Positions 1 through 64,000 of a stretch of DNA of 64,000 nt are shown here, piece by piece. The notes below the pieces were generated by a model. It saw nothing but the letters and a program-made list of their open reading frames with translations, did not search any database and was not told where the DNA came from. The stretch comes from Loxodes magnus (lineage: Eukaryota; Ciliophora; Karyorelictea; Loxodida; Loxodidae), in assembly GCA_946699065.1 (NCBI GenBank), contig CAMPDV010002022.1, forward strand, positions 1 to 64,000, written 5' to 3'. Made by a program: the position numbers and the translations under genes. Positions within the stretch are counted from its first letter, which is position 1; each line of letters begins with the position of its first letter.

Positions 1-1374
1 TGAGTTAATTTGCTAATAAAATATTACCCTTTATTCTCATTAATGAGTATTTACTTTTAATTATTTATAAATTCATTTATTTTAATCAAAAGAATACTAT
101 AATTCAGATTATTTCTAATTCTCTAACGTACTCTAAAAGAACTATATTTTATTTAGGATATAAGAATAAAATAAAAAACATATAGACAGAAAGTAAAAGT
201 TCAGTATAGCAATCTTAAAATCTAAATAGCAGGTCTTATAAGCAAATTTTAGAACTACAAGATTTAGTAAAAATACAAAATTTTTGAATTATAACATTTC
301 TTAATGCCTTCGTAAATCTATTGTAGTTGCATTTTTTATATATTTTCCTTAAAACTTTTTCCATTTAAGCTTTAGCTTCTTTTTTAAAATATATTTAAAA
401 ATAAATTAATTTTATAAGTTAAAAGAATAAATAAAGAATTAATCCGTTGTTTAGATCTTAAATGCTAGATATAAAATTAATTTAATGATTCATTGACTTA
501 GTTTAAAAGAAACTATTAAATATCAAGAACACTTAAGTAACTACATGAGGATAATTTAAATTCTAAGATACTGTTTATTTAAATAATTTCCTTTAAATAA
601 GTCTTTAAGAATTTATTTCTAGTTACTCTTTATTTTCTAATGGCAATAGTATATTAACTAATATTATGGAAAAAGATAATTATAAAATAATCAGCATTTA
701 TTAATAAAAAGCTTAGTTTTCATATTTATATAAATCATAAGTTGGAGTCTGTATAAATAAATAATATTCAATGAGTTTTTATCGAATATTTTAAGAAACA
801 GAAATATAACAAACTAGGAGGTAAATTTTTCATAAATGATGATTATTAAATTAAATTATTTAAAATATTTATAGAAATAAAATGGGATGTATAAGTAAAG
901 ATGCATTAATAATATCATAAAAATAAAATTAAGCTATTTTAAACTAGCTTCATAGAATGTAATCTGAGAATCAAAAAATATAGCTGAAAGTTTAAATATT
1001 TTGTAGAAAATATAGATCTAACATAAGATAATCTTACTTATTACTTAATTAGTTAAACTTAATAATTAAATAAATAATCTAATTTTTATTGCTTCAATTG
1101 TTTCTATGGACATTGACTCTAATCCTCTATCTTTCAATAAAACACGAAAGAGGTTTCAGAAATTTAATTAAAAAGATTTAATATTAAATATTTGTATTAA
1201 ATCAGTTATAATTAACAGCTTAGATATTTATATTTTTCTTAATTTAGTAATTAATAAACTTATAAATTTAAAGAAATTAAAGTATTTAATTTAGTTTTCC
1301 GCTAAGTATAACTAATATATTTTAAATATGCTATCAAAGATTCTATTTTTTTAATTTTAATCTAATTGGAAAAA
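1..1374. other. A+T-rich stretch, no gene recognised
   Basis: Nearly all A and T with long homopolymer runs. No protein motif, paralogous frame or RNA-like GC island was found on either strand. Confidence 0.5.
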
Positions 1375-1456
1375 ATTATTTCTATTTAAAAAATAATAAT
1401 AAAATAAAGATAAAAATATACTAAAAATTAATAAAATGTATTTAAATAGAAATAAT
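1375..1456. repeat. perfect 16-bp inverted repeat (hairpin or mini-element)
   Basis: ATTATTTCTATTTAAA at 1375-1390 is the exact reverse complement of 1441-1456, enclosing 50 bp. It could fold as a hairpin or be the termini of a very small inverted-repeat element. No clear target duplication flanks it. Confidence 0.6.
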
Positions 1457-1490
1457 TAACGTTTTTTATTTTACTTTACTTATAACAAAT

Positions 1491-1532
1491 TTTTATTTCC
1501 TTATTCAAAACTTTTATTTCCTTATTCAAAAC
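1491..1532. repeat. 21-bp tandem duplication
   Basis: A 21-bp unit (1491-1511) is repeated immediately and exactly at 1512-1532. Short recent tandem duplication in non-coding DNA. Confidence 0.85.
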
Positions 1533-2039
1533 TTTTCGAAACAATAGCATTTATTATTTATCAAGTCATTATACTAATTTAAATGAATAAACTTTAGTAA
1601 ATTAAAATATAAAAAATTAAGACTGATAGAAGTTTTAGTCTTTAATAAAAAATAGAGCCAGTTTTTGCGATTGAATCACTGATCCTATTTATCTATAAAT
1701 ACTCCTTATAGCTGCCTTAATTTTTCTTTAAACTTTTTCGAAGCTATAAACTAAAAATCATCAAATCAATTTTTATAATTATCATTGTCATCTTTATTAT
1801 TTTATAGTTTCTATAATATATTTTTTAGAAATTACAACTGTAAATATAATTTGCAATAGCTTGAAGAATTTTATTTACTTAATTTATTCTTTTTTTTAAA
1901 TTTATTTATTTAGATATTTTTAGAAATATTTTAGTTTAATCTCAACGAAAATAGGATAGAAGTAAAAATTTTCTAATCTATATATCTATAACTATTCTAT
2001 CTTAATAGAATCAAATTATTTCATATTTTAATTTTATCT

Positions 2040-3560
2040 TTTTTCTAATATGAGTAATAAAATAAATGTAGCTATCTTTGTCTACTTAAAATATTTATCT
2101 GCAGCACTATCAACAAACTGTTTATTAATATATTTTTAATTTACTCTTCTGTACTTAGTAATCCTTATAACTTAAAAAATTATACTACTTAACAAATAAT
2201 ATAATTAAAATTTAAATATTTATGTTAAGATTATTAAAATTCTTTTTTTATAAATTTTTTTATTTCTAGATAGTAAATAATTTTCCTATAGTAAAAAATT
2301 TAAAATAGTAGTAAATATTATAAAAACTAAAGCATTTGTACATTAAGTTAATTCAGGTTTAACAAATGTAATTAAAGTTTTAGAAATTAATTTAATGAAA
2401 TATTATTTTATTTTTTATTAATTTTTTAAATAAAGAAATAAATAAAATTATTGAAGGATAACAATAAGAAGAGTATTGCATGATAATCTATTTTTTAATT
2501 TATAAAAGAAATTATCCTTTTTAATACGAATAATAATTTTAATTATTTTCATTTTTTATGGTAGTACAACGTTTTATATATAAAATAACATAGAATATTT
2601 TCTAAAAAATCAATCAAAAATTAATATTTTACATTTAATAAAATTTTATAGTCTCACTTAAAACATTTAAAAAGAAAGAAGTATTTATAGTATAAATAGT
2701 TCAAATGATTATTTGAAATTACACGTAATTTGATAAATTACTAAAAATAATAAATAGATAACTTCTCTTTATGTAATTAAAGTAATTAAAGCTTACAGTT
2801 TTAATTAATATTTTTAAGATGTAAATTTTTTAATATAGAGAGTATTTTAATTCAATTAGCAAATTTTTCTGCGATTAATTTAAAATTTACTTTTGAGAAT
2901 AATTTAAATTCGGATAATTTACATAATACTATTTATTATTTACTTATAGTAAAAAAAGTATTATATTAAATATTTTAGCTAAAAATTTACCTTTAAAGCA
3001 TATTATAAGATCATAAGATGAGACTTTGTATTAAAAATGTATAAGTTAAATAAAAATAAATATAAAGTTCATTTATGATAAAATAGTATTAAGTATCAAA
3101 TTTTATAATAAAATTTACTAATTTTTTAATTATATTTATTATTCTAATATTTCATAAAAAATATCAATTTATCGAAAATCACAAACTCTCAAAGTGATAC
3201 TATAATTCTATGCAAGTTAAAATAGTTTCTCTTTACTAAAGATATGAATTTCTATTTATGAAGTAACAATTTAAAAAACAAAATGCAATAAAAACTCAGC
3301 ATAAATTTAGTCTCTTTTGTTGTTTTAACATTTTTAAAGTCAACTTTCTACTTTAAAATGTCATACTAAAATAAGATCTTCAGTTGGTGCTCAATAATTT
3401 TAAAGATAATATTCAAATTCTTAAAATTTTTGCTTACATTTAAGAAATAAGCAACTTTTATCAAATTTCCTGTCTCTGTATCATCTGTGGTATTTAATTT
3501 TTTTAGCGATAGAATGAATATCGAATTTTCATTCAATGAATAACTCAGATTGTGATATTT
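2040..3560. repeat. dispersed direct repeat R1, copy a
   Basis: Two blocks (about 2040-2320 and 3170-3420) are clearly similar and collinear with about 11285-11560 and 13020-13260, with diverged sequence between. This is a duplicated or repetitive segment of about 1.5-2 kb. No motif was recognised in either copy, so its nature (old element or segmental duplicate) is unknown. Confidence 0.65.
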
Positions 3561-4899
3561 AGTATTTAAAAAGACATTATAAATGTATTTTAACTAAAAG
3601 ACTCTACGAAAATTCTGTGATTAAAAAGAGATGCTAAAAGAGATTCTTTGTGAAAACTCTTAAATTAATGAACTTACAAAAAAAAAATATAAAGTGGAAG
3701 AGAAAAAAATTAAGATCTAAAATAATAATAGAAACCTAAATAATTTGTTTAGAATTAAAATAGAAATAAGTGAGTTATGTTCTTTTGCATTAAGAAAATT
3801 AATTGCATTAAAAGCTATTAATAATAATAATAAGCTACATTATTAGATTAGATTCAAGAGTAAATTCAATCTTTTGGCTTTTCTAAAGGTGATTTTTACT
3901 ACTGCATTGATAACAAAATTTTCTAAAATACTATTTTAAGCTTTATAAATAATTGAAAAGGGAATATAAATCAAAAGAAATTTTATATACTAAAAGAGAA
4001 GATTAAATTTATTTTACTTCAAATAAAGCAATTTTAACGTAAATCAGATTTTTTAAAACTTTAATCACTCTAAAATATTAAATATTCTCATCCTTTATTT
4101 TGAACAATTTAATTAAAATTAATTTTTATATTTAATTACAATTTATTTATTATGGTATAACTATCAACAAAATATAATACGATTAATTGAAATTATAAAA
4201 GAAAAATGACGAATCCAGAATCCTTAATTTTGGAAGAGAAATGCAAGCCTTTTGAAATTTCTAGAAGGAATAGAGGTAGTTGAGTAACTCTGTATTAGAT
4301 TTAAGAATAGGAAAATGATTTGAAAAAGTAATGGAAACAGAAATAAACATAAAATTTTAAGTAGATAAAATGGAAATAGAAAATCCCTAAAATTTGAGTA
4401 ATTAAATACAAACACAGAGATGTATCAAATCTAGCTATCACTGAAATAACAATAATATCAGAGCTCTCAAAAAGCTGGGATTTACAAACTCACGAATTTT
4501 TTTTAATGGTGACCTGGATGGCATCGCGAACTTACTGATTGCTTTGTTTATTATAAATCCAATTTAAAGTTGGAAAAAAGATATTGAGGAAATATTTAGG
4601 AAGATTGTTTGAATTATCAAAGATCATTCAAAATTTTTTAAATTAAAATAAAAGTAAAAATTCAAAGAATTTTGAAAGTTTCATCTAACATTGATTCAAT
4701 ATTAAAAATTTTTCTCTCATTAAATCTTTTTATTAGTAAGCAAAATTTTCATTTCATTTTGTTTTATTTTTATTACAGAATTATTTATAAAAATCCATCG
4801 AAAATTTTAAATTACTTTAGCAAGCACGCGTAAATTAGCTAACTTTTTATATAGAAAAATAAAAATATATTCCTGTTTTATTTAAGATTTCCTAATTCT
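3561..4899. other. no gene recognised
   Basis: Somewhat less A/T-monotonous than the upstream DNA. A run near 4450-4560 has raised G+C but I could not match it to any family. Confidence 0.35.
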
Positions 4900-5260
4900 T
4901 ATTGGTAAAATTGTTATTTAATTTAAAGAAATTTAGATTTTTTTGCTCATTAATTTTATTAAATGCTTTATATACAATTATTAACAATAATATAAAGTGT
5001 ATAAATTGAAAGTTTGTTTCTAATTCTGTTTTTAAATCTTTTTTCTTCAGGGTCTATTTAAATATGAACATTTAATTTTTCATATAGCTTTACTATAAAG
5101 AGTATTTTATTTTCTATTAGTAGAAGCAAACTTAAAATTTGTCTAAAAGCATCAAACATTTAATTTTTAAAAAAATAAATTTATAATAAATAAGCAAAAT
5201 TATGAGTTGCCATATTACAAATATATCTACTAATTTTACTAATATAAGATAGGATAAAGA
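4900..5260. repeat. dispersed repeat R3, copy a
   Basis: Similar in order and sequence to about 15700-16090, with a shared TTTTTTCTTC-containing block and a shared CTAATTTTACTA block. One copy lies just before a zinc-knuckle element and the other just before a LINE reverse transcriptase. Confidence 0.5.
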
Positions 5261-5422
5261 TTGATTATAATTAAAAAATAGTTTAACATTTACATTTATA
5301 TATTAATAGAAATAAATATAGGATTAAGCTAAAACTGAAATATAAATTTAATCCCACTTAAAAAATAAAGCTTATATTATTTATTTAATAAGCATTTTTT
5401 GTTTTTAAATAATAAAAAATAA

Positions 5423-6255
5423 GAAAAAATGGAATAATCTATTCGCCTTTCCAAAAACCAAATTAAGAACGCAAAAAGGAAAGCTGCGAAACAAATGCAG
5501 AGACAACAACAACAAGAAGATAAATCAAATTCCTCCTCTGAAGGAAAAATCATAATCGGAACAATAGAATCGAATCCAGTAAAGGTATAAAAATAATCCG
5601 AAATATAAATATAGCTTGACCAAATGAAAGCAGTAATACAAAATTATTAGGAAACAATTTACAACCAAGGGGAAAAAATAAGAGAACTAATGAATACTAT
5701 CGAAGATTAAAATAACGAGCTTCTAATAATTAGACGATAATTGATTTAGAATAATCTAGTCACGGAATAGTAACTATATGAATAATCTCAATCGAATTTT
5801 AAGCAAGAACAAAATATGATTATCGAAAATGTTTCTACATAAGCAAACGTATAAGAAAAATAGAATGACTAAAAGATTAATATAGATTTAATCAAAAGAA
5901 TCGATTAACTTGAAAAAAAAGTATTTCTGAAGAGATTCAAGAAAAAACAAGGCAAACAATGCTATTATTGCAAATCAAAGTGACACTTATTACAAAATTG
6001 CGATTAGTGAAGATAAACTTAGATAAAAGAACAATAAAGAACGTTAAGCATACTCAGCAGACTCTGAATAACCTAAACAGGGATTTACAAGAGAAAACTA
6101 TTCACATAAAAGACAGAAGATCCTCTGTGGTTCCATCCACATAAAAAAATGGCGTGGTATCCATCCACGCTAAAAAAATGGTAGCAAAAACCTGGTTGAA
6201 AATCCAGGGAATGCTAAACTTTAATTACTTTTAGTTTACTATTACTATTATTATT
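5423..6255 (+). mobile_element. zinc-knuckle retroposon, copy A1 (complete)
   Basis: The 14-bp ATAATAAAAAATAA stands on both sides (5409-5422 and 6256-6269), which defines an insertion of 833 bp. The element opens with G-A6 fused to the ATG of its only gene. Its 3' part has two copies of a unit of the type TCCATCCACxxTAAAAAAATGG, then a hairpin (CCTGG, loop, CCAGG at about 6191-6208) and a TTA/ATT simple-repeat tail. Duplication length and tail resemble target-primed LINE-type integration. It encodes no reverse transcriptase, so it is probably mobilised in trans. Confidence 0.75.
5429..6199 (+). CDS. coiled-coil CCHC zinc-knuckle protein (gag/ORF1-like), copy A1
   Basis: With TAA/TAG as Gln the frame is unbroken from ATG at 5429. 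A basic start (MEQSIRLSKNQ) and a Ser-rich patch precede a Gln/Glu-rich helical segment (about residues 60-120, with GEKIRELMN and EDQNNELL). A CCHC knuckle follows near residue 180 with spacing C-x2-C-x4-H-x4-C, then the shared motif LWIT..GIYK in which W is TGA. The fold suggests nucleic-acid binding, as in retroelement gag/ORF1 proteins. The position before the knuckle His, usually Gly, is TGA in this copy. The first 180 codons contain no TGA. The end is uncertain: I use a TGA at 6197, but the 3' repeat region is probably not translated. Confidence 0.7.
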
Positions 6256-6528
6256 ATAATAAAAAATAATAAAGTAGCAAACACGATATCAAGATAATTA
6301 TAAAATTTAAATTTTCTATTCTTTATAAATTTAAATTAAACCTTTCTATAGATAGTAAAAATAATATCAAAACAAATATGATTTAAGTTTCCCTTTTTAA
6401 AATTAAGATAAAAATTCTTAGATAATACAAAAATAATTTAAATACATTTTTGAATTTCAAATTAATTTTGATTAAAATATAAAATAAAATTAATTTTCCA
6501 TATTTAAAATTCATTAAAAATAAATAAA
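6256..6528. other. A+T-rich spacer
   Basis: Right target duplication of element A1 followed by A+T-rich DNA with no motif. Confidence 0.5.
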
Positions 6529-7345
6529 ATGGACTAAATAATTAGATATTAAATAAATAACCTATGGGTTAAGAAGAAAAATGGAGAAAGAAATGTAGAA
6601 AATTCAAAAGAAACAATAAAATGTGCTCTTTATCTGAAAGTAAAGTTATGATTGAACCTATGAGATAGGATAACCTTAAAAAGCTGATTAAAATATCTAA
6701 AATCAACTTGATAAAATGAAAAAATTAATCTAAAAATATGAAGAAACAATTAAATATTAAGGGGAAATATCAAAGAACTAATTAACAACGATGACTACTA
6801 AAATAATGAATTATTAATACTTTGTCGAAAGCGAATCAAAAATAATTTAGTAACAGAATGTTGGCTTTATGAGCAATCACAATCTTATTTAATCATGAGA
6901 AAAGCATGATTATAGAAAACGAAAAATTAAATCAATATATCAAGATTAAAAAAAATATGAAAAAATTGATTTAAATTTGTAAAATTGAATATAAAACCAG
7001 AAAAAATTATTTCAAAAAGAAGATAAATAAAAAAATTCAAAAACTAATATTTTACGCAAATAAACACAATCTACGATGATGCTGAGCTTGAAAAAAACTC
7101 AAGATAAAATAAAAAAAAGAACGCGGTAGATGCTAAAAAATCCCCTCAAAACTGAAAATTCATTTTGTATTAAGAAAATATTTTCAAGAATTATAGATAA
7201 TTTCAAATGCTAGCATCACTCAAAAATTTTTTAATTATCCACGTAAACAAAATGGTAGCAGGTAATTAGAGAATAATTTACTTTGCTCAAGTAAGTTAAG
7301 GATGAATTTTTCCTTTTTTCCTTTTTAATCTGGTTGAAATTCCAA
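6529..7345 (+). pseudogene. decayed zinc-knuckle retroposon, copy A2
   Basis: Nucleotide similarity to copies A1 and A4 runs throughout: the ATGGA start, the block coding for the EETI..GE(K/I) helix, the AATGAATTATTAAT block, the TGAGCTTGA block after the knuckle, and the terminal CTGGTTGAAA hairpin remnant near 7329. The knuckle cysteines are lost and several indels break the frame. It lies in tandem behind A1 in the same orientation. Confidence 0.65.
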
Positions 7346-7513
7346 GAGAAAGCAAATAATTGGCAAATTTAGTTTATTGCTATAATTATTAATTAAATGT
7401 AATGGAAGTAAAAAGATAAAAAATAGTAATAATGTTAGCTTATTTATAATATCAATAAGGAATAATAATTTATTATACATATTCTGATAATAAACTATTT
7501 GTTTTTAATTAAA

Positions 7514-8880
7514 TGGATTATTCACTATACTTCTGTTAAAAGTTTTATCAATATTCTGAAAACTTTTAAAAGTATAACAACTGAAAATTTATTAGAAAGT
7601 CAGCTTATCTTTATAAAGGATAGAAAAAGATTAAAATTTACTACTTTTTTAACGCTTTTGAAGAAATATAGACTGTAATTAATTTTGACTGGAAATTAGG
7701 ACAATTAAGATTTGACATACGATGCTCTTATTAGTAATAAAAAGATTTCTTCATATCAAAAGAATTATTAACGTTAGCAAGGTTTAGAAGAATAACTATT
7801 CTTTTATTTTAATTTAAAAAAATTAGTTAAAAATATAATTTTGCATAACTAAATCCATATTTTATTAATTGCATTTACATAAACATCAATCTACTACTAT
7901 CTATTCATATAATAAAAGATATATATTATTCAAAATATGATTACTGTAAAAATAGTCACTAATAATGGCTTTAATAGAATAGTAATAATATTTTTAATTT
8001 ATCTAATAAAGTATTTACTACAATATCAATCTGAAGAATTAAATTAAAAGATTGATTCTAAAATTAATATAATAATCTTGCTTAAAAAGAATTAAAATAA
8101 ACATTTTTAACTAAATTATTTAATCTTTTTACTATATTAAGCTAATTATCTATTTTATTATCATATATTTTTTTATAATTTTTTACTTTAGGTTATTTAT
8201 CAATTTCTCAAACTCAATGGAAATCAACAAACGATATTCTGTTAAATGAAAAAATTGTCAAACTTTAAAAGGAGATAAATTTTAAATAATAAATCAGTGA
8301 CTCATTTATTGATAATTGAGAAAATTTTTGAGCTAAATAAACAATAGAAACGTTGTATAGAAATAACTTGAATTCAGTAAACTGCAAATAAATCTCATTT
8401 ACAGAGATCCTCCACTTATCAATTATCTAATTTTGTCTTCTCACTTAAAAAATTTCGAGCATTTCAAATTTTAAGAAATTCAAGAAATTATTCTGTATAT
8501 TCCAAACAGAAAGTAACCCGAACCATGTGGAATAAAGGGTGAATCTCATAAAGTATGCCGGAGAAGAGTTACATTTAATAATGCACTGTTTTATCAAAAT
8601 ATGTTAAGACTCTAAAGAATCCTATAAAACCGAATACCTCCATCATTATCCCTATTTTCAAGAAAGGTAATAGATTAACAAATTTAAGATAAATTTCCCT
8701 TATTAATACATTGAAGAAAAGATTAGAACAAGTTATTGTTAAGAAGCTATTGTTCGTTATAAAAACATTCCAATTGTATATATCTTCCAACAATAATTTA
8801 AGTAATTTAGAAATTTCCTGAGGTTGGCTTTACTAAATTTAGGATTCTAGTAAAAAAATAATTTCAATATTTATATTGCA
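7514..8880 (+). pseudogene. LINE A, non-LTR retrotransposon fragment (linker and reverse transcriptase N-part)
   Basis: The most certain part is 8640-8720, which reads SIIIPIFKKGN followed by LRQISLIN, matching the IIPIFKKGd..NyRPISL block of non-LTR reverse transcriptases. Just upstream NLIKYAGEEL and LIMHCFIK match the segment before that block. An open frame from ATG at 7514 leads into it, with two TGA codons read as Trp in an N-W-E-N-F-W string near 8315-8330, typical of LINE linkers. There is at least one frameshift near 8590. Palm motifs A, B and C are not seen, so the copy is truncated or decayed. The part before 8200 could be unrelated. Confidence 0.65.
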
Positions 8881-10169
8881 TACTTAATCTTATATGATTT
8901 ATATTAGCGTCATTATACTGCAATTTGTTCACGAAGAAGTAAAGAATCTTATAAGCATTATTTTAAATAGATATTCTATTGGAACTTAATTAGAAATTTT
9001 CTAATTGCTTTTCCATCAAAAATTGAAAAAAATAATAACTAAGAATTAAGTCTACATAAACTAACAGTTCATTTCTCTTAAATAAACGAATGAAGGCCTA
9101 AAAATTTTAAAATGAATTAACTCAAAAGTATTGAAATTATAGAACAAAATAAAAACAATTAATTAGAGTTTAAAAAAGAAAAAAGAAAACACAAAAAGTA
9201 ACAACGAAATGATGAAATACGAAGGAACTATGGTTGAATTTTTAGAACATATTTAAAATGGAATATCTTATTCATATAATTAACTTCATTACGTTAGCAT
9301 TTTTATAGTAATTTCTTCTGATAATTTTTAATTATTACTATTTTTTTAATTTTCGTTTATTTTGGATATTTCTTTTTGACTTAATTTATTATTATAAAAT
9401 TTAAAATTTTTAGATTATTAAATTTTGCAATTATAATTAAAAAATTTTAAATACAAATATAGTTTAGTTTTATCTCTCATTTTACTTATATAAATTATTT
9501 AATAATTATTATATAATTTAAATTAATAAATTATTCTTTATTTTTATTTTTTTAATTTTATTTTTTAAGCCAAAATTTTATGCTATTTTTATATATATAA
9601 TACATAATTTTAAATATTAAAATTTATTTAATTAAATAACTTGCTAATGCCTCAGAAAAATTTCTTATAGTAAAGATTGAAAAATAAAATGATAGCTTAA
9701 TATGAAAAAAACTGAAATAGTAATAGATTAAGTTATTAATAATTAATAAAACATATTATTTAGACTACTTCTTATTTAGGTCATTTTATTGTTGTACTTA
9801 GAATTACTTCTTTAAATTATTTATTATTATTAAAATATAAGATCATGCAATTGCAAAAGTATGTTTGAAATATTGTAAATTTTTTGTCCTTTTAGAATGA
9901 GAAATTTAATTTTTATCTCTTTTTTCTACTTCAATGAATTTGTTGAGAGCTATGCTACCTTTTAAGATTGAAAATTTTTCTTCAGTACCTGCTTATCCGT
10001 TGATGGAGAAAAGTCACTTTGTACTAATTTTAATAATTTTATACTTTCTAAAGCTTCCATATTTTTGTATCATTTTTGTAATTAGATTTTCTATTATAAA
10101 TTTTATATAATTATATACTATGACTGATAATAATTAACTAATACTTTTTTAATTTAATTCAAATCTTTA
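8881..10169. other. no gene recognised; possible LINE tail remnant
   Basis: A Lys/Glu-rich stretch near 9110-9250 resembles the charged C-terminal tail of the LINE at 26.3-30.7 kb but carries no diagnostic motif. The remainder is A+T-rich without motif. Confidence 0.35.
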
Positions 10170-10650
10170 CTTAAGAAAAATAATACGGAAGATCTTCAAG
10201 AAACTATACTAAAATCAAAATTACTAAACCTTGTAAATTTAACAAAAAAATTATAGATAAAAGTTTTTCTATTAGATTTTAAACAGTAAAATTCATATTT
10301 TCAAACATTTTTTTTCGAAAAATGATATTAAATAAGAAAAAAATTAACACTTATATTTAACTAAGAATAAGATTCTTATTTTCAATATTTTCAAGATTTT
10401 TCATAAAATATTTCCATTTTTTCTTGTCATTTATTTTAATTTTTAAATATAATTAAAAAAAATTAATGATAGTAAAAAATATAATATCGTTTAAATTGAT
10501 AATACTACATATTTAGTGATCAACTATCTTAATGCTATTTTAAACTATTAAACTTTTTTTCTCAGTTCTAATAGTAGTTTTTATTTCTTCAACTAATCTT
10601 TTTAAATTATATTTTAATATTTTTGCCTTTAAGCTTTAGAAGATTTGAAT
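10170..10650. repeat. dispersed repeat R2, copy a
   Basis: Collinear with about 23820-24300: shared blocks include GGAAGATCTT.AA and TATTAAAATCAAAATTA-like runs, a TTTTTTTTC.TTCGAAAA block and a CTAAACTATTA block. Family unknown; no coding motif seen. Confidence 0.55.
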
Positions 10651-11284
10651 GCATTTAAATTAAAAAATATTATTTAGGAATACTTAGTATAGAAACATCA
10701 AAAATAAATTATATTGTTTATATTAAAATAAAGTCTTAAAAGCCTTACCACCGTAAAATCATTTATGTAATATATATTATTTTTGAGTATTTTAATATAT
10801 TGCTTTTTAGTTATGCATAATCTTATTTAACTATTATTTTTATAAGAGACTGTTTATAATATAACTCATAGAAAATTTATTAATAATTTTTAAAATTATA
10901 TTCGAAATATAGTTTAAGTTATTAGATGAATAGTAGAGTTGATGGATGAGAGTACCAAACGGCAAAAAAAAGAATATTATTTTTGATATTTTTAGTAGAG
11001 AGTTATGAGTAAGGTGCAGATTAATAACTAAATATTTAAACAGAAAAACGAAATGGAAGGATGATTTAAAATAATATAATAATTAAATTTGAGTTAGTAT
11101 TATATTAATTTTAGATAGTTATTCAATAATTTGAAACGTAAGTTTAACTACTTAAATCAGACGTTAAGTTAATATTATGGGAAAAGCAAGACTGTGTCTG
11201 TGGAACTAAATACTTATTTAAACATATCTTAAAATCTGCTTATAATTTGGATATACTTAGAATCTTTTTATTTTTGCCTATTTG
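10651..11284. other. no gene recognised
   Basis: A+T-rich, with a slightly G-richer purine stretch near 10920-11060 that matched nothing. Confidence 0.4.
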
Positions 11285-13440
11285 ATTTTAATATGAACAA
11301 TAGAATAAATTTAGCTACTATTCTACTTAAAATATTTATCTGTAGCACTATCAATAAAAATATTATTAATATATTTTTATTTTGCTCTTTTGTATTTCAT
11401 TTTAACTTAGAGAAACAAATTTTATTAATAAATCGTAATTTTAAATTTTATAAAGTTTAGTTAAGATTGTTAAAAATCTTGCTGTACAGACAATATATAT
11501 TTTTAATAAATCAAAATTTCCTATAGTAAATAATTTAAAATAATCAGTAAATATCATATTATTTAAATTTTTGCTGATATAACTGATAGTAGATTTTAAC
11601 AATTTTTAACTAAAAGTCGAGAGTGTATTTGATTAGCTTAATAAAGAAGTAAAGATTCTATATGAATGATAAGAATAAGAAGAATATTTCTAATTAAATT
11701 AAAAAATCTTATAAAGTATAATCTACTTAATTTAAAACAATTGTATACATTATATCTATTCTTTCATGATAGTATAGCATTCCCTATATCAAACTAAGTC
11801 TAATAGTATAAATAATTGAAATTAACTGATTGCATTTAATAAAACTTCAAAACTTTTTTTAATTTTTCTTCTTTTTATCTTTTATTTTGTAATTATGATA
11901 AGTAGAAAAATAAAATTAGCTCAAAGTAAGGCATAAAGATAAATTGAAGAACTATGGCTAGATTTTCATTAACTTTTAGATAAATTATAAATATTTTGTA
12001 TCTTAAAGCTAGAAGATTCCATTAGAGTAGGTAAATTCCGATAAAATGGAAATTGAAAAGAATCTTCAAAAAGCAAAAATAATTCAACCAAAACTCAAGA
12101 TATATAAACTATGCAACTACTATAAAAGAAAATGACAAGTTTGGAAGAATTGTAACGAATTTAGAAAAAAAAGGAGAAATTTTGGAAGAAACAATTATAA
12201 TAATAAATAAGTAAAAAGAAAAATTATATTTAGTGCAACGAAAAAGGGTCAGTTTAGAGATTGAAGAAGAATTCTAAACAAGTATAACTAGAAGACAAAT
12301 CTTTAATTAATAAAGTAAGAAGAAGAATTAGGAATGCAAGATTCATGAATACACAGTCTCGTAAAAAACTAGGTTCAAGCTCGAGCTTTTATTTTGTGGC
12401 GATCGGTTAGAAACAGACATTTCTAATAACTTAAATAAATATTTTGTTGCTTATTTATTATTATAGTTGATAGTTATTTCTTTTTGGTCTCAAATTAGGT
12501 AATTTATAAAAACTTTAAAAATAATATTTGATGAGAAATTAAAATTGAAATGTAAAAGTTATTATATAAATTAAATAACATAAGCAATAATTTAAACTAT
12601 TCTTATTAATTAAATTATTAAAACAATAAAATAAATAACATTCCTTTGAATAATTTAGCAAGCTTAATGATAAAATTTTAGATTGATATTTTTAGAGTAA
12701 AATCTTTTTAATACAGAGCATGTTATAAGCAGAATTAACACTCAGTTAATAAATTATACTAAAATAAATATAAAATTAACTTTTATAAAATGAATTGTAA
12801 ATCTACCTATAGTAAGAAAAGATCTTAAGAGGAGAACATTCTTAAAATTATATAATTGAAAAAAACATAAAATAAAAATAAATTAATACATTCTTAATAT
12901 AAATAAATATATAACTTAAAGGATGATAAAATAAATATTAAGAATCAATTTTTATAATAAAAGTGTCAAATTTTTGAATTAGAATCTTTTAAAAATATTA
13001 TTTAAGAAAAATATTACTTTATTGAAAATAAAAACTCTCAAAGTGATTCGATAATTCTATGCAAGTTCAAATAATTTTTTATTACTAATTATATGAATTT
13101 CTATTTATGAAGTAACAATTTAAAAAGCAAAATACAATAAAACTCAGCATAAAATTTAGTTTCTTTTGTTGTTTTAATATTTTTAAAGTAAATTTTCTAC
13201 TTTAAAATATCATACTAAAATAAGATATATCGTTGGTACTTAATAATTTAAATACGATTACAAAATTATTTCGTACTCTTATTTTTTTTGAAAATATAAA
13301 AGCTTTATCAATTATGAATTCGTCAGTAATCACAGTTATTATGTTTCTTTTCAGTGATAGATTGATTATCGGATTTTTCTTTTTAAATACGCAAAATAAT
13401 TTATTTAAAATTAAGATAAGCATATAAAAGTATTTTGACC
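11285..13440. repeat. dispersed direct repeat R1, copy b
   Basis: Second copy of R1. The best-conserved part (13020-13260) matches 3170-3420 over some 250 bp with scattered substitutions. A decayed zinc-knuckle gene at 12.04-12.40 kb lies between the two conserved blocks, so this copy is longer than copy a and the extra DNA is probably an insertion. Confidence 0.6.
12035..12400 (+). pseudogene. decayed zinc-knuckle gene, subfamily B (B5)
   Basis: The reading DKMEIEK starting near 12045 matches the segment before the knuckle in the copies at 41.8 and 59.1 kb. It is followed by C-N-Y-Y-(4)-Q-(4)-C, which keeps the exact C-x2-C-x4-H-x4-C spacing but with Cys2 changed to Tyr and His to Gln. A basic tail follows. 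Metal binding would be lost. No start or upstream coiled coil was found. Confidence 0.45.
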
Positions 13441-14373
13441 AACACTCTAATAAAATTTCTTAAGTAAGAAACATAAGACATGATATTTTAAAGAAATTTC
13501 GCCTTACAGAGATTTATTTAAGAATTAGAGTTAAATATCTTGATTGAAAGAAGAAAATTACCTAAGGCTTAAAATAAAAAAGAATAATATTAGTAAATTT
13601 TTAGAATTAAAAAAGAAATTAGTTATTTTATACTTTTTTATTTAAATTTTTTTTTAACTTAAAAAAGATAAAAAGACATAAACTGAATTTAAATTAAATG
13701 ATAATTTTTACAAATTTAACAAGGAAGTATAAATTTTGTATTTGTCTATAATTAAAATTATTTTAAAATCAAATTAGTTATTTTCTTTATTTATCTTTCT
13801 TTATTTTCGTTAAGAATTCTATTTAATATAACATTTTTAAAATTTATTAATCTAAGATTTCCTAAGATATCCATTAATTAACTTTAAGAATCTTAAATTA
13901 TTATATATACTATAATAAATAACTTTTTCTAAATTTATTTAACTCAAAAATAAATTTAAATTCTTGCGTCTATTGTTTATTGATAAGCAAAAAGTATAAT
14001 TTTTTCAATTATTTAAACTTTTTTTACAAGCATATTCATCTTAAATTAAGTAAATATATTTAAAATTTAAAATTTGCTTAGGTTTGATAATTAAAAGTGA
14101 ACATTTATTTACTTAATTTTGCAATATCTTTATTTACTATAAAAATAAATTAATATATTTTAATAGATTTAAGCTATTAGTAAAGTTATAGCTCTTTATA
14201 TAAATTTATTTTATATTTTTTTTTAGAAATAACTGAAAAAAATACATTTTTCTTAATTAAAATGGTAAAATAATTAGCAATATATCTTTATTAATGAAAA
14301 AAGATATTTAAATCAGAATTGATTCGTGAAAATTGCTTACTTGGTTATTCTCTTGGTAAGAAATTATATAATC
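13441..14373. other. no gene recognised
   Basis: A+T-rich; no motif on either strand. Confidence 0.4.
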
Positions 14374-15195
14374 TCAAATAAAAAATGTTTAAAGGAGCTA
14401 ATATTTTTTAAAATTTGGTCTTTATATCTAGTAGTCTTGAAAACGGTTTCTCTTGAACTGAAGAACGTCTTAAGATTTCACTAGTCTGCCATTTTTTATA
14501 GTTTCCAATTTACTGTTAAGCTTGCTGCATTTAAAAAAGTTTTTTTATTTGCCAAATTTACTGATTTAAAATTATTTTATAGATTTGACCTGCTTAAGTA
14601 AGCCATATTTAAAATATGTCTTTGCTATGTTTCTATTATTCTTTTCATAAATTTAGTTTCTTCACATCATCTTTTCTAAGAATTCTGTTTTTGTCACATG
14701 CTTCGGTGTATTATTCTTAGACTTTGTTATTATTTTTTTATTTCTATATCCAGAGGTATACTTCCTTTCTATCCATTTATTCTAAAAATAATTTATTATT
14801 ATTTTGCTTATTTTTCCTAAAGTTTTTTTTATTTTATATTGTAACTAAGAAACTAAAATAAAAAATTAGAGGGATATAATTAAATTATTTATCAATCTCA
14901 TCCAATTTATATACCATTTACAATTATATGTTGCTTATTGTAATCTCCATATATTGAAATTAATTAATTAATTTTTCATCTATTTTTCTAGTATCTATTC
15001 AAATTTTATAATCTTTAATCCTTGGTTTTACTTGCATTTTTATAGTATATTTTTTATTCTTTAATGGACTAATTATGCAAAATATTACTGAGATTATTCC
15101 TTTTATCTTTCTAATGCTTTTATTCCATTAAATTTGATTAAATTCTTATTTTTTAGATATTCATTAAGAGAGATCTGCTATTCCTTAAATGCCAT
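14374..15195 (-). CDS. uncharacterised basic protein
   Basis: The frame is continuous from ATG at 15195 to TGA at 14376 (273 codons), with TAA/TAG read as Gln and one internal TGA read as Trp. It begins MAFKEQQISLNEYLKNKN and is rich in Lys, Gln and Asn, with basic helical stretches such as YFAQLVHQRIKNILQKC and an end of RNRFQDYQI. The start-of-gene composition and balanced residue use suggest real coding sequence, but I recognise no family and no paralogue in the window. Openness is weak evidence under this code, so the call stays moderate. No neighbouring gene shares its strand closely. Confidence 0.4.
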
Positions 15196-15699
15196 TTTAT
15201 ATTATCAATTAAGTTTACCTTTATTATAGAAAATAAAAAAATCTTATAGAGCCAAGTTAAGCATGACTACTAATTACTAGAAATTAGTAAATAATTGATT
15301 TAGTAATTTAAAAAATATAATCGCATTTAAAAACTATTACAATATTATAAAATTAATTAAAAATGTAAAAATATTGAAGTAAAATTATTATATATAGTAA
15401 ATATTATTAAAACTTGTAGTTATAAATAAAAGTTAAATTAAGTTTAGAGTGCCTTTTTATTTAGATTCAAATATAAAAATTTAGTATTATTAAATTTTAG
15501 TTATTAGTAGAACATAAATAATTTATAGTTTATTTATACAATAATAAAACTATTTTATTATTTAATTATTTTATAAAATTTATAGTATTTTAATTAATTT
15601 AATAAACTTTAATCATATAATATAATTTATAAAATAGAAAAATCTTAATATAATCTGTATTATAATTGAAGCTTACCAATTTTTGTAAAGGTTATTATT
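15196..15699. other. no gene recognised
   Basis: Almost pure A/T; no motif seen. Confidence 0.45.
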
Positions 15700-16090
15700 T
15701 AGTTAAATAAATTAAATTTTGTATGATCATTAATTTTTTAATATTTTATGAATATTTTTATAGATTCATATTTAAGCTTGTACATATAAGGGTTTAGATC
15801 TAATTCTATTTTTCAATCTTTTTTCTTCTAATATTTGCTTTAAATATGAAACTTAAATTTTTCCTATTGTTCTAATTTAAAACTTCTTATACTTCTATTT
15901 AAAGTATTATAAGTAGAAGTGGGACTAAATTTCTTCCAAAGAAAAAAGATAAGTTTTATTTACTAAGAACATATCTTAAGTTAACAAATAATTATATGAA
16001 TATCTAAATATCTCTAATTTTACTATTAGATGATAGGAATAATTTATAAAATAAACTAAAATAAAGCAAAATAATAGAATTTCATTTTAT
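15700..16090. repeat. dispersed repeat R3, copy b
   Basis: Counterpart of 4900-5260. It ends directly before the LINE B reverse transcriptase, so it might be part of an element 5' region. Confidence 0.45.
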
Positions 16091-16139
16091 GAGTAATTTT
16101 GAGATCTATTTGAATTAGCTGCTTTATCAATATATGCTA

Positions 16140-17480
16140 TTAACATAAATAATTTCAGAATAATTAAATATTTCTATCATTATTCCTATTTTCAAAAAAG
16201 ATAGCAAAATGAATGAAATATTAAAAAACAGTTTCGCTCATTAAATTATATTAAAGGTTTATACAAAGACATTAACAGAAATAATTTTAAAATTCTATAT
16301 AAACGTAACCTAATACATCGAGCATAAATGAGATAATTTACTAGAGACAAACAACACATTAAATATGAGTGTAGCGTATAATTTATATTTATTAAACTGA
16401 AGAGAAAGAATAAAAAATAAGCTTCCCACTCTTATTGATATAGAGAAGATAATTGATAGCAATGAGAGAAGAATAATTTTCAACATTTTAGGAGATTAAA
16501 ATTACCGCAAGGATTTATTCTGACACTCGAATCTTTCTAAAACTACTTTAAAACCTCTTTTCTCCTTTAAAGGCAAACTACATGCAGACTTCATTACAGC
16601 AATGAAGTTATGCAAGGAAATTCAGATTGTCCAACGCTCTCACTTCTTTATTATGATTTTGTTAATAGGCATCTTTAAGAAAGAAACACACGACTAGGCA
16701 TTATTCTACACAATATAAACTTTGTATGCAGAGTATGAGCAGACTTAATAATTCTTTCCTGATCTGCATAGAGGATGTAATAATTCATAGATTTATGTAG
16801 CAGAGTTTTTTCAATGAATTTTATATAAATAAGTACTAGTAAATGTGAAGCCTTCCAACTTCTCAAAATAAATAAAAGAGTTAAATATTGAATTTATTTG
16901 AAATTGCAAAGCTAGTGTATATGATACAGAAACAAAGTGACTCGTCTTGGAGTTATATTACACTTAAAATGTATTATGTCATTGTTAATAAAGAACATAA
17001 ACTTACTTTGAATCAATAAAGAGATGTGTTTATACTCTCAAATGATACAAAAATATTACTTTCTGACACTTTAAAATGCTTTGTCAAATATTTACAATGT
17101 TAAGAGTTGGGAATGGAGAAGAATTTGCTTCTTGGACCCTAGCGAAAGTTATACAGAGTGTGAATGAGAAAATAAACAAGAGCAAACTTTTAATGTGAGG
17201 AATTCTTTAAACTCTGTCTTTAATGAATCCTGTTATATAAACTTTAACTGACTAGCATTTGAGTACATTATGACTAAACATTTTTCCGTTTTACTTTAAA
17301 ATACAGAAAGAAATTATGAATTATCCCAATTCTGATATAGAAAAGCATTTGCCGTAAGCTAGAACTTAAATTAAAAAAATCATATTATTATAAGTTCTTG
17401 ATATACTTGTTATTTTTTCTATATTTATAATTGCCAAATTTTTACAAGCTAATTTTCGAATTAAAGGCTTCCTTATTATA
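16140..17480 (+). pseudogene. LINE B, non-LTR reverse transcriptase (decayed)
   Basis: Motifs occur in the right order for a LINE reverse transcriptase: SIIIPIFKKDSK near 16177-16212 (block before motif A), LPQG at 16499-16513 (motif B), a damaged catalytic box read as WADLIILS near 16740-16760 where YADD is expected, then KCE near 16840 and RLGVIL near 16945. The C-terminal ESCYINFNW block at 17226-17251, with W as TGA, matches three other LINEs here. One Asp of the catalytic pair is missing and motif A is not recognisable, so it is inactive. Frame changes occur between blocks. The endonuclease part is absent or unrecognisable upstream. Confidence 0.75.
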
Positions 17481-19232
17481 ATAGAAATGTTAACTTTACA
17501 GTTTATTTACATAATATTAGCAAAATTGAATTATAAAGAATAAAATGCAGAAAAAATATAATTTTTAAAATGTTTTATTTCAGAGTAAAATTGTTCACTC
17601 ATTGAAAAATTTGATCTATATTATCAAATGCATTGAATAAGCTAAACTAAAAAGCTATTTTTCCAATATCTAATCAGAATAACAAGTAAATAAGAAGGAT
17701 TAATTAGCATTCATTTTGCAGCATTTAAGATTATAAGAGGTGAAACACTAAAGAAAAAATGATCATAAAGATTAAATGAATATTAATTACAAATATTGCT
17801 ATCTTTGAAATTTAATATATTAAAGTTTATTTTAATTAGAATCGTAAATGGAAATAATTTTCTTTTATTTATATAAATTATGATCTTAATCTCACATTTA
17901 TCAAGAACAGTGTAGTATTATGATTAGATAAACAAACAAGATTCTTTGTATGCAAAATAATAAAAAATTTAAGTATACTAAATGTTAACTGATAAATTTA
18001 TATTAAATTAGGAAAATAAAGCTTTTAAAAATTGAAAGATCTAGATACTATAAATTTAAGTAATTAGCGACTATATTGATATTATTTTATACTAAAAAAG
18101 ATTGGATATGAGTAAAGAATAAAATGGAATTACTAATTTGCTAAGAAATCTTGATTAAATACATTATTTACCAATTTATAAAAGTCACTGCTTTTGATTA
18201 TGTACCTAATGAACTTATCAAATGTTCTAATCATCAACTACCAAAAAATGTATATTTTTTTAAATTGTTGGAAGTAATAAAATATTTAGCAAGATTGAAT
18301 ATAGTTAAAGTTATCATATTACTTAAGAATTAAGAAGAAGATTATAATCCCATTATATAAAGTAAGATATATTTAAAAGATATTTAATAAAATTATAAAT
18401 AAATAAATATAGTAGCAAATAATAGAAAAATTTACTTAAATAAAATTGAAAAAAGATTCATAAAAAAAATGTAAGCTTAAAATACATTAAAGCACAATAA
18501 GAAATATATCATAAATAACAAAACTCAGAAAAAATAATATTGTTATTAATATTCTTTTACACTGAAAAGATGTTCTTCTAAATATCTCATGATTTAACAT
18601 TTATATAATTAAAATATTTAAAGAACTTAAACATAATTTATGACAGTAATACAAACAAATTTTGCTACATTTTATATCATTAATGAAATATTAAGAAAAT
18701 AATCTATAAAAAGGGTATATTACAAGGAAGCTCAAGATGATATTTTTTTACGTATTTTTATGATAATGCATTAAGAAATATTTAGTTAATGCAATAAACT
18801 AAGTTATAAATGATGCAATATTTATCCAATATAATTTACTTGAGTAAAATAACTAATTTAAATATTGGATTCAGAGTAAAAAATTTACAAATTAGTTGAG
18901 TAATTTTGTTAAATTTTTAATATTATTATACTTAACATTAATGTAAGTACCATGAGTCTCTATAAATTTAAAACTATAAAGAAAACAATAATAGTTATAA
19001 ATATATGCAAATAATATAGAATTATAATAAAAAATAGATTACATTCCTTTAGGATTTACAATAAATGGGAGTGGGAGCTGAAGATATTTTTTATAATAAA
19101 TTAAAAATATTGATTCTTCCATTTTAAATTAAGTACTATAAGAAATTCTAAAACATAGCAAAGAATTTTTAAGAGATACTTGTAATGAAGAATACTGCAA
19201 TGAAAAACTTCTTTAGAATTTTAAAAAAATTT
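17481..19232. other. no gene recognised
   Basis: A+T-rich. A 60-residue standard-code frame at 18151-18333 has no matching motif. Nothing else was seen. Confidence 0.4.
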
Positions 19233-19238
19233 AATTAA

Positions 19239-19276
19239 AGCGCTATGCGCCAATTTGAGGCTACATACTCTATAAT
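19239..19276 (+). repeat. retroelement 3'-end hairpin motif, copy 1
   Basis: AGCGCTATGCGCCAATTT, then GAGGCTACATACTC, matches the conserved 3' end seen at 39.8, 45.9, 58.0 and (reverse) 40.4 kb. Stem pairing is weaker here than in the 39.8 and 58.0 kb copies. It marks the end of a decayed insertion whose body upstream I cannot assign. Confidence 0.55.
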
Positions 19277-20204
19277 TTCAGTTTTTTAATTAAAAATATA
19301 AGATAAAATAAATTTATACTTTTTAGGTTTATAATCTGCTACTTGTTTATAAAGTCATATAATTACTATCCTATATTTAAAACAAGAGTGTCTTTTTTAT
19401 AATATTAGTTATGAGATTTATCTTTAAATTTTGATGCTTTAAAGAGCATTCCTTAGAATTTTTAGATATTCTTAATTTAATAGCAAAGTAAAGATACTTC
19501 AGAATGTATAAATTTGAGAATAATTAGTTTTTAATATCAATAAATTAAACAAATTGTAGGCGTTAAAATTTAATCTGACAAAGTATTTTCGAAAAGTCCT
19601 TTTAGTAGGTTTTAATTACGGTAGTTAAATGAAGAGTATCTATATAATTAGTTCTACTTAATTATATTAAAAGAAAGCAAGGACTTATTTTTAATCTACT
19701 ATGCTCAATAGAACTTATTTAAATATTATTTTTCTAATAAATGTAAGATAATAAAATAGTAGTAACTTTAATTCAAACTTATCTATAATTGATTGGCTAT
19801 TTTATTAAAGACTAATTAAAGACAAAATTAAAAGAAAGGGAGATTGGTGAATGGCTAATATTTACTAGAATTATATAATTATAGTTGTTAATGTATCTCG
19901 CACAAATCACTAATGCTATTTAAAATTGTTATTAGATAAGCATTAAGCATGGTTAATATCAGTCAATCTTAAATTATAAATTTTGTCGTTTATTGTTCTC
20001 AAAGTTCTTACCTTTTATCATGAATGAAAAATACCTTAGTATATTACAAAATAATTTTATAAATACTTAATTCTATTCACTTTAAATTAACTTTTCTTAT
20101 CAGTAGGTCTCTAAAATATTAAATTGTATTAGTGATTGAAGTTTTAAATTAATTTTGAATTATTTCCAGACTTATAATGTAAAATTTTAATGCTATTAAG
20201 CACT

Positions 20205-20580
20205 AAATTTTCTCATAAATAACAAATTTTGTTGTTTTTCCTGGATTTAATTAAATCACATTTCTAAATCTAGATTTGTGAATTTTCTTTGCTTGAGTAA
20301 TCATATCTTTAGGACTTTCAGCGAGAAGTAGAAACTTTTACTGTACTTTATTTTTTTGAATTTTCACAAATGATGCTTAAAATTTTTCCATAGTTTTCGA
20401 GCTGCACTATGAAGAATAATTACTTATTAATTCATTCTTCCAAATTAAGTTAAAATCAATATACTCTTTTTTACCACTTTTAACCTCAATTTTTTTTGTT
20501 TGTAAGTTTTCTTGTAAGTTTGTTATATTTAGATCTGTAATATTTGAGTCTAATATTTCATAATATGAATAGATAAAAAT
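20205..20580 (-). CDS. coding-like segment, function unknown
   Basis: One minus-strand frame reads as a coherent protein of about 120 residues under the recoded code: two LxITxLxxNLQ-like turns, KKIEVKSGKKEYIDF, then AESPKDMITQAKKIHKS and LNPGKTTKFVIYEK. Residue balance is protein-like and contrasts with the A/T filler around it. No start, end or family was identified, so this may be an exon-sized remnant. Confidence 0.35.
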
Positions 20581-20869
20581 GCAATATTGATATGAAATTA
20601 TTTAGACTCTAATAAATTATTTTATTGTCTTTATATTACTGTTAGGATTAGTTTGTATGTTATATGATTAAAATTTTACATAAAACTGGTATTATTTTTT
20701 CCAATTTTTGCAAATGTTAATGTTTATTAAGATAAATTTTATAATTAAATTACTTTATCCAATCAGAAATATAGATAGATATAAATTTAATCTGTGGTGA
20801 ATATACACAAAAAATCAAAAGTTATATAGTAAATATTATTCTATAATATTTAATTTAAATAGTAAGGAA

Positions 20870-21230
20870 CTTGACTCAAGAGACAATAAAGAAGATATTA
20901 TCAATTATGAATTTGATTGAGGATTAAAGACTCTAAATGTTGGATCGAACAATTCACTTCACCATAGGTTGGGAAATTAACCTGTAATCGCTTGAGTAAT
21001 TCTATATTTTGGTGACAAAGAGATACAACCTTGCTCACAATTTGATGAAGATCTCCATGAGAACATTTTATTATAGAGAGACTTTAATAATTGGCATTTC
21101 TAATAGTTCTGCGTATCATTGGAAAGATACTCGCATTTTAATCAAATTTCTTTCTTTCTTCCATAATATTTTAAAATGCATGCCATCAATTTTTAAGATA
21201 CAAATAAAAAATGTAAAAGATAAATAATGA
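20870..21230 (+). pseudogene. element fragment related to 39.6 kb ORF
   Basis: The reading LHHRLGN.PVI..VILYF near 20955-21013 aligns with LHHRSGKDVPVIEYCILYF at 39673-39730, with synonymous differences (CAC/CAT, GGA/GGG, ATT/ATC), which suggests both were once translated. TGA in this copy sits where the other has Tyr. The sequence downstream to 21230 stays open but has no match. No 3' hairpin follows it. Confidence 0.5.
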
Positions 21231-21730
21231 TTAATTAAAATCCTAGCATACTGATAAGATAGATTTTACTCCTTTATATTTTCATATTATTTTCCTTATT
21301 CTTAATATATTTTATATCTTTAATAAAGGAATTTATTTAGTTTCTTCTAATTTAAAACTGTTTCTTTTGAAAAAACATCTTTAAAAGAAAATGATAGTGG
21401 ATATATTTTATTATTTAGTAATAGAAATAAAGAAATATAAAGGTTAATACCTTTTTTACTTTCTATTATATTTAAAATAATTAAAGTAGTTTCTTTTTAC
21501 AATCCTAATAGCTTTTATTTGCTATTCAAAAATTGTTACATTTTTTTTTAAATTGAAACTTATTCCTAAATATAAAAATTAATCTTATAACCTAGTAAAA
21601 GTTTATTCTATTATATAAATTATTATATGAAATACCATCTAAGAAATAGCAGACTTCTTCAAAAAAACTTAATAACACCTAGTAGAACGAAGCCAATTAT
21701 CTCTACTTTCTTCAAATTAGAGTTTTAAAA

Positions 21731-22405
21731 ATGAACAAAGGTATTTATTGAGCTTTATTAGCAAATTTAAGAATGGACCAACGTTAACAAAATTCTAAAA
21801 TATTAAAAAAGTCATTATTACGATAGGAACTAGCTCTAAACCTGTTCCCGTAGCAAATTTAAGGAATAATTCCATAGACATAATAAATCAAAAAGGAAAT
21901 TTAGAGCTCTGTAAGCTCTAAGCCAAAAAAACTATAATAATTCAGTGGTCAAATGTATATAGAAAAACAATCACTAGCATACGAGATTCCCTATCGGAGA
22001 ATAATGGTACATTGGTGCTGCAAGCGGAAGGACAAAAACTACGGAACTTCTATAAACTTTAATAAAAATAAAAGAGAATAATAGAAAAAATTAATGATAA
22101 AATATATTTAAACCGTACTGTATAAATGAATGTTAACTTTAATAAAAAATATTCCAACTGACAAAAAAGCTCTCTATATCTAATAAGCAGTGAATTAATT
22201 TAATATAAAATAATTGGGAATTAACCTATCGGAAAAACTTAAGAAAAATAATCTTAAAATTATCAAGACTCATGACAGGTAAGTATGAGGTGAAAACTTA
22301 TTTTTAAACAAAAAACTAAAATGAATTAAATCAAATAAAGGTGACACCACAATAATAAATTATGCTATTTTATAATATTTTAAAGAAATTATAACATAAT
22401 TACTT
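21731..22405 (+). CDS. uncharacterised protein, possible
   Basis: From ATG at 21731 the recoded frame gives a coherent basic protein of about 220 residues with four TGA-Trp codons. Recognisable stretches include VHWCCKRKDKNYGTSINF near the middle and NIPTDKKALYIQQAVNQF further on. G+C is higher than in the flanks, as for other coding pieces in this window. I recognise no family, and the end is not defined by any signal. It could be a host gene or part of a decayed element. Confidence 0.35.
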
Positions 22406-23014
22406 TATTTAAAAAGAACTAATTAGGAGAAATTTATTCGGCATGATGCTTTGTAAATAAACAAATTTCTAATTAGCTGATGCCTTTATTGTATGAGAGC
22501 TTGCTTTAATTGAAAATGTTAGTAAATACTTTTTAGATCTCATCTTGATTTTGTCATTACTCAATCGTACTTGCTTTCTTCTAGTCTTTTATAATTAATT
22601 TAAGCTTTTTCCATTTTCAACAATTTAAGTTTTCATATATTAGCAGAAAAGTGAAGTATTTGTATATAAATCTAAAAAATCAGATTAATTTCTTGCAAAT
22701 ATGTTTATATAATATAAGACGCTTTATATCTTAATTCCTAATCCTTTACGATAGTCATTCCCTTACAATAATATATATTTTAACATTTGCTTAAATGTCT
22801 CATAAGGAACTGTGGTAGGTATTAAAAAGTGAAAGTCATAGCACAACTAAAAAATTTATTATTATGAAAAAGTAAAAATGATGTTAAATATAAAAAAATC
22901 TAAATTTGGACAAAAGAAAATAATTTAAATAAAAATTAAACTTATTTTATAACTGCAACACAAAGAGCTTTTGTAAAAGACATAAAAAGGAGAAAAAATT
23001 CTATTTTTTAAATT
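22406..23014. other. no gene recognised
   Basis: A+T-rich lead-in to the SINE at 23015; includes its left target duplication (22999-23014). Confidence 0.45.
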
Positions 23015-23326
23015 AATTAATTAATTTCAACTTAAAGAGTTTTGGATTGCAACTTCTTGCAGTTTAACGACCCCAACACTCCCTTCATGGGAAAACGGGG
23101 ATATCCTGTTGCTTTCGAAAAGCAGCTACCAGGGAGCTCCGTCACTATGGGCAGCCAGGCTTCAAGCCCTACCAGGAGGGGATAATCAAAAGGAAGGCGT
23201 TCCCTTGCAAAGGTTGACTTTGACCAGGGACTTTCTCAGCGACAGGAAAGGAACTTGTTCCTAGCCATAAAACCAGAAAGTATGATTCAGAAGGTCAATC
23301 TCAGCTCCCACCATCTTTTTAATTAT
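23015..23326 (-). mobile_element. GC-rich SINE-like element, copy 1
   Basis: A GC-rich body of about 280 bp nearly identical to 47.4 and 54.8 kb, flanked by TTCTATTTTTTAAATT (22999-23014) and TTCTATTTTTAAAATT (23327-23342), a 16-bp duplication with one mismatch. The ATTA/AATT-repeat tail on the left puts the element on the minus strand. Relative to the others this copy lacks one C in a C-run near 23170. Confidence 0.8.
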
Positions 23327-23819
23327 TTCTATTTTTAAAATTAGAAGCAATTATACTTTATGAAATAAGATTGTTGTAGATTATATAGCAAGCCTAAAAT
23401 AGTTAAATCTATGTAATTTCCAGGTTTTGCTAAAAATTTTAAGTAGATTAATGCTTCGATGATATTTTTGAAAAGGATTCAAATTCATTATTATTAGCGT
23501 TTGAAAATTTAATAATTAATAGAATTTGAACAAACAAATTATTTAAACGACTCAAATTGAGATATGGCTAGATAGATAGACAAAAAACTTAATAAGTTAA
23601 ATAAACTAAATGATATCCGAGAATTTTACATTAATCTGGAAAATAATGCTTTAAAAAGCACCAAGATCTAGATGGTAAATAAACTTAAGCATCTATTTTG
23701 TTTAATATTTTTACTTTTATCATTTGTTTAATTAGAATTTTTAAGCATAAACTTATATAACTATATTGAATGATAAATTATCATTAAATTACAATTTATA
23801 TTTTAATTTAAATATTGCT
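23327..23819. other. no gene recognised
   Basis: Right target duplication of the SINE, then A+T-rich DNA without motif. Confidence 0.4.
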
Positions 23820-24300
23820 TAAAAAGATAACTTGGAAGATCTTAAAGAAATGATATTAAAATCAAAATTATTATAGTTTGTATATTTATAGAATAAATAA
23901 TTTGATGGATTTTTATAAAGTAAAGTTCATATTTTAATTTTTTTTCATTCGAAAAGGATAGTAAATAATTAAAAAAAAGTAAATATTTCTTAAATAAGAT
24001 TTAGATGTACATTTGAATAATTTTAGACATTAAAAAAAAATTATATTCTTTTTGTCAAATTTATATAATATAGATTGAATTTTTACAATAGGAAAATATA
24101 AAATTACTTTTATAGTTGAAAATATTATAAATTTAGTAATCAATTATCTCATTTTATTCTAAACTATTATAAAATATTTTTTACTTCCGTTAATCTTTTT
24201 TATTATATTTCAATATTTTTATTTTTAAGCTTTCAAAGACTAAAGTATATTTAGTCAAGATATTTTAGAAATATATATATTTTATTATTATTATATCTTA
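23820..24300. repeat. dispersed repeat R2, copy b
   Basis: Counterpart of 10170-10650, collinear over about 480 bp with substitutions and small indels. Confidence 0.55.
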
Positions 24301-26344
24301 ATAGTTTTTTAAACTTTTTATGTTTTTAATCTATATCTAACGATTTATCCTTCAAGACATTATTTTATTTTTACTAGCATTTTTATTTATTAGAAGATCA
24401 TCTTATAATATACTCTTAGAGATATATAAACAAAAAATTGTAAAAATGAAGTATATTAGTAAATTAAATTAACTAATTTGTATTAAGTTAGTATAAATAC
24501 TTTTTTTATTTCACTTCTATTAAAATTAGTTTCAAATAGATTGTTTATAATATAGAAAATCAACTTTTATTTTTTAACTTAATTTTATTTTTCTAATAAT
24601 TTTATCTTATTTCATAATAAATAAATTGGGAAAATTAATATAAGTTATTATTTCTAATATGCAATAGAAGAGCGAAATTTAAATTTATACGTTGAATAGA
24701 AAATATTTAGGAAATTATATACTAATAAAAGAAAGTAATTTTATATGGCTAAAATTATATTCACTAGAATTTCTTTAATAACTTAATTTAAAAAATTTAT
24801 AAATATATATCAATATTTTATTTCGATATGAAAAAGATACTCTTTAAAATGTTATAAGAACAAGGTTTAATTTTAAAGAACCTACCAATTTAAGAAAAAA
24901 CAAGATATATACCAGGAAAGGAAAAGAAGTTGAAATGAAATAAAAATGTTTATATTTAAAATTAATGTAATATTTTAGATAAAATTATAATGAAAACTAT
25001 TACATTTCAAGAAGAAATCATTTTAATAAAAAATCTTAAGTAAATGAAGTTACTTATATGCATTAGATACTTCATTTTAAATATGTCATAAAGATTCAAA
25101 ATAAATCCAAATATAATTTCTATCTAAAGATATACTTAAGCAAAACTTTACTTCCGTATGGACAGATTATGTTTTTCACTGGATAATGACTTGAATATTA
25201 TTCATTAATAAAATTTTAATATTAAGTGTACAACTTAAAGATTTAAAATATTTCTTTCCTGTATTTCTTGTTAAGTTTAGAAAAATTTATCTCAGGAAAT
25301 TTCTAAAATCCTTCAAGTTATAGTTGGAAGGTATGCCCAATTGGCATGTCTTTATAACGTAAAGCAGAATCTTAATAATATTTAGTTTTTATTATATCTT
25401 CTATTTATTTCTCAAGAGAAGTTAACTTGAAAACATAAATTGATTATCAATATCCATTCGCAGAAATTAATCAATTTTGCACTTATTAAAATTAAAAAAA
25501 TTTATTTTTGCTATATAGCAACAGTAAATAATACAGCTATATAAGAGAAAACTAGACTTGAGAGAAAATACTTAAATAAAATAAGCTTTTAAATAATCTT
25601 TAAACCTAAAATAAGAATAATTAAAATAAAAAATATAATATATTTTAGTTAGTTTTAGCTATAAAAATGTTCATACTTCTATATACATTTGCTATCTAAA
25701 TTAAAATAATTATTTATATAATCAAATAATAACTATATAATTTCATTACTTACTAAAAGAATCATTTAAATATATGCAAAATTATATAATAAAATGCTTT
25801 TACTATATTTTCATATATGTAATAAGTAAGCTTAATAAATTTCCTCTAATCAATTATCTTGCTCCATATACTTTTTATCTTCCTCTTCATTATAATTGTA
25901 ATTTACAAGGCTTTCATAGTTCAATATTTCTTATAAAATTCGTCATTTTGCTTAATAATTAGATTTTTATTCAAATTGGTTTTTTTGTGAGTATGTTATT
26001 CTGAAAATATCTTTTATAGCTATTTTCTGATTGTAAAATTTTGATTAATATAAATTTAATTATAATTTACAAGTTAGAGTAAATCATAGTTTTTAAATTT
26101 TTAAATTCTTCAATCTAATCTTCTTAAAAATGATATGAAATTTAATTTTAGTATAAATTTTTCTCTTAATTCTATTTTTAGTTAGAATTGGTTGATGAAT
26201 AACTTTTAGAAAATAATGCCAATATTTTGCAAATAGATTTAATAATAATAATAAGATAAAAAAGTTTCAATAATTTGAGTATTGGGACATAATTGCATTA
26301 CTTAAAGTTATATTTCATGTAAATTATTTTAAGTATAAAAGTTT
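24301..26344. other. no gene recognised
   Basis: A+T-rich. Short standard-code frames here are hydrophobic A/T translation without motif. Nothing reportable. Confidence 0.4.
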
Positions 26345-28005
26345 ATGTAAGTTTATTATCGTCTTCTAGTTAATTCTTCCTGCTCCTGTTCTTTTGCTTC
26401 TTCTATATTGGTTCTAAATTGTGTTTTCACCTTTTCCTCTCTCTTCTTATTTGCAATTTTCTTCTTATTTATTTTCACAGCCATTATTTAAGTTTTTTCT
26501 TAAATTATATTTTTTTCTCCCATCAATTTTTCTTTTTGTTTCAACTATTAAATTTTTTAATTTCTATCCATTTTTTAAGCAATTTTTGATGAAAATCTTT
26601 AATATATTTGTCAATCTTAGGGGTTTTAAATTTTACAAAATTTGAATTAATATAATTTAGTCATACAGAATTAGTTTTTTATAATCTTTGTCATTAAATA
26701 TTTTTCGATTAGATAATTCCTAAAATACATCTTTATGTAAAGTACATTCGAATATATGATCGAGTTCATCATGAGCTAAACCACATGCACAATTAATTCA
26801 ATATTATGTGCTTATGTGAAGCAAAATAATTTCATATTAGAAGATATAGAGAATATCCTCAGTTTGAAAATAGAAATTATGTCTTATATTCAATGTCTGT
26901 TAAACTTAGTATAAATTATTGCAGAAAATACACTTGATTATTTTAATTAGATTACATGTATCTTTAAGCTGTAGGCATCCATGTATTCCTTTAAAAACAT
27001 TCTTATAAAAATTGTTCTTTCACTCTTAGAATAATATGCTAATTAAATTCTTTTAGATTTGTTATACTTTCAATATCAATTTTATACTATTAAAGGCTTT
27101 TATTTATGTATTTCATATTTGGCAAATTGTATTGCTTACATTTAGAAAACAAGAATGCTATATCAGAGTTCAGATTTTCTCTACTGGCTTGTTCTAGTTT
27201 AAAATAAAAACGCATAAATTTTATTTAGTCATATATGTAAACGGAAGTCAATTAAGATCAATGAAATAAGATTCATTGAATGCCGATTAAGGAAATTTAG
27301 ATGCTTTTCTTGAAATGAGTCTTTGTAATTTATTATTTAAGCTTTCATTCCTTTAAGTTCTGACATGATGCTTCAAGGAGTTATATCACTTCCATACTTT
27401 ATTTTAGTCAAAATAAACGTTATACAAGTATTTTAAAATTAAGTGGTGATATTACTCCGTACTTAGAAATAATTACTGATGCTTTAAAACTGCTATTCTG
27501 AAGTCAGATACTTTGCTTGCACAGTGTAATTTATAATTTTATTTATTTCCCAATCTATATCCAAGATATGTAATTTCGTTCTTTTTAACAATAGGAATTC
27601 CATTAATATTTAAATTTATTTAAATATTATTTTCTTTCTTTTTTAAGAACTAAATTACTCATTTTGTCACATTTATATTTAGTTTTACTCAAGAAAATAT
27701 TTTTTAGTGACATCGAGTAATTTTTATACATTTTATTATGAATTAGAAAGCTCAGTTAAGTCATCTGCAAAGTCACGAACAACAAAATTTCTCTAGCAAA
27801 TATTATAGCCATATTTATGTTATTTTTCTTCTAAATATCTAATTACAATATTATAGTAAAGTATTGCAAGTGCAGGTCCATGGCTGCTTTCTTAAATACT
27901 CTGCTATTTAACTTAAGTGATTTTGTAATATTATCATTAATAAGAACTTAGCATCAATATTTTCATAAAAAGATTCAAGTGCCATTATCAATCCCAAAGA
28001 TAATA

Positions 28006-28847
28006 ATAATAATAATATACTTAAAGTTAGTAGAGTTTTGCATTCTCTGGAATTGCAACCAGTTCCTGCGGACAGTTTTTTTAACGTGGGTGTGATCCAC
28101 GACCTTTTTATTAAGTGGAAGGTTACCACTGTAACCGTTCAAGTGGTCTTGCAAAAAGCTTTTATTTGTAGATCCCTGTTGGAGTTATTCATAGTTTATT
28201 GAGTTGTCTCCATGTTCTTTTCTGCTCTTATTCGTTTATTTTCTTTCATTATCAACAGTTTTTTAAAATATGTTGATTTGATTTGCAACATCAACAAAGT
28301 TTGTATTATTGTCTTTATTTCGTTCTTTTTTATGATAATTTATTTTCTATGTTTTCTAATCTTTTAATGAAACTTGTAGCAATCATTTCTTTTTCTGGAT
28401 TCAATTCTGTTTTTAATTCTATTGGTATTTTTTCTATTTCCATTTTCGTGTCATATTTAAAGTTTTATTGTGACTAAGTTCAGAGTTGTTCTTCCGTTAT
28501 CAGATTGCTTTGAATGAGCTGTCTTCTGAGTATTAATAATTCGTTGTTTTAATCCTCTATGCTATTCATTAATTCCCTTATTTTTTCTCCTTAGTTATAA
28601 GCTATTTCTTCATACTTTGAAATTAATTTTTACATTTGATCTAGTTAAATTTAAAGTTTTTGATCAGATTCGTTCTTAGGTTATCTTATCTCTATAGATC
28701 CTACCATCACTTTACCTTCTGATGACGAACTTGACTCCTCTCGTTGCTATTGTTTTTTCTAAATTTCTTTTGCCGCTTTTCTCTTTAGGTTTTTAAGTTA
28801 ATTCTTTGAGAGTCGAAGAGATTAATCCATTTTTTTTTTTTTTTTTC
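28006..28847 (-). mobile_element. zinc-knuckle retroposon, copy A3 (complete, nested in LINE C)
   Basis: CAATCCCAAAGATAATA stands at 27989-28005 and again at 28848-28864, a perfect 17-bp target duplication that also restores the LINE when the insert is removed. On the minus strand the element starts G followed by 17 A residues running straight into ATGG, and ends with the repeat/hairpin unit (CTGG, loop, CCAG near 28046-28060) and a (TAT)n tail. Exact duplications and an unbroken gene make it the youngest copy seen. Confidence 0.9.
28123..28830 (-). CDS. coiled-coil CCHC zinc-knuckle protein (gag/ORF1-like), copy A3
   Basis: Unbroken from ATG at 28830 for 235 codons to a TAA in TGG-TAA-CCT, a position shared with copy A4; the true stop is unproven. 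N-terminal MDQSLRLSKNQLKNLKRK, EGKVMVGSIE, a helical segment with GEKIRELMN and EDQNNELLILRRQ, then the knuckle C-WC-C-KSNQ-H-ILKN-C and RTWRQLNKLWITPTGIYKQK. Five TGA codons lie in frame, and three of them align with W or TGA in other copies (one in the knuckle, one directly after it, one in LWIT). Probably a nucleic-acid-binding protein acting in an RNA particle, by analogy with gag/ORF1p. It has no enzyme of its own and sits inside a LINE that has one. Confidence 0.8.
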
Positions 28848-30700
28848 CAATCCCAAAGATAATATAAGTCTTCTAGATTGTTAAATAATATTTCCCTTGG
28901 TATACTGTCAAACATTTTTCCACATCTATTAGAGTAGCAATTAACTATTTTTTTTATGACCATCTACGATGCAAGTCAATTATCTATTAAATTGTTCAAA
29001 TTTATTACGATGTAGATCTTTTCCGAAAAAAAACTAAATTGAGCTTGATGAATGATAATTCTTTTATATATTAAACTATATAGTCTTTAAGTTAATGCTT
29101 TATTATATATTTTTAATAAGAAATTCAATAGAGCTATCTGTCTTCGATTACTTCAGACACTTTTACTTCCTTTTTAGAAAATAGGTAAAATACTAATTAT
29201 TTTCAATTCATTTAGTATAGTGAGTGTTCTTAGCACATTGTTATTAAAGCTTTTAACTATATTATGTATCTCCTATCCTATATATTAAATAATTCTGATT
29301 TTAAACCATCACTGCCTGAGGATTTGTTATTGTTAATTGATTTATTATTTTTTCAGATTCTTTAAAAAGAGATGTTTCTTATAAGTGACAAGGATAAAAT
29401 TTATAACAAAAGGTCTATTTTATATATTGTATTAATGTTTATATTTTAATTTTCAATCTCTTCTTTATTTAAATTTGAATGTTTGTCTAGAATTTAATTT
29501 TCTCAATTTTAAATTAATTGCTATTGTTACTCGTAATTCAAATTCATCTAATTACGTATTTTCGGATTAATTAAAGTTTTTGCTTATTTGAACATTATTT
29601 ATGCATTATTATTAAGATTTTGATGATTTTCTTTAGCTTTTATGTCTTCTTAATTTCCAAAATTTGTGTAGGTATGTTTTATAAGATTAATTTTTTATTC
29701 TTCATAAGTTGACAAATTCTTAATTTTGACACCCATAAAAGCTTAAAGAATTTTATTATTAAATATTATCTTATTTAGCTTAAGAAAAAAGTTTCGCTAG
29801 ATGAACTAGAAGTTTATAATAATATTTTTTCTACACTTGCTAACCAAGTGCAATCTCAGCATTAATATTAATTAAATCATAGGTAAGTTAGTACTAAATT
29901 TTAGACATTGTTTTAATCTATTTGCTTAAATTGGGAGAACTATCCCTAATAAAGATTTTAATATTGTCTTCTTACATTAAGATTCTACAATTTTTGAAAT
30001 TTTAAAGAGCAAACGATATTCTTAGTTTTGATATATTCTAGTTAAATAATATTTTAGAGTAATAATTAATGGGAAATGATCAGTATGGAAACCTGAATTT
30101 TGAATCACACAAAGATTAGAGAAATAATCAATATTAAAGTGCTTAGTTGGTAGAAAATAATAATTACAGTAATTTTAATTGTTTACTCTATAGTGAATGT
30201 GTTGTATTATTAGCCATTCATCACTATTAAGTAATTTGCTTTTATGAAATCTAATAGTGTTTAAGTATTATTGTTAATTTGTGATAAACTAGTGCCGAAA
30301 TTAGGAAGTAAAGCATTGAAATAAGGACAAAGAATAGTAAGGGTCTAATAGTGATAATTATTAATTATATTAGGATATTCATAAGCAAGTTTTGTAAATA
30401 GATATTATTTTGGTTTTATAAAGGATATTTTTAATTGTTAATGCCTAATAAAAATTGCTTAATATTTAATTTTTTATTAATTTAAAAGATTTTCTAATAT
30501 ATCTTTCTATTAACTCTATCATAGGATTTTAATTAATTAATGCTTCTTTTTACCATCTTACTCTTTTTACGATTGTAAAAATGATATAAGGTTATTTAAA
30601 AAGGATTAAATGTAAAAATAGATCTGAAAATGAATTTTTGATTAAAGTACTAAAATATGAATTATTTACTGCTTAATAAGCATAGTAAGATTAATATTAG

Positions 30701-31245
30701 ATAGCTTTTTAAATTAAATGTAACTTATTAGTAAATAAATATTTAGCTTCCAATATGCTTCTAATAATAATATAATATCCTAAATACTAATACTATAAAT
30801 ATGTAATAAAACATATTTATGTATAGCTTTATTATTTAGTTAAATAACTATACACTCTTTATTTAGGGAAATATTAAAACTATTTAAATTACCTAAAATT
30901 ATTATTTATAGAGGATAGACATTTAATTATAGATATGTCCTAGATTATAATTATAATTAGAACTAAATTACAATATTTTTACGCTTTATAAGTAATTTAA
31001 TTATATCAACAAAAATAAATATAAAAAGCCTTCTCAATAATAGATAGAATATTAAGATTAAGATTAAAATATAACTATTCAAAGCTTGACAAACAAGTAT
31101 TTAGTATGTTCAAGGCTAAATAAATTTAATAAGTTAGATAATCAAAATATATATATATCATAACTTAAAAATGTGGTATAATATAAAATAATAATTGTAC
31201 ACATATTAGAAAAAATAATAGAATTATAGACTAATCATAAAGTAA
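30701..31245. other. no gene recognised
   Basis: A+T-rich flank of LINE C; its true 5' end may extend here but no motif shows it. Confidence 0.35.
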
Positions 31246-31560
31246 TTTAATGGAGATCATTCTAAGTTTTGGTGGATATTAATATGCGAAGAAAAGAAAT
31301 AATTCCCTAAATAATTTTAATAAATTAAATATTTAGTTTTCAAATTTTCTTAAGTTGGGTATTTGGAAAGCTTTCTTTGTTACATTAGTCAATAAAGAGG
31401 ATTTGGTTGAAACCTCAAAACTAACTCCGAAAACTGTGCAAATTGCTTATCATGCAACCAAACGAAAAGAAATATTACATGCATTGCTTCAAGATTGTTA
31501 CTCTGGAAGGAAAGCTTTATAAAAATAATTCCATTACTGTATATTATGCAAAAATACCTT
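31246..31560 (+). pseudogene. possible fragment of a Cys-rich surface protein
   Basis: One plus-strand frame near 31420-31490 reads NCANCLSCN followed by a spaced Cys, the pattern of the furin-like Cys-rich repeats common in ciliate surface proteins. Only one repeat is visible, and the neighbouring frames are equally open, so this is a weak call. Confidence 0.25.
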
Positions 31561-32339
31561 TTAGTGGAATTTAATTTCTCAAATTATATTTAATCTTTAA
31601 TTTTATCTAAGATTACCTTGCAAAATAAATTAGAATATACTAACAAAATTATAATTTATTTTTAATTGTATAGTCTATTATTGTAGCCTCTAAAAAGACT
31701 CTAGTTATTTATAAATATTAAATATTTATAGAATCCTGATAGGAAAAATAAGAATATAATAACTTTTTTATTATAATACTTTAAAAAAGTAAATAAAATA
31801 TACTATAAGAATAATAATAAATGCATTTTAAGTTTTAAACCAGTTTCCAGTTAATATTAATATAAAATTTTGTATGAAAATTCAAAAGTATCAGAAGAGG
31901 ATCTTCGGTCAGAAAATTATCGGATTTTATTCTCAAAATGAGAACAGAAGGAGGAAAATAAAAAATTTGAGCAGGTAATATAACTTACTAAAATCTAAAT
32001 ATTAATAAGAAAAAGCACATTTAAGAGAGCATTAAAATATATTTTTGGAGCATTAGTCATAACAGAGCTTCTTTATATAATAAATATTATATTGTGAAGT
32101 TAGATTAATTAGTACAAATTTTTACTCAAAATAATAAAAGATATCTTTATAATTTAAAATAAAATAACTAAAATATAATAAAATAATTTAAATAAAATAA
32201 AATAAATTTTAGTAATAATTTAGCACAAAGATAAATATAATTCTTAAGTTTAAAGGTTTATAATATATAATCATACATAATTTAATCTTTTTAATACTTT
32301 TAATTTATATTTTTCAAACAGTCTTCTTTTAAATTGAGT
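31561..32339. other. no gene recognised
   Basis: A+T-rich; no motif. Confidence 0.4.
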
Positions 32340-33850
32340 TTTATACATATATCGAAGTCCTAGATTGAGTAAGACTCAAAAGTTTTTCCATGAACGATTT
32401 TAAGGGAGATTGGAAAAATAAAGAAAGACATGCATACTAGTTAAAGAAAAGTAACAAGATATGCATTCTAAAGGCAAAACTCTACGTTTATTGAATCATG
32501 CTTTATAGATTTGAATTGACTACCTATTGAGTACTACATAATTATGAGATGCTTAAAGTTTTATTTAAAATTAGGATAAGAAAAATAAACAAATCCAGAC
32601 TCAAAAATTGGTTTTTTATTTAATGAAACTAAAATTGCTAATCGCAGATATTTTAAAAACTTTGAGGAGCTTTTGCTATAATTTCTAATACGATTTATAA
32701 CAAAGATAGTTTGTTAAATTCTTAAATCAATCTATTAAACTATCGAGATTCTTCTGTCCCCCGGTATGTAGAGCAAAAATCTTCTTGTTTTCACGTTGAT
32801 TAAGAAAAAAATCGCAGATTTCTATATCAGAGATTCCGCAAAATCCAGTTTTAAGTATGAACAAAATTACATTATTGTGCAACCTTAGATATCAAAGTTT
32901 TGAATGAAACTTAGTCTGAGAAGAATTTAACTTTAAAATAAAACTTAGTAGGGTTATAAAAAGGCATCTATAAACTATATAGACAAATTATCAAAATTTC
33001 AGCTAAATTATGCTTCTATTTAGTGAAAATCACCGCATACCGAATTAAATAACAAAATTCTTGCTAGTTCCAAAGATGCTGGCCTTTTAAACCATAATAG
33101 TTATAAGTAAAATTTAGATATAAGATATAGCTAGATTTCTATAAGCCTCTTCTTACATTTCTTATTTTATAAATGTAGAATTTTCTACCATTAAAGAGTT
33201 TTAACTATATTTTATCTTCTATAAATGTGAGAAAACGAACTAAAAAGTTTCAATCTTTACAAAAAACTAAATAGTTAATTTTCAATAGAAGAAGATACTT
33301 CCATATCATTATTCTACTTACTTCGAATAAGCACTTACAAATGTAAAAACTTTTACTAAATATATAAGAGATAGTAATATTTATTAATTTCATCAAATTA
33401 CTTACGCTAAATTCATCAAATAATTTAGACAAGAAATTATCAGTATATATAAACTAAGAACATAATCTTATTATTTTCGAAAATATCTTTAAGAATGTCA
33501 TTATCCTATTAATAATCCCTATTTTATGTGAGAGTGTATGATGCATTCGAGCAAATTTTTAAATTTATATACTATTCTATTACAAAAGATTGACTATCGT
33601 AAAAGATTGGGAATTATGACTTAAGTCACCTTATATTATATGATTAAGGACTTATAAACTCCTTTCTGGAATCTTATTTTGGATATTTAGATTAATAATT
33701 CAAAATATTTCACAAGTAATTCATTTCAAGAAGATTAGAATTATTAGAAATGGAAAAAACAAAAAAGGAAGAAATAAAAGATGAGAAATAACAAGAGTAT
33801 TTAAAAATTGATGAGATTAAGATTATATTTAAAAAACATTAAAAACATTT
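32340..33850 (+). pseudogene. LINE D, 3' part of a non-LTR retrotransposon
   Basis: ESCFIDLNW at 32493-32519, with W as TGA, and LPIEYY after it, align with the block near the end of LINEs B, C and E. Further on, at about 33560-33800, KDW..KIGNYD, HLILYDQ, FISRRLELLEMEK and a Lys/Glu-rich tail align with the C-terminal regions of LINE C and LINE E. No catalytic motif is present upstream, so this is a 5'-truncated copy, the usual fate of LINE insertions. The frame between the two conserved blocks is not firmly traced. Confidence 0.6.
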
Positions 33851-35038
33851 ACTAACTTCTATAATTGAAAGAAGCAATTCTTACAGTTATAAATGCCAAA
33901 AAACTCTTTCAGTTTGAAAATAAAAAAATTTTATTCTTAATTTTTCTTTTCATTAGGTAGCTTTGAGATTTCTTACTCCGTAATTTCACATTTATTTTTA
34001 TATCTGATTAGAGCTTATTTCTAGTTGCTTAAAGTTAATTTCATTTATATTTTAGCATATAAAATTAGGAAGATTTTTAAAATGTTGTCCAGCTTCGTTG
34101 CATTTGTATTTTATGTTGGTTATAATAAGATTATTAGTAGAATAATTTTTCCAAGATCTATAATTATACCAATTATTTAGGTATATTAAATTCAGCTAGA
34201 TCAATACGAAATAATTGTTTATTAATAAATTTCTTCATTATTTTATAGCTTTTGAAAATAAGACATAATTTCCTTTAAAATTAAACTTAGAGCTGCAGAG
34301 GACCTACATATTGTTGATATTTCCAATAATCTTAGTTAATTCTGATTCAATTTTATTTGAAAAAATTTAACTTTCCAATGTCACTTTGGAATTAATTTAT
34401 AGAAGTTAATTAATATTAACTATTAATTAAAAATAAGTTGTTTATTTGTTGAGAAATTAGATTAGTTAAAATAGGATTATCCCTTCTTTCAGTTAACATA
34501 CAACTATAATGACTTAGCCAAGTAGATTATTGTTCATTTTAATTATAGGAAAATTAAAATTCCATTTTTAATAAAAAAAATAGTAGTATAAGATTAAAAA
34601 ATATAAATAAATAAATTTGATTATAATAATATCATTTCTAAATAATTTTATTAAGCTTTTTATCTTTTAAACAAACTAATTGGTTAAATTTTATTTAAAA
34701 TACTTAAAAAAATTAAAATTTTTCTTTAATTCTAAAGGGCTTTTTAAGTAAAAATCTTAGATTTCTTATTTCTTATATTTTAATTAAATATTTTGTCAGT
34801 TTCAAATCAGAAAACAAGGTATTATATTTTAAAAAACTTTAATATAAATGAACTTAAATTAAAATCCCTCTATACGTAATTATAATCGTATGCCTCGTGT
34901 AAAAATCTTAACTTTAATTACCTAATATTCTCTGAAATGTTTATAGATAACTTAAATACTTAGCATACTTTACCTAATTTTAATAATTTACTTCTTAAAT
35001 TGTAAAAATTTATAAGTCTTAAAAATATTTGACTTCTC
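33851..35038. other. no gene recognised
   Basis: A+T-rich DNA between LINE D and the WD40 gene; no motif on either strand. Confidence 0.4.
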
Positions 35039-35698
35039 TCAACTTGCTATTATCCACTTTCTCACAGTTTTATCTTCAGCTCCAGATAAAATTCATCTAT
35101 TTTTCTTACTCAGAGCTATAAATTATATTCCATCTGAATGTCCTTAAAGAGTTACAATGCATTAACCTGTATTAAAATTCCATATCTTGATTAACTTGTC
35201 ACAAGATCCAGAAATTATTACACTTGAATCATTACTTATCTAAACACTTGATACACCACTTGAGTGACCTTCTAGAGTTCGAACTCACTGAAAAGTTATA
35301 AAATTCCATATCTTTATCGTCTAATCATCACTTCCCGATACAATTCATTTCTGGTCCCTTGATATCGCAACAGAGTAAACATAATGCTTATGTCCCTACA
35401 AATTATTCTTTAACTAACCAGTTGTAAAGTCTCGTATCTTTATCATCTAATCATCACCTCCTGATATGATTCATTTCTAGTCACTTGATATCGTTACAGA
35501 GTTGATACAATCTCTATATCCCTACAAAGTACTTTTTAACTAGCCAGTTGTAAAGTCTCATATCTTTATTGTCTTATCAGCACTCCCCGATACGATTCAT
35601 TTCTGGTTTGGGGAGAAGGTTACAGATAATAAATAATCATTATGTCCCTACAAAATCTAGTCTGAAAATTAAGAATTACCTTTAGTTTCATCGTAGTT
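35039..35698 (-). CDS. WD40-repeat protein, C-terminal part
   Basis: A 219-codon frame without interruption encodes five WD40 blades, each with a GH...S.S-type turn, a K/R-W-I-x-SG strand and a [I/V]K/R-[I/K]-W end. In blade one the WD tryptophan itself is TGA (IKI-TGA-D), while blades three and four use TGG. Blade two has Arg (CGA). The K-W-I-V-S-G tryptophan is TGA in every blade that has it. WD40 propellers are protein-protein platforms. The frame ends at TGA (35039-35041) just after the last blade. The upstream part is missing, because the frame runs back into a zinc-knuckle gene on the same strand, which suggests truncation by that insertion. The blades resemble those of the kinase-WD40 gene at 44.2-44.6 kb. 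Confidence 0.8.
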
Positions 35699-35774
35699 TA
35701 TTATTTTTACAAGTTTTTAAAAACATAAGTTGGGTAGGATTTCATATTTAAAAAGAAGAAGCGCAATTTTGCCA

Positions 35775-36478
35775 AGGAACAATAGTTTCTTTATTTCTAT
35801 TAGAATTTCTAACATTTCCGATAAAAATGTCATACGCTTCCACAGCAGAAACATTTCTTTTTTATTTTGAATTATTTTTCTTGATTTTTTTGCTCTTTCT
35901 AGGCTTCGATTTCCATTTGTATAGCTCCAGTTTTGCTTTACTCTTTCTTAAAAATTTACAATTTCTCTTCTACTTTTCCGAGTCTATTATCCAGTTCAGT
36001 CTGTGTTTAATGCTACTTTTAGGATTCGTTAATCTGACTTTGGGAGATATTCCAAAAGGCGTTAAGATCTCTTTCCTAGGACATAAGTCTTGACTTAATA
36101 CCTTCTGCTAGGTCTAGCTTTGCCATCAGCATATCATTGTCCTTCTTCAATCTCTTGACCTCTTCCTAGAGGTTCAGTACCACTTTGATGAACTACTCCG
36201 TGCTCATCTCGCAGAAGGGTTTAACTCTGATACCTCCTGGTTGAGAACAGACTTCATCTGTTCCTCGGTTTCTCGCTTAAGGTTGGAGTTTCCGTGTGTA
36301 TATTCTTCAAAGTTGGCTTTCGTTCGTTTTGTTAGATTCCAAGTTGTTAGTTCAGTGTTGGTTAAGGTTGTGATAGAGAAGAATGTTAAGATTAATAAGA
36401 CTTGGTTTCTTGCTTCCTCCCTTCCTTTTTGGCTTAGGAAGAGGTGGCATAGAAGCCTGACTTGAAACCTTCAACCAT
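35775..36478 (-). pseudogene. zinc-knuckle gene, subfamily B (B1), frameshifted
   Basis: Starts MVEGFKSGFYATSS at 36478, close to MEGLKKGFYTTS of B2. The frame shifts after about 90 codons and again before the coiled coil, then runs through STEQFIKVVLNLQEEV, matching B2, to KIKKKCFCC and the rest of the knuckle C-x2-C-x4-H-x4-C. The residue before the knuckle His is TGA, as in copy A1. A short second motif (NYCSLAK) follows. It is 60 bp downstream of F-box gene 1 and directly upstream of the WD40 frame. With two indels it is probably inactive unless they are sequence errors. Confidence 0.7.
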
Positions 36479-36537
36479 TTTTTTATATTGAATATTTTTT
36501 AATTAAAAGATTTAAATTAATAAGTAAAAATCTAAAG

Positions 36538-38784
36538 TTAATTGTCCTCAACTAATAAAATCTCACCTATCTTGAAATCCTTTATTTTATTTTCTTTACT
36601 GTTATACTATCCATCTTAGTAAACTTTTATAGTTTTTAGATTTTAGGTTTATTCATTAATATATTACTAGTTTATTCTGAAGCATCCATATAAATATAAA
36701 ATTTTCAAATTAATTCACAGGTTATATAAAAGACCCTACTCATTTTTAAATATAAATCCTTCCTAAGTCAATTAATTATTATAACTTAGATCTAAATTCT
36801 ATAAAGTATTGCAAAATTTTATTATTTTATGTATATCTTCGTTTCTTACTTAGCACTGATATAGTTTCAATGAAGTTAACTTTTAGATTTTTACTATTGA
36901 ATCAACCCAATTTTCATTCAAAAAATTGCAATCCAGAAATGATAGTTTATTTAGGCTAAAGCAGTATTTATTAATTGCTTCTAACGTTTGATTTGATATA
37001 TTACTTATTTCTCTTAAGTATATTTACTTTAGTTTATTACAGTTTTAGAATATAAAATTTAAAGTTTCGTCTTTCAACTGAAATAAGCTTTACAAATATA
37101 TTTCCTCTAATTTCTAATTATAGGTGCCTATATACTTAAGTGTCTAATTTTATAAATTTTGCAAATCTTCTAAATTCAAAGTTTTTAAATTTGGAGTATT
37201 TTTTATAATTAAAGCGAAAGTTTTATCTTATACACTATCACCTACAATTGCTATTTAGTATAGTTATGAAAGTTATATTTAATGCTCAAAATTGTTTGTG
37301 CTTTATGAGCATTGCTAATTTGTCTAATCTCCTTATAAATTTATAAAAGATATTTATTTTAAATTCGGAGTAATCTATAAAAACTATTTCAGGGTTTGAT
37401 CATTGAAAGGCATGCAATTCTGTATAAAAATGCTTTCAAGCTTATTTAGATATAAATCTGAGAAGTCAAAATGTGACCTCTCTGTCTAGTTTTATCTATC
37501 TTGCTACACATTTAAATCTACTACGAAGTTAACATCAAATTAGTTTCATACTAAATCTTTTAGATTTGTAGTACTTTAGAGTAATAAAAGGAAAAGGTTC
37601 TTCTAAAATGCCATATAGTTTGCTATTTCTATATATTCAAGCTAGTCTCACTTATAAGAAAAGAAATCAATCAACGCTTCGATACTAAAATTTTCTATCT
37701 TAATCTTTAACTTCTATAATCTCAAATTCATTATCTATTTTAAAACGATATCTTATAAATCGTTTGCTTCTGATAAATCAACAATATTCAAATTTGGACA
37801 AAAATTTAAGAAATCCTATGTTATATTGTTTATTTATAATTATTTAACAAATTTCCCTTTTATCTATAAGAAATTTTTAATATAATCACTATTCATCTGC
37901 TCACATATAATTTTTATCGTTTTTAATTATTAATTTTAGCAGTATGTTTATAGGAACTCACCTGTTATATTTTATACTCCATCAAGAGAAATAAACTCTA
38001 GATTTAATAAATTGCTTATAAATTATAAATCATTATCCGTTATAGTTATTCTGCAAATATTCAGATGCTTCAAATTCATACAACTTGATAGATCGGGTAT
38101 ACCCTTAATAGTTGCATAAGTATAGCTATATATTATAATTTCTGAAACCTTGACATTTTAACCATTTTTAATATATTTCTACCTAAAATTTAGACATTTG
38201 TTAAACTCTTTAATAAACTGATTTCATATATTCATAGAATTTACTATTTAAATAGATATTTTGCTAAAATCTTAAAAAGCTATTTATTTTAATTATCAAT
38301 GCAACTTATTTCTAAGTTATTCTTCATTATCTTCATTATCTTCATTATCACCTTTATCTTGAAACTCAATAATTTAAATTTTAAAAGTGAATTTATTGAA
38401 GAATTTACTAGCTTACTATAAAATTGCTATTGTTCTATAATCTAAAAATTAAAATACTTAATCAAGGATATTCTTGTTTTTTCAAAAGCTTTTATATACA
38501 CTCTTTGCTTTTAAATGATGTTCCTATTATGATTAAATTTCTTGGCTTTTCTTTTATTAATCGTAATTTTAACCTTAATTTGCTAAGCTATTAGTATCAG
38601 GAAACTCTTTCTTTTATATTTTTAAAGATTCAGAAATTTAAACATTTTATATGAAATTCCCTTACTATTGCTATAGCATTCAACATTCCTAGCAACTAGT
38701 ATTTAAACAGTCCTATTCTTGATTATTTTAGTCTTAGTTACAATTACTGCATTTATAGCAAGAAATAATATAGTTAGACTACAT
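36538..38784 (-). CDS. F-box/leucine-rich-repeat protein 1
   Basis: Frame verified codon by codon from ATG at 38784 to TAA at 36538-36540 (749 codons incl. stop) with TAA/TAG as Gln and seven internal TGA as Trp; TGG occurs once. Residues 9-34 hold six Cys (not kept in the paralogues). Residues about 103-135 form an F-box (NILDQVFQFLDYRTIAILQQ). An acidic DNE triplet follows, then leucine-rich repeats to the end, for example IPDLSSCMNLKHLNI and TPNLKTLNLEDLQNL. F-box proteins usually link a substrate to an SCF ubiquitin ligase through Skp1, with the LRRs binding substrate; that role is inferred. No introns are evident. Stop choice rests on a TAA at the same place in all three paralogues. Confidence 0.85.
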
Positions 38785-39260
38785 TTATAAAATAGAATAG
38801 AAAAAGAAGTAGATAGTAAATAGTTATGAAAGAAATAAAACATTTAAATAACTAAAATTAATAATAGCTACTTTATATTTATACCCTATAACTATACTAT
38901 TATCTATCTTATTCTATATATCTCTTTTTATATTTCATTAAGTAAATCAACCTATTTATTAATATCTTTCTACTTCTTAATATTTTATTTTCTATATTTA
39001 TACAAATTATCTAGAACTAGATATATTTAGGGAAATAGAATAGAGCTAAGTCTTATTTATAATAGCAAAACCATTAAATAGTTTAACTAGTTAACTTTAT
39101 AGTATTAATGACTAGACTATGAATAATTAACTTAATTTAAATAAAAGTAAAATCTATTCATTCATTTTAGTTTTTTACCTTAATTATTTACTTTTTTTTA
39201 TTTTACTAAATTAAACTGAAAATGCTAGAATCAAAGATTATATGTTTAATATATATAAAA
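38785..39260. other. intergenic, upstream of F-box gene 1
   Basis: A+T-rich region holding the presumed promoter of F-box gene 1 on the minus strand; no defined promoter element can be named. Confidence 0.4.
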
Positions 39261-39822
39261 ATGGAAACACTGAAGAGAATGGATGCATTGAGATGATTTG
39301 AGAGATGATAATTTGGCTTCGATTGTAACCAACTAACAAGAGGAGAAAGCGAATGAATAATAAGAATTTATGATCCAGAAAAACCAGAAGGATTCGATTA
39401 AGAAAGTTATTGAGAATTTGAAACTTCTACAAACTCTAATTTAGTGAAAAACCGAACAAAGGTGACGTCACTTTAATATATATTATTATATAAGATATTT
39501 TTAAATAAGATGAAAGCCCTTTCCTTCGGATGCTGCTTGGAGGCCCAGCAAGGCAACCATAAAATAAGCGCGGACGGAGGATAAATCGGAGGAAGAGAAA
39601 CCAATAACAAGAGAACATTAGAAGGAAGATTTGACAAGCTGGAGAACTCGGATTGCCAGGAGGAAACTTTCTTCATCATAGGTCAGGGAAAGATGTACCC
39701 GTAATCGAATATTGCATCCTATATTTTGTAAGAAAGAATTATAGGGACATACTGCATGAAGAGAAAACAAGGACAAAGAGACCCATAATTTTTTTTTCGA
39801 CGTTAAATAAAATTAATTTAAA
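39261..39822 (+). pseudogene. retroelement-associated ORF, family II
   Basis: From ATG at 39261 the frame reads DALRWFERWQFGF, LTRGESEW, IYDPEKPEGFD, TNSNLV and KVTSLQ. The same series appears at the end of the element inserted in the kinase gene (about 42570-42780, minus), including two TGA codons in identical columns (ERW, [Y/F]W). Downstream the conserved reading moves to another frame, LHHRSGKDVPVIEYCILYF at 39673-39730, matched at 20.9 kb, so at least one frameshift lies between about 39480 and 39670. G+C is clearly above background. It is followed by the shared 3' hairpin. Function unknown; I recognise no named domain. Confidence 0.55.
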
Positions 39823-39854
39823 GAGCTGTGCACCAACGAGAGTGCTACGCGCTC
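39823..39854 (+). repeat. retroelement 3'-end hairpin motif, copy 2
   Basis: GAGC and GCTC form an outer stem and GCAC/GTGC an inner stem around the loop CAACGAGA. The same layout at 58.0 kb uses a different but also perfectly paired inner stem, which suggests selection on RNA structure. Confidence 0.65.
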
Positions 39855-40421
39855 CATAATCCAATTAATTAATTTATTATTATTTATATATAAAAATGAG
39901 CGATAATAGAAAGTAATATATTACTAAATAAATATATAACTGCTTAATTAATATTATTATAAAGCATAAATATGCCATTTATTAAAAAATAAAATGCACT
40001 ATATATAATAATAACCTTTATTATTAAATTAGCTATTATATCACTTTTTTAATTTCTTAAAGTTATTAATAAAGAAATAAACAAATCAAATGATAAATTA
40101 AATAATCTTTATTTTATAGTAAAATATATCAATTATAGCGAAATTTAAATTTAGATTAAAGAAATTAAAAAAGTCTGCTTTTTTAAAGAAATTATGAATA
40201 AAAGTTATATCAACTAATTTAAAAAATAAAAGGAAATAAAATTTGTTTCTGAATATTAAATGTTGATTACAGTTTGAATAGTAATTAGATATAAATGAAA
40301 ATTAAGTTTTAAATTAATAATATAAAAATAATTTATTTTATATCTTATTAATTTAATTAAATTTATAAATATATTAAAATTCATTCTGTTGGACTTTCTA
40401 ATAAATCAATATTATTATACA
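39855..40421. other. no gene recognised
   Basis: A+T-rich gap between two oppositely oriented element ends. Confidence 0.45.
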
Positions 40422-40446
40422 GGGCCTAGAACCTTGTTGGCACGCT
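40422..40446 (-). repeat. retroelement 3'-end hairpin motif, copy 3
   Basis: On the minus strand GAGCGTGCCAACAAGGTTCT follows the family III frame. Stem GTGCC/GGTTC has four of five positions paired, counting a G-U. Confidence 0.5.
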
Positions 40447-40800
40447 CAATATTAATATTAAAAAAATGTTCTCATATTTCTTGTTGTCATTCTAACCGTC
40501 CAATGAGTCATATCAGCTTCTCCAATGGGGAATCTGCTTATTAAAGATTATTTTCGAATTTTGAAACAAATGACCCAGTCTTCTTGAATAAGATCTAAAT
40601 AAGAATTAGTAATTAAGTCATTAACAGATCCATCAATCAAACGTTCATACTTTTAGCAAGAACTCTCCAACAAGTTAGGCTTGTCTCTTTCGAGCTTGTT
40701 CATCCTTCTCCGTGGTGACATCTAGAGCTAGATTACTCACAATGCAATACACACTGCCCAGATTACCTACTAGTTCTCCTAAAAGCGGATGGCATGCATT
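40447..40800 (-). pseudogene. retroelement-associated ORF, family III, copy a
   Basis: Minus-strand reading YERLIDGS, DLITNSYLDLIQEDWVICF, KIRKQSLISRFPIGEADMT and TTRNMRTFFQY aligns with the plus-strand copy at 57.8-58.0 kb. Trp of QEDW is TGG here and TGA there. The upstream part (from 40800) matches in nucleotides but its frame is unclear. The 3' hairpin follows at once. Family unknown to me. Confidence 0.5.
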
Positions 40801-40932
40801 TTCTTTATATAATAAAATAGAGTAAAAGAATAATTTTATTTATAGAAATATACAGACAAATGATGGATAATAGTAAATAAATGCCTGTAGTATTTAAGTA
40901 TAAAATTAGAATTCTAGCTAATTCAATTCAAT

Positions 40933-41817
40933 TCAATTTAAATGTTCTGCAGTAGTTTCAAGCCGTCGCATAAAATAAAAGTTTTTTAATCTTGGTGGTT
41001 TTTCTTCTTGATTCTCTCTGGTCTCAATTCTCATCTTCTCTATTCTTGAAGTTCTTGATTGCTTTTATTTTTTCTTGCATATTTGTCCGTCTTTATTGCA
41101 ATACAGTTTCTTCCTTTCTTTTTCTTCTTTAATTCAGTATTCTTTCTTGAATTTCTAGAATTTCTTGAATTTCTTACATCTTCTGTACAGATGATTCTGG
41201 CTTTTACAAAAGTAACATTTCTTCTTTATCTTTCTAGCCGGCTCCATCTTGATTACCTGCTCTTCTTCTATTTCCATTTTGTCGATCTTAGGAATTTCTT
41301 GTCTCTAACTTAATATTATTTCCTTATTCTAATCTTGTATCGTCTTTATTGAGGCGCTTATCTGTTTCAACTCTTCCTACTAATACTTCCAGAGAGTGTC
41401 AAGCTCCCTTTCCCAATTTGCCATTCGAAGCTCTCTTGAATCCTGTTGCTCAATTAAATCCATTAGCTTCGTATTTTCCCTCTTTAGCTTCTTAACCTCT
41501 TCCTATAGGTTTATGACTACCTTGATTAGTTGTTCTATGCTCAACTACCCGGATGGATAGACTTCCGACACCTCCTAATGTAGAGCCGACTTAGGCTGCT
41601 TCCTTGGCTTTTCCTGCGTTGACGGAGTGAGTTCATGGCTTGTCCTAGCAATTGGGTATTCCTCCCTGGGTAAGGAAGATTAAAATTACTTCACCGGAGT
41701 TTAGTCTTATTAAGAAGAAGATTAGGGTTAAGTGTAAGACAACTGATTAAGAGTGGCTTCTGGCTTCATCTCCTATTTCCTGGAGGTGGTGTAGAAACCT
41801 TTCTTTAAGCCTTCCAT
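40933..41817 (-). CDS. coiled-coil CCHC zinc-knuckle protein, subfamily B (B2, intact)
   Basis: Unbroken 294-residue frame from ATG at 41817 to TGA at 40933-40935, with one internal TGA (E-Y-W-I) read as Trp. Order: MEGLKKGFYTTS start shared with B1; Ser/Gln/Pro-rich low-complexity part; helical segment with INLQEEVKKLKRENTKLMDL; charged spacer; knuckle C-YF-C-KSQN-H-LYRR-C near residue 210; then LYCNKDGQICKKK, which aligns with LYCNYSGGIYRKK in B4 and more loosely with LWITPTGIYKQK in subfamily A. Most likely an RNA/DNA-binding gag-like protein. No target duplication was traced, so it could be a resident gene or an old insertion. It lies tail-to-tail with nothing; the broken kinase starts 360 bp away on the other strand. 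Confidence 0.75.
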
Positions 41818-42554
41818 TTTTTAATATTGAATTCTAGTTAATTAGTATAAAATGTATTATTTATTTACAGCATGATATTACTCTATTTATTTATAGTTTT
41901 TAATATATAATATTTATTTACTATCAAATTAATCTAACTTAAATAAGTCTTATAATATAACTTTCAATTGGAATATAAAAGAAGAAAAATAAAGTTAATT
42001 TAAGTATAAAACTATTATAGCAGCGAAATAGTATTAGAATGATATTCTTTTAGTAGTTAATTAAAATATAAAATAGCTAGTATTAGGTAACTCTTATAAA
42101 AAGCTAATTTATATAATTATTTCTGATATTTTATTGTATTAAAATGCTTGCTTTAATACTTATAAGTGGAGACTAGTATCGACTAAGATTTCGCTATAGA
42201 TATTTAGAACTTGAAAAAATTTCTATAATTGATAGTGGAAGGTTTGGTACTGTTTATAGAGGGAAATGGCAAGAAAGTACTGATGTGGCTATAAAAGAAC
42301 TAATAAATTAGTTTTTAACAAATGAAGCAATTAAGGAATTTTTATAAGAGTTTAATATACCAAAAAAGCTTCGTCATCCAAATGTAGTTTTATTATATGG
42401 ATATTGTCCTTCTCCAATGAATTTGGTTATGGAGCTAATGTAATAATCTTTGTATAAATTTTTACATAGTAGAGAAGAGATTGAATGAGAGTTAAGATAT
42501 AAGATAAGTTTGTAGGTAGTATAGGGATTATAATACATTCATGAATTGAATATA

Positions 42555-43445
<891 letters not shown>

Positions 43446-44174
43446 TAAGTGGGAACTACGCGTTGGATGGCTCCAGAGTTACTGACACTTAGACCTAGAT
43501 ACAGTAAGCAATCGGATATATATGCTTTAGGTATGGTATTTTGGGAAATAGCAACAAGAGTTATTCCATTTTAAAAAGAAAGTCGATTAGGTTGTTATAA
43601 ATTATGTTTTGAAAGAAGGAAGAGAGTAAATACCTGAAGTTTGTCCTGAATAGTTTGGTTACATAATAAGAGGGTGTTGATGATAGATGCTTTAAAAAAG
43701 ATTGAATTTAGAATCGCTAAAATAATATTTATTATAACTATCAGAATTACCATAAGTCTAAGTAAATCCTGTCGCTAACCCCTAAAACACAGAGCATTTA
43801 AATAAAAGCAGATAAAAAATATTATAATTTTTAGCGCAGTTTAGGTAATAAAAGATAACTATTGAGTATATAGAGTAAAGTTTATTAAATAACGAAAATT
43901 GGATAGAATAAACAGACATTCTACAATAGTTAGAGAGCGTGAGAAGTAAATAATTAGAGTAAAATTTTTTAGAAGTCATTAAAGCATATAAATGGAGTAA
44001 TGAAATATTTTAAGTATCGGGAAATGCAATATAATCATTTATTCATTTGGGTTATAGGTTCATAAATTTAGATTTGTAAGGAGTGAGAATAAAAGGAGTT
44101 GATTTAAGTGAATCATATTTTGAGGGGTGTGATTTCAGAAATTCAAATCTATAAGAGATAAATATGATAAATAC

Positions 44175-44190
44175 TGAAATAGTGAAATAG
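44175..44190 (+). repeat. 8-bp tandem duplication causing a frameshift
   Basis: TGAAATAG is present twice in a row (44175-44182, 44183-44190). Removing one copy joins the frame ..NTEIV to NFNFENVNIANIQ and on into the WD40 blades. Confidence 0.85.
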
Positions 44191-44879
44191 TGAATTTTAA
44201 TTTTGAAAACGTAAATATAGCAAATATTTAACTAGAATAAAGTAAATTAATAACTGGACACATGCCTGGAATTGTATCAATATAGGTAACAAGTGACAGG
44301 AAATGAATCGTATCGGGAAGTGGCGATAAAACTATAAAGATCTGGGATTTCCTGAGTGGGGCTTGCAAAAGAACTTTGACGAAACATGCAGATGCAGTTT
44401 ATTCAGTATCGGTGACTTGTTATCAAAAATGAATTGTTTCGTGAAGTAGAGATGAAAATATAAAGATCTGGGATTTTCTGAGTCGAATCTGTAGGAGTAC
44501 TTTGATTGGATAAAAAAAGAAGTTGGATCGGTAGTTATAATAAGTGATTAGAAATGAATTGTTTCGGGAATTGGAGATGAAACAATAAGAAAATGGAATA
44601 TTAGGAAAATTTTAGAATTGGCTTAGAAAGGATTTGAAGAGAAGGTAAATTTAATATTTATTAAATTACTAAAGATATTCCCATGAAAGGGTTAATATAG
44701 TATAAAGATCAATAATTTTATCGATATAAGAGCAAACGAATAGGATAGGAAGGTGTTGGAAAGGAATTGTTTAGTTTTTTGATAGTTCTAAAGATAGATA
44801 AACTAAATATAATATTTGCTAGATAAAATTAATAATTTCTAGCAAAAAGGCTCTATTAATAAGAATTCATCTCGACCAA

Positions 44880-45856
44880 ACTAAATTAACAAAGTATACT
44901 TATAAAACTCAAAAATATGAAAGAAGAAAATTGTGGAAATTTAAAATACTTACAAGAGCTCGAAGGAAAAATTGCAATATTGATTTCTAATACCAAAAAT
45001 AAAAAATCGACAATAGATATTCAGCAAATGCGAGAACCAAGTAATTAGAAACAAAGTTCAATTAATTCGTAGAGTTGATAAAAAGCTTAATTTTTTTAAA
45101 TATGTCGATGGACAACTCTTTGTATACAAAATATAAAAATTAGCCGATAAAATTTATTTTTATAGTAAAATAAAATAATGATGATATTACAAGATAATTG
45201 GCAATAATGTAAGTAAATGCTGATATTTTAAATGGAAATGGTAATAAGGAATCTTGGAATTATGGCAATTGTTCAGTAATTTAAACTGCACTCCAAAGCG
45301 ATACTATCTTGAAAGTAAATATATAGAGGGAATTAAATTTTAAGAGATATAGCAATAGCACAGCAAAGAAAAAAAAAGATGAAACAAACAGTTACTAGGT
45401 AACAAAAGGATTAAACAAGATTCTAATTATAAAAAAGGGTAAAATAGAACAAGTGGATATGCCTTTCAAGAAAGTGATGCAAACTAATATTGGGAATTTA
45501 AAATTTAACAAAAAAATTAAACTTTAATACAGTGATGAACCAAGAGGTGGAATTTCTTCAATTATATATAAACAAATAGGGAGGAAAAATCCTCCAACTG
45601 AAATTAATTTAAATTCTGGTACCAGGAAGTATTATATGGACGAAGAACCGAACAAGAATCTTTACAAAAGCCAAGAAAAGACAAAAAAAGACTGAGAAGG
45701 CAACAAATGGAATTAATGATGAAAGATGCCAGATACTAAGGTCTCTTAGCAAGCATTCTGATAGTGCCCTATAGAAGACAAGAAACATATAGGAGAGCTA
45801 GTACTGTGGAAAATTTCAGAAAAAAAATGTTAACTTCAAAAATCTAAATTAAAAAA
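44880..45856 (+). other. coding-like element body, unassigned
   Basis: Ends in the shared 3' hairpin and has raised G+C with stretches that read as protein, e.g. MDEEPNKNLYKSQEKTKKD from about 45638. No motif matches families I-III closely, and frames cannot be connected. Probably a decayed element using the same 3' end. Confidence 0.35.
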
Positions 45857-45890
45857 CTGCGCGCCAGTGAGTTGCTACATACTCTCTAAT
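45857..45890 (+). repeat. retroelement 3'-end hairpin motif, copy 4
   Basis: CTGCGCGCCAGTGAGTTGCT then ACATACTCTCTAAT aligns with the other 3' ends; stem pairing is imperfect. Confidence 0.5.
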
Positions 45891-47369
45891 CACATTAATT
45901 ATTATTTATTAATTATTTATTTAAAAATTAATATCAAATCAAAAATTTATAATAAAGATAATTACGAAATTAAAGAAATATAAAGTGCATAAGATAACAT
46001 TTAAAAATGTATTTAAAAAAGAAAAATTACTCAAAAAGGTAAAGAAAGGTAAATAAAAAAGTCAAACAGAAAAGAAAATGATTATAATTGAAATTTAAAA
46101 TTTTAAGGTTTAGCATACAAAAATATTAAGAGTTTTAGTTTTAATTTTTATATAAGTTAACTTTTAAAATAATTTGAGTGAAATATTAATTAAATTGAAC
46201 TTAAAAAGTTTCAAAGATTAGAAAACTTTTAAAATTATAAGTGATTTACACGATTTTTAGAATTTTATTTAAGTAAAAAAATTTATTATGGTTAAGTTTT
46301 TTTACTTTGAGATAATTAAATTATTTTAATATTTTCTGGTTTTGTGATAGGAAAAATAAATTAATCAGAGGATAAAAATAAGTGCAGAAATTTCCAAATA
46401 AAAGCAATTAATAAATAAGGATATATTTTTATATTTAAAATTTTAAGGGTTAAAAATATAAAAATTAATCTATCAATTAATTTAAAAGTCTACTAAATAA
46501 AAAATTATTTTTTTGAATAAAATAAAAAATTAAATTAAAAAAATTGGCAAACTATTTTAGCCCTTTTTTTCATTTCTTTATAATATTTGATATTTTGAGG
46601 AATCACTGAATAAATTTTGGATTGAATATAGAAAATAATTATGGAAAAATAAAAAAAATAAAGTTTTAAAGTTGTTTTCATAATATATGAAAAATTAAAT
46701 TGGAAAGAAATATTTTTAAGCGGTTTTTTATAACTTGTAAAATAATATATTAAATCATAAATTTCAAAATTATTTTTATGAAATTTGGTATAAAAGTTAT
46801 AATTTTATGATTATGAATTTAAATTTTTATTTAAAATATGTTTTTCAAATAAAAAAAAGTGAAAATTTTAGATGTATATTATTCAAAAATGAAAAAGTTG
46901 AAATGGCTTATTTATAATAATTTTTTTTAATTAAAAAAATTTAATTTGCCTAGCTGTTAGAAGTAAAGATATTTAAATATAGTACTTAAATTTTAAGAAT
47001 CGAGTTAAGTTTCTAAATTTTTAAACTTAATACAAAATAAAGAATTTTTTAACTTTTATATTTTATCCTAAAGTTTAAATAAAATGTTTTTAATTTAAAA
47101 AATGAAAAAATAAATAATTTATTTTTTATTCTGATTTCTAGATTAGCAAAGAATTTGAGAAAGGGTCAAAGTTTTATCTTTTATTATTTAAAATTAAAAA
47201 TTGAAATAAAGTAATTAAAGTGGCTAAAAAAGTTTAAAATTCTTTTTAAGATAAAAGTTGTTTAAAATTTTATAATATAAAGAAAAAAATGAAGATTAAT
47301 GGTTTAAACCTTTTTTGTAATATGTTTCTAATAATAAAGAAATTATATAATTAATATTAAAAGAATTTT
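45891..47369. other. no gene recognised
   Basis: Very A+T-rich with purine runs; left target duplication of the next SINE at 47356-47369. Nothing else seen. Confidence 0.45.
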
Positions 47370-47683
47370 ATAGTTAAAAAGATGGTGGGAGCTGAGATTG
47401 ACCTTCTAAATCATACTTTCTGGTTTTATGACTAGGAACAAGTTTCTTTCCTGTCGCTGAGAAAGTCCCTGGTCAAAGTCAACCTTTGCAAGGGAACGCC
47501 TTCCTTTTGATTATCCACTCCTGCTAGGGGCTTGAAGCCTGGCTGCCCATAGCGATGGAGTTCCCTGGCAGCTGCTTTTCGAAAGCAACAGGATATCTTT
47601 GTTATCCCATGAAGGGAGTATTGGAGTCGTTAAACTGCAAGAAGTTGCAGTCCAAAAACTCTTTTAGTTTAAAATTAATTAAG
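47370..47683 (+). mobile_element. GC-rich SINE-like element, copy 2
   Basis: Perfect 14-bp duplication ATTAAAAGAATTTT at 47356-47369 and 47684-47697. In its own orientation it starts near GATGGTGGGAGCTGAGATTG, contains the hairpins TGCTTT-TCG-AAAGCA and ACTGCAA-GAAG-TTGCAGT, and ends in TTTTAGTTTAAAATTAATTA. Body G+C is about half, against roughly a fifth around it. No tRNA, 5S or SRP RNA match was convincing. Confidence 0.85.
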
Positions 47684-49728
47684 ATTAAAAGAATTTTCAT
47701 CTGCAAAATTAAAGATATTTGAATTAAATTTTTTTAGAAAAAGATATGTAAAAATTTAAGTATCTTTTTAAGAATATAAAATAAATAATACAAAAGTTAA
47801 AGAAAAAAGTACCCAGTGGCAATAGTGATAAAGCAAGAGAAGATTAGTTGAAAAAAAGTTTTAAAAACGAAAACTTTTATTTTTGTATTTTGCTTGAGTT
47901 TTATATTGTATGAGATTTTACTGAATGAGTTAAATAAAACATTATTTTATGTATTTCTGTAAAAATAATAATTAGAATTTTCTAAAAGGTTTTAAAATAA
48001 TTTAGAAAATAGTTATTTAATATAAAAAATAAAATTCCTTATTTTAATTTTTATAAATCTAATTTGTGGATTGAAATAATATTTCCCATTGGTCTTTTTA
48101 TATTTTTTATATAAAAGTTATATTAAAAAATTATAAGTACGATTAAAAAATTATTTTCTTGTAATGTAAAATATTAAAATATATATATTCAAATCATTTA
48201 TTTTTAAAATTCAAAAAGTTTGAAAAAATATTTGAATCTAAAGAAAACTTACACTCACATAGTAAAAAACATTAAAAATATTTTGATCTATATTAGATAA
48301 AATTTATTTGAAAATTCCTTAGCTTTAGATATCAAATAATTAGTCATAAAAAAATTAAAATTAATCTACTTTTATATCTTTTTTTGAATATGAATTTTAT
48401 TTCAAAAAAACAATTATTAAAATAAAGAACCTTCGTATTTCTTTAAAATATAAAATTAAATATATCTAAAAAGCTAAAATAACTTTAAAATTAAATATAA
48501 AAATAAATATAAAAATTTACCAGAATAAAAACACTAAAAAATAATTAAGCTTAAGTAAAATTCTTAAAGATAAGCATTAAGATATATTTAATTCAAATTA
48601 TTATCTATTTTTAAATTTATGAGTTTCAAACTTCATAGTTAATTACAAATATCAAAGTAAATTTAAATATTTAGTCAATTATATAAATTTTCGAGAGCTT
48701 TTTCTATTTTTTTCAAATTTTTGTATTTCTAGAAAATATAACCAAAAGTATGCTGATCTAGTTAATCAATATTAACTAGCTCTATTTTTTAATAATTTTA
48801 GCCATATTAAATTATTTTTGAAGTAGGCAAATGGTATAGAAGAATTGAATAACTAGTTTATAGAATATTTTATCTAAATTAGCTAAATTTTAGACTTACT
48901 TTTTATTTTAAGCTCCAGTTTTTAAATCTAATTCACTCTAATTTAAATCTTTTATTTCTTAAAAATGTAATCCATCCAGTATAACCTTTTATATATAACA
49001 AAAAGTTCTAATTAAAAAATTTTAATATTTTATCTAAAGCATTCCAAAATAAAATATTCCTCAAACTATAATCTTAAGAATTTTTATCCAAGAAATCAAA
49101 CATAAAATCTTAAAATAAGGAACACTAAATCATAAAACAAATATGAAGCTAAGTTATTTTATAAGCTATAAAGATTTTAAATGTCTAAACTCTCAAGAAT
49201 AAAAAATCAACGAAATTGATTACATTTTTTAAATTAAATCATTTTTTCTTTTCTAAAATTATTATCTTTATTCGTTAAACTATTTTTTGTCTCTACATTA
49301 CAGTTGTTCTATCAAAGCTATAAAGCTTACTTAAAATTTATATAAATTATTCTTTTTTTTTATATATTTTAAATAGTTTTGTAATGTAACGGTAACTTTA
49401 AAATTATATTATTTTCTTTGAGATAAACATAAATGATTAAGAGAAAATAATCTTAATAACTTATATAACTTTTTCTTATATCTAAGTTATAAATATTTAC
49501 AAAAATAGCGTGCAATTTCTATATATATTACATTCTTTTTATATCTCTATTAGCATTAAATAAATATTTGAGGTTAACTTATATAATTAAACTGTTATTA
49601 AGATCTCAATTACCTTAACATTTTTTAAAAGGTTCTAGTTATTATATAGATTATAGATAAAATAGCAATATCCTTATAAATTATTTTTATTAAGTTATTT
49701 ATTTAACTTATAAAATAGTAATCTTAAG
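47684..49728. other. no gene recognised
   Basis: A+T-rich DNA downstream of F-box gene 2. Unlike genes 1 and 3, no zinc-knuckle gene was found behind it. Confidence 0.4.
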
Positions 49729-51981
49729 TTAATTTTCCTCTTCTAATAAAACCTTTCCTAAATCTATTTCGGTATCTTTTCTCTCTTTTTAGGTCTGCTA
49801 ATCTTAAAAATAATAATGTAAGATTTTAAGATTTTTGCCTTACTCACTAATCAAATCTCACTTTATTTAGTTGCATCTAAGTAACTATAGGGTTATTAAA
49901 CTATTTCATATTGGATAGTAAAATCCTTGCTCGTCTTTAAATATAAATCCTTCCTAAGTCAATAAATCATTAGAACATAAGTTCAAATGCTATAATAAAT
50001 GACAATTTTTTATTATCTTATGCAAATCTTAATTTCTTACTTAGCACTGTTGAAGTCCCAATGTGGTTAACTTCTAGATTTTCACAATTTAATCAATCCA
50101 ATTTTCATTCAAAAAAGTGCATTAATATAAAGAAAGATAATCTAGTTTAAAACAATATTTATTGATAGTTTCTAGAGTTTAATTTGATATAGTTCTTATT
50201 AAGTAAAGCTTTATTATTTCTAGTTTATTACAGTTTTAGAATATTAAATTTAATGCTTCATCTTTCAATTGAAATAAGTTCTACAGCAATAATTCTTTTA
50301 ATTTCTAATTGTGCTGTCCTATAGATTTAAGGGTATAATCTACTAGTTAGTTTAAATTTATTATTTTTAATAACCTTAAATTTGGGCTACTGTTTAAAAT
50401 AAGAGCTAATGTTTCATCTTATAAATAGTTAGGACCTTCTAGTGTTAATTTATATAAGGATGCAAGTTACAATAAATGCATTTTATTGCTTATTCCTTAT
50501 TATTAGTTCTAGATTTCTTCTTAATTTGGTTCATTTTTCAATTAATTTCTTTATATTATAGATAATTTTTATAAATTTGGAGTAATGAGCAGTAAAGATA
50601 TTAAGGATTGGTCAACAAAAGACATACAATCATTTATATAAAGTTTTTCAAGTTTTAGCAAACTTAAATTATAGCAGTAAAAGCTAGAAATCCCTTCTTC
50701 ATTTAAATTCTTAAATTATGTATTCTAACTAATTACTAAGCTGCTATTAGCCTAACTTCATTTTAATTTTTTTAGATTTGGAGCATTTTAGAGTATTAAA
50801 AAGAAAAGCTGAATTTAAAATATCATAGAGTTGTTTATTTCAATATATTCTAGTTAGTTTCATTTATTTTAAAAGAAGTTAATCAATGCTTCATGACTAA
50901 AATTTCATATCTAAATCTTTAACTTCTTTAAGTTCAAACTAATTATATATTACAAAGTTTCTTTTTCTATATCTTATGCTTTCAATAAATCAATGCAGCT
51001 CAAATTAGGACAATAGCTAAGAAAATCCTATATTCTATAGTTTATTAATAGTTCTTCTACAAATTTACCTTTTATTGCTAAAAAGCTTTTAATATAGCCA
51101 TAATTTATTTTTTCACTCTCAATTATTATAATTTTTAGCTTTAAATCTTAGCAGTAATTTATTAAGAACTCACCTGTTATATTTTTGACTCATTAAAGGT
51201 AAATAAATTCTAAACTAGGCACATTCTTCAAAAACCTTAAATCATTATCCATTATATTTATTCATTAAACAGTCAGATGTTTTAAGTTTATACAACTTGA
51301 CAAATCAGGTATATTCCTGAGAGTTTAAAAAAAGATGTATTATATTTTAATTTCTTAAATCTAAACATTTTAACTACTTTTAATAATTTTCTTTCTGAAA
51401 TGCATGCATCTATTAAACTCTTAAATTACTTGATCTCAAACATTCTGAGAAAAATCAGATAAATTGAAATAGATTTGTTTAATATCTTAGTAAGCTATTT
51501 ATTTTAATTGCCATTATAACCTATTTTTAATAATCTCTTCCTTATTCTTATAAAATGATAACTGTAATTATTAAATTTGATAGGTAAATTTATTGAAGAG
51601 TTTACTAACTTATTATAAAACTGCTATTTCTTTGGTATCTAAAAATTAAAATACTTAGTCAAGGATATTCTTGTTCTTTCAAAATTGTTTACTTACAATA
51701 TCTATCTAAATTACTGGTTCCTAGTTAGTTTTTACTTAATTATTTATCTTTTATTATCCAAAAGCATTATCAGAATTTTGCTAGTTGCTTATATCAGGAA
51801 AATCTTAATTTATGCTTTATGAATGTTCAGAAGTTTAAATATTAAGCACTAGATTTCTTTCCTCTTATTATAGATTTAAGCCTTCCTAGCAGTAAGTATT
51901 TCAACAATCTAATTCTTGACGCATTTAAGTCTAGTTTTATAGCCTGCATTTGGAGTAATAATTATACGTGTTAGACTACAT
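49729..51981 (-). CDS. F-box/leucine-rich-repeat protein 2
   Basis: ATG at 51981 and TAA at 49729-49731 are exactly in register (751 codons incl. stop), and all sampled segments align with gene 1: start MQSN, FPDISN, FWKNKNILDQVFQFLD (F-box, about residues 105-140, W as TGA at 51679-51681), the LRR body with N-K-TGA-N-Q-L-E-Y-I-E-I, and an end reading DLGKVLLEEEN before TAA. The N-terminal Cys cluster of gene 1 is mostly lost. Same likely role as gene 1, probably with different substrates. The middle was not translated codon by codon, but net frame is preserved over 2.25 kb. Confidence 0.8.
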
Positions 51982-53929
51982 TTATTTAAATTAATTAAAA
52001 ATGAAGCAACTAGCAAACCAATTATAAAGAAATAAAATATTTAATTTAATTAAATTTAAAGCAGGTACTAGATATTATTATCATCTAATTTAACTATATA
52101 ACATATAAATTCTTTATCTAGCACTTTTATTATATTCATCAAGTAAAAAGTAATATCATTATAAGTACTGCTATATCACTATAAAGAGTGTAACTCTAAT
52201 GTTCTTAAAATCTACTCTGGTTTTATTTATATTTTAAGATATTAATAAATTTGAAGCTATTTAAATGAATGCTATTTTAGTAATTGCTTCATTTTTAAAT
52301 CTGTTATTATTTAAAATTAATAAACTAACTGTCTTTATTTTTAACTTCCTTTTAGAATTTTAGCTTTAACTTAATAGATTATAAAAACAGACGCCAGTTG
52401 GAAATTGATTAAGAATTCTGGTTAATAGCAATCTAGCAAGTTGAGTGCGTAGTTAATATTGAATACTAACACTTTTTGGAAGCTTTGAGAGTAAAATTGT
52501 TCCATTCTGATCTCACCCTTTCTAGCCTTTTTGAGGAAATGTAAGTATTATATAGATGATATCATAAAGAGAAGCAAGAAATTGAACCCTTATATGGATC
52601 CAATAAGACCGAAAGGAGAATCTATCTTATCTTAATTTATTTTAAAGCTTACTAATCTACATTAGTTTAATTATTCCTAAAAATGCATATTTAATAGTTA
52701 ATTATATTTAATTATCTTTTAATTTTAAAGATAAATGTATTTCAAGGGCATCTAAAAAAAGAAGCAAAAAAATGTTATTTAAAATAGTGAAAAAAAGTAA
52801 ACAAAAATAATTTAATTAAATATAAAATAATAGCTAAACAGTATTTATTTGCTTAGCATTATCAAATAAAATAATAATTTGATAATAAGATTTTATAGAT
52901 ATAATTATATAAATACCTAAAGATTTCTTAATTTGTTACATAGAAATAAAATACAAATAATAGCATTTATGAAAGATATAATAATAGTGTATAAAACCTA
53001 TTTTTATAATTTTTATTTTAAATAGAAGTCAAAATAATAGATCTTTGATATGTTTAATATTAATTAATAAAAAATAAATTTTGTTTTTAAATTCTTTGAT
53101 AACAGGATAGAACTAAACTCGTAACTTTTGGACTTTAGAAAAGGATAGAAACCATATATAGATGAAAGCAGAAGAAGATCCAATCTCTCAAGCAAGAAAA
53201 ATTTCCCTGAAGTCTGTCAGATTCACTTCTTCAGCTAAGATAAGTATGAAGCTACAGTTTCGCCTCACTTATTTCCTATTTTACATAAAAGTTATTATGA
53301 ATAAGCTGAAGCAACAAATATGGGAAATCATTTTTAATGCAGATGATATTATATAAGAAGAAGTTTCTACTAAGCTTGGCTTTCCAGTTCAAAATGCTCT
53401 ATATTTTTAGGGATTTTGTGGAAGGTATAGGAGTAATTAGAATTCTCAAGTCATTTAAACAGATTTTTTAACCAAAAAACCGTATAGATTACCTAAACCA
53501 ACCTGAGCAAGGGCTAAAGTGGCCATGATTATCGTTAATGATATTCTTGTGCTACACCATTTCCTATTTTTTATTATTTCCTTTGAACCATTTGCTCTTA
53601 CAAAAGAATAGTCAACTCTTTTTAATATGAGAAGATTGGTGATTATTTCTAAACTAATGTAGATCCAAGTAAATCGTTGTATTAGATTCGAACAGTTGAG
53701 AAAAAATCGAATTCAATGTTTTTAGATCTATCAGCCAGATGAATCTGAATCTTTTCTTTTAATTAATTAGGGAAAAAACATTTGCAATTTACTGGCTCTC
53801 AAATTTTTCGTATAAAGGAAAAATAAAAATAAAAGTAACTAAAAAGCAAAAGTGGAAGTTAAAGAAATTAAAGCTTATATCTCCTAAAAAGGTTAAAAAG
53901 CTAGAAAGCTTTGTAAAAATTTTAGAAGT
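51982..53929. other. no certain gene; possible LINE E upstream part
   Basis: A plus-strand frame from 53162 (MKAEEDPISQARKISLKS) continues open under the recoded code for several hundred codons and has raised G+C. It contains no diagnostic motif in a sensible order. It may be the 5' part of LINE E or another decayed gene. Confidence 0.3.
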
Positions 53930-55736
53930 TAGCTATCTGATCTATTCTATCATTCGTCTCCATTAATAATGCAAAAAACTAAATAGATTAATGTAGGTGG
54001 TGTAGCACTTCATTAATGCCCCATCCTCTTAAATTTTAGATTATTTCTCCCTTAAATGTAGTGATTATAATTATTCTTTAATCAAGGATTACAATTTGAA
54101 TTAGAGAATTTTTTAAATATATCTTCCCGCTTTACGTTGGTTATATCCTAAATCATTCTTTATAAATATCTTATTTTTCTTGTCTTAAATTGCGTTTAAT
54201 TAGTATCATTATTATCAAAGGCTTTATTTTATGATGCAATTTTTTCTTTAATCTCTTTACTAATTTTAATTCAAACTTTACACTATCAAGTTAAAAAAAT
54301 GTTACGCCTTGACATTTTAAGATTTTGCGCAGAATGTTCACACTCCTAAAGTAGAAAATGGTGGTGAACTTTTATCTTGATATATCTAAAATGAATTTCT
54401 GGATTATCAAATAAAATTGATAAAAACATGAGATTGATAGCAAGAAAAACCTTTTAAGCACCTGGAAATACTTTTAATTAATCTTGTTATATAGATCTTA
54501 ACTGAATACCATTTAAGCTTATTATGTCTCTAAGTTTTTAAAATAAAATAAAAATAAGTAAGAAAATAAAATCTTCCCTAATCAACAATAAGATCCCTTT
54601 TTAAGAATAACTGATAAGAAGGATATAATATAGAGATTAAGTATTATGACTATCTGATTATTACACAATAGATGTTAATAATTAGGAATATAATAGTAGC
54701 ATAAATACTTTTACGAAATACGTTAAAAGTAAGATTCAACATTAATTTTAATTAATTAATTAATTTTAAACTAAAAGAGCTTTGGACTGCAACTTCTTGC
54801 AGTTTAACGACCCCAACACTCCCTTCATGGGAAAACGGGGATATCCTGTTGCTTTCGAAAAGCAGCTGCCAGGGAGCTCCATCGCTATGGGCAGCCAGGC
54901 TTCAAGCCCCTACCAGGAGTGGATAATCAAAAGGAAGGCGTTTCCTTGCAAAGGTTGACTTTGACCAGGGACTTTCTCAGCGACAGGAAAGGAACTTGTT
55001 CCTAGCCATAAAACCAGAAAGTATGATTCACAAGTTCAATCTCAGCTCCCACCATCTTTTTAATTATTCAACATTAATTTTATGAATTAATTACTTAAAT
55101 ACTAAAAAGGATGCTTAATGCAAAGTTATTTATATAATAATTAGAATAAGGGTAATAATTCCCGTAAACCTATCTAAAATTATATAAATAATATCGAAAA
55201 GAAATAATTAGTATATACAAACTCAGAACCTAAAGCTTAAACTTCAGCTAGGATCTTGTAGGAAGATATTATTTAATTGAGAATCCCCATTTTATCTGTG
55301 ATAATTTTTATTAATTTGAACATGTTTTGGATTGAGATTGTTATATGGATATGTGAGAATGAATAATAGCAAAGATTGGATAATGTGATACCAGAAGATT
55401 AATAACATATGACCATAATAATACCGTTTAATTATATAAAACAAATTAGAATACATTTATCTGTAAGTTAAATTTTCATAGGATTTCGTTTAAAAGGAGA
55501 TTAAAATTATTCGATTTGGAAAAAAGGCGAATGATAAAAAGTTCTGAGACCAAGAATAAAAAAGTGAAAGAAAAAGAAAAGATGAAGAGAATTATGTAAA
55601 TAAGGAAGGAAAAGAAGAGAGAAATACAATAAGAGCAAGATGAGCAAGCGGAAGATTAGAAAGAATTAATTGATGAAGAAGATGATCTAGTTGAGGAATA
55701 ATATGAAGGTGAAAGCATCTGAATTTAAAACTTTTA
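53930..55736 (+). pseudogene. LINE E, 3' part of a non-LTR retrotransposon
   Basis: Supported by CYIDLNW with W as TGA (54485-54505), IPFKLIM after it, and beyond a nested SINE the C-terminal block KIGQCD...LITYD (about 55370-55420), DLEKRR, and a strongly charged tail KKVKEKEKMKR ... EGESI ending at TGA (55734-55736). A motif-B-like string (GGVALHQCPILLNF) lies near 53990-54035. The catalytic Asp pair was not found. The tail terminates cleanly at TGA, so in this frame TGA is the likely stop. Order and block spacing match LINEs C and D once the SINE is removed. Confidence 0.6.
54751..55065 (-). mobile_element. GC-rich SINE-like element, copy 3 (inside LINE E)
   Basis: Perfect 17-bp duplication ATTCAACATTAATTTTA at 54734-54750 and 55066-55082. 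The (ATTA)n tail on the left sets minus orientation. It interrupts LINE E between two conserved C-terminal blocks. Nearly identical to copies 1 and 2. Confidence 0.9.
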
Positions 55737-56123
55737 AATAACATTATAACATTTTTAATTGAAGGAAATAATTCTAAAAATGAAAAGATATCACATGAAT
55801 CTTTTATAAATAAGTAGTAAATAATTAAATTAAAATAAGATAATAATGATTTACTAGAAGTAAAAAATAATCTAGCATATATGCTAAATATATTATTAAG
55901 CTTATAATATTTTTATAATCCAAATTAAACTGAAATAAAATAGCAAAAATAAAAATTAATCTTATTTTATAAAAACAGTTCTAGATATCAATAGCTAGTA
56001 AATCATTAGTTAAATCTAAAAATATTTAGCAGTAATTATTTTGGCTAAATATAAGATAGATTTATTATAGGCTAAGATAAATATAATTTATCTAGATAAA
56101 ACATAATATAAAAGGAAAACTCA
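55737..56123. other. no gene recognised
   Basis: A+T-rich spacer; ends in the left target duplication of element A4 (56112-56123). Confidence 0.45.
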
Positions 56124-56955
56124 CATATATAAAAAAAATGGAATAATCTGTTCGTCTCTCAAAGAATTAACTAAGAAACTTAAGAAGAAAAGCGGAAAAA
56201 GAAATGTAGAAAATTTAACAGCAAAAAGAGGATTCAAGTTCTTCTTTTGAAGGAAAAGTTATGGTCGGACCAATCGATATTCAGGAATCTAAGAGTGAAG
56301 CTGATAAAAACTCTAAAGTCAGTTAGATCAAATGAAGAATTAATCCAAAAATACGAAGAAACAATTTACAATAAAGGGGAAAAATATGGGAATTAATGAG
56401 CGGCAATGACGACCAAAATAATTAATTATTAATTCTATGTCGTCAGTTCATCTAAAATAACTTAGTAACAGAATTATAACTTTATGAACAATCGCAATCC
56501 ATAGTTAGTTAATAATAGAACATGATTATAGAAAAAGAATAAATTAAATTAACTAACTAATAATTGAAACAAGAAGAAAAAATTGATATAAACTTATAAA
56601 TGAGAATAGAGAAACTGAAAAAAAAGTTTTTTAGAAGAAGAATTAAGAAAAATAGACCAAAAACTGCTGATACTGTAATGCGAATAATCACATTCTACGA
56701 CAATACTGAGCTTGAGAGAAACTCCAAATAAGAGAAGAACGAAGAACATGAAGAAACCTTAATAAACTCTGAATAACGAAAGATGGAATTTATAAATAGA
56801 AAATTTTAGCGAGAACTGAAAATAGCTATTAATGGTAACCTACCACGTATAAAAAAAGGTCTGGTATTCATCCACGTAAAAAAAAATGGTTGCAGGTACC
56901 TGGTTGAAAGCCAGGGAGAGCAAAAACTTTAAGCAATAAAGTATATATTATTATT
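56124..56955 (+). mobile_element. zinc-knuckle retroposon, copy A4
   Basis: AAGGAAAACTCA at 56112-56123 and 56956-56967 gives a 12-bp target duplication and an 832-bp insert, the same length as A1. The 3' part again has CATCCACGTAAAAAAAAATG, the hairpin CCTGG-TTGAAAG-CCAGG (56911-56927) and a TAT/ATT tail. Confidence 0.85.
56138..56863 (+). pseudogene. coiled-coil CCHC zinc-knuckle gene, copy A4, frameshifted
   Basis: Start MEQSVRLSKNQLRNL and EGKVMVGPID match A1 and A3. Indels near 56320 and 56665 move the frame, after which the knuckle reads C-W-Y-C-NANN-H-ILRQ-Y with W as TGA and the last Cys changed to Tyr. The following LWIT..GIYK motif is intact with W as TGA. The lost Cys and the indels suggest an inactive copy. 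Confidence 0.7.
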
Positions 56956-57654
56956 AAGGAAAACTCATAAGATAAATAAAAATAGTTACATAAAAAAGGT
57001 AAATAATAACAACTAACAAATACTAAATATAAATGCAGACTATTAGTCTATTTAAAATTTATTAAATAAATTATAATTCAAAAGCTTAATTAAAATAAAT
57101 TTATTGCTTAATATAATTAAATTATATTAACTTTTATTTATAGAATATTATTTTTATTAAACATATATAAAAGAATGCATATTTTTAATATCAAATTACA
57201 AGTTAATTTCCAACTTACCTTCTTTTTTTTTATTTTAATCTATTAATTAAAATATAAAATTTTGGTTATTTTTATAGAAAAATATTATAAATAATTTAGG
57301 AAAAGATTATCTTAAGCTAAATAAAATAAATAAAGATTTATAGATTTTTATATTACAATCAAATTAGATATTAAAATTTATATAATGAAAGATAAAATTT
57401 CAAACGTAATATTTTTCAATAATTGTGATAAAAAAATATAGCTAAATTCTATCTTCTTTACTAAACTAGATAAATTTATTACTCTACATTTCAGTTTACG
57501 ATGTAAGATAAATGTATGTTTATTTAAGATTATGCATACTAAATTTAGTAAACTATTTCTAGAAAATAAAGGATATTAATTTTTAAGAAATATTGTTATT
57601 TCTTTTTTATTATTTAGTATGTTTATTTATATTTTATATTATAAAATATGGATG
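56956..57654. other. no gene recognised
   Basis: A+T-rich spacer. Confidence 0.45.
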
Positions 57655-57990
57655 TCGGCCAGTGTCAGAAGAACTAGTAAGCATTCTGGTGCATTGTATA
57701 CTGCAATGCGAGTAATCTCGCACAAGAGGCACTGAACAAGCTCAGAAGAGGCAAGCCTAATTTTTACCGAGAGTACTCACTAGCAGTATAAACGTTTGAC
57801 TGACGGACCTAATGATGACTTAATTACTAATTCTTATTTGAATATTATTCAAGAAGACTGAGCATTTGGTTCAAGATTCGAGAATAATTTTTAATAAGCA
57901 GTCTTCCCATTTGGAGAAGACGATGTGACTCAACGGACGGGTAGAATAACTACAGGAAGAATGAGAAGATTTTTTCAATATTAAATATTA
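57655..57990 (+). pseudogene. retroelement-associated ORF, family III, copy b
   Basis: Aligns with 40447-40800 (minus) over its whole length. Shared protein blocks are DLITNSYLNIIQEDW, FKIR.Q.LIS and TTGRMRRFFQY. W of QEDW is TGA (57859-57861). Compensating -1 and +1 indels around 57862 and 57908 alter the frame between the blocks. A shared 3' hairpin follows. Confidence 0.55.
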
Positions 57991-57999
57991 ATATTGAAA

Positions 58000-58030
58000 G
58001 AGCTACACACCAACGAGGTGTTACACTCTC
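58000..58030 (+). repeat. retroelement 3'-end hairpin motif, copy 5
   Basis: Inner stem ACACC-AACGA-GGTGT (58007-58021) within outer GAG/CTC. Compared with GCAC/GTGC at 39.8 kb the stem sequence differs but pairing is kept. Confidence 0.65.
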
Positions 58031-58264
58031 TGTAATAAAATTAATTTTTTATTTATTTAATATTTTTTAATGCAACTTATCTTTTAGTATTTGTAAATTT
58101 TATTAATCTAATTAATTTATATCATATTAAACTTTATCAAAGAATCTAAATAAAAACATTAAATTTATTAATTAATTAATTTTAACTATAAGGGTTAGGG
58201 TCATCTTTAATTAGAGGAAATGTTTCCTCAAATTAAAGACAATAAAAGTTTTTATATTAAATAC
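58031..58264. other. spacer
   Basis: A+T-rich DNA; contains a short palindromic GAGGAAATGTTTCCTC at about 58213-58228. Confidence 0.45.
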
Positions 58265-59115
58265 TCAACTGTAAATGTCTTCATCTGAATCAATTTCAAA
58301 CTGAGATAATTCTTCTTTCTCTTCAATAAGCTCATAGAATTGTTTTTCCATCTTCTTGTAATTTTTCTCCAGCTTCTCTAAACAAATTCTAAGGTCATTG
58401 TTGTCCTTTTAAAGCTATTAATTCTGTTACTATTAATTACCAAGATCCTGTTTGATTAATGTCAAACTTGAATCATCTAATATCAGCTTCTTTCTGTAAA
58501 TACCTCCAGAGTAGTTACAATATAGCCTCCTCGATGTTCCAAATTCTTTACGGTGCTGCTCAAGCACTCTTCTTCACTTCGGACATTACCTCAAAAAATG
58601 CCCAGCCTTTTGACAACAATAGCAACGCTTTATTAAGAGCTTGAATTAAAATTTTTATTCTGTTTACATTTTTTCAATTTCCATCTTGTCTGTTTGAGGT
58701 TAGTTTTTTTTGATTGGTAATCGATTTTCTTCTTTAATTTTCTATTGATTTGCTAATAGTTTTTTTTCTAATAGTTCAAATTAGGAAGTTAAGGCTTCAA
58801 TTTAAAACTAAACTTTACTTACCAAGTCTTGATCTTCCTTTTTCTATCTTACAAAAGAAGCCGAAGATTCAAGTTTTCCTCCTTCAGGATCTATATTTCG
58901 GTTTTCATTTTCTCAATTAATGAATAAAGCTAAATAATGTCTTGCTCGTGGGGTTTCTCAACTTTTTTCAGTTTGGTAGGAAATTCCGTATTTCCCAATC
59001 CTTAACAGGAGTAGATTTATCTTTTTTGAATTCTTGGTTCTTGTTAGTTAATTGAGACTTAAGATTGATCTTTAAGGTTAGAATTTAAGGTTTAGATTCC
59101 CGGTTTTTTTTCCAT
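58265..59115 (-). CDS. coiled-coil CCHC zinc-knuckle protein, subfamily B (B4)
   Basis: Start MEKKPGIQTLNSN at 59115. One indel in an A-run near 58840 separates the N-terminal part from the rest, which is then open to TGA at 58265-58267. Order after the indel: Gln-rich helical region; DKMEIEKM; knuckle C-YC-C-QKAG-H-FLRQ-C with the usual Gly before His; LYCNYSGGIYRKK; a second coiled coil; and an acidic end DSDEDIYS. The best-preserved knuckle in the window. The acidic tail directly before TGA suggests TGA is the stop here. It lies about 160 bp downstream of F-box gene 3, same strand, as B1 does behind gene 1. The indel may be a sequence error, so I keep it as a gene. Confidence 0.65.
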
Positions 59116-59276
59116 TTTTTATAACATTAAATTTATATTTTCTACATTTAGTCATTTTAAATTTCCTTACATTTTAAAAGCATATAACTACATATAATTT
59201 AAAGATGGAATAACTATAGAAAACATAAAGCAAATAATTTTAATTTAGTTACTTATTATTTAATAATTATTTTAAG
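59116..59276. other. short intergenic gap between F-box gene 3 and B4
   Basis: About 160 bp of A+T-rich DNA; must hold the F-box gene 3 end and B4 start signals. Confidence 0.5.
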
Positions 59277-61529
59277 TTAACTTTACTCCACTAATAATAT
59301 CTTCCCTAAATTGAAGTCTTTAACCTTTCTATCTTTGTAAGTCTGCTAGCTTCTAAAATAACGTTGTAGGACCTTAAGATTTTTACCTTACTCATCGATT
59401 AAATTTCATTTTATTTAGTTGCATCCATATAAATTTAAATTTCTTAAGTTATTTCATATTGAATAGTAAAAATCTTACTCGTTTTTGAATATAAATCCTT
59501 CTTAGTTCAAATCATCATTATGACTTAAATCCAAATTTTATAAATAGTCACAATTTTTTATTATTTTTACTAAATCTTCATTCTATACTAAACATGAAGA
59601 TAGCTTCAATGTAGTTAACTTTTAGATTCTCACAATTTAATCCATCCAATTATCTTTCAAAAAAGTGCATTAATACAATGAAAGATGAATTAGACTATAG
59701 CAATATTTACTAATTGTTTCTAGAGTTTAATTAGATATATTTCTTATTAGCCTTAATTCTACTGTTTTCAGTTTGTTACAATTTTAAAATATGAAATTTA
59801 AAGCTTCATCAGTCATTTGAATCAAATTCCTAAAATATAGTTCCTCTAATTTCTATATATATTATCCTATAGATCTAATAGTCTAATCTTTAAGTTAGCT
59901 TAAATTTATTAAGTTTAACATTCTTAAATTTTGGGTATTTTTTAGAATAAGAGCAAACGTTTCATCTTATAATTAATTAAGCCCTTCTAGTGTTAATTTG
60001 TATAAGGAAGTGAGTTACAATAAAGGCATTTTATTGCTTATTCCTTATTATTAGTTCTAGATTTCTTCTTGATTTGGTTTATTTTTAAATTAATTTCTTT
60101 AAATTAAAGATAGTTTTTATAAATTTGGAGTAGTCTATAGTAAAGATATGAGGGATTGATCATTAAAAGGCATGCAATAATGTATAGAAATGTTTTAAAG
60201 TTTGATTAAACTTAAATTATATTAACTAAAGCTTTAAATTTGTTCTTAATTTCAATTGTTTATTTACTTATTTGAACCTATTTCTAAGTTACCATTAATC
60301 TACTTTCATTTTATTTTTCTAAGATTTGGAGCATTTTGAAGTAATTAAAAGAAAAATTGTACTTAAATTGTCATTTAGTTTCCTATTTCTATATATTCAA
60401 GTTAGTTTCACTTATTAGAAAAGAAATTAGTCACTGCTTCTATATTTAAATTCTTAAACTAAATCTTTAAGTCTAATAAGTTTAAACTCGTTAGTTACTT
60501 TAAATTTTATTTTTACAGATAGTATGCATTCAATAAATTAATACAAATCAAATTAGGACATTAGGTTATGAAATCCTATGTGTTATTGTTTATTTCTAGT
60601 TCTTTAATAAAGTTGCCTTTTACCATTAAAAAGCTTTTAATACACTCATTATTTATCTTTTCACTCTTAATTTTTATTACTTTTAAGTTTAAATCTTAGC
60701 AATTATTTATTAAGAACTAACCTGTTATATTTTCTATAGAAATAAGAGAGATGTATTCTAAATTAGGTAAATTCTTCATCAATTTTAAATCATTATCTGT
60801 TATATTTATTTTCTGAATATCTAGATGCTTTAAGTTTTGGCAGCTTGATAAATCAGGTATATTACTAATAATTTAATAACCTAAGCTTTTTAAATTAATT
60901 TCTTATATCTTTACATGTTAGCCTTTTTTAATATTTTTCAGTCTAAAATCTATACATCTATTAAACTCTTAAATTACTTAATTTCATACTTTCTGAGATA
61001 GGAAAGATGCATTTAAATCTATTTGCTTGATATCTGAATAAGCTATTTATTTAAAAAATCAATATAATCTACTTTTAGTTTATTTTTCATCATCTTCATT
61101 AATTTTTATTTGTAATTGTAAAATTTTAAAGGTGAACTTATAGAAGTATTTGCTAACTTACTATAAAGCTTTTATTTCTTTATTATTTAAATGCTAAAAT
61201 ACTTAGGTAACGATATTCTTGTTTTTCCAAAAAATGCCATTTACGCTCTATTCTTAGATTTTAAGTTCCTTATTCATTTAAACTTCATTGATTATCTTTT
61301 ATTAATCATATGTTTTATCTAAATCTTCTATCTTGCTAATATCAGGAGATTCTTTTTTTAAGTGTTATTGGTGTTAAGTAGTCTAAATATTCTATATGAT
61401 ACTATTTTCTTATTACTATAGATTTAAACTTTCCTAGAAGCTATTATTTTAATAGTCCTATTCTAAATATTCTAAAGCCTAGTTATAGCTTTTAGATTTT
61501 GAACAAGAAATGCTCTTGTTTGGCTACAT
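59277..61529 (-). CDS. F-box/leucine-rich-repeat protein 3
   Basis: ATG at 61529 and TAA at 59277-59279 are in register (751 codons incl. stop). Segments translated: MQPNKSISCSK start, SPDISKIEDLD, F-box FWKNKNIVTQVFQHLNNKE with W as TGG (61227-61229) where genes 1 and 2 have TGA, an acidic NEDDEK, LRRs such as IPDLSSCQNLKHLDI and LMKNLPNLEYISLI, and an end DFNLGKILLVEQS. An alternative earlier TAA lies two codons upstream. Likely substrate receptor of an SCF-type ubiquitin ligase by family. High divergence between paralogues with conserved length suggests they are functional. Confidence 0.82.
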
Positions 61530-61739
61530 TTATAAAATAAAAAAGAAATGGACTATATAATAAATAAATTATGAAAGAAATTAAATAATTAATCTCTTAA
61601 ACTAAAGATAAATTATTATTATATATTATTATAATAAATAAAGTCATCCTAAGAAACTATTTACTTCTTTTAACAATATTTTATAATATTAAAGCTTTTA
61701 ATTATGATTAAGAAAGTTATTATTATTCTTTTAAAAAAT

Positions 61740-62530
61740 CCTTTAAGTACTATTCAGTTCTGCGGAAGGTTTTTTTAGAGTAGGTTTTCCTTCTTACCCA
61801 TCAATCTTGGGGGTCAGTATAAAGATATCAATAATTTGTTTCCTTATTTCACTTTTATCAGCGTGGACCGTTTTATGCCAAGGTAGCTCGGTCTCCCAAA
61901 AGCGGTCCAAACCTTTTATGATTCTAATAAAAACATTATCAGCTATCATTGATTTTCAGATTTGCTAGTTGGCTCAAAAAGAGGATTATTGAGAGGACAG
62001 AGTGACTTTGCTTTGCTGACCTTCTTTTAGCATAAATGTTTGCTCCAGTCAGTGTGGAATCATACCTGAAAAGACTTTCTAAACACCAGTAAGAGTATCA
62101 TTTAATCCTCTGCTTCACAGAGGCTTTAAATAGCTCAGTATAAATGGTAGTCGTAGACCTCCCACGCATACTGGTTAAGCTGGAGTTTTCCCTATAGGGT
62201 AACCTCGTATAGATTCCGGTCTTGGACTAACGGAATTTCTCCTTCACTGGTCGTTGAAAATCAGATGCGCAGACACTCCCCTTCCATAAGGCATGTTCGA
62301 CTTTAGTAACATAAAAAGTCGGGAAACAGCATTTGGAAAGTCGACTGTCTAGAGTGGAGCGGATAACGCGACCGTACTAGCCTCCACTGTATCTGTATCC
62401 GATATCTTTTCCAAATATAGAGTAATTCCTTACTGAAGCGAAAAGTAGGAAGTTCTAACTTTAATACTCTTATTGATCCCTCTGTCCCTTCAAGCTTTTC
62501 ACAAAAATTACGTGTAAGGAAATTGAGTTT
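61740..62530. other. unexplained GC-rich island, possible structured RNA or gene
   Basis: About 800 bp with G+C near 40-45 percent by eye, far above the flanks, with sharp edges. It contains perfect inverted repeats: CCTCTG-5-CAGAGG (about 62116-62132), AGTGGAG with CTCCACT (about 62353-62391), and TGGACCG with CGGTCCA (about 61864-61911). Both strands are open under the recoded code so coding cannot be judged. I found no rRNA, tRNA, SRP or group I intron match. It could be a long non-coding RNA gene, an organelle-derived insert, or a coding element of unknown type. Confidence 0.5.
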
Positions 62531-64000
62531 CTGATATATTTACCAACGGAAATAATTAATATCTTTAAAAATAAGAATAATAATACATTTAATTCTAACA
62601 AAAAACTTAATAATAAGAGCAAAATTAATCTAAAGAGTCATTTACACAATTAGTTCATTAAAGAATAGTAAACCTAAAACAAGAGTTAAAATAATATAAA
62701 TAAAAGGTTCAATTATTAGAATAAATACTAGAGAAAATAGGCGAAGAACTAAACTTTTAATTTCCATTTATAGAGGAGATTATCAATGATTTAATTTCAA
62801 ATGGAACAAGAAATATATAAGATTAATTACTAATTCAATAAATTCCTCAAATTTTTTAATTTTATTTACGTAGTTCTTTTATTAAATAAAATAACTGTAA
62901 GAAAAACTGTCATTATATTAGAAATTATTAAAAGGCTGAATAAATAATAAGGATTTGCCCTTATGAATTTAGAATAAAACGATTTGCAATAAGATATTAG
63001 AAGAAAAATAAAGTTATTACATATGATTAAAGCTCACCATTATAAAAGAAATTGAAATAATTTAGAAATTTATAACAAAAATAAATTGATCATTTTGGAA
63101 CATTTATTTGAAATTTGACCAATAAAGACGTAACTAATCTTTAGAAATAATTTCTACAATTCGAGATTTAACTAACCTAAAAATAATTTATTCAAGCACC
63201 TGGATTAACACTTAATAAACTAAAGTTTAAAAGCAAGGATGAAGAACTAACGAAGCCCTAATCAATCTTTTTTTGGAGAATACAAGTACATTATTAGATG
63301 GTTTTCCAGATAATCTTGAAACACTATAAATTTAACTTAATCTTTTTTATCTTATATTTAAACTATAACTTATATCTACATTCTATTTCTATTTATTTAA
63401 AAATCTAATTAATTATTTATTTATACCTACAAATTAAATATGAAAATTTAGGAATATCTTAAATAATTGTTTTAAAACAAAAGTATAACTAAAATAATTA
63501 TAAGAGGCAATATTAAGTAAATTTAAGGAAATGTAAATAATAAATTAGTTAAAATATTAATAATATTTAGCTTAAAAATACTTAAATTATACTAAAATTA
63601 ACATTCTAAAATGTATTTATTTATTTACCTATTTTTGTAATTTTTAAACTACTAATTTCTTTAAAGTTACTATTGCATATTAAAGTAAATTAAAAAAGGA
63701 TTTAAGTATTTTATTTAAATCTAAAATTAATTTATAGTATAAAGAAAACTATAGATTTTAATACTTAACTTATGAATATACAAATTTTAAAGAAGTAGTT
63801 AGAAAAAGTTTGATTATAGAAAATAATAATTAAATGATATTTGCTTATTTAAGTTAAGGATAAATCTTAATTATAAAATAAAGAGATTATAATTAAAATT
63901 AATTAAAAGGAATTAAAATTAAGTTAAACTTCTATATCTATTAATTTAAATACCTACATTAAAATATACCTACTATATGCATTTACATTTAGTAACAGAT
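62531..64000. other. no gene recognised
   Basis: A+T-rich to the end of the window; no motif seen on either strand. Confidence 0.45.

Follow-up and report, generated by a model that had tools for sequence, protein, structure and literature searches.

The LRR gene family and its neighbours

The window, by which we mean the whole stretch of 64,000 nucleotides analysed here, is part of contig C2022 of an assembly of 705,730,643 bases in 7843 contigs. It contains three full-length copies of an LRR gene as well as WD40 and protein kinase sequences, at the following positions:

36541..38784, minus strand: LRR gene of 748 codons (copy A; FBXL type, F-box weak), identified by homology and by its paralogues
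36538..36540, minus strand: terminal TAA of copy A, a probable stop, judged by TAA at 18 of 19 non-redundant family ends and a drop in GC
38680..38682, minus strand: TGA codon 35 of copy A; Leu opposite in both window paralogues
38482..38484, minus strand: TGA codon 101; TGA and TGG in the paralogues
38296..38298, minus strand: TGA codon 163; TGG and TGA in the paralogues
38224..38226, minus strand: TGA codon 187; TGA in both paralogues
37648..37650, minus strand: TGA codon 379; TGA in both paralogues
37546..37548, minus strand: TGA codon 413; TGA in both paralogues
36715..36717, minus strand: TGA codon 690, 59 codons 5' of the terminal TAA; 8 TGA and 1 TGG among nine aligned copies
49732..51960, minus strand: paralogue B of copy A, followed by TAA at 49729-49731
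59283..61526, minus strand: paralogue C of copy A; terminal TAA at 59277-59279
34730..35899, minus strand: WD40 repeats (Pfam WD40), with TGA at some Trp positions and a TGA-containing motif at 35569
42216..43592, plus strand: protein kinase domain in two pieces (Pfam Pkinase, 1.3e-17 and 1.4e-24), with WD40 repeats downstream

Copy A lies on the minus strand at 36538-38784 in frame 1 and runs from M1 to N748, followed by the last TAA. The initial annotation had described this frame, without naming the strand, as continuous over 748 codons if TAA, TAG and TGA are all read as sense and as using TGG once, and both statements agree with the codon tally, which amounts to 7 TGA, 1 TGG, 54 TAA and 27 TAG in 749 codons when the last TAA is counted. 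The open frame as such is no evidence, because without stop codons every frame is open; the frame rises above chance because of its LRR homology and because the assembly holds 62 matches to it, full-length paralogues among them (the count covers the gene itself and split pieces). The translation of copy A matches the LRRs of FBXL2 (E 4.5e-16) and FBXL17 (E 1.7e-15) in phmmer searches and the Pfam LRR family PF24758 (E 1.8e-10). On the opposite strand, by contrast, the one frame scanned gave no Pfam family at E≤1. Of the F-box/LRR label given at the outset, the LRR half is well founded, but the F-box half is weak, with no Pfam F-box at E≤1 and a phmmer match of -2.1 bits over residues 104-132; a literature search for Loxodes magnus together with F-box turned up no report.

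Two of the 62 matches are the further full-length copies B and C inside the window, which share 51-61% identity with each other and with copy A. All pairs can be aligned as proteins and carry synonymous changes (99-117 among 375-452 identical residues), and differences are most frequent at third codon positions in all three pairs, modestly so in two of them (261 vs 246 and 190; 257 vs 234 and 194; 236 vs 180 and 146). On sequence grounds, copy A is one ordinary gene among the many copies of an LRR (F-box/LRR-like) family that uses the karyorelict code.

The same reading had been extended initially to WD40, kinase, zinc-knuckle and reverse transcriptase sequences elsewhere in the window. For the WD40 and kinase domains this was borne out by Pfam, the WD40 stretch scoring E 1.1e-52 when translated with code 27 versus 3.8e-42 when TAA, TAG and TGA were all rendered as X. 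Zinc knuckles were seen as CCHC motif matches only (5960+, 28296-, 35853-, 41217-, 42940- and 58624-); these share a similar basic context, and four of the six have a TGA within the motif. The reverse transcriptase was not confirmed: none of 20 stretches scanned had a Pfam match of this kind, and two loose motif matches were all that appeared. ARAGORN found no tRNA genes in the window. Arrays of near-alike WD40 repeats at multiples of 126 bp, some with in-frame TGA, were also seen on contigs C1503, C119, C9, C620, C1832 and C272.

Annotated with the standard code, the window has no open frame of 150 codons. If TGA alone is taken as a stop, the longest ORF measures 682 aa, inside the range of 20 Markov simulations (401-839), and 30 ORFs reach at least 300 aa, against 13-30 in the simulations, one of the 20 attaining this number. 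ORF length was hence rejected as evidence, the longest ORF lying within the Markov null.

Codon meaning, tRNAs and eRF1

Six of the seven TGAs of copy A are opposite Trp in both window paralogues, TGG being used at two such columns, and the initial view that all seven occupy plausible Trp sites stands for these six but not for codon 35 with its Leu in both. Across the three copies, TGA occurs in any of them at 13 columns; Trp is shared by every copy at 6 of these, by two copies at 1, and is confined to a single copy at 6; Gln is common to all three at 36 columns, and its codon varies among the copies at 18 of these. We rejected the notion that TGA codon 690 is a true stop, as homology runs on past it, the third codon position there being the most variable in each of the three pairs, and as codon 690 also interchanges with TGG among the copies.

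Independent genes were consulted for the meaning of the three codons. From 136 kinase matches the first 70 were aligned with X at all three codons (one kinase with a low orientation score was retained), and each codon was scored by what the remaining sequences have in its column, considering columns filled to at least 60% with at least 10 comparators. For TGA (n=48) the best residue was Trp with a log-likelihood of 142, followed by Phe with 17 (TGG control: Trp 344); for TAA (n=330) Gln led with 144 over Lys with 59, and for TAG (n=159) Gln led with 83 over Lys with 40 (CAA control: Gln 146). In columns with a majority residue, the 35 kinase TGAs fell on Trp 32 times, on Ile twice (in a column beside a Trp column) and on Leu once. 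The Gln signal in the kinases derives from variable columns, because none of the majority-residue columns with TAA, TAG or the control codon CAA has Gln, Lys and Glu being foremost there. A 1271-residue piece of Prp8, again with X at stops, was aligned to human Prp8 and counted by eye: 12 of 12 TGAs are opposite human Trp, and of its 42 TAA/TAG codons 32 lie within the printed alignment, 22 of them opposite Gln and 10 opposite other residues (K twice, T twice, and P, L, E, R, G and S). In eRF1, likewise compared with the human protein by eye, 9 of 20 aligned TAA/TAG codons are opposite Gln, including that of GGQ and both Gln of QEGSQF, and 11 are opposite other residues. Tabulating the aligned residues, as proposed at the outset, thus favours Trp for TGA and Gln for TAA and TAG in kinases, Prp8 and the window paralogues alike, and the TGA columns, with Trp at 12/12 in Prp8 and 32/35 in the kinase majority columns, are far from random. 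These alignments support the assignment of TAA/TAG to Gln and of TGA to Trp inside genes.

A search pattern for tRNA-Gln(UUA) gave 397 tRNA-like sites in the assembly versus 6 in the reversed control; these are unfolded pattern matches, and all 100 of the 397 that were listed have the anticodon TTA. The tRNA-Trp(CCA) pattern gave 130 sites and none in the reversed control, with CCA in all 100 matches listed. For tRNA-Trp(UCA), the matches listed included no exact one; at up to one mismatch 125 sites were obtained, and the best 100 of the 125 all carry CCA. Among five tRNA-Trp(CCA) genes that were fetched, three from arrays have a 4-bp anticodon stem and two on contig C110 have a 5-bp stem. The 4-bp genes, which lie on contigs C67 and C148 and represent two distinct sequences, show an A-C or T-C mismatch at pair 27-43. 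The arrays are tandem, with at least 48 sites at C67:482301-491368 and at least 50 at C148:155442-168961 and units of about 188 and about 241 bp, and the two full-stem genes on C110 stand singly. Regularly spaced tRNA-Lys(TTT) sites also form tandem arrays, on C78, C103 and C158, and on C78 they lie beside tRNA-Ala(TGC).

In these ciliates, UGA is reported to be read by a tRNA-Trp(CCA) whose anticodon stem has 4 bp; such short-stem tRNAs had been noted in Loxodes before (PMC12005148, PMC13092985). To take the absence of a UGA-decoding tRNA, in practice of a tRNA-Trp with anticodon UCA, as a refutation of the code would therefore misfire, because the tRNA reported to read UGA carries CCA; this yardstick was mis-set, and short-stem tRNA-Trp(CCA) genes do occur here, in tandem arrays. 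The coexistence of arrayed short-stem and lone full-stem tRNA-Trp(CCA) genes offers a natural comparison for the dosing of UGA decoding.

Two eRF1 paralogues were found, both directly followed by TGA. The one aligned to human eRF1 is altered, as the inspection suggested by the initial annotation brought out, by E55A, F56H, T58R, S60Q and Y125F, and keeps GTS.

UAA as a candidate second stop

The ends of the LRR family were compared in 23 sampled copies, 19 after removal of four near-identical ones, with one frame-shifted copy left out of codon counts. The codon at which the family alignment stops is TAA in 21 of the 23 and in 18 of the 19, the exceptions being AAA, and the DNA there mostly reads AAT TAA CTTAAGA. 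Across this point the mean GC content falls from 26% before to 15% after the terminal TAA, and an in-frame TGA follows within the next 47-50 codons in only 4 of the 19 copies. With the terminal codon left free in the search pattern, 23 exact sites were retrieved (20 TAA, 1 AAA, 2 GAT), although a good part of these are duplicates that hardly differ; only exact sites were counted, because the pattern with one mismatch gave 127 sites, with many other codons, against 61 in the reversed control. An unrelated gene, Pelota (C2:1760500-1764500), likewise has a coding tail that ends FMI-TAA, where GC drops from 40% to 23%, and 170 codons separate this TAA from the next TGA in frame; the frame ending in TAA scores best in all four 15-codon bins preceding it. 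The Pelota gene also holds a 21-nt GT...AG stretch that resembles an intron. In two LRR copies, on contigs C1192 and C88, AAA replaces the terminal TAA, and the C88 copy reaches a TGA six codons on.

We consider it somewhat more likely than not that UAA also terminates translation in the LRR family and in Pelota, which would extend the best explanation given below rather than replace it and would place the code nearer to that of Condylostoma, with more than one stop, than to a UGA-only scheme. This is in line with the nearly uniform TAA at the family ends (18/19 non-redundant copies, 20/23 exact sites), the GC drop, the scarcity of in-frame TGAs beyond (4/19) and the case of the unrelated Pelota, as well as with the depletion of UAA ahead of stops reported in the L. 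magnus genome paper (PMC11441545). On the other hand, that paper, where it treats the code, names UGA as the sole stop (PMC11441545). The fall of TAA towards LRR ends (9/360 codons vs 60/1101) is also unspecific, being common to all Gln codons (16/360 vs 115/1101), and another Gln column of the family is equally uniform, with TAA in 8 of 8 Gln rows. The LRR copies are moreover related, 2 of 23 carry AAA, the one-mismatch pattern is noisy, and codon scores at the ends of copies A and B single out no frame. In Pelota, a TGA in another frame lies two codons 5' of the TAA, so that a missed frame-shifting intron would undo this case.

Predicted gene ends were uninformative in this respect, as our home-made gene finder is too rough for stop usage, recovering no more than a 124-codon fragment of copy A and missing B and C altogether. 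At its 94 predicted ends, TGA made up 22/470 of the first five in-frame codons after the end versus 3-9/470 per bin upstream, yet 47 of the 94 had no TGA within 12 codons; TAA amounted to 39/470 codons right after the ends versus 28-36 per bin further on. The rise of TGA just behind these ends, together with the TGA behind both eRF1 copies, agrees with UGA acting as a stop at natural gene ends. A pattern for actin ends gave 57 sites in the assembly versus 7 in the reversed control.

Taken together, we put at slightly better than even the chance that UAA functions in Loxodes as a second stop codon, conserved in the LRR family (mostly as AAU-UAA-CUUAAGA) and in Pelota, yet read as Gln elsewhere in the same genes. 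The initial claim that all three stop codons are sense would then hold inside genes but not for the terminal TAA at 36538-36540, which is probably a stop; therefore, perhaps not every TAA is sense. If so, translation would continue past this point in the two LRR copies with AAA, in one of which it would meet a UGA six codons further on, and a single genome would rely on position to tell two stop-capable codons from sense ones. Our literature search turned up no report of a stop-UAA in Loxodes; a 2022 Peer Community Journal paper on karyorelict codes reportedly allows for stop-UAA in a small fraction of transcripts. The conserved terminal UAA provides a concrete multicopy test for a second stop codon in Loxodes, and the comparative evidence suggests that UAA serves there as an additional stop in a minority of cases.

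A different account of the family ends would be that the copies end in a short intron with the 3' part TTAACTTAAG, the real stop lying in a further exon. To our eye TTAACTTAAG does look like a branch point plus AG, a 21-nt GT...AG stretch fits in copy A, and short introns (mode 17 bp) are described for L. magnus (PMC11441545). Such an intron is nevertheless unlikely, and was rejected as the general cause, because no more than 8 of 19 copies offer a GT at 4-24 nt upstream; in addition, some copies end in AAA or AAC where AG would be required, and the DNA downstream has a GC content of 15%.

Less likely still is a pseudogene origin of the LRR copies, in which they would have decayed and the TGAs would be nonsense mutations. 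The copies are admittedly many and some are broken into pieces, and the poor yield of the gene finder from A, B and C would fit decay. Against this stand the excess of third-position differences in all three pairs with their 99-117 synonymous changes, the interchange of TGA and TGG at conserved columns, and the identical decoding in Prp8 and the kinases. Codes in which TGA means Cys (Euplotes-like) or in which TAA/TAG alone are reassigned (Tetrahymena-like, table 6) are both known in ciliates, but either is exceedingly improbable here, the kinase likelihoods leaving Cys outside the best four residues for TGA with Trp far ahead, on which ground Cys was rejected, and Prp8 having Trp at 12 of 12 TGAs.

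The karyorelict code among known systems

With a probability of about 95%, the window is nuclear DNA from Loxodes magnus, a karyorelict, or from a species very close to it, and is written in the published ambiguous code, a reading that draws on the codon meanings, the tRNA genes or tRNA-like sites, the eRF1 changes and the TGA after both eRF1 copies observed here. In the decoding scheme that goes with it, tRNA-Gln species whose anticodons match UAA and UAG would insert Gln at these two codons. UGA inside genes would be read as Trp by the tRNA-Trp(CCA) with a 4-bp anticodon stem, presumably by near-cognate decoding as the literature has it, and UGA near the mRNA end would act as a stop via the altered eRF1, with the 3'-end context as the switch suggested by the literature.

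The 2024 L. magnus genome paper describes a 706-Mbp MAC assembly with many tandem repeats and assigns it the karyorelict code (table 27), in which UGA means Trp and is at the same time the sole stop (PMC11441545). The initial attribution to the Condylostoma/karyorelict group or to an undescribed relative was thus right as to a karyorelict and wrong as to an undescribed organism, the code of Loxodes magnus having been published. The all-sense code, the organism and the short-stem tRNA are already in print. What our analysis contributes is a confirmation of the published all-sense, context-dependent code from raw sequence, its added value lying in the comparative evidence on UAA as a stop and in the difference between tRNA-Trp genes with short stems, which lie in arrays, and those with full stems, which stand singly.

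Compared with the karyorelict code of Loxodes and Parduczia (table 27), the window and assembly are alike in UAA/UAG as Gln, in UGA as Trp inside genes and in UGA after both eRF1 copies, and unlike in that the LRR family and Pelota apparently stop at UAA. The Condylostoma magnum code bears the number 28 among the NCBI tables. It is similar in that all 64 codons are sense and in that more than one codon is probably also able to stop (PMC4967479); here the stop and the candidate second stop are UGA and UAA, and the assembly fits Loxodes. Blastocrithidia nonstop, in the portrayal given by PMC12005148 and PMC13092985, resembles our case in reading UGA as Trp via a tRNA-Trp(CCA) with a 4-bp stem. 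A further likeness is that UAA doubles as a stop in Blastocrithidia, while the sense meaning of UAR differs, being Glu in Blastocrithidia and Gln here.
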